Origin: a bacterium
Lineage (GTDB): Bacteria; Hydrothermota; Tepidihabitantia; Tepidihabitantales; Tepidihabitantaceae
NCBI GenBank assembly: GCA_035505375.1
Contig: DATJQV010000090.1
Span: 1-33,601, forward strand
DNA length: 33,601 bases
Direction of reading: 5' to 3'
Every line of letters begins with the position of its first letter. Positions within the stretch are counted from its first letter, which is position 1. Below are positions 1 to 33,601 of the stretch, piece after piece. The notes beneath the pieces were generated by a model. It saw only the letters and a program-made list of their open reading frames with translations, did no database searches and had not been told where the DNA came from. Both the position numbers and the translations under genes were made by a program.

Positions 1-247
1 AGGGGTCGTACTGCCCTCTCCCGATGACGTACCGCGCCAAGACCTGACCATTGACCATCTTGAGGACTTCGCCGCTATCTTCCACCGTCCAGCGCACGAT
101 CTCACTGCCCACTCTCAGGCTGCACGCGGCATTCCCGGCGGCCCATGACGAATCCAAGAGCGGTTCAGCGTCCGGAACCGATTGGCTCCAGCCGGTGCTC
201 GCGCCGATGCCCAGCACGCACACTAGAAACCCGAGTATCCTGGTCAT
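1..247 (-). CDS. N-terminus of an exported protein (cut by window edge)
   Basis: The frame opens with ATG at 247 and stays open to the window edge (82 residues visible). It starts MTRILGFLVCVLGIGASTGW, a short basic n-region followed by a hydrophobic core and a small-residue region, as in a Sec signal peptide; the mature part begins near SQSVPDAEPLL. An AAAGGA ribosome site lies a few bases upstream inside the conserved leader 248-335. It is the last of a series of minus-strand exported proteins. The visible mature part (…CSLRVGSEIVRWTVEDSGEV…) is too short to name a family. Confidence is high that this is a gene and low for any function. Confidence 0.7.
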   Translation of the reverse strand, partial: MTRILGFLVCVLGIGASTGWSQSVPDAEPLLDSSWAAGNAACSLRVGSEIVRWTVEDSGEVLKMVNGQVLARYVIGRGQYDP

Positions 248-335
248 ACACAGTCCTTTCTTCATCCGGTTCTGCTGCACCTCACGCGCAACGAGCCGGA
301 CAAGCACGAACTCGCAACTTTCGGCCTCCTTTCAC
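248..335 (-). promoter_or_regulatory. Conserved 5' leader element, copy A
   Basis: Read on the minus strand, this fills almost the whole gap between the LVIVD gene stop (348) and the ATG at 247. It aligns along its length with copies at 1678-1764 and 3924-4012. Shared blocks in order are GGAGGCC, AGTTCGTGCT, CGGCTC(C)GTTGCGC, a GCAGCAGAA/GCGGCAGA block, and AAAGGACTG just before the ATG. This copy is the most diverged. The function is unknown; it could be a cis-acting mRNA leader or a remnant of tandem gene duplication. Confidence 0.55.
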
Positions 336-347
336 TCACTAGTGGGT

Positions 348-1568
348 TTACCTTGTCACGATGACCTCGGTCACGGCCGACGGCTGATGCCCAACGGTTG
401 ACGGCCCAGAGCGGACGAAATAGACGTCAGGGGCGAGTCTGCTCACGTCGTTCGCGCCGGAATGCAGGTCGGCCACCTTGCGCCCCGCGGTGTTCAGCAG
501 TTCCGCCCCGTATACTGTATTCTGTCTACTGTCCTCTGCGCCGAGCATCAGCACTCCGCGCACGATAGTCGGCATTGGGTTCGTCGTTCGCAGATCGACG
601 TTCGGCGTTTCCTCGACTCCATCGCCAGAGTATTGGAATATCTCCAGACCTCCACTACCATCCGCGACGTAGGCATGGTGGGCAGCCACGGCCACGCCCT
701 CGGCATTGCCCGGCGTATCGTAGTATCCGAGTTCGAGCGGGTTCGCCGGGTCGGTAACCGAGATAACTCGCAGGCCGGTGCCGTCTACTACGTAGAGGTA
801 ACTTCCGGACAAGGCTGCGGCATTGGCCGAGCCAAACGTTATGATGTGCTCGACCTCAACCGGCCGCGTTGGGTCAGCGACCGATATGATGCGAACCCCG
901 GAGTCTCCATCTGTGACGTAGGCATAATTGCCTTTCACGTCAAGGCCGGCGCCACCGACCGGGAGCGCGAGGAACCCAATCTGGACCGGGTGAGCCGGCT
1001 TGGAAATCGAAATGACCCGCAGTCCGTCGTCGTAGTCCGGAACGTAGGCGCAGCTCTCAGCCACGGCCACACTGGAAGCGTTGCGCGGCGGATAGCAGTG
1101 CCCGACCTCAACCGGAACGTTGGGGTTGGCGACTGAGATGACTCGCAGTCCATTGGTGTAGTCCGCAATATAGGCGTAGCTACTTTCAACGGCAACGCCG
1201 CTTGCCCAGTACGTCTGGCAATATCCGACAGCGGTCGGATTCGCCGGGTCGGCAATCGAGACGACGCACAATCCGCTCTGCCCGTCGGCAACATAGGCAT
1301 AGCTCCCGAGCACGGCCACGTCGTAGGCCTTGTTTGACGTGTTGCAGTGGCCGACCTCGACCGGGTGCGCCGGATCGGCAATCGAGACGACCTGCAGGCC
1401 CGAATCCCAGTCTGCAATATAGGCAAAGTCGCCCCTCAGGGCCAGATCCATGGCTGAGCTCGACGTGGCGCAGTGGCCGACTAGTCTGACGTTGAGGGAA
1501 TCAGCGGCCGACGCAATGCCGACCAGCAGAAGTATCAGACAGAATGTGACTGCGGTGAATCTGCTCAT
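348..1568 (-). CDS. Secreted LVIVD-repeat beta-propeller protein with C-terminal sorting module
   Basis: 406 residues. The start is ATG at 1568, preceded by AGGAG at 7 nt spacing, and is followed by the signal peptide MSRFTAVTFCLILLLVGIAS. Residues ~25-315 hold about seven ~42-residue repeats of the form AYVADG.SGLRVISVADPA.PVEVGH, the LVIVD repeat, known to build bacterial surface propellers. A C-terminal segment (~330-406) has the GxxxADLHSGANDVSRLAPDVYFVRS pattern in short form and ends in VIVTR, like the sorting/FlgD-type tails of its neighbours. It is therefore exported and probably displayed at the cell surface or secreted. It lies downstream of a longer paralogue (1806-3923). The binding partner cannot be read from the sequence. 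Confidence 0.85.
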   Translation of the reverse strand: MSRFTAVTFCLILLLVGIASAADSLNVRLVGHCATSSSAMDLALRGDFAYIADWDSGLQVVSIADPAHPVEVGHCNTSNKAYDVAVLGSYAYVADGQSGLCVVSIADPANPTAVGYCQTYWASGVAVESSYAYIADYTNGLRVISVANPNVPVEVGHCYPPRNASSVAVAESCAYVPDYDDGLRVISISKPAHPVQIGFLALPVGGAGLDVKGNYAYVTDGDSGVRIISVADPTRPVEVEHIITFGSANAAALSGSYLYVVDGTGLRVISVTDPANPLELGYYDTPGNAEGVAVAAHHAYVADGSGGLEIFQYSGDGVEETPNVDLRTTNPMPTIVRGVLMLGAEDSRQNTVYGAELLNTAGRKVADLHSGANDVSRLAPDVYFVRSGPSTVGHQPSAVTEVIVTR

Positions 1569-1584
1569 CGTTGACTCCTGGTTA

Positions 1585-1677
1585 TTATGTGATGATCATA
1601 CGGGAGAAACACACCCGGGAAAACACGACCGGGCGCGACGCCAGCGCGCACGTTAGAAGCCTGAAACCTGTGGTCAT
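1585..1677 (-). pseudogene. Orphan start and truncated signal peptide behind leader copy B
   Basis: Leader copy B ends in GAGAGGACTGCAG followed by ATG at 1677. The frame begins MTTGFRLLTCALASRPVVFS, a plausible signal-peptide beginning, and stops after 30 codons. The intact LVIVD gene starts 17 nt later with its own ribosome site. I read this as the leftover 5' end of a lost tandem copy. It could instead be a short leader peptide; nothing in its composition favours attenuation. Confidence 0.4.
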
Positions 1678-1764
1678 CTGCAGTCCTCTCTCGCCCGCCT
1701 CTGCCGCGCCATGTGCGCGACGGAGTCGAACGAGCACGAACTTGGCCGCTACTGGCCTCCTCTC
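1678..1764 (-). promoter_or_regulatory. Conserved 5' leader element, copy B
   Basis: The minus-strand sequence is nearly the same as copy C (3924-4012): GAGAGGAGGCCAGTAGCGGC, then CAAGTTCGTGCT, then CGCGGCAGAGGCGG, then GAGGACTGCAG before an ATG. The GGCCAGTAGCGGCC block can form a small hairpin. It begins immediately after the hairpin at 1764-1789, so it would lie in the spacer of any read-through transcript from the upstream LVIVD gene. Confidence 0.55.
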
Positions 1765-1789
1765 AGGGGCGGGCCTGCGCCCGCCCCTG
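1764..1789 (-). terminator. GC-rich hairpin after the 705-aa LVIVD gene
   Basis: A perfect 11-bp stem (CAGGGGCGGGC with its complement) closes a 4-nt loop, 17 nt beyond the stop codon at 1806. There is no U-run on the minus strand, so it may be a weak terminator or an mRNA 3'-end stabiliser. The same GGGGCGGG stem core appears in the hairpins at 6667-6691 and 8551-8575. Confidence 0.5.
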
Positions 1790-1805
1790 CCTGTCTGCTG
1801 CAGAT

Positions 1806-3923
1806 TCATCTCGTCACTATGACCTTGCGGACAACTGACGCGTGAGTTTGCGCCTGCTCACGCACAAAGTACACGCCCGGCGACAACGCCCGAACATCAT
1901 TCGCGCCGACCTTCAGGTCGAGCACCTTGCGTCCCGACGCATCGAGTAATACGGCCGCCTTGCAGCCGGCCAGGTTCAGTTCACGTTTGACCACGCTGGG
2001 CCAAACGCGCAAGGACCTTGCGCTGATATGTTGAACGGGTTCGAGATCCAGACCGCTCGGTTCGGTGACAAGTCGGTAGCGGAACAGCCCACGGTTGCCG
2101 AGCGCGGCGTACAGCGTATCGTGGCTGAGCAGTAGTGCTTCGTAGCCTGGGAAGGGCGTCCGCGACTGGTACAAGCATCTCGGCTGAGCGGGTTCGGCTA
2201 CCGAGTAGACCCCAATCCAAGTCGGGACTGCAGCTACCAGAAGTGTATCCCGCACCGTGATTGCGCCCGAGCCTTGATACGGCTGTGCGTGATAGGGTAC
2301 CTGTTGAGCGCCAAGTTCGCGTGCATGAAGCCCGCCCGCGATGCTGTAGACCTTGATGGAGTCGAGCGAGTCCGAGATAGTGTAGGCGAGGGTGTCCTGT
2401 GCTGCGACGCAGGACGCCAGCCACAGTGAGTCCATCAGCCGGACGGGATTTCTCGGGTCAGACACGTCGAACACGGAGAGCTCATTGGCGCCCACCAGAA
2501 CCAGATTGCCGACCGGTACGATTGGGTCTGACCACGACTGACCATGGGCCGAGCCGAGTAGCGTAGGGTCGCGAGGGCGCGCAAGCGAGTATACCCGGAA
2601 TTCAGAGTCGGCCAGTACGTAGCAGAGCGAGTCCTTCAGCGCCGAACGCGGGAAACTGGCCTGGACCTCGGACAGCACTGATGGTCGGCCGGGGTCGCTG
2701 ACACCGAATACCACGAGGCTATCGTCAACCGAGGCGACCGCGATAGTATCGAAGGCGGAAAGCGCGAAGTTGACGTCCGGTGTGTCCAGACGGCCGACCG
2801 AAATCAGCTCGCCGGTTGGGTCGTTGCCAAGCACTGCCAGCCCGGACCGGACGCTTAAGATTGCGTCTTTACTGAGAGCGACGCCGTTGCCTGCCTGTCC
2901 GGTCGTCAGGGACGCAACGATGGCGGGCCTGGACGGATCAGCCAGATTGACCACCTGAAGCTTGCGCCAACCGGCAAGGTAGGCGATGGTGTCAACCCAT
3001 ACAACGTCGCGGCAGGGCTCACCCACGGCGGCAATCTCGTACGGGTGCGCCGCGTCAGCCACTGACACGAGTTCCAACCCCGTCCCACGATAGGCCACGG
3101 CCGCTATGGTATCTCGTACAACGAGCCGATACGGGGATGAAAAAGGCATGGTGTCGTACACACCAAGCAGTTGCCCGTTCGAAGGGTCGGTGATGTCGTA
3201 GATGCGCATGCCGCAGGAACTCCCCTGGCTTCCCATGGCGACCTGATACAGTCTGTTCCCTTCGACGGCCATGCCCGGTTCCCTCAGGTTGTCGTTGCCC
3301 CATTCGGCCAACCATCTGAGGTCCCTGGGATCAGCCACGCTGTACACCCCTACGCCACCGAGCCCGATTGACAGAAAGGCGAACGTATCTCGGACCGAGA
3401 TTCGGTACGCTATTGTCGGCGCACTGACCGAACACAGCAGAATCGGGCTGCGAGGGTCGGTCACGTCGTAACTGAGAAGGCGTTCCCAGGTGGAAACCAG
3501 CATAAGGCTGTCGCGAGCCCAAACTGTGGTGCAGGCATCCAGGTCGAGCGAACTCAGTCTCACGGGGTCGGTGGCATCGCTGATATCCCAGATCTCGATG
3601 TCCCGGTCCACACTGGGTTCCAGCATCCACGTCGCCATTGCCAGGTACAACTTCGTGCCGTCCAGCCACATGTTGCAGACCTCCGATTGACAGCGGATGC
3701 GGTCCGAGACCACTGCGGGTCGGGAAGGGTCCGCTACGTCGACTAGCAGCACGCCGCACCCGGCAGCCATGCAGACCAGATGGCGCGTCGTGTCCATGAC
3801 GACGGTTGTGCCTTCGCTGAACGGCCAGGAGCCGGCTGGCTCTAGTCCGATGGTGTCCAGTGGCAGGCCCGCTGCCTGCGGCGTGCTCATCGCGAGCACG
3901 AGAGAGAGCGCTGTTGCGATCAT
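1806..3923 (-). CDS. Large secreted LVIVD-repeat beta-propeller protein with sorting tail
   Basis: I place the start at ATG 3923 (705 aa), not at an upstream in-frame codon (3980). AAAGGA lies 8 nt before 3923, and the protein then starts with the signal peptide MIATALSLVLAMSTPQAAG. The body carries more than ten degenerate repeats of the form DTIAYLAGWRKLQVVNLADPSRPAIVA (shown in part: VVNLADPSRP, VYSVADPRDL, VFDVSDPRNP), about 42 residues each, typical of LVIVD propellers. The last ~70 residues contain LNLAGCKAAVLLDASGRKVL, then GANDVRALSPGVYFVRE, and end VRKVIVTR, a sorting/FlgD-like tail. It is a paralogue of the 348-1568 gene. A good promoter (4121-4148) and leader copy C precede it. Confidence 0.85.
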   Translation of the reverse strand: MIATALSLVLAMSTPQAAGLPLDTIGLEPAGSWPFSEGTTVVMDTTRHLVCMAAGCGVLLVDVADPSRPAVVSDRIRCQSEVCNMWLDGTKLYLAMATWMLEPSVDRDIEIWDISDATDPVRLSSLDLDACTTVWARDSLMLVSTWERLLSYDVTDPRSPILLCSVSAPTIAYRISVRDTFAFLSIGLGGVGVYSVADPRDLRWLAEWGNDNLREPGMAVEGNRLYQVAMGSQGSSCGMRIYDITDPSNGQLLGVYDTMPFSSPYRLVVRDTIAAVAYRGTGLELVSVADAAHPYEIAAVGEPCRDVVWVDTIAYLAGWRKLQVVNLADPSRPAIVASLTTGQAGNGVALSKDAILSVRSGLAVLGNDPTGELISVGRLDTPDVNFALSAFDTIAVASVDDSLVVFGVSDPGRPSVLSEVQASFPRSALKDSLCYVLADSEFRVYSLARPRDPTLLGSAHGQSWSDPIVPVGNLVLVGANELSVFDVSDPRNPVRLMDSLWLASCVAAQDTLAYTISDSLDSIKVYSIAGGLHARELGAQQVPYHAQPYQGSGAITVRDTLLVAAVPTWIGVYSVAEPAQPRCLYQSRTPFPGYEALLLSHDTLYAALGNRGLFRYRLVTEPSGLDLEPVQHISARSLRVWPSVVKRELNLAGCKAAVLLDASGRKVLDLKVGANDVRALSPGVYFVREQAQTHASVVRKVIVTR

Positions 3924-4012
3924 CTGGCAGTCCTTTCTTGTCCGCTTCTGCCGCGCCCTATGCGCAACGGAGCCGGGCAAGCACGAACTTGGCCGCTACT
4001 GGCCTCCTCTCG
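3924..4012 (-). promoter_or_regulatory. Conserved 5' leader element, copy C
   Basis: The best-preserved copy. On the minus strand it reads GAGAGGAGGCCAGTAGCGGC, CAAGTTCGTGCTTGCCCGGC, TCCGTTGCGCATAGGGCG, CGGCAGAAGCGGACAAG, AAAGGACTGCCAG and then the ATG at 3923. It sits ~100 nt inside the transcript predicted from the promoter at 4121-4148, so it would be transcribed as part of a ~190-nt 5' untranslated region. Confidence 0.6.
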
Positions 4013-4120
4013 CGATCCTGGGTTGTTGGGTCTGATTGAGCAGTTACGCACTGCCCGATGCTGCTACTGATGCGCGTCAATCACGCAGTGTTGGCTTATG
4101 GTCTCCTCAATTGCTGCACC

Positions 4121-4148
4121 AGTATAGAATTCTCATTTTCCCTGTCAA
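4121..4148 (-). promoter_or_regulatory. Sigma-70-type promoter for the 705-aa LVIVD gene
   Basis: On the minus strand: -35 TTGACA (4143-4148), 16-nt spacer, -10 TATACT (4121-4126). The predicted start is near 4113. It lies in the 178-nt gap between the TonB receptor stop (4191) and leader copy C, the only AT-rich patch in that gap. Confidence 0.65.
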
Positions 4149-4190
4149 GGGTCAACGGGGTAGACATGACTGGATCCTGGACATCGGTCG

Positions 4191-6407
4191 CTAGAACCTC
4201 CCTCCGATGCCGACGAGTGGAGTGAAGGGGATGCCGGTGGACTCGCCGGTGATGATGTTGCCGTTCTGGTCCTCGAACTGGGTCAGGTTGTACGCGTTCT
4301 GCTGGTTGTAGACATTGACTATCTCGATGTACATGTATGGGTGCAGCGGGAGCTTGGGCATCTCGTGCGAGAGTTTCAGGTCCAGCCGATTATAGACCGG
4401 CACCCGGGCCGAGTTCTTCCCGCCTTCGATGACGAACGGCGAGAGGCCGTGATTGAGGTCAGCGCTGTTGGACTCATTGGGTGAGTTCGTGTAGAGCAGG
4501 GGCGTGTAGGGCGCTCCGGTGTTGAGGCGGAATGTCGCAGCCAGAGTCCATTCGGCCCCGAAGGTCTTCTGCACCTGCAGGCTGAAGGAATGCCTGCGGT
4601 CGTACTCGTCCCAGAAGAGCATCGTATCCGTGCCCTGTTGTTTCCTGCACCACGCCAGCCCATAAGTCAGCCAGCCGCTCCACGAGGGAGGAAGTGAGGA
4701 GGGAGGAGTGAGGAAGGAGGAAGGGTAGGAAGCGGTGAGCTCGATGCCGCGCGCGTAGCCGTAGCCCTGGTTCCCAGGGTCATAGACGTTGTCCTGTCCA
4801 TCCGTCTTCCAGGTCGGCAGGCGGGAGTAATCCTTGATGTAGCCTTCGAGCGTGAGGCTGATGCTCTTCGCGAGCTTGAACTCGCTTGAGACGGAGTAGT
4901 GGTCGGCCTGCTTGGCCGCGAGCGCCCCGGTCTCGAACAACTTGTAGTCGTCGTACTGCTGGTCGAACACGAACGAAGCGCACGAGTTACGCAGGAAGCT
5001 GTATGAGTTCTGGTAGAGCCGGCGATATCCGGCCTTCAGGGTGATGTTGTCGGTGATGAAGTAGCTCGCCACGGCCCGCGGCTGCAGCACTCTGTCCGGA
5101 GCCCAGCTCACGTCCTCATACCTGAACCCGAGGTCAAGGCCGACCTGCTTCAAGAGCTTGAGATTCATCGCCGCATAGACGGCCCAGGTATTGTCCGCAC
5201 GTTGGAGGACTTGCGGAGTGAGGAGGTCGCCCGTAAACCCGTCCTTGCCCAACACCGCTCCCCAGTCCAGCTCCAGTTCGTCGGAGACAGTGCCGGTGGC
5301 ATCAAGCCGCAGGCCATACTCCGACTGCTGCGTGGTCGCCGTGCCCGACCAGACCGAGGGCGTCAGGTCGAAGTCGTGACTGCTGGAGTAGAAGGTCAGG
5401 TCGCTCTTTACCTTGCCCAGGTCCGATTCGATGCTGGCGGCCATCGACGTGCCGGACTCGTGCATGTCCTCCTCGACCCCCAGCAGGTCGGAGACGATGT
5501 GGTCGGAGCCGTTGACCACGGTCAGTCTGATCCGGTTCGGCCCGTAGAGCGGCATGGACGCCTGCGCATTCACGTCCGAGTACGACGGCTGGGTGTTGGT
5601 GCCCGCGCCCATCGGCCCGAATTGCACGTAGTAGAACGTCCGGCGATACGATGCCAGGTAGTCGATGTCACCGAGATTGCCGACGTAGGCGGCTTTCATG
5701 TTCATCGGGTCGTAGGCCCAGGCGCCCTCGCCGTGCTCGCTCCGCTTCGGCTCCATCACCGCCACACTCGACAGCGCGTCGCCGTACTGCGACGGGAACA
5801 CGCTGGGATAGAAGGTCACCTTGCTGACGATGTCGGGATTGATGACGGACGAGAATCCGAGCAGGTGGTAAGGCCAGAGCAACTCGGTGTTGCCGAACCA
5901 GACCGAACTCTCGTCCGGCTCGCCGCCGCGCACCGCATAAGTCCCGCTCCATTCCCCGCGCGCACTCTGCCCCACTCCGGGCAGGAAGGCCAGCGACCGC
6001 ACCGGGTCCTGCACGAAACCGCCCGCGTTGCGCGACAACTGCTCAGAGCTGATCTCGCGCTCGCTGACCTTTTCCTCTCCGCGCCGCGACCGCACGTCCA
6101 CGCCCTGCACCGGAATCACGCGCACCCTCAGGCGGAAAGCCACCCGTGCCACGCCATAGGCCGGCACGTCCACAGCGATGGTCTCCGGCTCGAAAGCGAC
6201 GTGGCTGGCCACCAGGCGCCACGAACCAGCATTGACCGGCCCGAGCACGAACCCGCCATTCTGCCCGGTCGAGGCCCCTTCACTGGTGGCCAATATAACG
6301 ACGTTAGCGCCCGGGACGACGTCGCCCGACGCGCTATCCACGACCGTGCCGCGCAGCAGCCCGGTCTGTCCGGCCAAGATTACTGTAAGTAGGTAGCTAG
6401 CGAACAA
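4191..6407 (-). CDS. TonB-dependent outer-membrane receptor with carboxypeptidase-regulatory N-domain
   Basis: 738 residues. A hydrophobic leader without a basic n-region (MFASYLLTVILAGQTG) precedes a CarboxypepD_reg-like beta-sandwich (~20-100: GTVVDSASGDVVPGANVVI). A plug domain follows (~115-225, with VRSLAFLPGVGQSARGEWSG and YAVRGGEPDESSVWF), then a 22-strand-type barrel to the terminal GIGGRF. A C-terminal Phe is the usual mark of a BAM-assembled outer-membrane protein. SusC/BtuB-like architecture implies TonB-driven uptake of a large or scarce ligand, which cannot be named. The start is TTG at 6407, because TAA stands in frame at 6417-6419. An AAGGAGGTG at 6441-6449 is too far upstream and lies inside the promoter. 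A purine-rich repeat has entered the barrel region (4685-4729). No TonB/ExbBD genes are nearby. Confidence 0.88.
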   Translation of the reverse strand: MFASYLLTVILAGQTGLLRGTVVDSASGDVVPGANVVILATSEGASTGQNGGFVLGPVNAGSWRLVASHVAFEPETIAVDVPAYGVARVAFRLRVRVIPVQGVDVRSRRGEEKVSEREISSEQLSRNAGGFVQDPVRSLAFLPGVGQSARGEWSGTYAVRGGEPDESSVWFGNTELLWPYHLLGFSSVINPDIVSKVTFYPSVFPSQYGDALSSVAVMEPKRSEHGEGAWAYDPMNMKAAYVGNLGDIDYLASYRRTFYYVQFGPMGAGTNTQPSYSDVNAQASMPLYGPNRIRLTVVNGSDHIVSDLLGVEEDMHESGTSMAASIESDLGKVKSDLTFYSSSHDFDLTPSVWSGTATTQQSEYGLRLDATGTVSDELELDWGAVLGKDGFTGDLLTPQVLQRADNTWAVYAAMNLKLLKQVGLDLGFRYEDVSWAPDRVLQPRAVASYFITDNITLKAGYRRLYQNSYSFLRNSCASFVFDQQYDDYKLFETGALAAKQADHYSVSSEFKLAKSISLTLEGYIKDYSRLPTWKTDGQDNVYDPGNQGYGYARGIELTASYPSSFLTPPSSLPPSWSGWLTYGLAWCRKQQGTDTMLFWDEYDRRHSFSLQVQKTFGAEWTLAATFRLNTGAPYTPLLYTNSPNESNSADLNHGLSPFVIEGGKNSARVPVYNRLDLKLSHEMPKLPLHPYMYIEIVNVYNQQNAYNLTQFEDQNGNIITGESTGIPFTPLVGIGGRF
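4685..4729. repeat. Purine-rich GGAGG/GAGTGAGGA repeat inside the TonB receptor
   Basis: The plus strand is a run of GGAGGAAGTGAGGAGGGAGG-type units with no pyrimidine except a few T. In the gene it encodes SSFLTPPSSLPPS, a Pro/Ser stretch between two aromatic barrel segments (ASYP… and SWSGWLTYGLAW). It is multiple-of-three compatible and so tolerated, probably in a loop. Confidence 0.6.
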
Positions 6408-6432
6408 ACACGGTGTTTACTCGATACGCCCT

Positions 6433-6461
6433 ATCTTAGCCACCTCCTTGCCCGCCGTCAA
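6433..6461 (-). promoter_or_regulatory. Promoter of the TonB receptor gene
   Basis: On the minus strand: -35 TTGACG (6456-6461), 17-nt spacer, -10 TAAGAT (6433-6438). The predicted transcript would start near 6426, only ~19 nt before the TTG start codon. A strong-looking AAGGAGGTG lies inside the spacer, so it would not be in the mRNA. Confidence 0.55.
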
Positions 6462-6492
6462 GCCGAGCGTAGTCCCCCAGAACCGATATTGA

Positions 6493-6520
6493 AGCCACGA
6501 AAGCACGAAAGACACGAAAC
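6493..6520 (-). repeat. Dispersed CTTTCGTGCTTTCGTGGC repeat, copy 1
   Basis: Read on the minus strand, these 28 bases (beginning GTTTCGTGTC and ending TTTCGTGGCT) are identical to 27483-27510 and differ at one base from 27387-27414. This sits in the 303-nt gene-free stretch 6408-6710, which otherwise holds a promoter and the start of the 3' cassette. Confidence 0.75.
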
Positions 6521-6638
6521 AAATGGGTGTAGGATGCCACAAGTCCGTTTCACTCCGTTTTGGCCTCAGGGGCCCCTGTCTGACAGTGCGTGTCTTCGTG
6601 GCCGTCTATTTCGGATTCAGGGTAGTCTGCGGTCATTA

Positions 6639-6815
6639 GGAATCATCAGGTTGCTGCCCAAATGGCAGGGGCGGGTCAAAGACCCGCCCCTGTGAACCGT
6701 TTGGTTCGGTCTAGTGCTCGATGATGAGCTTCTGCGTGGTGCTGAAGCCGTCGGTCGCGACCTTAACCAGGTACACGCCCGCGTCCAGCTTGCGCAGGTC
6801 GAGATTCGCGGTACC
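6639..6815 (-). repeat. 177-bp 3' cassette, copy 1 (sorting tail, stop and terminator)
   Basis: This matches 8523-8699 over 177 bases without an indel and with about five mismatches, four of them outside the hairpin and coding part. It covers the last ~35 codons of the CARDB protein (NLDLRKLDAGVYLVKVATDG… to KLIIEH), the stop codon and the hairpin 6667-6691. Upstream of 6815 the two genes diverge sharply. Confidence 0.9.
6667..6691 (-). terminator. Hairpin terminator of the CARDB protein gene
   Basis: A perfect 11-bp inverted repeat AGGGGCGGGTC / GACCCGCCCCT with an AAA loop, ~20 nt after the stop. It is not followed by a U-run on the minus strand (TGCCATTTGG). An identical hairpin follows the 2,254-aa gene. 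Confidence 0.6.
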
Positions 6816-8372
6816 ATTCCGCCCGGCCGTAATCGTCTGCGTGAGCACCTGCCGTCCAGTCACGTCGTATAGGTCAAGCGTCACCAGCCCGGCTTTGTGC
6901 AGGCTGTAGTGCACCGTGGCCAACTTCCCGAGCGGGTTGGGAGCAATCGACACCGACGGATGTCCGACAGCCGCGTTCTCGTCCGCGATGCCCGACATTC
7001 CCACGGACAATGACCTGACGAGAGTATCGTTTGCAGTGTTTCCGTCAAAAGGCAGTTGGGTGATGCCGGTCATGGTGTACGTGCCTACTGCCGGCTTGAC
7101 ACTGTCGGGAAAAGTCACGATGACCTGTTGACCGGCAGCGACCGGCCCGCTATTGGCCGAGCCTGAGTAGACGGTGTCGCGGGGGGGCGAGTTCCGGACG
7201 ATGCTGAATGTCACCGGGATGTTGTGGCGGTCAGCAAGACCCGCATTCCTGACGACGACCTGCGGGCTAAATGTCGTGTTGGAGTCAATCTGCTCCTGCG
7301 GGACGGTGATGTCCTTCACCGCGCCGTCGAGCAGCGGGCTGCCGCAGTAGGCGTCGATTCCGAAGTCCACGGATCTGTCCGTCCCGAAGACCCCCCATCG
7401 TTGGTGACCATCACCGTATATGCCCCAGTCGTTGCCGATATGAATCGTGTCTTTCATCGTATCCAGCGCCAAGCATGGGTAGGGCGGAGTGACACTCGTC
7501 TGGTAGTAGGACACGAAGAAGGTATCGTAGTCGACCACCACCGGCGGGTCAAAGTGCGCCTCATTCTTGCAGAAGGTCATCCACGTGTCAGCGTGAAGCT
7601 TTCCAACCCAGGCACCGAGCTCTCTCCCGGGGTTGCCGTGGGGTGAACCTTCGTCCGCGTACACCCTAACCTCTGCGTCGTAGTCCTCCGCGGTGTCGCT
7701 CTGCCAGCGTGTAATCCAGAGCACGGCCTTGCTTATGGTCAGCGGCCGCACCGGCGCCGCAAACCTCTCCGCAAGCTGGCTGCCCGCGGCGACCCAACTA
7801 ATGGCGTCCTCGAATGTCCCGTCGTTGTAGGTGAGGTGTTCCACGCCCCACCACTCCGTGACGGCGAAACGGCCAGCCTTCCGGTCGTTCGACGTATCCT
7901 GGTCCCCGGATAGTGCCGTGGCCATCGTGTCCAAGTACACGTTCTCCTGAGCCGGTGCGACCCAAGGTGGGAAAGCAACCGTGTCGACGCTGCCGGAATT
8001 GAGACTCGCAACATGAACAGTATCAGGCCCGTAGACTCTTGCGCCGGCCGCGGAATCGTACACAACACAGGTGACCGGAATGTTCGTCTGGGTCTGCGTA
8101 CCGAAGTTCTTCACCTCAGCGCGCGGGAACACCGTGTCGCCAGATGGGACGTACTCGCCCGGCGAGAGTATCTTCGAGACGCCAACATCGTTGTTGTACA
8201 TGAGGTGTGCGACCCGGAGTGACAGTGCATGAGGGTAGCTATGGCCGGCCAGGTCCGATATCCCCGGAATCGAAAGCGCACCTATGGCGCTCGGTCCGTG
8301 GCCTGTCAGGCCTGCGGCCAATCCTACCAAGACCAGCAGGCAGCCTATTGCGGTCAAACCTTGCCTGTACAC
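6711..8372 (-). CDS. Secreted CARDB-domain protein with C-terminal sorting module
   Basis: 553 residues, starting at GTG 8372 with AAGGAGGT 4-5 nt upstream. The signal peptide has the core LTAIGCLLVLVGLAAG. Two CARDB-like (cell-adhesion-related, seven-stranded) domains are visible. One is at ~55-165, with VGVSKILSPGEYVPSGDTVF and YLDTMATALSGDQDTSNDRK; the second is at ~350-450, with VKDITVPQEQIDSNTTFSPQ and FDGNTANDTLVRS. Between them lies a jelly-roll-like segment (~170-340: FAAPVRPLTISKAVLWITRW). The C-terminal ~85 residues (APNPLGKLATVHYSLHKAGL, LYDVTGRQVL, LDAGVYLVK, ending QKLIIEH) form the FlgD/T9SS-type sorting module. It is likely an extracellular adhesin or ligand-binding protein. 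The 3' end is a near-perfect duplicate of that of the next gene upstream. Confidence 0.82.
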   Translation of the reverse strand: MYRQGLTAIGCLLVLVGLAAGLTGHGPSAIGALSIPGISDLAGHSYPHALSLRVAHLMYNNDVGVSKILSPGEYVPSGDTVFPRAEVKNFGTQTQTNIPVTCVVYDSAAGARVYGPDTVHVASLNSGSVDTVAFPPWVAPAQENVYLDTMATALSGDQDTSNDRKAGRFAVTEWWGVEHLTYNDGTFEDAISWVAAGSQLAERFAAPVRPLTISKAVLWITRWQSDTAEDYDAEVRVYADEGSPHGNPGRELGAWVGKLHADTWMTFCKNEAHFDPPVVVDYDTFFVSYYQTSVTPPYPCLALDTMKDTIHIGNDWGIYGDGHQRWGVFGTDRSVDFGIDAYCGSPLLDGAVKDITVPQEQIDSNTTFSPQVVVRNAGLADRHNIPVTFSIVRNSPPRDTVYSGSANSGPVAAGQQVIVTFPDSVKPAVGTYTMTGITQLPFDGNTANDTLVRSLSVGMSGIADENAAVGHPSVSIAPNPLGKLATVHYSLHKAGLVTLDLYDVTGRQVLTQTITAGRNGTANLDLRKLDAGVYLVKVATDGFSTTQKLIIEH

Positions 8373-8486
8373 AACTACCTCCTTCTGGATGGCTATGCCC
8401 GCCAGTCAGCGTGCGAGCTTCGTGCCCGCCGTTCCGGGGGCAAGCTATCGCAGTTGTCCAGCCACAGTATCGGCTGGGCTGCCTTG

Positions 8487-8515
8487 ATTGTAGCCCTCCC
8501 GCCCGTCATTGTCAA
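8487..8515 (-). promoter_or_regulatory. Promoter of the CARDB protein gene
   Basis: On the minus strand: -35 TTGACA (8510-8515), 17-nt spacer, -10 TACAAT (8487-8492), one base short of full consensus. The predicted 5' leader is ~108 nt. It sits directly downstream of the 177-bp cassette that ends the preceding gene. Confidence 0.7.
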
Positions 8516-8522
8516 GCCGTCT

Positions 8523-8699
8523 GGAATCCTAAGGCTGCCGCCCAAATGGCAGGGGCGGGTCAAAGACCCGCCCCTGTGAACCGTTTGGTTCGGTCTAGTG
8601 CTCGATGATGAGCTTCTGCGTGGTGCTGAAGCCGTCGGTCGCGACCTTGACCAGGTACACGCCCGCGTCCAGCTTGCGCAGGTCGAGATTCGCGGTACC
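8523..8699 (-). repeat. 177-bp 3' cassette, copy 2
   Basis: The partner of 6639-6815. It covers the last ~35 codons of the 2,254-aa gene, its TAG stop and hairpin 8551-8575. The only coding-part difference I see is one base (CCTTGACC versus CCTTAACC). Confidence 0.9.
8551..8575 (-). terminator. Hairpin terminator of the giant beta-helix gene
   Basis: The same perfect 11-bp stem and AAA loop as 6667-6691, ~20 nt beyond the stop codon. It separates the giant gene from the promoter at 8487-8515. Confidence 0.6.
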
Positions 8700-11600
8700 C
8701 GAACGACCGGCAGCCATCGTCTGTTCGAAGACCGTCCGGCCGGTCACGTCAAAGACCGACAACGTGGCCAGTCCGGCCTTCGGCAGGTTGTAGCGCACGG
8801 TCGCGAGTCCGCCCATGAGCGGATTCGGAGCTATCGCAAACGACGGGTTCGCGATGTCGAAGGTTCCGGCAGCGACGCCGTCACGGTTCGGCTCACGCGG
8901 AGCCGGCATGCCCCAGAACGGACGGAAGCGCCAGAACTCGTTCGTCCGGTTGCCCTTGAAGGCAAACATGCCCGTGTAGGGATAGTGGGTCAGAGCGCCG
9001 CCCGCCGAGACCCTTCTTCGGGAGCCGGTATTGCCGATTGTCGGAATCGAAGGCATCGCCTGCCAGGAATCGCCCTGCGTGTAGTAGCGCCAGAACTCGG
9101 TGGTGTTGCCGCCCTTGAGCGTGTAGATGGCACCATCTTCGGAAGTCGTAGCGCAGGAGCCGTCCTTGGCTTTCTTGGCACCTTCCGGTCCGGGAACCGG
9201 CATCGGGTGGATCTTGACGTTGGTGAGCCACGTATCGGCGTCGGTATTGAACTCGTACATCTCGTGGTACTGCGCCTTGAAGACGTAGAGCACGTGGTTG
9301 GTGGGGTCGGGATCAGGAACCATCCATGAACCCGCGTTGTATTTGAGGTGGTAGCCGGGTCCGGCCGGAGCGTTGAGCAACGTCGTCCAGCTGTCGTTAG
9401 CGGGGTTGAACTTGTAGAACTCGTTCCGGTAGCCTTTGAGCAGGTAGACGTAGCCGACATCCTTCTTCATGCCCCAGGCGAGCGCGGCGCCTTCGCGCAC
9501 CTTCTTGCCTGATGACCCGTACGGCACGTTCGCCATCTGGATCCAGGTGTCGGTCGCGGCGACGTACTGATAGAACCCGACGGTGTTGTTGCCCTTGGTC
9601 AGGTAGAGCTTGCCGTTGCCGTCGGTGCAGAGAGCCGAACCCTTGTACGGCATCTTGCCCTCGGCGCCATACGGTTCCTCGGCCAGAGTGACCCAGGTCC
9701 CGGTCGCCACGTTGTATGAGTAGAAGTCGCCCGACTTGTTACCCTTCGACGCGTAGATCAGGTCGGTGCTCCCATCGTAGGTGAGACAGCCACCGTCCTT
9801 GATCGGCTTGCCGGAAGGTCCCTTCGGCAGAGGGGTCATTTCAGCCCACCCTGACGGCGCCGACGACGAGACGATGCCGGAACCATGCGCCGTATCGTTG
9901 ACCGGATTGCGGTCGTAGTTGTGTATCGTGTAAGCAACGACCTTGTAAGGACCCACCGGGCTTGCGTCCCAGGCCTCGGTGAAGACGTGCGTGACGGTGT
10001 CCCCGGCTCCGAGTACGATGCCGGTCTCGGTTGTGTCGTAGTCGGTTGCCGTCCCGCTCGTGATGATACACCGGAGGCTGAACGTAGCCGGTGAGCGACC
10101 GTTGTTCTTCAACATGACGGTCGGATACACGGTCGTGTCCTGGGCGATGTGACCGTTCGGTTTCACCATCGCCGTCGCGCTCAGGTCAATGCTGACCACT
10201 GCACCCGTAGCGTGCGCGGTGTCGTTCGTCGAGTCGTCATCCATCGCATTCATCGTGTACGCGGTGACCGTGTAGTCGCCCAGCGGGTCAGCTTCCCAGG
10301 TCTTGGCGAACACCCGGGTAACCGAGTCGTGGGGAGCGAGATGGATACTGGTCTCGGTCGTATCGTAGGCGGTCGTCGCGCCGCTCTTGATGAGGCAACG
10401 GACGCTGAAGTTGGCGTCGGCGGTGCCGTAGTTCCTCAGTTTGAAGCTCGGCGCGATTACCGTGTCCTCGATGATGGTGTCCTTCGGCGACAGCAGGGCC
10501 GACACTCCGATGTCGAGGTGCTGGACATTGAACGACTTCTGTACGTAGTTGTTGGTCGAGTCGTAGTCACCGCCCTTCGTAACCCGGCACGCGCCCGTAT
10601 AGTAGCCGTCGACGGTCGGATTCCATGACTTGAGGTAGGCCAGTGTCTCCGTTTGGCCCGCGGCAAGAGTAACGCTCTGAATCGTATCATAGACGAACGA
10701 CTCAGGGCTGGCCGTCTTGAGGCCAGGAACCTTGCCGGTCTGGGAATTCGTGCCGGTAAGCCCGGTCGAGCCCCGGCCCGGAGTACCCGCGAGTGGAGCG
10801 CCCGAGCCGCTGTTGCGGGTCGTGCTCTGCCCTGAAGTGCTGCCGATTCCCTTGCTCGCGCCGTTTTGCGCGGTCGGGCCCTGACTCAGGCCCATGCCGA
10901 CCGCTGCGCCGACACTGCCTTGCGCGACCAGACCTCGGCTCTGGGTCCTGCCAACCTGACTGCCGACGTTGGTTTGTGCGGCGAGGCCCTGGCTGGGCAC
11001 GCTGCCCACCGGAGCGACAGCGCCGCTCGCGGGAGCAGAGTTCTGGCCTGCGGGCTGACCGGACGGAGCGTTGCTCAGCATGGAGGCTGAATCCAGATTG
11101 ATGGTGAACTCAGCATTGAACGTAGCCGGCAACAGGCCGTTGTTGCGGAGGATGGCCTTCGGATTGAGCGGCCAGTTCCGCCAGAGCGTGCCGACCGGCG
11201 CGAGGATACCGTACACCCCGACGTCCACCGGCACGATGATGAAGTTCGACCTGGCCGTATCGTTCGACGCCACCGTATCACAAATCAGCTTGTGGTAGGA
11301 CTTGGCACTGTAGTGCGAATCGGCGACGGTCGGAACAAATGCGGTGAAGTTGATGGTCGCCGAGTCGCCGGGGTTGGTCGTGCGCTGGGCCGAGTCGAGG
11401 TAGACCTGCGTGCCGTTCCGCGCGATGGCCATGTAGACGTAGTAGGTCGCCGAGCCCCTGCCGGCGACGTGCTTGAACGCCACGCTGGGCACGATGGTGT
11501 CGTAGTTGGCGTGAGTGCCGGTCGGCTGCAGTATCGACCGGGCCGCCATGTCAACCAGGACCTCGTCGGCTCCGATGTCCGGCGTGTTCTTCGTCCGCGA

Positions 11601-14600
11601 GTCGCCGTCGATGTCCGTCGTGAACGGAGCATAGGCCCGGCCGGCGTTGATGCACGGCGACATGACGCCGATGTGCGCGTCGGTCGCGCTGACATACTGC
11701 GGGTCAGCGTTGATGCTGTTCGTGTCCCTGAGTGACAGCGCCTGCCAGGCCGCCAGCGTCATCGCGCCAATCGGTGAATGGTAGATAACGCCGGATCCGC
11801 CGCCGTTCAAGAAGTAGTCGTTGTTGTTAGTCGTGGTTGGGTACGTGTCACCGGTCGCCGCCACGTAGTTGTACAGCGCATACGAATTGGCCTGGAAGAT
11901 GTTGTCGTTGAGCTTCCAACTGAAGTCGTAGGAGGCGTAGACGCCGTATGAACTGGAGGCGCTACCGCGGAAGGTGTTGAACACGATCTGCGGGTTAGTC
12001 TGGTAGTACAGGTAGAGGCCGTAGCTGGTGTAGCCCCTGATCAGGTTGTTCGCCACGACGTTGTTCACGCCGTACGGCGACGTCGTGTAGCCGTACAGGT
12101 AGATGCCGTAGCTCGAGGTGGCGTTGATGGTATTGTTGAGAATCGAGTCGTAGCTGCCGTAGTTTGAGTAGATGCCCGAGCCGTTGTTGAAGATGTTATT
12201 CTTGATACGGAGAGTATCCTCGTAGTATGAGTAGACTCCGTAACTGGAGGTCGTGAAATTGTTGTTGGCAATGACGTTGCACCGGCTGTAAGGCGACGAA
12301 GTGTAGCCGTACGCATAGACGCCGTAGGAAGAACCGGTAGTGGTGTTGCTAAGTATCGAGTCGTAGCTGCCGTAGTACGTCATGATCGAGTAGGAGCCGC
12401 CGGTGAAGCTGTTGTTCTTGATGCGCATGCTGTCCTCGTAGTAGGTGTACATGCCGTAGCTGCCGCCCGAGAACGTGTTGTTGGCGACGATGTTGCAGTG
12501 GCTGTAGGGCGCGGAGGAGTAGCCATAAAGGTACAGGCCGTAACTGGAAGTCGCGGTAAGGGTATTGTTGGCTAGTGTATCATAGCTGCCGTAGTAGGAC
12601 ATGATCGGGTTCGGACCGTTGATGATGTTGCCCTTGATGCGCATGCTGTCCTGGTAGTAGGTGTAGATCCCGTAGCTGGTGAACGCGGATATGGTGTTGT
12701 AGGTGAGGAAGTTCCGCTTGGTGTAGGACCCGACCGTGGAGTAGCCGTAGATGTACATTCCGTACGTGCCGCCGGTGATGACGTTATAGGTGAGTGTGTC
12801 GTCATCCGAGTAGTAGCTGTAGATGCCGTAGTACGTGCCGGACGACGGGCCGATGATAGTGTCGTAGGAAATGGAGCACGTATCGCACCCATCATAGGGC
12901 GACACCGACGTAACGCCATACATGTAGATGCCGTAGGTCGTGGACCCGGTCATCCTGAACCCCGTGATGCGCACGCGTTTGTTGCGCAGCATGTAGAAGT
13001 TGTACGCGTCGCCCCCTGCGTCCAAAGTCGCGCTCTGGCCAGGATAGACCCGGAAGGTCAGCCAGTTCGTGCCGTTGGCGAGTCCATACAGGTTGACTGA
13101 ACCGGTATACGTGCCGTTGTAGACGTCGAACTGAACGGCACCAGCGAAGCCCCGCACCGCGAGTGCGTAGACTGCCTGGGTTACGCTCGTGAAATCGCCG
13201 CCGCCTGCCTGCTTGATCGTATACACGCCGCTCATCGGGCCGCCCCAGTTGAACGTGTGCTCGTCGGCACCCATGTCATACTTGCCCGGCCCGGGAGCCG
13301 AATCACGCAACTCCTGGTCGATGTCGCGGGTGATACCGCTGATGTTGGTCGCCGAGTCGATGCAGGGCGAGCCGTCCTGCAGGTGCGGATTCACGACGCT
13401 ACCGACCTTCGGGTCGCGGTTGATGCCGTTCGCTTCGTATCCGCCGGACCGCAGGGTTGCCCAGGTCTTGGCGCTGTTCACATACGCGATGTACGTGCCG
13501 CTCGGATACCAGTAGCAGTTATAGTTAAGGCAACTGGTCGGTGGCGTCGAACTGCCGTACAGGTACATCGCATAGTACGACGTCGTGGTGTTACCATTGT
13601 AGAAGATGTTGTTGCGGAATGTGGGCGCGGTCTGGTTGTAATAGTACTCGTAGACGTCGTAGTTGCAGCTCGGGCTGTAGATGGTGTTGTAGTAATACAG
13701 GTTACCCGAGTTGTAGTACGAGTAGATGCCGTACGACGTGAATCCAACGATGAAGTTGTTGATGAAGACGTTCGGTCCTGAGGGATAGGCCGCGGAGGCG
13801 TAGGTGTAAATGCCGTAGCTGGAGCCCGCGTAGAGCTGGCAGTCCACGACCGAATCATAGTTGCATGAATAATACAAGTAGATCGGGTTGACCCCGTTGA
13901 AGACGCAGCGCCGGAAGGTAATCGTGTCGTTGCCCTTGTAGGCCGCAGAACCGCTGGTCAGTGTCTGGCAATAGGCGCCGTAGCTCGTGTAGCCCGAGAA
14001 TATCAGGTCAGTGAACTTGACCTTGCTCACCTGAGTCAGGTACGCGTCGTACGAGGTGGCGGCGTTTATCACCACCCGGTCGGTCACTCCGGACGCCGTG
14101 TGAGCCTTGATATTCAGGAAGTAGCTGCCGTTGTACAGGTCCACCAACCGGATCTGCTCATTGTACGTCCCGGCGTAGACCTCCAAGGTGATGTCCCCGG
14201 CGAAGCCTTTGCCCCAGATGTCATACATGGCATCGAAGAAGGTCTTGTAGTTGCCGGTGCCGTCCTTCTTGATGGTGTAGGTGCCGCTCATTCCCGTGGG
14301 CGGGCCGGTGTACTCGTCCGCGCCGATGTCCGGCCAGTTCGAGGTACGCGAGTCACCGTCAAAGTCGGTCGTGATGCCTGAAATCGTGTCGCCGGCATTG
14401 ATGCACGGCGAACCCGCTTTCAGGTGCGGGTTCCACCCGCCGCCGCAGATCGGGTCGGCCGAAATGCTCAGCGAGTCGTACCCGGTCGCCTGCCAGGCGG
14501 CCAGGGTTGAGTAAGTCGTGCTATTGTAGTAGGCAACACTGGAGGAAGGGTAAAGGTCGTTCCTTCTGACTGTCATATGGTTCAGGTCCAGCGTGCAGCC

Positions 14601-15359
14601 GGTCGAGAAATAGTAGCAATAGCTGGTGGGCATCTTGAAGATGTTGCCCCTCATTTGCCAGCGCGTGCCGTAGTAGGCGTAGATGCCGTACGACGGGCTG
14701 CCGACGATCGTGTTGTCGTAGAGCTCCAGCGAGTCGTTGTAGTACGAATAGATGAAGTAGCTCGTAGGACCCCAGCAGAAGTTGTTCGAGGCGTGGTTAT
14801 GCTTCGAAATCGGCGACGACGTGCCGTAGAAGTAGATGCCGACCGACGTGGAGCCGAAGGTGCAACCCACGACTGAGTCGTAGCTGGCGTAGTACATCAT
14901 CGCGCCGTAGCTGCCGCTCATTATCTTGCAGCCCTGGAGCTTGGTGTTGCTGGAATAGTAGTCGTAGATGCCGTAGGACGAAGGACGCAGCGTCAGGTTC
15001 TTGATCTTGACGTTGTTGGTGTAGTAGATGTAGAAGCAGTAGGACACTGAGGTCCCGCCTACAATGACCTCGCCCTGACCGGGCGCCTTATCGAAGGTCA
15101 CGCTGTAGGTGCTGTCACCCGCATAGTTCTGCAGGTAGCAGATACCCTCGTCGTAGGTGCCTGCAAACGCCAGGAAGGTGACGTTGCCGCTCAACCCTCC
15201 CTGTGTCTGCAAAGCGTTTCCCGCCGCGACGAACGATGGGAAGGTGTCAGCCATGGTGACACCCTTCTTGATATAGTATGTCCCGCTCATTGTCGCCACC
15301 GCCGTTCCCACGGTGAGCAGCAACAAAAGCAGGGCGAGCGATGACGTTCTTTTCGCCAT
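8595..15359 (-). CDS. Giant secreted Tyr-rich beta-helix / CARDB / Kelch protein with sorting module
   Basis: 2,254 residues. ATG at 15359 follows AAAGGAGG, then the signal peptide MAKRTSSLALLLLLLTVGTA. Three modules each begin MSG.Y.IK (near residues 23, 356 and 708), and the β-helix regions end with DGSPCI/SPCINAG plus DIGADE. They are right-handed parallel beta-helices of very Tyr-rich coils (SYGIYTYY, YGSYDSI). The third contains at least three ~72-residue repeats (YY.DSMRIK.N near 902, 974, 1049). Then come CARDB-like domains (~1257-1835), one interrupted by a Gly/Ser/Gln-rich insert (~1429-1552). A Kelch-type propeller follows (~1838-2148: GSTDLIYASKGNKSGDFYSY), then a sorting module ending KLIIEH. 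It is probably a surface adhesin or polysaccharide-interacting protein. Repetition raises a small risk of assembly collapse. Confidence 0.88.
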   Translation of the reverse strand: MAKRTSSLALLLLLLTVGTAVATMSGTYYIKKGVTMADTFPSFVAAGNALQTQGGLSGNVTFLAFAGTYDEGICYLQNYAGDSTYSVTFDKAPGQGEVIVGGTSVSYCFYIYYTNNVKIKNLTLRPSSYGIYDYYSSNTKLQGCKIMSGSYGAMMYYASYDSVVGCTFGSTSVGIYFYGTSSPISKHNHASNNFCWGPTSYFIYSYYNDSLELYDNTIVGSPSYGIYAYYGTRWQMRGNIFKMPTSYCYYFSTGCTLDLNHMTVRRNDLYPSSSVAYYNSTTYSTLAAWQATGYDSLSISADPICGGGWNPHLKAGSPCINAGDTISGITTDFDGDSRTSNWPDIGADEYTGPPTGMSGTYTIKKDGTGNYKTFFDAMYDIWGKGFAGDITLEVYAGTYNEQIRLVDLYNGSYFLNIKAHTASGVTDRVVINAATSYDAYLTQVSKVKFTDLIFSGYTSYGAYCQTLTSGSAAYKGNDTITFRRCVFNGVNPIYLYYSCNYDSVVDCQLYAGSSYGIYTYASAAYPSGPNVFINNFIVGFTSYGIYSYYNSGNLYYYNTIYSPSCNYDVYEYYYNQTAPTFRNNIFYNGNTTTSYYAMYLYGSSTPPTSCLNYNCYWYPSGTYIAYVNSAKTWATLRSGGYEANGINRDPKVGSVVNPHLQDGSPCIDSATNISGITRDIDQELRDSAPGPGKYDMGADEHTFNWGGPMSGVYTIKQAGGGDFTSVTQAVYALAVRGFAGAVQFDVYNGTYTGSVNLYGLANGTNWLTFRVYPGQSATLDAGGDAYNFYMLRNKRVRITGFRMTGSTTYGIYMYGVTSVSPYDGCDTCSISYDTIIGPSSGTYYGIYSYYSDDDTLTYNVITGGTYGMYIYGYSTVGSYTKRNFLTYNTISAFTSYGIYTYYQDSMRIKGNIINGPNPIMSYYGSYDTLANNTLTATSSYGLYLYGYSSAPYSHCNIVANNTFSGGSYGMYTYYEDSMRIKNNSFTGGSYSIMTYYGSYDSILSNTTTGSSYGVYAYGYTSSPYSRCNVIANNNFTTSSYGVYSYYEDTLRIKNNIFNNGSGIYSNYGSYDSILNNTINATSSYGIYLYGYTTSPYGVNNVVANNLIRGYTSYGLYLYYQTNPQIVFNTFRGSASSSYGVYASYDFSWKLNDNIFQANSYALYNYVAATGDTYPTTTNNNDYFLNGGGSGVIYHSPIGAMTLAAWQALSLRDTNSINADPQYVSATDAHIGVMSPCINAGRAYAPFTTDIDGDSRTKNTPDIGADEVLVDMAARSILQPTGTHANYDTIVPSVAFKHVAGRGSATYYVYMAIARNGTQVYLDSAQRTTNPGDSATINFTAFVPTVADSHYSAKSYHKLICDTVASNDTARSNFIIVPVDVGVYGILAPVGTLWRNWPLNPKAILRNNGLLPATFNAEFTINLDSASMLSNAPSGQPAGQNSAPASGAVAPVGSVPSQGLAAQTNVGSQVGRTQSRGLVAQGSVGAAVGMGLSQGPTAQNGASKGIGSTSGQSTTRNSGSGAPLAGTPGRGSTGLTGTNSQTGKVPGLKTASPESFVYDTIQSVTLAAGQTETLAYLKSWNPTVDGYYTGACRVTKGGDYDSTNNYVQKSFNVQHLDIGVSALLSPKDTIIEDTVIAPSFKLRNYGTADANFSVRCLIKSGATTAYDTTETSIHLAPHDSVTRVFAKTWEADPLGDYTVTAYTMNAMDDDSTNDTAHATGAVVSIDLSATAMVKPNGHIAQDTTVYPTVMLKNNGRSPATFSLRCIITSGTATDYDTTETGIVLGAGDTVTHVFTEAWDASPVGPYKVVAYTIHNYDRNPVNDTAHGSGIVSSSAPSGWAEMTPLPKGPSGKPIKDGGCLTYDGSTDLIYASKGNKSGDFYSYNVATGTWVTLAEEPYGAEGKMPYKGSALCTDGNGKLYLTKGNNTVGFYQYVAATDTWIQMANVPYGSSGKKVREGAALAWGMKKDVGYVYLLKGYRNEFYKFNPANDSWTTLLNAPAGPGYHLKYNAGSWMVPDPDPTNHVLYVFKAQYHEMYEFNTDADTWLTNVKIHPMPVPGPEGAKKAKDGSCATTSEDGAIYTLKGGNTTEFWRYYTQGDSWQAMPSIPTIGNTGSRRRVSAGGALTHYPYTGMFAFKGNRTNEFWRFRPFWGMPAPREPNRDGVAAGTFDIANPSFAIAPNPLMGGLATVRYNLPKAGLATLSVFDVTGRTVFEQTMAAGRSGTANLDLRKLDAGVYLVKVATDGFSTTQKLIIEH
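11990..12665 (-). repeat. Internal ~216-bp repeats encoding beta-helix coils
   Basis: Within the giant gene, units of ~72 codons recur, each with a YYEDSMRIKNN-type block, a YYGSYDSILSNT-type block and an SSYGVYAYGYTSSPYS block followed by CNVIANN. At least three full copies are visible between about residues 900 and 1120. The unit boundaries are approximate. Confidence 0.65.
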
Positions 15360-15501
15360 CTATCCGCCTCCTTTGAATCGATCCGTTCCTTGCCTCGGCA
15401 TCCGCGGCAACGGACCTGCGCCTCAGAGCCCCGCCCTGGAGCCCGTGTCTGTACCCTTGCTTGGCAGTGAGGAGTAACCCGTTGCCGGGTGCGCTGGCCG
15501 A

Positions 15502-15529
15502 ATCTTACCCCCCACCCCTCCGATGTCAA
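15502..15529 (-). promoter_or_regulatory. Promoter of the giant beta-helix gene
   Basis: On the minus strand: -35 TTGACA (15524-15529), 16-nt G-rich spacer, -10 TAAGAT (15502-15507). The predicted 5' leader is ~135 nt. The gene-free stretch 15360-15701 also holds a small hairpin (CGCGGC-ATA-GCCGCG, 15573-15587) and the terminator 15655-15678; I see nothing else in it. Confidence 0.65.
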
Positions 15530-15654
15530 GCACGGACATGAGCACTACGTGCCGGGTTCGGCGCGTCAATCCCGCGGCATAGCCGCGCGGTCAGTCGGAA
15601 CACGCCGATTCCGGCCTATTGGCTGTCTTCCGACGACTGAGATGTCCTGAAAAG

Positions 15655-15678
15655 TCTGCCCGCGTTTCCGCGGGCAGA
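15655..15678 (-). terminator. Intrinsic terminator of the BNR propeller gene
   Basis: A 10-bp perfect stem TCTGCCCGCG / CGCGGGCAGA with a 4-nt loop, followed on the minus strand by CTTTTC. It lies ~24 nt after the stop codon at 15702. This is the best terminator in the window because it has a short U-run. Confidence 0.7.
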
Positions 15679-15701
15679 ATGGAGAGATGCGACTGCTCGA
15701 C

Positions 15702-16901
15702 CTATCTGGCCACGACGACCTTTCGATTGACTATGTTCCCGCGATCACTCAGCACGCAGAAGTAGATTCCCGGCGCCAGACGACTGACGTCGTTCGCGCC
15801 AGGCCTCAGGCTCAGCACCTTCCTGCCTGAAATATCCAACAGACTTGCGGGTTGCGGCTGGTGACCTGAAGCTTCCGGCAGGAACAGCACGCTACGGACC
15901 ACCGATGGAACGTTCGCCGCCAACCGTGCCTCGCTTCCGGCTTCGGTTACGTCGAGCATCCCGCCATCAGTGGTCTTGATTATCGTCCCGTTGGTCCCGA
16001 CGGCGTAGCCGGTCTGTTCGTCAACCGGGAAACAGATCGACCAGAGGAACTTGGACGTACCGGTGCTCTCCGCGAACCAACTCTCTCCCTGGTCGGTTGA
16101 CTTGTAGACCGCGCCGGACGCACCGGCCACGTATCCAGCCAGAAGGGTCGGGAAGCTGACCGAGGCGAGGTAGTCACCCGTGCCGGTCGGCTTCGGAACC
16201 CAGGTACCTCCGCCATCGGTCGTCTTCATGATGAGGCCCGATGACCCCGCTACGAAACCGGTGAGCGGGTCGTCAGGGAAACAGAGACCGGAGAAATCGT
16301 TGTTGACACCGGAAGGCAGGACATCCCAGTTGTTTCCGCCGTCCGTCGTCCTGAGGAGCGTGCCGGCCCAACCGGCGGCAAACCCGGCCCCGGCATCTCT
16401 TGGGAAGTCGACTGTGGTTATGGGTTGGCCCGGGTTGACGGCAAGCTGAGTCCAACTGGCGCCTCCGTCCGTGGTCTTCAGAATTACCCCCTGGCCTGAG
16501 TCGCCGCCGGAGACATAGCCGGTGTCGGCGTCAATCGGGAAACAGATGGACCGAAGGTCAACAGTGACGCCTGAAGACTCGCCCACCCACGTTGCGCCTC
16601 CGTCCGTGGTCTTTGTTATCTTGCCGCCGGACGCCACGACGTAGCCGGTCATTGGGTCCATCGGGAACTGCACGGCCATCTGCTGACCCGGGTGCTGGCC
16701 ATGCAGGCTATCCCATGTGACACCACCGTTGGTCGTCTTGAGAATGAGCCCGTTCATGCCGACCGCGTAGCCGGTGGTCACGTCTACCGGGAAGCAAACC
16801 GCGTCCAGTTGCGTCGCCGTGCCGGAGCTCAACGGAAACCAGACGGCTACGGCTGGCGCAGCCAGAAGGCAACTTGCGAGCATCAGAGCACAGACTCTCA
16901 T
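15702..16901 (-). CDS. Secreted seven-bladed BNR/YCF48-like propeller with sorting tail
   Basis: 399 residues. ATG 16901 has AGGAGGA 5 nt upstream; signal peptide MRVCALMLASCLLAAPAVA. Seven ~45-residue blades follow, each with an FP.D..TGYV.G..G.I.KTTDGG..W core (for example VCFPVDVTTGYAVGMNG, ICFPVDEQTGYAVGTNG), the Asp-box/BNR pattern found in sialidase-like and photosystem-assembly (YCF48-like) propellers. No sialidase active site (RIP, catalytic Tyr/Glu) is apparent, so this is probably a binding or scaffold protein, not an enzyme. The tail GANDVSRLAPGIYFCVLSD ends in RKVVVAR, as in the LVIVD proteins. A well-formed terminator follows. Confidence 0.85.
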   Translation of the reverse strand: MRVCALMLASCLLAAPAVAVWFPLSSGTATQLDAVCFPVDVTTGYAVGMNGLILKTTNGGVTWDSLHGQHPGQQMAVQFPMDPMTGYVVASGGKITKTTDGGATWVGESSGVTVDLRSICFPIDADTGYVSGGDSGQGVILKTTDGGASWTQLAVNPGQPITTVDFPRDAGAGFAAGWAGTLLRTTDGGNNWDVLPSGVNNDFSGLCFPDDPLTGFVAGSSGLIMKTTDGGGTWVPKPTGTGDYLASVSFPTLLAGYVAGASGAVYKSTDQGESWFAESTGTSKFLWSICFPVDEQTGYAVGTNGTIIKTTDGGMLDVTEAGSEARLAANVPSVVRSVLFLPEASGHQPQPASLLDISGRKVLSLRPGANDVSRLAPGIYFCVLSDRGNIVNRKVVVAR

Positions 16902-17042
16902 CTCTTCCTCCTAATCTGTTGACAGCTGCATCGGCGGCCGTCCGTGGCTGGAGAACAGCGGCCCGGCGCTCTTCGCCGACATCCCTTGCCCAATCGCGGA
17001 CAAACTCAGGATGGCTCGATCCGGACCAAAGTCGCCGACCCT

Positions 17043-17327
17043 TCAGACGGCGCCTTGCAGGATTATCGTCGCGCTTTGCAACTTGTCAATAGTGAACACG
17101 AGACCGGTTACAGATTCCGGATTGACGAATGCTGACTGGCCGGAGGCCGAAACCACAGGCGTCCGACTGGCCTGGTGCAGGCGCTCGATGTAGCGGCCGA
17201 AGGCTACTTCCATCTTCATGCGGTCTTTGGTCTTGATGAACTGCGGAACGTGGACTTCCATCCCGTTTTCAAGCGTGGCCGGCTTCGGTGCGGAGTCGAC
17301 GTCGCCGTGCAGGGACGGACCGGTCGA
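17043..17327 (-). pseudogene. efp: Remnant of elongation factor P, C-terminal OB domain
   Basis: On the minus strand, positions 17327-17178 read STGPSLHGDVDSAPKPATLE, NGMEVHVPQFIKTKDRMKME and VAFGRYIERL. This follows the EF-P C-terminal domain pattern (PG..GDT….KPATLETG..V.VP.FI..G..I.VDT..G.Y..R). EF-P normally has ~185 residues with an N-terminal KOW domain and a middle OB domain. Here both are missing, and positions just upstream (17396-17431 onward) are occupied by dispersed repeat sequence. The frame also runs on past the normal end for ~44 residues to a stop at 17043. No ribosome site precedes the first ATG (17261). I read it as a truncated, displaced copy. A functional efp elsewhere in the genome is expected but not visible. 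Confidence 0.55.
17062..17089 (-). promoter_or_regulatory. Candidate promoter for the BNR propeller gene
   Basis: On the minus strand: -35 TTGACA (17084-17089), 16-nt spacer, -10 GATAAT (17062-17067). It lies within the tail of the efp remnant, ~155 nt before the ATG at 16901. The rest of 16902-17040 shows no gene. Confidence 0.5.
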
Positions 17328-17395
17328 GGCAACCGTTCCTCGGGACAGAGCAGCCGGGTAATGCTGGCAGTCAAGGCAAACACCAAGGCAAGACC

Positions 17396-17431
17396 CGAAG
17401 CACGAAACTCGGAGGACGATTGAAATCCGAA
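17396..17431 (+). repeat. Dispersed CGAAGCACGAAACTCGG-type repeat
   Basis: About 36 bases beginning CGAAGCACGAAACTC and ending TGAAATCCGAA. They match the reverse complement of 24109-24144 at roughly 29 of 35 positions. Further CATTCGGGCTTCGAG-like fragments continue to ~17510. Together these fill the gene-free stretch between the efp remnant and the carboxypeptidase terminator. Confidence 0.6.
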
Positions 17432-17517
17432 TACCGAGAGCGTCCAGCCTCTGGTCATTCGGGCTTCGAGCTCCAATCGGAATTCGGGCTTGTGGCTTCG
17501 AGGTTGCCCTAACAGCA

Positions 17518-17544
17518 ACGGGGCGCGGACAAGCCGCGCCCCGT
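17518..17544 (-). terminator. Hairpin terminator of the carboxypeptidase gene
   Basis: A perfect 11-bp stem ACGGGGCGCGG / CCGCGCCCCGT with a 5-nt loop, ~18 nt after the stop at 17562. The minus strand continues TTGCTGTT, a weak U-rich tail. Confidence 0.6.
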
Positions 17545-17561
17545 AAGTCATGTGTATCGAC

Positions 17562-19826
17562 CTAACGTATGACCGTCACCCGCGCAGTCGAGGTTTTGCC
17601 GGCCGACAGCCTCACGTAGTAGACCCCGGCCGGAACCTGTCTGCCGCTTCCGTCTTTGCCGTCCCAGTCCGATGTACAGACGCCGGCTTTGGACGAACCC
17701 GAGACCAAATTCCTCACCCGCCTGCCGGTAGCATCATACACAACGAGGCTGACTGGCCCGCCGCGCTCGATTGCGTAGTTGACCCTCGTGCCGTTCAGAA
17801 CTGGGTTCGGCCCGACCTCTAACACTGAGGTGACGGACTTCGCTGCCGGCTCCTGAACGCCGGCAAGTCCGGTCACTACAACGCCGTGGAGTGGCCCGTA
17901 GTCGTTCCAACCCCAGGCGGCGTTGTGGCCGCGCACGCGGTAGTAGTAAGTCCCGACAGAATCGACGACCGCAGTGTAGAGCGTATCGGCGATGCTGTCA
18001 GTTACGACCGTGTCGTTCGCGAATGTAGGAACCGGCCAGACGTCGTCGACATAGACACCGGCGCGGGTCGTTGCGTCGTCGGTCATATAGCGGAACCGGA
18101 CGTACACGGACTTGCCGGCCCACTGGTCGAGCGAGAAAGCCTTGTACAACCAACCGCTGGAGTTGCCCGTGAACCGGTCGTGGAGCTGAATCCACTCTTT
18201 GCCTTCGAGCGACACCTCGGCCACGGTCACGTCATAGTTGGTTTCGGTATTGTACCATATCCAGTATTTGAGCGAGTCGCCGGCCTGGACCGGGTACGGG
18301 TACTTGGTTTCACAGTAGTTGGAAATGTTGTTGCCGGTGCCAAGGTACATCGAGTGGGTACCACTGTGCTTCTGCGTCGTTGACTGGCTGGCGCCGTGCA
18401 GAGTCCAATTGCTGACGCCTGACTCCATGCTGTCCGTGACGACGGTCAGGCCGGTGAACTGTTCGAGTCCCCATTTGTCCGGGTGGTTCTGGTCCGGACG
18501 GGTCGGAGTCCAGTGAATCGGGATATAGCGGGAGCCCGTGGTATCCACGACCGTGAGTATCGGCCTCGGCACCATGCCCTCAAGCGCATTGATGATGGAG
18601 TCAGAGTGCTGGAACAGGTAATAGTCGCCGCGGAAAGATGCATTCTGGATGCTGTCCAGGTCCTGTACCGGCTGGTAGAAATCGGTACCCAGCTCGGTCG
18701 TAAACGACATGCACGGAAATCCACCGACGGTATGGCCCCAGCCGTAAAACCAGTCATCGGAACCGTCGTTCGTCGGGTACAGGTAGTTGGACTGCTCTGG
18801 AGTGTAGGTGCCGCCACCCAGCCTGCCCATGCGGCTGGCCATGCCCGTTGCGAGAGTCTTGAGGCAAGAACTGTCCGGCGCCACGGTCCCTGTGCCGAAG
18901 GGCCAGAGCACGTCCTCGCTGTACGTGTGAACGCTGACACACGCAACCACCGTGTGCTGTTTGAACCACTCTGTGACGGCCTTGATTTCGAGGCCCGATG
19001 CGCCGGAGGCGCCCATGAACACGAGGTCGCTCGGGTTATGCGTGCTCTGCGTCCCGTTGACCATCGAACCCCAATCATCCATGATGCTGCCCATGCACGT
19101 ACCGTTGAAGTTGCGGTTCGGGTCCGTGCCGATTTGCCCGCCGAACGGCTGCCGGTCCTTGCGCCACATGTATCCGCTGTCGGGGCCATACGGGGATGAG
19201 TCGTGGTCGTACTTGTAGCCGTCGACATTGGTTATCATGAACACGTGGAGCTGGTGGTTGTCGATGAAGTGATGGAACCCGGTGTCACTAGCATAATAGT
19301 GGATCAGCGTATCGCAGAGATGTCGCACCGCTTCTACTCCGCCCCATTCACGGGAGTGGACGATGCCAAGCTCAAGACATTCCGGCTTGCCTTGGGCTGC
19401 GGTAGAGGCGATCTTGAGTCCATAGATCCAGTTGTTGTGATAGGTAGGGCCAATGGACTCAAACTGGCATATGCTTGAGTAGTTCGCAGCCCACGCGCGC
19501 ATCATGGAGTCAAGCTGGGCCGTTGTGTGGTACGCGCCGGTCAGGATGGCCTCACGCTGCACGACGCCCATGTCGTCGTGAATCACAGTGACGGGCAGTC
19601 CGCAGGCCTCAACCGTGCCGAAGTCCGACCGGTCGAGCAGCAGGTCATAGGACTGTCCGGACTTGGCGCCGGCAATCTCAATTGACGTGCCCTTAAAGGT
19701 GATATGGGAACTGAGCTCCTGGAAGTTGCGCGCGCCGACGCGCACCAGGATCGGACCGGCGCTCGCCGAACCAAAGAGCAGGACAACTGAAAGCCACAGC
19801 GCGGTCGCAGAAGAGCGATTGACCAT
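17562..19826 (-). CDS. Secreted M14-family zinc carboxypeptidase with sorting module
   Basis: I place the start at ATG 19826 (754 aa): GGAGG lies 4 nt upstream, and the signal peptide MVNRSSATALWLSVVLLFGS follows. The peptidase domain (~90-410) has the zinc ligands H157xxE160 in IVHSREWGGVEA and the third zinc His (H300) in VSVHTYSED. The substrate-binding Arg lies in DPNRNF, and the catalytic Glu (E378) in SFTTELG. All M14 key residues are present, so an active metallocarboxypeptidase (carboxypeptidase T-like) is likely. A beta-sandwich of the immune-inhibitor/MAM type follows (~475-610: GTHSMYLGTGNNISNYCETK, YVDDVWPVPTF), then a fibronectin-like stretch and a FlgD-like module ending ARVTVIR. 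It would act outside the cell, digesting protein for uptake. Confidence 0.9.
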   Translation of the reverse strand: MVNRSSATALWLSVVLLFGSASAGPILVRVGARNFQELSSHITFKGTSIEIAGAKSGQSYDLLLDRSDFGTVEACGLPVTVIHDDMGVVQREAILTGAYHTTAQLDSMMRAWAANYSSICQFESIGPTYHNNWIYGLKIASTAAQGKPECLELGIVHSREWGGVEAVRHLCDTLIHYYASDTGFHHFIDNHQLHVFMITNVDGYKYDHDSSPYGPDSGYMWRKDRQPFGGQIGTDPNRNFNGTCMGSIMDDWGSMVNGTQSTHNPSDLVFMGASGASGLEIKAVTEWFKQHTVVACVSVHTYSEDVLWPFGTGTVAPDSSCLKTLATGMASRMGRLGGGTYTPEQSNYLYPTNDGSDDWFYGWGHTVGGFPCMSFTTELGTDFYQPVQDLDSIQNASFRGDYYLFQHSDSIINALEGMVPRPILTVVDTTGSRYIPIHWTPTRPDQNHPDKWGLEQFTGLTVVTDSMESGVSNWTLHGASQSTTQKHSGTHSMYLGTGNNISNYCETKYPYPVQAGDSLKYWIWYNTETNYDVTVAEVSLEGKEWIQLHDRFTGNSSGWLYKAFSLDQWAGKSVYVRFRYMTDDATTRAGVYVDDVWPVPTFANDTVVTDSIADTLYTAVVDSVGTYYYRVRGHNAAWGWNDYGPLHGVVVTGLAGVQEPAAKSVTSVLEVGPNPVLNGTRVNYAIERGGPVSLVVYDATGRRVRNLVSGSSKAGVCTSDWDGKDGSGRQVPAGVYYVRLSAGKTSTARVTVIR

Positions 19827-19937
19827 CATGCCTCCGAGACAAAGGTTATGCCAAAAGCAAAAGGATGGCTTCCAGTCGGAGCGCCGGGCACCGGCTGGAC
19901 TCGAGCAGCCCGGACGCCGCTCGAATGCCACCAGTCA

Positions 19938-19965
19938 ATTCTAGACTGTGTCGTTCGCCTGTCAA
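19938..19965 (-). promoter_or_regulatory. Promoter of the carboxypeptidase gene
   Basis: On the minus strand: -35 TTGACA (19960-19965), 16-nt spacer, -10 TAGAAT (19938-19943). The predicted leader is ~105 nt. It diverges from the plus-strand promoter 19991-20018. Confidence 0.65.
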
Positions 19966-19990
19966 ATCTGTCTCTGCGCCGGCCAATTCC

Positions 19991-20018
19991 TTGACTTGAG
20001 ATGCCTTTGATTTATTAT
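19991..20018 (+). promoter_or_regulatory. Promoter of the thiolase/DUF35 operon
   Basis: -35 TTGACT (19991-19996), 16-nt spacer, -10 TATTAT (20013-20018). The ~95-nt leader carries a 6-bp hairpin CCGGAC-CGAC-GTCCGG (20029-20044). It and the minus-strand promoter share the 295-nt gap 19827-20121, where only 25 bp separates the two -35 boxes. Confidence 0.65.
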
Positions 20019-20121
20019 CCCCTCTCACCCGGACCGACGTCCGGCAACGACCTACGACAGGCTATGTGAGTTATTAACCCGGCCCCGCCGGTCTGGCGCG
20101 GCCGATATCAGGAGGAAGCCG

Positions 20122-21504
20122 ATGATCAAGTTCAAACCCGGGAACCTCCGTGTTCCCAAGTTCCAGCGGCCGGTGTACGTGGTTGCGGGCGGCACCACCG
20201 ACTACCGCAAACGTTACCCGGAATACAAGCTGGAAGAGCTCGCGATGATGGCCTTCAAGATGCTGCTTGAGGAAAACGACCTCAAGATGAGCCCACTCGA
20301 TGTCAAGGGTCTCATCAACATGGCCTGCTACGGCGAGTTCGCGGACCACTTCCAGGACCAGCTGCTCTGTGAAGCCAAAATCCACGACTATCTTGGCCTC
20401 GACCCGCTGCCCAACATCGGCGTCAAGACCGGCGGCGCGACCGGCGGTTACACGACCCTCGCCGGCGCGAGCATGATAGCATCCGGCTACGCCGATTGCT
20501 GCCTGGTGATGGGCTGGGAGCGGATGGACGAAGTCGACACGAGGACCGGCAATTTCTACATCTCCACCGCCGCCTGCAAGGACTTCGAGACCCGCCTGGC
20601 CCGGATGTACGCCGCGTACTATGCGCCGATGGCCCGCCGCTTCTCACATGTATTTAACGTGAAGGAAGAAATCCGCGCCAAGATCGCGGTAAAGAACAGG
20701 CTGTACGCCTGCTCGTCGCCCTTTGCCCAGAATCCGGGCAAGCATACGGTCGAGGAAGTGCTCAACGGCAAGATGATCTGCGACCCCTTGCGCGTGCTTG
20801 AGTGCTGCGTGATGTCGGTCGGTGTCGCGAGTCTGCTGCTCTGCGACGAAGAAACCGCGTACAAGCTCTCCGACCACCCGATGCGCCTCCAGATCTGCGG
20901 CGGCACTCACACCCTGCGCGTGGCCGACCGCCGGAACATGGAAGTGCCCCTGCTGCCCAACGAGACGCCCGGCCAGTACGACTGGATGGAGAAGCAGTAC
21001 CACGAACCCTACCCGGGATTCCAGAGCTTCCTCGCCTCGCGTTTCGCCTCCTACATGGCCTATCGCATGGCTGGTATCAACGAGCCGATGGAAGACCTCG
21101 ACCTGGTCGAACTCCACGACGCGTTCACCATCTCCGACCTGCAGACGTACGGTGACATCGGCCTGCGTCCCTACGGCAAGGAAGAAGACTATATCACGTC
21201 GGGCGACGCCTACTACGGCGGACGTTGCCCGTCGAACCTGTCCGGCGGGCTGCTCGGCACCATGCACGCGGTCGGTGCAACCGGCATCTTCCAGGGCATG
21301 GAGTGCTTCTGGCAACTCCAAGGCAAGTACGACAAGTTCCACGGCGAGCCGAGGATGTGGAAGCGCTTCGGCAAGGAAAAGCTCAAGGACTGGAAGTCAC
21401 TCCAGATTCCAAAGCGGCGACGCGCCCTCTGGATATCCCACGCCGGCGTCGGCTCGCACGTCACCTGTGGTATCCTCGAGAACCCTGAAGAAGTGAAAGG
21501 TTAG
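20122..21504 (+). CDS. Thiolase-fold protein lacking the catalytic cysteine
   Basis: 460 residues; ATG 20122 after CAGGAGGAA. The fold is shown by GVKTGGATGG (101-109), then ASMIASGYADCCLVMGWERM, the HDAF motif (H332) and GGLLGTMHAVGATG (H382). In true thiolases the first motif is N..C(A/S)SG with a nucleophilic Cys; here the aligned residue is Gly105. The two His positions remain. The next gene is a DUF35 protein, 9 nt away. Thiolase-DUF35 pairs are known as archaeal acetoacetyl-CoA thiolase complexes, and as the Ltp2-DUF35 aldolases of steroid side-chain breakdown, whose thiolase-fold subunit also lacks the Cys. So either a lyase (retro-aldol/aldol) on an acyl-CoA or a non-standard condensing enzyme is plausible. 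Family certain, reaction uncertain. Confidence 0.85.
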   Translation: MIKFKPGNLRVPKFQRPVYVVAGGTTDYRKRYPEYKLEELAMMAFKMLLEENDLKMSPLDVKGLINMACYGEFADHFQDQLLCEAKIHDYLGLDPLPNIGVKTGGATGGYTTLAGASMIASGYADCCLVMGWERMDEVDTRTGNFYISTAACKDFETRLARMYAAYYAPMARRFSHVFNVKEEIRAKIAVKNRLYACSSPFAQNPGKHTVEEVLNGKMICDPLRVLECCVMSVGVASLLLCDEETAYKLSDHPMRLQICGGTHTLRVADRRNMEVPLLPNETPGQYDWMEKQYHEPYPGFQSFLASRFASYMAYRMAGINEPMEDLDLVELHDAFTISDLQTYGDIGLRPYGKEEDYITSGDAYYGGRCPSNLSGGLLGTMHAVGATGIFQGMECFWQLQGKYDKFHGEPRMWKRFGKEKLKDWKSLQIPKRRRALWISHAGVGSHVTCGILENPEEVKG

Positions 21505-21513
21505 GAGGCGACA

Positions 21514-22092
21514 GTGAAGAAGATGAAGAAGGCTGTGAAGAAGACCTCCAAGATCATCAAGCCTGCTCCGAAATCCAAGGTCCCAGCTCGAAAGTCCAAG
21601 GCCACTCCCGACATCCGCCTGACCGGCGTGCCGATGGTCGTAGAGAAAACCGACCCGGCTATGGTCATTCAGTGGCCGCGCACTATCGTCCACCACCACA
21701 CCTACGGCCTCCTCTCCCCATTCTTCGAGGGCCTGAAGAAGGGCGTGCTCCGCGGCGTACGTTGTCCGAACCCTCGCTGCGAAGCGAAGGGCATCTGGCT
21801 CCCGCCTCGTGCGGACTGCCCGGACTGCCACACCCGAATGAAGTGGGTTGACCTGAAGAACCCGGTTATCGGCGAAATCTTCACGTTCACCCACGTCGAG
21901 TATCCGGGCAATGGCATCGAGATCTCGTATCCCTACTACCAAATCGACGTCAGAATCCCGGGCTGCTGCACCGTGATGAAGGGCTACCTGGTCCGCGGTG
22001 AAGCCAAGATCGGGATGAAGGTCAAAGCCTGCTTCCGCACCAGGGCCTCGACCAACACCATCCTCGACCTCCACTGGGAACCGGCCGAGTAA
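21514..22092 (+). CDS. DUF35 OB-fold/zinc-ribbon acyl-CoA-binding protein
   Basis: 192 residues; GTG 21514 with AGGAGG 5 nt upstream, 9 nt after the thiolase stop. A Lys/Pro/Ala-rich tail (1-33, starting MKKMKKAVKK) precedes the DUF35 core. The core holds a zinc ribbon CPNPRC…CPDC (four Cys near 87-109) and an OB-fold (IGEIFTFTHVEYPG… to the C-terminus). In studied complexes DUF35 subunits bind the CoA ester and bridge thiolase-family partners. The tight coupling to the Cys-less thiolase argues for one complex. The 33-residue basic tail is unusual for DUF35 and looks disordered. Confidence 0.85.
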   Translation: MKKMKKAVKKTSKIIKPAPKSKVPARKSKATPDIRLTGVPMVVEKTDPAMVIQWPRTIVHHHTYGLLSPFFEGLKKGVLRGVRCPNPRCEAKGIWLPPRADCPDCHTRMKWVDLKNPVIGEIFTFTHVEYPGNGIEISYPYYQIDVRIPGCCTVMKGYLVRGEAKIGMKVKACFRTRASTNTILDLHWEPAE

Positions 22093-22108
22093 CCTGTACA
22101 GACTGAGT

Positions 22109-22135
22109 GAAGGGCGGCGCGCACGCCGCCCCTTC
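22109..22135 (+). terminator. GC-rich hairpin in the 101-nt gap after the DUF35 gene
   Basis: GGGCGGCG-CGCA-CGCCGCCC with flanking AA/TT pairing, followed by CTTCGCTTG. It lacks a proper U-run, so it may attenuate the transcript into the next genes. Confidence 0.45.
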
Positions 22136-22193
22136 GCTTGACCAGTCAGAGCCACCGGATATCATCACCCCGCCAATCAACAGGAGCAAACAA

Positions 22194-22742
22194 ATGAAGA
22201 AGAACAGCAAGTCCCCGACGATGGCAACGCTGCAGGTCGCACTGGCGCGGGCCGCGGAACTGCACATCAGACACATCGTCGTAGCCTCCACCGGCGGAGA
22301 CACGGCGTTGGGGCTCGCGAAACAGCTGCCGAATGACGTCGAAGCCGTGTGCGTGACGCACCATGCCGGGTTCAGTGAATTCGGCAAGAACGAACTAGCT
22401 GATTCAGTCGAGAACAGGCTTGCCGAGCACGGCATCCCCGTTCTCAGGACGACACATCTCTTCGCCGGCGTCGAACGCGCCATCCGGCTGAAGGTTGGCG
22501 GTCTGGGCCCGGCCGAGACCATTGCCTTCACCTATCGCACGCTGGGCGAAGGCACCAAAGTCGGAGTCGAAATAGCTGTGATGGCGCTTGACGCCGGGCT
22601 CATCCCCTACGGCAAGGATGTGGTCGCGATTGCCGGAACCGGAAGCGGCGCCGACACGGCGCTCGTCATCCGCCCGGCCCATTCTCGGCAGTTCTTTGAG
22701 ACGCGCGTGAAAGAGATCATCTGCAAGCCGACCGACTGGTAA
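22194..22742 (+). CDS. Pyruvate-kinase C-terminal-like (alpha/beta) domain protein
   Basis: I place the start at ATG 22194 (182 aa): CAGGAG lies 7 nt upstream, and an earlier in-frame codon (22107) falls in the hairpin. The protein has a Rossmann-like layout: HIVVASTGGDTALGLAKQLP, then VEAVCVTHHAGFSEFGKNEL, and finally VVAIAGTGSGADTALVIRPA. This resembles the stand-alone proteins related to the pyruvate kinase C-terminal (allosteric) domain that occur in archaea and some bacteria. No TIM barrel is present, so it is not a pyruvate kinase. A nucleotide- or sugar-phosphate-sensing role is possible but not shown. It is followed by the HIT gene after 12 nt. Confidence 0.7.
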   Translation: MKKNSKSPTMATLQVALARAAELHIRHIVVASTGGDTALGLAKQLPNDVEAVCVTHHAGFSEFGKNELADSVENRLAEHGIPVLRTTHLFAGVERAIRLKVGGLGPAETIAFTYRTLGEGTKVGVEIAVMALDAGLIPYGKDVVAIAGTGSGADTALVIRPAHSRQFFETRVKEIICKPTDW

Positions 22743-22754
22743 GGAGCAGACCCC

Positions 22755-23192
22755 ATGGACGAATGCGCCTTTTGTCAGATAATCGCAGGCAAAGCCCCGG
22801 CCCGCAAGGTCTATGAAGACGAACAGACGCTCGCTTTCCTCGACCTGCACCCTATTTCGCGTGGCCACACCCTCGTGATTCCGAAGAAGCACGTGGAATG
22901 GTTCACCGATATCGAACCCCAGGACGGCGTCGCCGGACCGTTCCTGAAGTCCTGCTACGTCGTTGCCCGTAAGCTCAAGCACGCATTCGACTGTGAATAC
23001 GTGACGATGCTCATCCGGGGTACGCGGGTCCCACACCTGCACATGCTTCTCATCCCTTCCATCAAAGGCGAGGAGAACCTGCTCGACAAGACCTTGGCCA
23101 TGCACCACTTCGCTCAGGTCCACATGAAGCCACCCTTCAGCGAAACCGAACTCGACGCCATCGCTGAGACCGTGCGAAATGCCGGTGTGTAG
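22755..23192 (+). CDS. HIT-family nucleotide hydrolase/transferase
   Basis: 145 residues; ATG 22755 with AAGGAG upstream. Typical HIT features are CAFCQIIAGKAPA…VYEDEQTLAFLDLHP at the N-terminus, SRGHTLVIPKKHV, and the signature VPHLHMLLIP. The classical signature is H-x-H-x-H. Here H94 and H96 are kept, but the third position is Leu98, a change that often alters activity. The C-terminal part is also longer than a plain HINT. A role in nucleotide or adenylylated-intermediate clean-up is the family expectation. It is cotranscribed with the PK-C-like gene. Confidence 0.85.
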   Translation: MDECAFCQIIAGKAPARKVYEDEQTLAFLDLHPISRGHTLVIPKKHVEWFTDIEPQDGVAGPFLKSCYVVARKLKHAFDCEYVTMLIRGTRVPHLHMLLIPSIKGEENLLDKTLAMHHFAQVHMKPPFSETELDAIAETVRNAGV

Positions 23193-23242
23193 TCTTGGGC
23201 GGCTTGCACCCTCCGCCTATGGCGGGTAGCTGGGAGTCGAGG

Positions 23243-23953
23243 ATGCATCATTCCTTTTCCCTTCCCGGTCGCTGGGGCGACCGTGAATTCGTGAAGGTCT
23301 GGGACAGCCAGCCCACCAACCCGCTCAAAGCCGAGCAATTGAGCATCATCGCGACCGTAATACGTGACAACTGGCGCAAGGGCAACCGCATCCTCGACCT
23401 CGGCTGCGGCACTGGCAAGACCGAAGCCGCAATTCTGGAGCAGCTTCCAGTTGCCCGTTTCACCTGCGTCGACCGCTCCGAGGCGATGCTCGACCTCGCC
23501 CGGGAGCGGTTGCGCACATTCGCAGACCAGCTCCGGTTCGTCACGGCCGACCTTGCCGGGCTGGGCAGTATCGAGCTGCCGGGCTCGCCGTTCCGCTTCA
23601 TCGTGTCGGTGGACGTGATCCACGAACTCCCCGATGCCGCCAAGTCCCGGTTCCTGAAGGCCTGCCGCCGGAACCTGACGCGCGACGGGCTGCTCCTCAT
23701 CCTCGACCGGATAGCGCTCGACCGGGCCAGGTTCAGCCGGCCGCTGCGCAGCGTGCTCGGCAGGCTGCAGCGCCTTCATGGTACGCACTCCGGCCAGCTC
23801 TCCGACCAGTTCGTGGATCCGCGCAGCCCCGACCATGAGCACCCGCTGGCGCTGGAGTCGTACTTCCGGCTGCTCCGTCGCGCCGGTCTTGCGCCGGCCC
23901 TGCTGCACCTTCACCTGCACAAGGCCGTCATCGCCGCCGCGCCCGCCGGGTAG
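23243..23953 (+). CDS. Class I SAM-dependent methyltransferase
   Basis: 236 residues from ATG 23243, with GGGAG 8 nt upstream; in-frame TTG 23195 and ATG 23219 are alternatives without better ribosome sites. Motif I is LDLGCGTG (51-58), motif II TCVDRSEAMLDLARERL, and the post-II region VSVDVIHELPDAAKSRFLKA, all of the UbiE/Methyltransf_11/25 type. The substrate is not evident. The start codon lies 50 nt after the HIT gene, so it probably ends the first operon section. The C-terminus ends shortly before a 343-nt repeat-filled gap. Confidence 0.8.
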   Translation: MHHSFSLPGRWGDREFVKVWDSQPTNPLKAEQLSIIATVIRDNWRKGNRILDLGCGTGKTEAAILEQLPVARFTCVDRSEAMLDLARERLRTFADQLRFVTADLAGLGSIELPGSPFRFIVSVDVIHELPDAAKSRFLKACRRNLTRDGLLLILDRIALDRARFSRPLRSVLGRLQRLHGTHSGQLSDQFVDPRSPDHEHPLALESYFRLLRRAGLAPALLHLHLHKAVIAAAPAG

Positions 23954-24108
23954 ACGTCCGCTCGTCCCCGCGCTCAGCATCCGGCTGGAACCCACCCAGC
24001 GCCCCGAGGTGCTGCCACGAAAGCACGCACCGTCCGTCAGCGGCCGCGGCGGACAAGTCCGATTCAAGCTCAAATGCTCCAACAAGGAGATATCGGCCCC
24101 AATCGGCA

Positions 24109-24245
24109 TCCGAGCTTCAGTCGTCATTCGAGTTTCGTGTTTCGAGCTTCTTTGACCTGTGTCCATCTGCGTGCATCCGTGGTCGTTCCTCTTCGTGGCT
24201 CTTCTCCGCCACTCTGAACTCTGGATTCTGGACTCTGGATTCTCC
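24109..24245 (+). repeat. Cluster of three dispersed repeat types before butyrate kinase
   Basis: In the gene-free stretch 23954-24296 there are, in order: a CATTCGAGTTTCGTGTTTCG block (inverted relative of 17396-17431); a TGTGTCCATCTGCGTGCATC block (like 27445-27474) plus CTCTTCGTGGCTCTTC; and a CTCTGAACTCTGGATTCTGG block that repeats GGATTCT/GGACTCT units. All are degenerate and none has an ORF of its own. Confidence 0.65.
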
Positions 24246-24261
24246 CCGTCCGCCTCGTGGT

Positions 24262-24289
24262 TTGACTTGCCCACGAGCAGCGGTAGACT
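24262..24289 (+). promoter_or_regulatory. Candidate leaderless promoter of butyrate kinase
   Basis: -35 TTGACT (24262-24267), 16-nt spacer, -10 TAGACT (24284-24289). The A of the ATG (24297) is 8 bases after the last base of the -10, about where transcription would start. No Shine-Dalgarno sequence precedes the ATG, so a leaderless mRNA is suggested. Confidence 0.5.
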
Positions 24290-24296
24290 AAGCAAC

Positions 24297-25385
24297 ATGT
24301 GGATTCTAGTCATAAATCCCGGCGGCGGGTCCACGAAGGTGGCCGTTTTCAACGGCGCCAAGCCCCTGTTCTCCGAGACGGTTGAGCACGCGCCCAACCA
24401 GCTAGTGCGGTTCGGCCACGTTCTCGACCAGTACGAACTGCGCAAGTCCGCGGTTCTCTCGGTGCTGGACAGGCACGCATTCGACCGCGCCAAGCTGCAG
24501 ACGATAGCGACCCGCGGCGGTCCGCTCCGGCCGTTGCCGGGCGGCGTCTATCGGATAACGCCCCACGTCGCCGCCGACATCCGCCACGGCCAGTACCAGA
24601 CACTGCACCCGGCGCTGCTCGGCCCGCTCATCGGGCTTGAGCTGTCGCAGGAGCTGGGCATCCCCGCCTATTTTGTTGACCCCGAGTCGACCGACGAGTT
24701 CCGTGACATCGCCCGGATTTCCGGCTTCAGCGGCATCCCTCGCATAGCTCTCTCCCACGCCCTGAGCTGTCGCGCGGTGGCCGAGGCCGCGGCCAGGAAG
24801 CTCAAGAAACCCTACAAGAAGTGCCGGCTGGTGGTCGCCCACCTTGGCACGGGCATTACCGTTGCCGTTCACGTGGGAGGCAGACAAGTCGACGCGACCA
24901 ATGCCAATGACGACGGCCCGTTCTCGCCGCAGCGTTCCGGCTCGCTGCCGCTGTCCGGCCTCGTCCACGCCTGCTACTCCGGGAACTACTCCGAGAAGGC
25001 GATTCTGAACCTGCTGACCCAGCGGGGCGGATTGATCTCCTACCTCGGAACGGACGACATCCGCAAAGTCGAGACAGCGATAACCGAGAACAACAAGTCG
25101 GCCGAGCTGGTATACCGGGCACTGGTCTATCAGGTGGCAAAGGAGATCGGCGCATACGTCGTCGCCTGCGAAGGCGGGCCGGACGCGGTCGTCCTGACCG
25201 GCGGGCTGACCCTGTCCGAGAAGTTCGTAGCCAACCTGAAGAAGTGGCTCGCGCCCCTCGATCTGAAGATAATCGTATTCCCCGGCGAAGAGGAAATGAC
25301 GGCCATGGCCAATCGCCTCCTCGCGGTGTTGACCGGTAAGGAAAAGGAACGCAACTATGACAAGGAAACTGCTCTCCGGGGATGA
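24297..25385 (+). CDS. buk: Butyrate kinase (branched-chain/aryl acyl kinase)
   Basis: 362 residues, the normal size for the family, from ATG 24297; the upstream extension in frame is repeat sequence. Acetate/butyrate kinase signatures are present: LVINPGGGSTKVAVF at the N-terminus (usual form NPGSTSTK), then AYFVDPESTDEF, VVAHLGTGITVAVHVGGRQV and DAVVLTGGL, ending near VFPGEEEMTAMA. The enzyme transfers phosphate between acyl-phosphate and ADP, giving ATP in fermentation. It overlaps iorA by 29 nt, so acyl-CoA from 2-oxoacid oxidation is the likely source. The phosphotransbutyrylase usually paired with it is absent from the window. Confidence 0.9.
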   Translation: MWILVINPGGGSTKVAVFNGAKPLFSETVEHAPNQLVRFGHVLDQYELRKSAVLSVLDRHAFDRAKLQTIATRGGPLRPLPGGVYRITPHVAADIRHGQYQTLHPALLGPLIGLELSQELGIPAYFVDPESTDEFRDIARISGFSGIPRIALSHALSCRAVAEAAARKLKKPYKKCRLVVAHLGTGITVAVHVGGRQVDATNANDDGPFSPQRSGSLPLSGLVHACYSGNYSEKAILNLLTQRGGLISYLGTDDIRKVETAITENNKSAELVYRALVYQVAKEIGAYVVACEGGPDAVVLTGGLTLSEKFVANLKKWLAPLDLKIIVFPGEEEMTAMANRLLAVLTGKEKERNYDKETALRG

Positions 25386-27351
25386 AGCAATCGCCCGGGG
25401 AGCCTGGGAGGCAGGCTGCCACGTGGCCGCTGCCTACCCAGGCACACCTTCCACCGAGATCCTCGAATCCCTTTCAACCTACAAAGACGTCTACTGCGAA
25501 TGGTCTACCAATGAAAAGGTAGCGCTGGAAGTCGCGCTCGGCGCCTCGATTGCGGGCGCGCGGTCGCTCGCCGCGATGAAGCACGTCGGCCTGAACGTCG
25601 CGGCCGATCCGCTCTTCTCGTCCGCCTACATCGGTGCGCGGGGCGGGTTTGTCATAGTGACCGCCGACGACCCCGGGCTCCACTCCTCGCAGAACGAACA
25701 GGACAACCGCTACTACGGCCTGATGGCCAAGATTCCCGTCCTCTGCCCGTCCGACTCGCAGGAGGCAAAGGACTTCACCCGTCGTGCGTTCGACATTTCC
25801 GAGCAGTTCGATATACCGGTCCTGTTGCGCATGACCACCCGCAGCGCCCATTCGTCGAGCGTCGTCGAGCTGGGCGAGCGCCTGCCCCGTCCGGTCAAAG
25901 GCTACGAAAAACAGATTACGAGAAACATGGTCCTGCCCGCATTCGCCAAGACGCGTCACGTCGACCTCGAACAGCGGCTGGACCGGGTCCGGGCATGGAA
26001 CGAGGAATGCGACCTCAACCGGATGGAGCAGGGCTCGCGGCAGATGGGAATCGTCTGTGACGGGGTCTCCTACCAGTACGCCCGCGAGGTCTTCCCTGAT
26101 GCGTCTTTCCTCAAACTCGGCATGGTCTGGCCATTCCCTCGCGAACTCGTCCGCCGCTTCGCCGCGACCGTAGACGAGCTCGTCGTCATCGAAGAGACGG
26201 ACCCATTCATCGAGACCCAAATCCGCGCGCTCAACCCGTCATCCGTCACCGGTCTCCCGTCAAAGATAACCGGCAAAGACAAGCTACCCCGTACCGACGA
26301 ACTCAGCCCCCGCGTCCTCCGCTCCTCCCTCGCGAAGGAAAGTGCGAACGCCGACGTGCAAACGCCGAATTCCGGAGCCGGACGTTCGGAGTTCGTCGCT
26401 CGGCGTCCGACGTTGCCCTCCCCGTCCTCCATTCCGCAGCATTCGTCATTCGACGCTCGGCGTTCGACATTGCCTGTGCAGGGTCTTCCCTCCCGCCCTC
26501 CCGCCCTCTGCCCGGGCTGCCCGCACACCGGCATCTTCTGGGGGCTGCAGAAGCAGAAACTAATCATTGGCGGCGACATCGGCTGCTACACCCTCGGCGG
26601 GCTGCCGCCGCACAGCGCCATGGACACCTGCATCGACATGGGCGCGTCCATCACCGTCGCCCACGGCTTCGACAAGGCGCTCGGCACCGCTGACCCGCGC
26701 CGGCGCGTCGCGTTCATCGGCGACTCCACCTTCTTCCACTCCGGCATCACCGGCCTTGTCAACACGGTCTACAACCAGTCGAACGTCATCACCATTATCA
26801 GCGACAACCGTACCACCGGCATGACCGGGCACCAGAACCACCCCGGAACCGGCGAAACCCTGATGGGCTCGTTCGGCCCCGTCATCAAACCCGAGGACGT
26901 AGCGAGAGCCTGCGGGGTCAAGAACGTGGTCGTCGTCGACCCTTACAAGGTCAAAGAAACCCGCAAAGTCGTACGCGAGTTGCTGGCCAAGAACGAACCC
27001 GCGGTCATTATCAACCGGAGAGCCTGCGCCCTGCACATCCGGCTCCACAACCCGCCGTTCGTAGTCGACACGGAAAAGTGCACCGGCTGCAAGACGTGCA
27101 TCAGCCTCGGCTGCCCGGCGCTGTCCTTCAGCGAGGCGCGGGACATGACCGAAACGTCCGACGTTTCGGATCGTGTCCCAAGCCGACCCAGCCGTGGCAA
27201 GGCGTGCATTGAGGAAACCATCTGCGTCGGCTGCGGCATGTGCGCCGACGTCTGCCCGCAGGAAGCCATCAGCCAAAGTGCGAATGCCGAAGTGCAAACG
27301 CCAAAGTCCGAAGTTCGGCGTTCGGCGTTCGGAGATCGGAGTTCATCGTGA
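25357..27351 (+). CDS. iorA: Indolepyruvate:ferredoxin oxidoreductase, alpha subunit, with three in-frame repeat insertions
   Basis: 664 residues; ATG 25357 after AAGGAA, overlapping buk. The N-terminal pyrimidine/TPP domain (1-190, AAAYPGTPSTEILESL) is followed by the transketolase C-like domain. Then come the TPP-binding half with CPGCPHTGIFWGL, GGDIGCYTLGGLPPHSAMDT and FIGDSTFFHSGI, and a C-terminal 2[4Fe-4S] ferredoxin domain (CTGCKTCISLGCPA… and CVGCGMCADVCPQEAI). It oxidises 2-oxoacids (typically aryl pyruvates) to acyl-CoA, CO2 and reduced ferredoxin. Oddities: a ~49-residue insert at 328-376 before CPGCPH; a ~17-residue insert between the two Fe-S motifs; and a ~24-residue tail after the second motif. 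Insert 1 and the tail share the same repeat. The frame is intact throughout. Confidence 0.93.
   Translation: MTRKLLSGDEAIARGAWEAGCHVAAAYPGTPSTEILESLSTYKDVYCEWSTNEKVALEVALGASIAGARSLAAMKHVGLNVAADPLFSSAYIGARGGFVIVTADDPGLHSSQNEQDNRYYGLMAKIPVLCPSDSQEAKDFTRRAFDISEQFDIPVLLRMTTRSAHSSSVVELGERLPRPVKGYEKQITRNMVLPAFAKTRHVDLEQRLDRVRAWNEECDLNRMEQGSRQMGIVCDGVSYQYAREVFPDASFLKLGMVWPFPRELVRRFAATVDELVVIEETDPFIETQIRALNPSSVTGLPSKITGKDKLPRTDELSPRVLRSSLAKESANADVQTPNSGAGRSEFVARRPTLPSPSSIPQHSSFDARRSTLPVQGLPSRPPALCPGCPHTGIFWGLQKQKLIIGGDIGCYTLGGLPPHSAMDTCIDMGASITVAHGFDKALGTADPRRRVAFIGDSTFFHSGITGLVNTVYNQSNVITIISDNRTTGMTGHQNHPGTGETLMGSFGPVIKPEDVARACGVKNVVVVDPYKVKETRKVVRELLAKNEPAVIINRRACALHIRLHNPPFVVDTEKCTGCKTCISLGCPALSFSEARDMTETSDVSDRVPSRPSRGKACIEETICVGCGMCADVCPQEAISQSANAEVQTPKSEVRRSAFGDRSSS
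26338..26483 (+). repeat. In-frame repeat insertion 1 in iorA
   Basis: Begins AAAGTGCGAACGCCGACGTG and matches 27275-27313 at about 34 of 39 bases. It continues with CATTCGTCATTCGACG and TCGGCGTTCGACATTG blocks of the kind seen in intergenic repeats. It encodes a Ser/Arg/Pro-rich linker (SANADVQTPNS…) between the two TPP-enzyme halves. Confidence 0.75.
27149..27169 (+). repeat. Short palindrome between the iorA Fe-S motifs
   Basis: A perfect 10-bp inverted repeat CCGAAACGTC / GACGTTTCGG around a single C. It encodes TETSDVSD in the linker between the two ferredoxin cluster motifs, where homologues normally have only a short turn. Confidence 0.65.
27275..27345 (+). repeat. In-frame repeat insertion 3 (C-terminal tail of iorA)
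   Basis: Begins AAAGTGCGAATGCCGAAGTG and continues with AAGTTCGGCGTTCGGCGTTC and GGAGATCGGAGTTC. It replaces the normal C-terminus after the last Fe-S motif with SANAEVQTPKSEVRRSAF and a few more residues. It ends 3 nt before the vestigial iorB start. Confidence 0.75.
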
Positions 27352-27386
27352 ATCTCTTGGTCTGCGGCGTCGGCAGCCAGCGCTCC
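27348..27386 (+). pseudogene. Vestigial first copy of the iorB start
   Basis: GTG 27348 overlaps the iorA stop (GTGA), the arrangement expected for a translationally coupled iorA-iorB pair. The frame reads MNLLVCGVGSQR, almost the same as the real iorB start MNILVCGVGGQG at 27527. It then runs straight into dispersed repeats (CCGTTTCGTGTC…). About 26 of 36 bases match the second copy, with many of the differences synonymous. Confidence 0.65.
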
Positions 27387-27510
27387 GTTTCGTGTCTTTC
27401 GTGCCTTCGTGGCTCAAATTCCTCGTTCTGCTCCGAACCCCATCAGTGTCCATCTGCGTTCATCTGTGGTTTCGCTCTGTCCGTTTCGTGTCTTTCGTGC
27501 TTTCGTGGCT
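27385..27510 (+). repeat. Paired dispersed repeats between iorA and iorB
   Basis: Two copies of a 30-bp unit (CCGTTTCGTGTCTTTC… to …TTCGTGGCT, at 27385-27414 and 27481-27510) differ at one base. They flank a GTGTCCATCTGCGTTCATCT block. The second copy is identical over 28 bases to 6493-6520 (opposite strand). The middle block resembles 24160-24178. Confidence 0.8.
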
Positions 27511-27526
27511 TAGATCGGAGTCCCTC

Positions 27527-28195
27527 ATGAACATTCTCGTCTGCGGTGTCGGCGGTCAGGGCGTGCTGCTCTTCTCCAACATCGTCTCGGAACTGGCATT
27601 GACCGCCGGGCTCGACGTCAAGAAGTCGGAAGTCCACGGCATGGCTCAGCGCGGCGGCTCGGTCACCAGCCACATCCGCTACGCGCCAAAGGTAGCGTCG
27701 CCGCTTATCGAAGAAGGAACCGCGGACATCATCGTGGCCTTCGAGATGATGGAAGCGCTCCGCTACATCCACTTCCTGCGCCCGGACGGAAAACTCATCT
27801 ACGACTCGCACCGCATCGACCCACTCCCGGTCTCAACCGGCGTGGTCGAACGCCCGACCGATGAGAAACTCAACCAACTCCTGACCGAGAGCATGGAAAA
27901 AACGGGGACTGTCCACGGAAAACAGGGACTGTCCCGCGCTGAGTCCGTCGCAAGCGATCCGGGGGACTGTCCCTCGTTTTCCGCACGGTCAGTCTGCGTG
28001 CCGGCGTTCGCCGCCGCCCTCAAACTCGGCAACGCCCGTGTGCAGAACGTAGTGATGCTCGGGGCCATATCCACCTTCCTTGAGTTCCCGGAAGAGGCCT
28101 ACCACCAGGCCATCACGAACCGCGTGAAGCCCAAGGTGGTCGACCTCAACCTCAAGGCCTTTGCCGAAGGCCGCGCGCTCTGCGGCCGCGCGTAG
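27527..28195 (+). CDS. iorB: Indolepyruvate:ferredoxin oxidoreductase, beta subunit, with internal repeat insertion
   Basis: 222 residues from ATG 27527, with CGGAG 8 nt upstream; the open frame upstream is repeat sequence. This is the gamma-domain fold of 2-oxoacid oxidoreductases: MNILVCGVGGQGVLLFSNIV, then EVHGMAQRGGSVTSHIRY, and a C-terminal NVVMLGAISTFLEFPEEAYH. It partners IorA in electron transfer from TPP to ferredoxin. Residues ~124-153 (KTGTVHGKQGLSRAESVASD and following) have no counterpart in the family and coincide with a GGGACTGTCCC inverted-repeat element; removing them restores the usual spacing before VPAFAAALKLGN. It is separated from iorA by 175 nt of repeats, unusual for a normally overlapping pair. 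Confidence 0.92.
   Translation: MNILVCGVGGQGVLLFSNIVSELALTAGLDVKKSEVHGMAQRGGSVTSHIRYAPKVASPLIEEGTADIIVAFEMMEALRYIHFLRPDGKLIYDSHRIDPLPVSTGVVERPTDEKLNQLLTESMEKTGTVHGKQGLSRAESVASDPGDCPSFSARSVCVPAFAAALKLGNARVQNVVMLGAISTFLEFPEEAYHQAITNRVKPKVVDLNLKAFAEGRALCGRA
27916..27983 (+). repeat. Inverted-repeat element inside iorB
   Basis: Left arm CGGAAAAC-A-GGGACTGTCCC (27916-27935) and right arm GGGACTGTCCC-TC-GTTTTCCG (27963-27983) are complementary except at the centre base and one extra base. They enclose 27 nt. A third GGGGACTGTCC lies at 27904-27914. The look is that of a REP/BIME- or MITE-like unit; its length keeps iorB in frame. Confidence 0.75.
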
Positions 28196-28219
28196 ACTCG
28201 CGACCAACCGGCAATAGCA

Positions 28220-28235
28220 CCCGACGAGAGTCGGG
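28220..28235 (+). terminator. Weak terminator-like hairpin after iorB
   Basis: CCCGAC-GAGA-GTCGGG with a GNRA-type loop, 25 nt beyond the iorB stop, followed by CAGTTCTGCTTC. Short and without a clean U-run. Confidence 0.4.
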
Positions 28236-28256
28236 CAGTTCTGCTTCGCGCTCAGC

Positions 28257-28544
28257 ACTCATCGCCCGTTTCAAAGCTCCCTCAAAAGCTCGCCGGAAAG
28301 CTCGTCTCAGAGTTCGCCGGAAAGTATCCTAGAATGCATACTCGAAAGCGCACTGCATAGCTTCTTCCATTGCTCATCTCAAAGCTCGCCTCATCGCTTC
28401 GTGCATTGCTCATTTCAGAGTTCAGCGCATCGCTTCTTTCATCGCTCGCGGCAAAGCTCAGTCGAAAGCTCGCGTCAAAGCTCGTCTGAGAACTCCGATC
28501 AAAGCTCATCTCAAGGCTCGTTTCATGGCTTAGTCGAAAGCTCC
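28257..28544. repeat. 24-unit, 12-bp tandem array
   Basis: 288 bases fall into exactly 24 units of 12 with no indel. The consensus is about nnn-CAAAGCTCG, with recurrent variants CATCGCTTC, CATTGCTCA and CAGAGTTCG. The two central variable bases change mostly together (AA, TT, TC). The minus strand stays open and would read S-(F/N/D)-x-x tetrapeptides (SFEM, SNAR, SDEA). However, the only start is a TTG without a ribosome site, so coding is doubtful. It lies just after the iorAB operon. Confidence 0.9.
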
Positions 28545-28869
28545 TCAAAGGGCATGCCCCCGGGCGACCCCTATATGCGGACTTTGCGCGACGCAACAGG
28601 GCTTAACGGACTGAGATTAATTGAGTTATGAGTAGTTTCGGAGAATCACTAGGACATCAGTTCTTTTGGGCCTTGCGCGACCCCGAAATCAGCCCGCCCG
28701 CGCGTCGGGAAGCTCATCGGAGGGCTCATGGCCGCGCCCGGGGTTCCGGCCAAACCGCGTTCCGGCCGTTTGCTCCGCTTATCCCCTCCCTTCCCGCTCG
28801 CCTTCCCGGCACACTCGAATCCTCGGGTCCTTGCCCTCTTACCCCCTCTCTCCTCACTCTTTCCTCCGC
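28545..28869. other. Gene-free stretch after the 12-bp array
   Basis: I see no convincing gene here. There is an AT-rich patch at 28612-28632 (GAGATTAATTGAGTTATGAG) and a C/T-rich run at 28773-28868, both without ribosome site plus ORF combinations that look coding. Confidence 0.5.
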
Positions 28870-28897
28870 TTGACAGCTGGGAGATTCCGAGTAGCTT
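28870..28897 (+). promoter_or_regulatory. Candidate promoter of the zinc-ribbon gene
   Basis: -35 TTGACA (28870-28875), 16-nt spacer, -10 TAGCTT (28892-28897). The -35 is perfect and the -10 weak, but the spacing matches the other promoters in the window. The predicted leader is ~65 nt. Confidence 0.45.
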
Positions 28898-28968
28898 TCA
28901 GACATGGAGACTGAGTCTTTGCCAACCTCGATGAAGGCTCGAAGCAAGTCCGCGCCCGTCAACCAGTG

Positions 28969-29781
28969 ATGGGCATGGAGCCAAGTACGTCACAAGATCA
29001 CCCGCGACACATGGCATTCCTGCAGGAACTCAAAGCTGTTCTCACACATCAACCTCGCTGCCCCAACTGCAGGCACCCTTTGGAGCAGATGCCCACGCGG
29101 AAGAAGAAGTGTCCAACATGCGGTGAGTTCATGTACGTGAGGACCAGGCCGAGCGACCGCAAGAAGGTCGTAGTGACAAAGAACCAGGCGAACGCCATTG
29201 AGGAGCAGTGGGCGCACTACCATCAGGATCAGGCGATGGCCCGCCTAACAAGTCATCCCGACTACAGCGCGGCTGCGAGGAGGCTGCGCAGAACGCTGGG
29301 CCGCGAGCCCACGGCCGATGAAAGCAAGCTCGAGATAAGCCTTCGAGAAGCGGCTAGACACAGAAGGAAACATGATTGGGGCTTGTATCGCAACTCAGTA
29401 CTGGACGCCGCGACCGCTCTCCAAACGCTGGGAAGAGCCGACGAGTCCCTGCGAAAACATCTCGAGGTCTGCTATCTGGACGTGAACGGCCCCCAAAACT
29501 GCGGAGGCATCCCCGAGAACTTGGGGGACGAGTACGCTCCTTTCGACCCCAACACGCCCGCTGCTGTGCCCGCACGAGGTGTTCTGCTGGCAGCAATCGA
29601 CCTTGGGTGTAAACTATGCCAAGACCCGCTTGAACCCGACCTCGGGTGCGACATGGACAAACTCAGGGATATGTTCCTTTCTGTGGCAGCCGAGACTCAA
29701 CGGGACCTGCGCCTTCCCGTTACCCCCGAAGTAGCCTGGGGCAACATAAACGCCGAACTCGCCCGCACCTGCGATACCTAG
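28969..29781 (+). CDS. Zinc-ribbon protein of unknown function
   Basis: 270 residues from ATG 28969; a GTG directly before it is an alternative, and no clear ribosome site precedes either. A treble-clef/zinc ribbon is visible near the N-terminus: C31-P-N-C34 … C48-P-T-C51, within RCPNCRHPLEQMPTRKKKCP. The rest is helical and charged (GREPTADESKLEISLREAAR, YRNSVLDAATALQTLGRADE, a TPR-like stretch). It then runs into a Cys-containing region (CGGIPENLGDEYAPFDPNTP … CKLCQDP). I do not recognise the family. Members with this layout occur as accessory genes, and the position next to repeats fits that. It probably shares a transcript with the SBBP propeller 49 nt downstream. Confidence 0.7.
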   Translation: MGMEPSTSQDHPRHMAFLQELKAVLTHQPRCPNCRHPLEQMPTRKKKCPTCGEFMYVRTRPSDRKKVVVTKNQANAIEEQWAHYHQDQAMARLTSHPDYSAAARRLRRTLGREPTADESKLEISLREAARHRRKHDWGLYRNSVLDAATALQTLGRADESLRKHLEVCYLDVNGPQNCGGIPENLGDEYAPFDPNTPAAVPARGVLLAAIDLGCKLCQDPLEPDLGCDMDKLRDMFLSVAAETQRDLRLPVTPEVAWGNINAELARTCDT

Positions 29782-29830
29782 GCATGTACATAAGCGCCGC
29801 ATTGCAGACACAACAGGAAGGAGGAACAGT

Positions 29831-31426
29831 ATGAACAGACAGAACACGATTGTGTACCCACAACTCCCGACTTGGCCGAACATGAAACGCCTGGTCGTGG
29901 CGGCCGCTCTGGTCTTCGCAACCTTGGCCGCCGCTCAGGTCGATACTGCTTGGGTGAGAACGTACGACGGCCCGGCGCACCTCAACGACGTAGCCACCGC
30001 AGTTGGCGTGGACGATTCCGGGTACGTGTATGTCGCGGGTTGGACTGATGGGGCAAACTGGGATCAGGGCTGGCTCATTATCAAGTACTCACCCAACGGC
30101 GACACTGTGTGGACGCGCCGCCCCACTGATGCAACGGCCTACTACAACTCCCCCAAGGACTTGGTGGTTGATAACCGAGGCAATGTCTGCGTCACCGGGA
30201 GGTTCTCCCCGAATGGGGATTATGGCTTCCTGACCGTCGAGTACAGTCGCGGCGGTGCGTTGCGGTGGAGTGCTACCTATGACACATCCTCCAACGGCGA
30301 CACCGCATGTGCGTCGGTGGTGGTGGATAGCTCCGGTTCGGTCTACGTCACAGGGTCAGGTTACAGGAATGACACAATGGACTACGTCACTCTAAAGTAC
30401 GACACCGCCGGCGTCCAGAAGTGGGTCAGCAGATACGTTAGCCCTGATGGGAGTAGCGGATCCGGGGCGTTAGCGGTCTGCCCCGGAGGAACGGTAGTAG
30501 TTACCGGAGGGAGCACTGGAACTGCCGGCGTCAGCGACTGCCTTACCGTGAAGTACGATGCTACGACCGGCGACACCGTGTGGACCCGCAGGTATACTGG
30601 GTGGCCTTATGGAGCAGCAGCTTGCGGCGTAGGCGTCGCCGTTGACAGCTCAGGTAACATTTACGTCACCGGCACACGCGACAGTGTCAGCACGCCTTTC
30701 TTTATGACGCTTAAGTATGATGCGAATGGATCTCTAAAGTGGGCCAGATACTTCCAGCGGAATGGAAACGCCACCGGCATCGCCTTGGGCCCAAGCGGAC
30801 TGGTGTATGTGACTGGCCGTGGCGGGTCGGGAAGTGATATTGGGTTCGTCACCGTCATGTATGACTCGTCCGGTGATGTAATGTGGTCCCAGGACTACTA
30901 TCCGGGGTCAAACCAACTGTCTTTTGCAATGTCATCGGATTCTTCCGGAAATGTCTACATTACGGGCGGGGGCACCTTTCCAAACGGTTCCAACCCCATC
31001 TATACGGTAGCCTATGACTCTGAGGGAACGTGCAAATGGGTCGCCTCATACAGCAGTCCGTGGGGTCTGGGCAATTATTCCGACGGTCTCGCACTGGACA
31101 GGGACGGCAACGTCATCGTCGTAGGCGCCATTGAGACCGCGAGCACCGGCTGGGACTGGGTTACTGTGAAGTACATACAGACTACTGGCCTAACAGGAAG
31201 ATCGCCATCCCTCGGGCACCCAGAGCGTCCGAGCGCCGCCACGGTCGTGCGCGCATCCATCCCCGTGACATGCTTAGGGAGCCGAGGCATTCTGATAGAC
31301 GCCACTGGATGCACCGTCGCTAGTCTGGATCCGAAGCGACCGGGCCGCGTGGACTTGAGACCGGGCGTCTACTTTGCCATCTCCTCACAGTACACCTCGG
31401 TAAAGAAGTTAGTGGTGGTACGATAG
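29831..31426 (+). CDS. Secreted SBBP-repeat beta-propeller with sorting tail
   Basis: 531 residues. ATG 29831 is preceded by AAGGAGGAACAGT, a strong ribosome site. ATG 29882 (MKRLVVAAALVFATLAAAQ) would give a more standard signal peptide but has no ribosome site. The body has about nine ~45-residue repeats of the type D.SGNVYVTG….D..T.KYD..G...W.R.Y (for example VYVTGSGYRNDTMDYVTLKY), the SBBP/beta-propeller repeat. A C-terminal section has GILIDATGCTVASLDP, then LRPGVYFAISS, and ends KKLVVVR, matching the tails of the minus-strand secreted proteins. It is therefore an exported surface or secreted propeller of the same system, on the opposite strand. Confidence 0.85.
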   Translation: MNRQNTIVYPQLPTWPNMKRLVVAAALVFATLAAAQVDTAWVRTYDGPAHLNDVATAVGVDDSGYVYVAGWTDGANWDQGWLIIKYSPNGDTVWTRRPTDATAYYNSPKDLVVDNRGNVCVTGRFSPNGDYGFLTVEYSRGGALRWSATYDTSSNGDTACASVVVDSSGSVYVTGSGYRNDTMDYVTLKYDTAGVQKWVSRYVSPDGSSGSGALAVCPGGTVVVTGGSTGTAGVSDCLTVKYDATTGDTVWTRRYTGWPYGAAACGVGVAVDSSGNIYVTGTRDSVSTPFFMTLKYDANGSLKWARYFQRNGNATGIALGPSGLVYVTGRGGSGSDIGFVTVMYDSSGDVMWSQDYYPGSNQLSFAMSSDSSGNVYITGGGTFPNGSNPIYTVAYDSEGTCKWVASYSSPWGLGNYSDGLALDRDGNVIVVGAIETASTGWDWVTVKYIQTTGLTGRSPSLGHPERPSAATVVRASIPVTCLGSRGILIDATGCTVASLDPKRPGRVDLRPGVYFAISSQYTSVKKLVVVR

Positions 31427-31508
31427 ACGTCTGATGCGCACCAAGCGCACGGTTGCCGACAGGTCTCCGCTAGCGGGTGGGCAGCGGCGGCGCAGGTCTG
31501 AGTCGTAG

Positions 31509-32153
31509 ATGGAGAGACCGAAGAATTGGCAGCCCGGCGGCCTCTATGGCGCTTCGCTGCGCCACTCCGTCTGCCAAGCATGCGGCCTCGTAGTTGCGGA
31601 CCCGGCACCCATGATCCGGGTTGGAAGTCCTTGCCCCGCGTGCAAATCACCGCGCCCCTCAGCGCTGCACTACCTTCCGCTCGCTGTATGCGGCCTGCTG
31701 GGCGCAATGGACGATGCGATACGCGCGGCAACAGCCGAGCCCGATTCGCAGACCCATGGACCCGACCATGCGGTTCTCGCTATCGCTGTGTTCATTTGCA
31801 CCCTGGAGGAGCTACTCGTCGAGCAACTCCTCGATGAGCTACTGGAGAAGGAAGGCATCCGAGCCAAGGGCAACGTGGCCGTGGTGGGAGTTATGCGCTC
31901 GTTTGAAGATAGGAAGGAACTGATCAAGAGGTTGACGGGTAAATCGTGGCGCAATGCCCTTGGCGCAAGAGACCTGGTCGGCTATCTCGAGAGCGTGCGT
32001 AAGTTCAGGAACAAGCTTGTACACTCCGGTGAGCGCTGGGCGGTCCCTGACGACCTAATGCCAAATGTTGCGACCAACACCCTGCAGCTTCTGACATCGT
32101 TCGTGCGGGCGCACAACGAGCTTGTAGCTACGAAACCCCCTCCGACGCCCTGA
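31509..32153 (+). CDS. Zinc-ribbon plus HEPN-like domain protein
   Basis: 214 residues, ATG 31509, weak ribosome site. The N-terminus carries a zinc ribbon (C22-Q-A-C25 … C42-P-A-C45). The rest is alpha-helical. Its last third contains YLESVRKFRNKLVHSGERWA, in which R167-N-K-L-V-H172 fits the RNxxxH signature of HEPN ribonuclease domains and lies on a predicted helix, as in that family. HEPN proteins often serve in toxin or phage-defence systems. The following gene is SieB-like, which supports a defence reading. A DUF4145-type non-nuclease HEPN is an alternative. There is no adjacent MNT nucleotidyltransferase. Moderate confidence. Confidence 0.6.
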   Translation: MERPKNWQPGGLYGASLRHSVCQACGLVVADPAPMIRVGSPCPACKSPRPSALHYLPLAVCGLLGAMDDAIRAATAEPDSQTHGPDHAVLAIAVFICTLEELLVEQLLDELLEKEGIRAKGNVAVVGVMRSFEDRKELIKRLTGKSWRNALGARDLVGYLESVRKFRNKLVHSGERWAVPDDLMPNVATNTLQLLTSFVRAHNELVATKPPPTP

Positions 32154-32216
32154 TGCCGAGTGCTCTCGGGCCTGCGATCAGCCGATCAAGGCCAAAACCG
32201 CGCCAGCGGAGAAACG

Positions 32217-32792
32217 ATGCCACGCATACCCCTGGGTGACATCACTAAGTGGATCAGACTGCCCCCCAAGTATGTAGCTCCAATCGCCATTCTGGCTTCC
32301 GCGCTAGTACTGCTCCCTTCCACGGCGCTTTCCAAATTTGGAGTCTCCTCTTTCATGGACCGCTACAGAATGTGGATTGGTCTCGTCGCCCTGACTGGGA
32401 CGGCTCTTCTTCTCTCCCATGCTGCAGTCTGGGCAGGACGCTTGATAGTAGGTCGCACACAGCGGGATCGGCTACTGAAAGCCGGGAAGGCGTACCTTCG
32501 CGGGCTGACCCTTGAGGAGAAGCTTATTCTGTCTCATTACTTGGCTCGCGGCACCAAGAGCGCCAAGCTTGTCGCCCAAGATGGCGTCGTTCTTGGGCTT
32601 GAGTCGGCCATGATCATCACGCGTGTATCGTCAGTCGGTGACATAGAAATGCACTTCGCGTACAACATCCAGCCGTGGGCATGGAGGGAACTAACCGAAC
32701 ATACTGACCTCCTTGAACCTGCACTTACGCTTGAGAGGAAGCATCTGGCAGAAGTAGCCGCACAGTTGCGGCGAGATGGCGACTACCCCTAG
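32217..32792 (+). CDS. SieB-like superinfection-exclusion membrane protein
   Basis: 191 residues from ATG 32217, with GGAG 6 nt upstream; an in-frame GTG at 32160 has no site. Two membrane helices are visible (~19-38 YVAPIAILASALVLLPSTAL; ~52-75 MWIGLVALTGTALLLSHAAV). A cytoplasmic region follows, with LTLEEKLILSHYLARGTKSA, DGVVLGLESAMIITRVSS and NIQPWAWRELTEH. This topology and the L(T)xEEKxxL…DGVV.GLE…I.PWAW layout match the SieB family, known from phage P22/lambda exclusion of superinfecting phage. It starts 63 nt after the HEPN-like gene. It may be a stand-alone exclusion gene or a remnant of a prophage; no other phage gene is visible. Confidence 0.7.
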   Translation: MPRIPLGDITKWIRLPPKYVAPIAILASALVLLPSTALSKFGVSSFMDRYRMWIGLVALTGTALLLSHAAVWAGRLIVGRTQRDRLLKAGKAYLRGLTLEEKLILSHYLARGTKSAKLVAQDGVVLGLESAMIITRVSSVGDIEMHFAYNIQPWAWRELTEHTDLLEPALTLERKHLAEVAAQLRRDGDYP

Positions 32793-32814
32793 CAGCTTCA
32801 AGCGAGGGGAAAAG

Positions 32815-33003
32815 AGGGACACTTCTAATCCGATGCGCGTCAAGGGAGTGTGACTTCACGGCAGCTCAAGCTCGAGCCACAAGCCAAGTGATTTCCGATT
32901 CTGGGAGAAACGGGGACACATTACTTATCTCAATCCGAGGCGCGTCAAGGGAGTGTGACTTTGTGGCAGCAGCAAGCCTCAAGCCAAGAGACTTCCGATC
33001 TTA
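32815..33003 (+). repeat. Two imperfect ~95-bp tandem repeats
   Basis: Copy 1 (about 32815-32904) and copy 2 (about 32911-33003) share GGGACAC, AATCCGA-G-CGCGTCAAGG, GAGTGTGACTT, GGCAGC, CAAGCCAAG and ACTTCCGAT/ATTTCCGAT. Copy 2 begins AAACGGGGACACATTACTT. The GGGGACA lead resembles the GGGGACTGTCC units in iorB. Confidence 0.75.
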
Positions 33004-33290
33004 GACTGGCGATTGTAGATTGGAGCGGCTCCGCCGCGAGACTGAGGTTGAGGTCGAGGCTGAGATGGAGATTCGAAGCGGAACTGCGTCGCAGCTCAAG
33101 CAGAAGACGGCGGACGGCTGACAGCTTACGGCTGACCGCTTCAGGCCCGTCCCCAATCCCTGGCCCCTGATCGCCAGCCCAAGCCCAAGCTCAAGCACAA
33201 GCTGACAGATGGCAGCCGTTGCCCGTCAGCCAACCCCTAATCCCTAGCCCCTAACCCCTCACCCCAGTCCCCGGCCCCCAATCCCCGTTT
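33004..33290 (+). repeat. Zone of low-complexity dispersed repeats
   Basis: This zone strings together short degenerate units: GAGGTTGAGGTCGAGGCTGA; GGCGGACGGCTGACAGCTTA; CAAGCCCAAGCTCAAGCACA; and CCCTAATCCCTAGCCCCTAA-type C-rich runs at 33229-33288. There is no gene in it. The same unit types also occur singly before butyrate kinase and inside genes. Confidence 0.6.
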
Positions 33291-33431
33291 CCCCGGCTGG
33301 ACAAGCAGCCCAAGGGCCGCTGCCTTGGTGTGCTCCACCACTCCGACAACCCGCCCGAGAACGACTACATCAACATCGACGTCCGCGTCTTCGGGAAGAC
33401 GCTTCTCCTGGGCTACATCCAGCTCCTGTAG
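33260..33431 (+). pseudogene. 3' fragment of a gene behind the repeat zone
   Basis: The frame ending TAG at 33431 reads GRCLGVLHHSDNPPENDYIN followed by IDVRVFGKTLLLGYIQLL. It has coding-type codon choice (GAC, AAC, ATC, CTC). Upstream the frame runs into C-rich repeats and closes at TAA ~33257, with no ATG; an internal GTG at 33330 has no clear ribosome site. This looks like the surviving C-terminus of a small protein whose 5' part was replaced by repeats. Family not recognised. Confidence 0.4.
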
Positions 33432-33601
33432 TGGCTTCTCTCCCGCAGTCCTGGTGGCCTACCGGGATTCACCTTCGTAACCTTTCCTAAGGTAGCTTAT
33501 GAGAGGCGGGGAAAGACAGCTTCCGACACTGAGCCGGCATTTGCTGCACGTTGTCAGGCGGGCACGGGCTCAGATAGGCGGTCGCTACAAGTACCCGCCT
33601 C
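33432..33601. other. Gene-free end of the window
   Basis: No gene, RNA or repeat supported. It contains a chance-like TTTCCTAAGGTAGC string (see rejected items). Confidence 0.4.

Follow-up and report, generated by a model that had tools for sequence, protein, structure and literature searches.

Rickettsia palindromic elements are dispersed palindromic repeats, some of which lie in frame inside genes. Other short repeats live at gene junctions: the MIRUs of mycobacteria insert at start codons and carry an ORF of their own that is coupled at -4 nt, for which a hand-over of ribosomes has been proposed (PMC12548453). To couple translation, overlapping stop/start pairs are believed to require almost no spacing, so that an insertion at such a site should uncouple enzyme subunits. 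In experiments on native gene pairs, gaps of about 20-40 nt all but abolish reinitiation, and coupling needs no more of the upstream gene than its final 15 nt (PMC10666635). Synthetic nonsense ORFs placed upstream of a gene raise the translation of that gene (PMC13255528).

Here we describe the iorA-iorB junction of an uncultured WOR-3 bacterium with a 3.6-Mb genome (G000), using a 33,601-nt stretch of its DNA (the window). The junction resembles a MIRU in having a short repeat at the start codon of an operon gene and a small ORF that overlaps the upstream stop with its start and the downstream start with its stop. In other respects the two differ: the repeats here are palindromic, MITE-like arms, the host belongs to a different phylum, the first 12 codons of the mini-ORF copy the start of the gene that follows it, and the duplication spans 51 nt (13 nt in a second case described below). 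Termination-reinitiation coupling at a -4-nt overlap (ATGA), as found between genes for heteromeric subunits (PMC10666635), has its counterpart in the ancestral iorA-iorB junction and at both ends of the mini-ORF, but here the subunit genes are kept apart by a nonsense mini-ORF. The synthetic upstream ORFs are likewise short and meaningless, with an internal ribosome-binding site beside the stop that feeds ribosomes to the target (PMC13255528), whereas the iorAB mini-ORF is natural and built of dispersed repeats. A ribosome bridge at iorAB would be a variant of a known arrangement, extending the mycobacterial MIRU idea to other repeats and to an uncultured phylum. If this is true, a mini-ORF made of a duplicated start and repeats shows how coupled pairs survive insertions. 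Annotation is affected as well, since at junctions of this kind the start that is met first in place can be a decoy.

A duplicated start at the iorA-iorB junction

iorA, which encodes the alpha subunit of indolepyruvate:ferredoxin oxidoreductase (25357-27351, plus strand; TIGR03336, 688 bits, above the cut-off), has a repeat-derived C-terminal tail and stops at TGA 27349-27351. This 3'-end extension (27275-27347, plus strand), roughly SANAEVQTPKSEVRRSAFGDRSSS, has a 77% copy at 26339-26413. iorB, encoding the beta subunit (27527-28195, plus strand), matches the POR domain (PF01558, 8e-41) and the IOR_beta family models. The initial annotation had proposed that a GTG at 27348 overlaps the iorA stop and that the real iorB start lies further on, and this is what we find: GTG 27348 overlaps the stop as GTGA and encodes VNLLVCGVGSQR, while the functional start is ATG 27527, encoding MNILVCGVGGQG. 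An iorB fusion start in the open upstream frame, from 27173 onwards, was considered and rejected; the relatives within the family begin with MN(I/L/V), and ATG 27527 was therefore retained.

Between the two 36-nt starts there are exactly 10 differences, the approximate figure first given. The duplication itself is real but larger than had been described. It reaches 15 nt upstream of the 36-nt starts, with AGATCGGAGT in both copies, and thus covers 51 nt, of which 39 are identical between the upstream copy (27333-27383, plus strand) and the downstream copy (27512-27562, plus strand). Each copy holds a GGAG site six bases ahead of its start codon, and the copies are spaced by 128 nt, not 126, of dispersed repeats. 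These include two right-hand arms of a palindromic MITE-like element, at 27384-27419 and at 27480-27515 (27480-27511 up to the downstream copy), both on the plus strand and 92% identical to each other. A second dispersed repeat unit, GTGTCCATCTGCGTTCATCTGTGG (27439-27479, plus strand), is matched in part at many places in this genome.

From GTG 27348 a mini-ORF of 60 codons runs through these repeats to TGA 27528-27530 (27348-27530, plus strand). It overlaps the iorA stop by four nucleotides at its 5' end (GTGA, 27348-27351) and the iorB start by four nucleotides at its 3' end (ATGA, 27527-27530), giving the order iorA-GTGA-miniORF-ATGA-iorB. With 179 nt (2 mod 3) from one start to the other, GTG 27348 and ATG 27527 are in different frames. 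The folded RNA of the junction has no more structure than shuffled versions of it (z = 0.95). MIRU insertion duplicates the overlap tetranucleotide DTGA. GTGA and ATGA stand on the two sides of the iorAB insert, but within a 51-nt imperfect duplication.

The next-best 51-mer match in the window reaches only 28/51, against 39/51 for the duplicated start. Across the 434 NTGA-ending genes scanned (about 2.0 Mb of genome sequence), the iorB start duplication scores 27 and the runner-up gene start 13, which is also the maximum of the null among 3588 comparisons in the same scan. It is by far the strongest such case in the 2.0 Mb scanned and is not due to chance. The copies have fared differently since. 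Measured over 36 nt against the consensus of the genus, the downstream copy has two changes, both synonymous, whereas the upstream copy has eight, among them replacements of Gly by Ser and of Gly by Arg in a motif conserved across the genus, and thus no longer encodes IorB. With its own downstream copy the upstream copy shares 26/36 positions, no more than with the iorB starts of sister species (27-29/36). The duplication is therefore old, in line with the initial view that the event was not recent.

The same annotation had considered a paralogue as the donor of the short copy, and a paralogous or foreign iorB might account for the 10 differences in 36 nt and for an upstream copy roughly equidistant from all sisters. 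The paralogue did not materialise, however: the genome holds no full-length second iorB (other matches have 25-47% identity) and no other DNA match to the duplicated segment. The copied segment also includes the local upstream AGATCGGAGT, and we regard an origin outside the gene's own start as very unlikely.

Ancestral overlap and the history of the split

In all ten genomes examined from other genera of the family, iorA and iorB are joined by a direct 4-nt overlap (ATGA/GTGA) with no repeats. In these genomes iorA ends right after its second ferredoxin motif, at the equivalent of ...CPQEAIS, and the repeat-derived extension is absent. The three sister species with a readable junction (G001, G003 and G004) likewise keep the four-base overlap and a single start, and differ from the other genera by a short repeat-like extension of iorA; G005, whose contig starts just before iorB and leaves the end of iorA outside the sequence, is not part of this count. 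The comparison supports a direct ATGA/GTGA overlap without repeats as the ancestral state, as had been predicted, save for the repeat-derived iorA tail in the sisters.

One further sister species, G002, is split like the window. Its iorA stop overlaps ATGAACAT, from which a mini-ORF of 48 codons (L155:593-739) runs to a TGA that overlaps the GTG of iorB (GTGA); the start-to-start distance is 143 nt, again 2 mod 3. Before iorB, the two junctions have in common the last repeat arm and a TAGAWCGGAGT spacer. Of the upstream start, only the 8 nt of ATGAACAT are recognisable in G002. This remnant is unlikely to be a chance match, since in the genome of the window only 0.45% of all ATGA occurrences are followed by ACAT. 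The initial annotation had argued that repeats split a coupled pair while a second copy of the start was kept, and this stands. What changes is the part played by that second start, which is more than a leftover: it opens an ORF ending on the real start, a feature that the initial annotation had not noticed, and the same chain exists in G002. Coupling of the pair is probably maintained by this very start.

The split may have been gained once or twice. In a tree of the RNA polymerase subunits (rpoBC), G002 groups with G003 at 94%, and an AU test rejects the other two pairings (p = 0.023 and 0.001). G003 has no split although it is nested with G002, which requires either one gain followed by a loss in G003, or two gains. 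Two independent insertions, in the lineage of the window and in G002, would agree with this tree, with the small size of the start remnant in G002 and with the differences between the two inserts in their other units. A single shared event is favoured by the presence in both of the same arm, in the same orientation, next to the same spacer, and by the age of the duplication, which fits a single shared origin; moreover, the iorAB tree itself fails to resolve the branching of G000, G002 and G003. Two insertions thus come fairly close to an even chance without reaching it, and they would be compatible either with a function of the mini-ORF in coupling or with a neutral insertion.

Proposed translation across the split and comparable junctions

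Structure and comparison show the following arrangement, for which the order of the insertion and duplication events is our inference. In an ancestor of the genus, iorA and iorB were joined by the 4-nt stop/start overlap. The junction took up dispersed repeats along with a duplicated stretch of about 51 nt carrying the iorB ribosome-binding site, start and first 12 codons. The downstream copy remained the true start of iorB, while the upstream copy kept the overlap with the iorA stop and now opens the 60-codon mini-ORF through the repeats. About 175 nt now separate the genes, and as reinitiation falls to near zero at about 20-40 nt, direct coupling between iorA and iorB should have been lost. 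Ribosomes finishing iorA may instead restart at GTG 27348, make a nonsense peptide and restart again at ATG 27527, so that translation of the subunits would stay coupled despite the distance. We lean, by a modest degree, towards such a MIRU-like arrangement, in which the mini-ORF would act only as a ribosome bridge.

This reading is favoured by the same two-ended chain in G002 and by a second doubled start in the coupling frame. The latter lies in an ABC-2 permease gene pair on contig C69 of the same genome (L333; about 59646-59762, minus strand). There TGTCGTGAGGACC occurs twice with 13/13 nt identical, once at the upstream overlap and once, 119 nt away, where the second gene truly starts. 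The two copies flank a CAGAATTC-type palindrome, and the linker forms a 40-codon ORF that ends on the second GTGA. A homologous (paralogous) permease pair on contig C12 has a direct overlap. Further repeat-made bridges are present in the genome.

The insertion may instead simply have been tolerated, with iorB started independently from its own GGAG site directly ahead of ATG 27527, and with an open mini-ORF that came about only because the repeats contain few stops and one frame in three fits. In the orientation of the junction the repeats are indeed poor in stop codons (P(open) of 0.40-0.54 per insert), and either mini-ORF alone is therefore unsurprising. An open and correctly phased linker in both the window and G002 would arise by chance with a probability of about 0.024 if the two are independent. 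That the two-ended overlap recurs in G002 around an insert of other make-up and length, and that the second doubled start is in the coupling frame too, argue against a neutral insertion, which we consider possible but rather unlikely.

The preference for the coupling frame across the genome is weak, which counts against a ribosome bridge and in favour of a tolerated insertion. Repeat-filled linkers after NTGA stops were in the coupling frame in 6/8 cases of a first set and in 2/5 cases in a fresh 0.75 Mb. Over all repeats, 18/34 were open versus 24/67 (p = 0.13). For CAGAATTC-type palindromes the figures were 7/8 versus 2/11 (p = 0.005), but four of these eight were seeds of the model and the test is partly circular; without the seeds they become 3/4 versus 2/11, numbers too small to support a conclusion. 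The enrichment of bridging mini-ORFs genome-wide is suggestive and not significant, and selection for them throughout the genome was set aside as a reading. Two further observations weigh against a bridge: repeats in this genome usually come without long flanking duplications, and G003 is without the split though it groups with G002.

The CAGAATTC-type palindromes, of about 100 nt, often end in TCCGG or TCCGGAG (contigs C81, C69, C41 and C86), and several copies sit exactly between an NTGA-ending gene and the next start. Copies with such an end before the next start may supply a ribosome-binding site. A bolder and doubtful extension is that the genus evolved, independently of mycobacteria, a MIRU-like repeat life in coupled operons, in which palindromes would invade NTGA overlaps, in some cases with a doubling of the start codon, and would persist only where they leave an open mini-ORF in the reinitiation frame, some of them supplying their own GGAG (TCCGGAG) ahead of the following start.

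Dispersed repeats within genes and across relatives

Elsewhere in the genome, the arm found at the junction is the right half of a MITE-like palindrome of about 115 nt. The complete element, with terminal inverted repeats, is not at iorAB, where, in a difference from Rickettsia palindromic elements and bacterial MITEs, only single right-hand arms are left. The likeness to those elements lies in the palindromes in frame within genes: iorB holds one at about 27916-27982 that matches a palindrome in the iorA gene of G003 at 97% identity, and the same element is thus tolerated in different subunits. Dispersed repeats are also in frame within iorA of the window, at 26339-26490 and 27131-27191. The in-frame palindromes in the two genes indicate that the genus tolerates repeats inside coding sequence as well as at gene junctions.

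The arm is multicopy, with 12 copies in G000 (at most two mismatches) and 8-28 in the five sister species, and is absent from most other relatives. In G015, from another genus of the same family, we counted 149 copies of the TTTCGTGTCTTTCGTGCTTTCGTGG arm. The genus of the window has 8-28, and the difference would reflect a burst or transfer that happened recently.

Long flanking direct repeats show almost no excess over random intervals in a comparison of the flanks of 321 repeat intervals (1.2 Mb), on which target-site duplication was rejected as a general rule for these repeats. With ordinary dispersed repeats lacking long flanking duplications, a separate local duplication at iorAB is a possible origin of the doubled start. 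Read by eye, a few flanks resemble duplications of about 6 nt around complete palindromes.

Other repeats lie close to iorAB in the window. Directly downstream of iorB, 28259-28563 has a 12-nt period (TCAAAGCTCGYC) in about ten imperfect units. Upstream, at 24159-24300, the longest ORF of butyrate kinase opens with GTG 24159, which itself lies in a dispersed repeat; the true start of the gene is probably further downstream, since the family models begin at residue 47-49.
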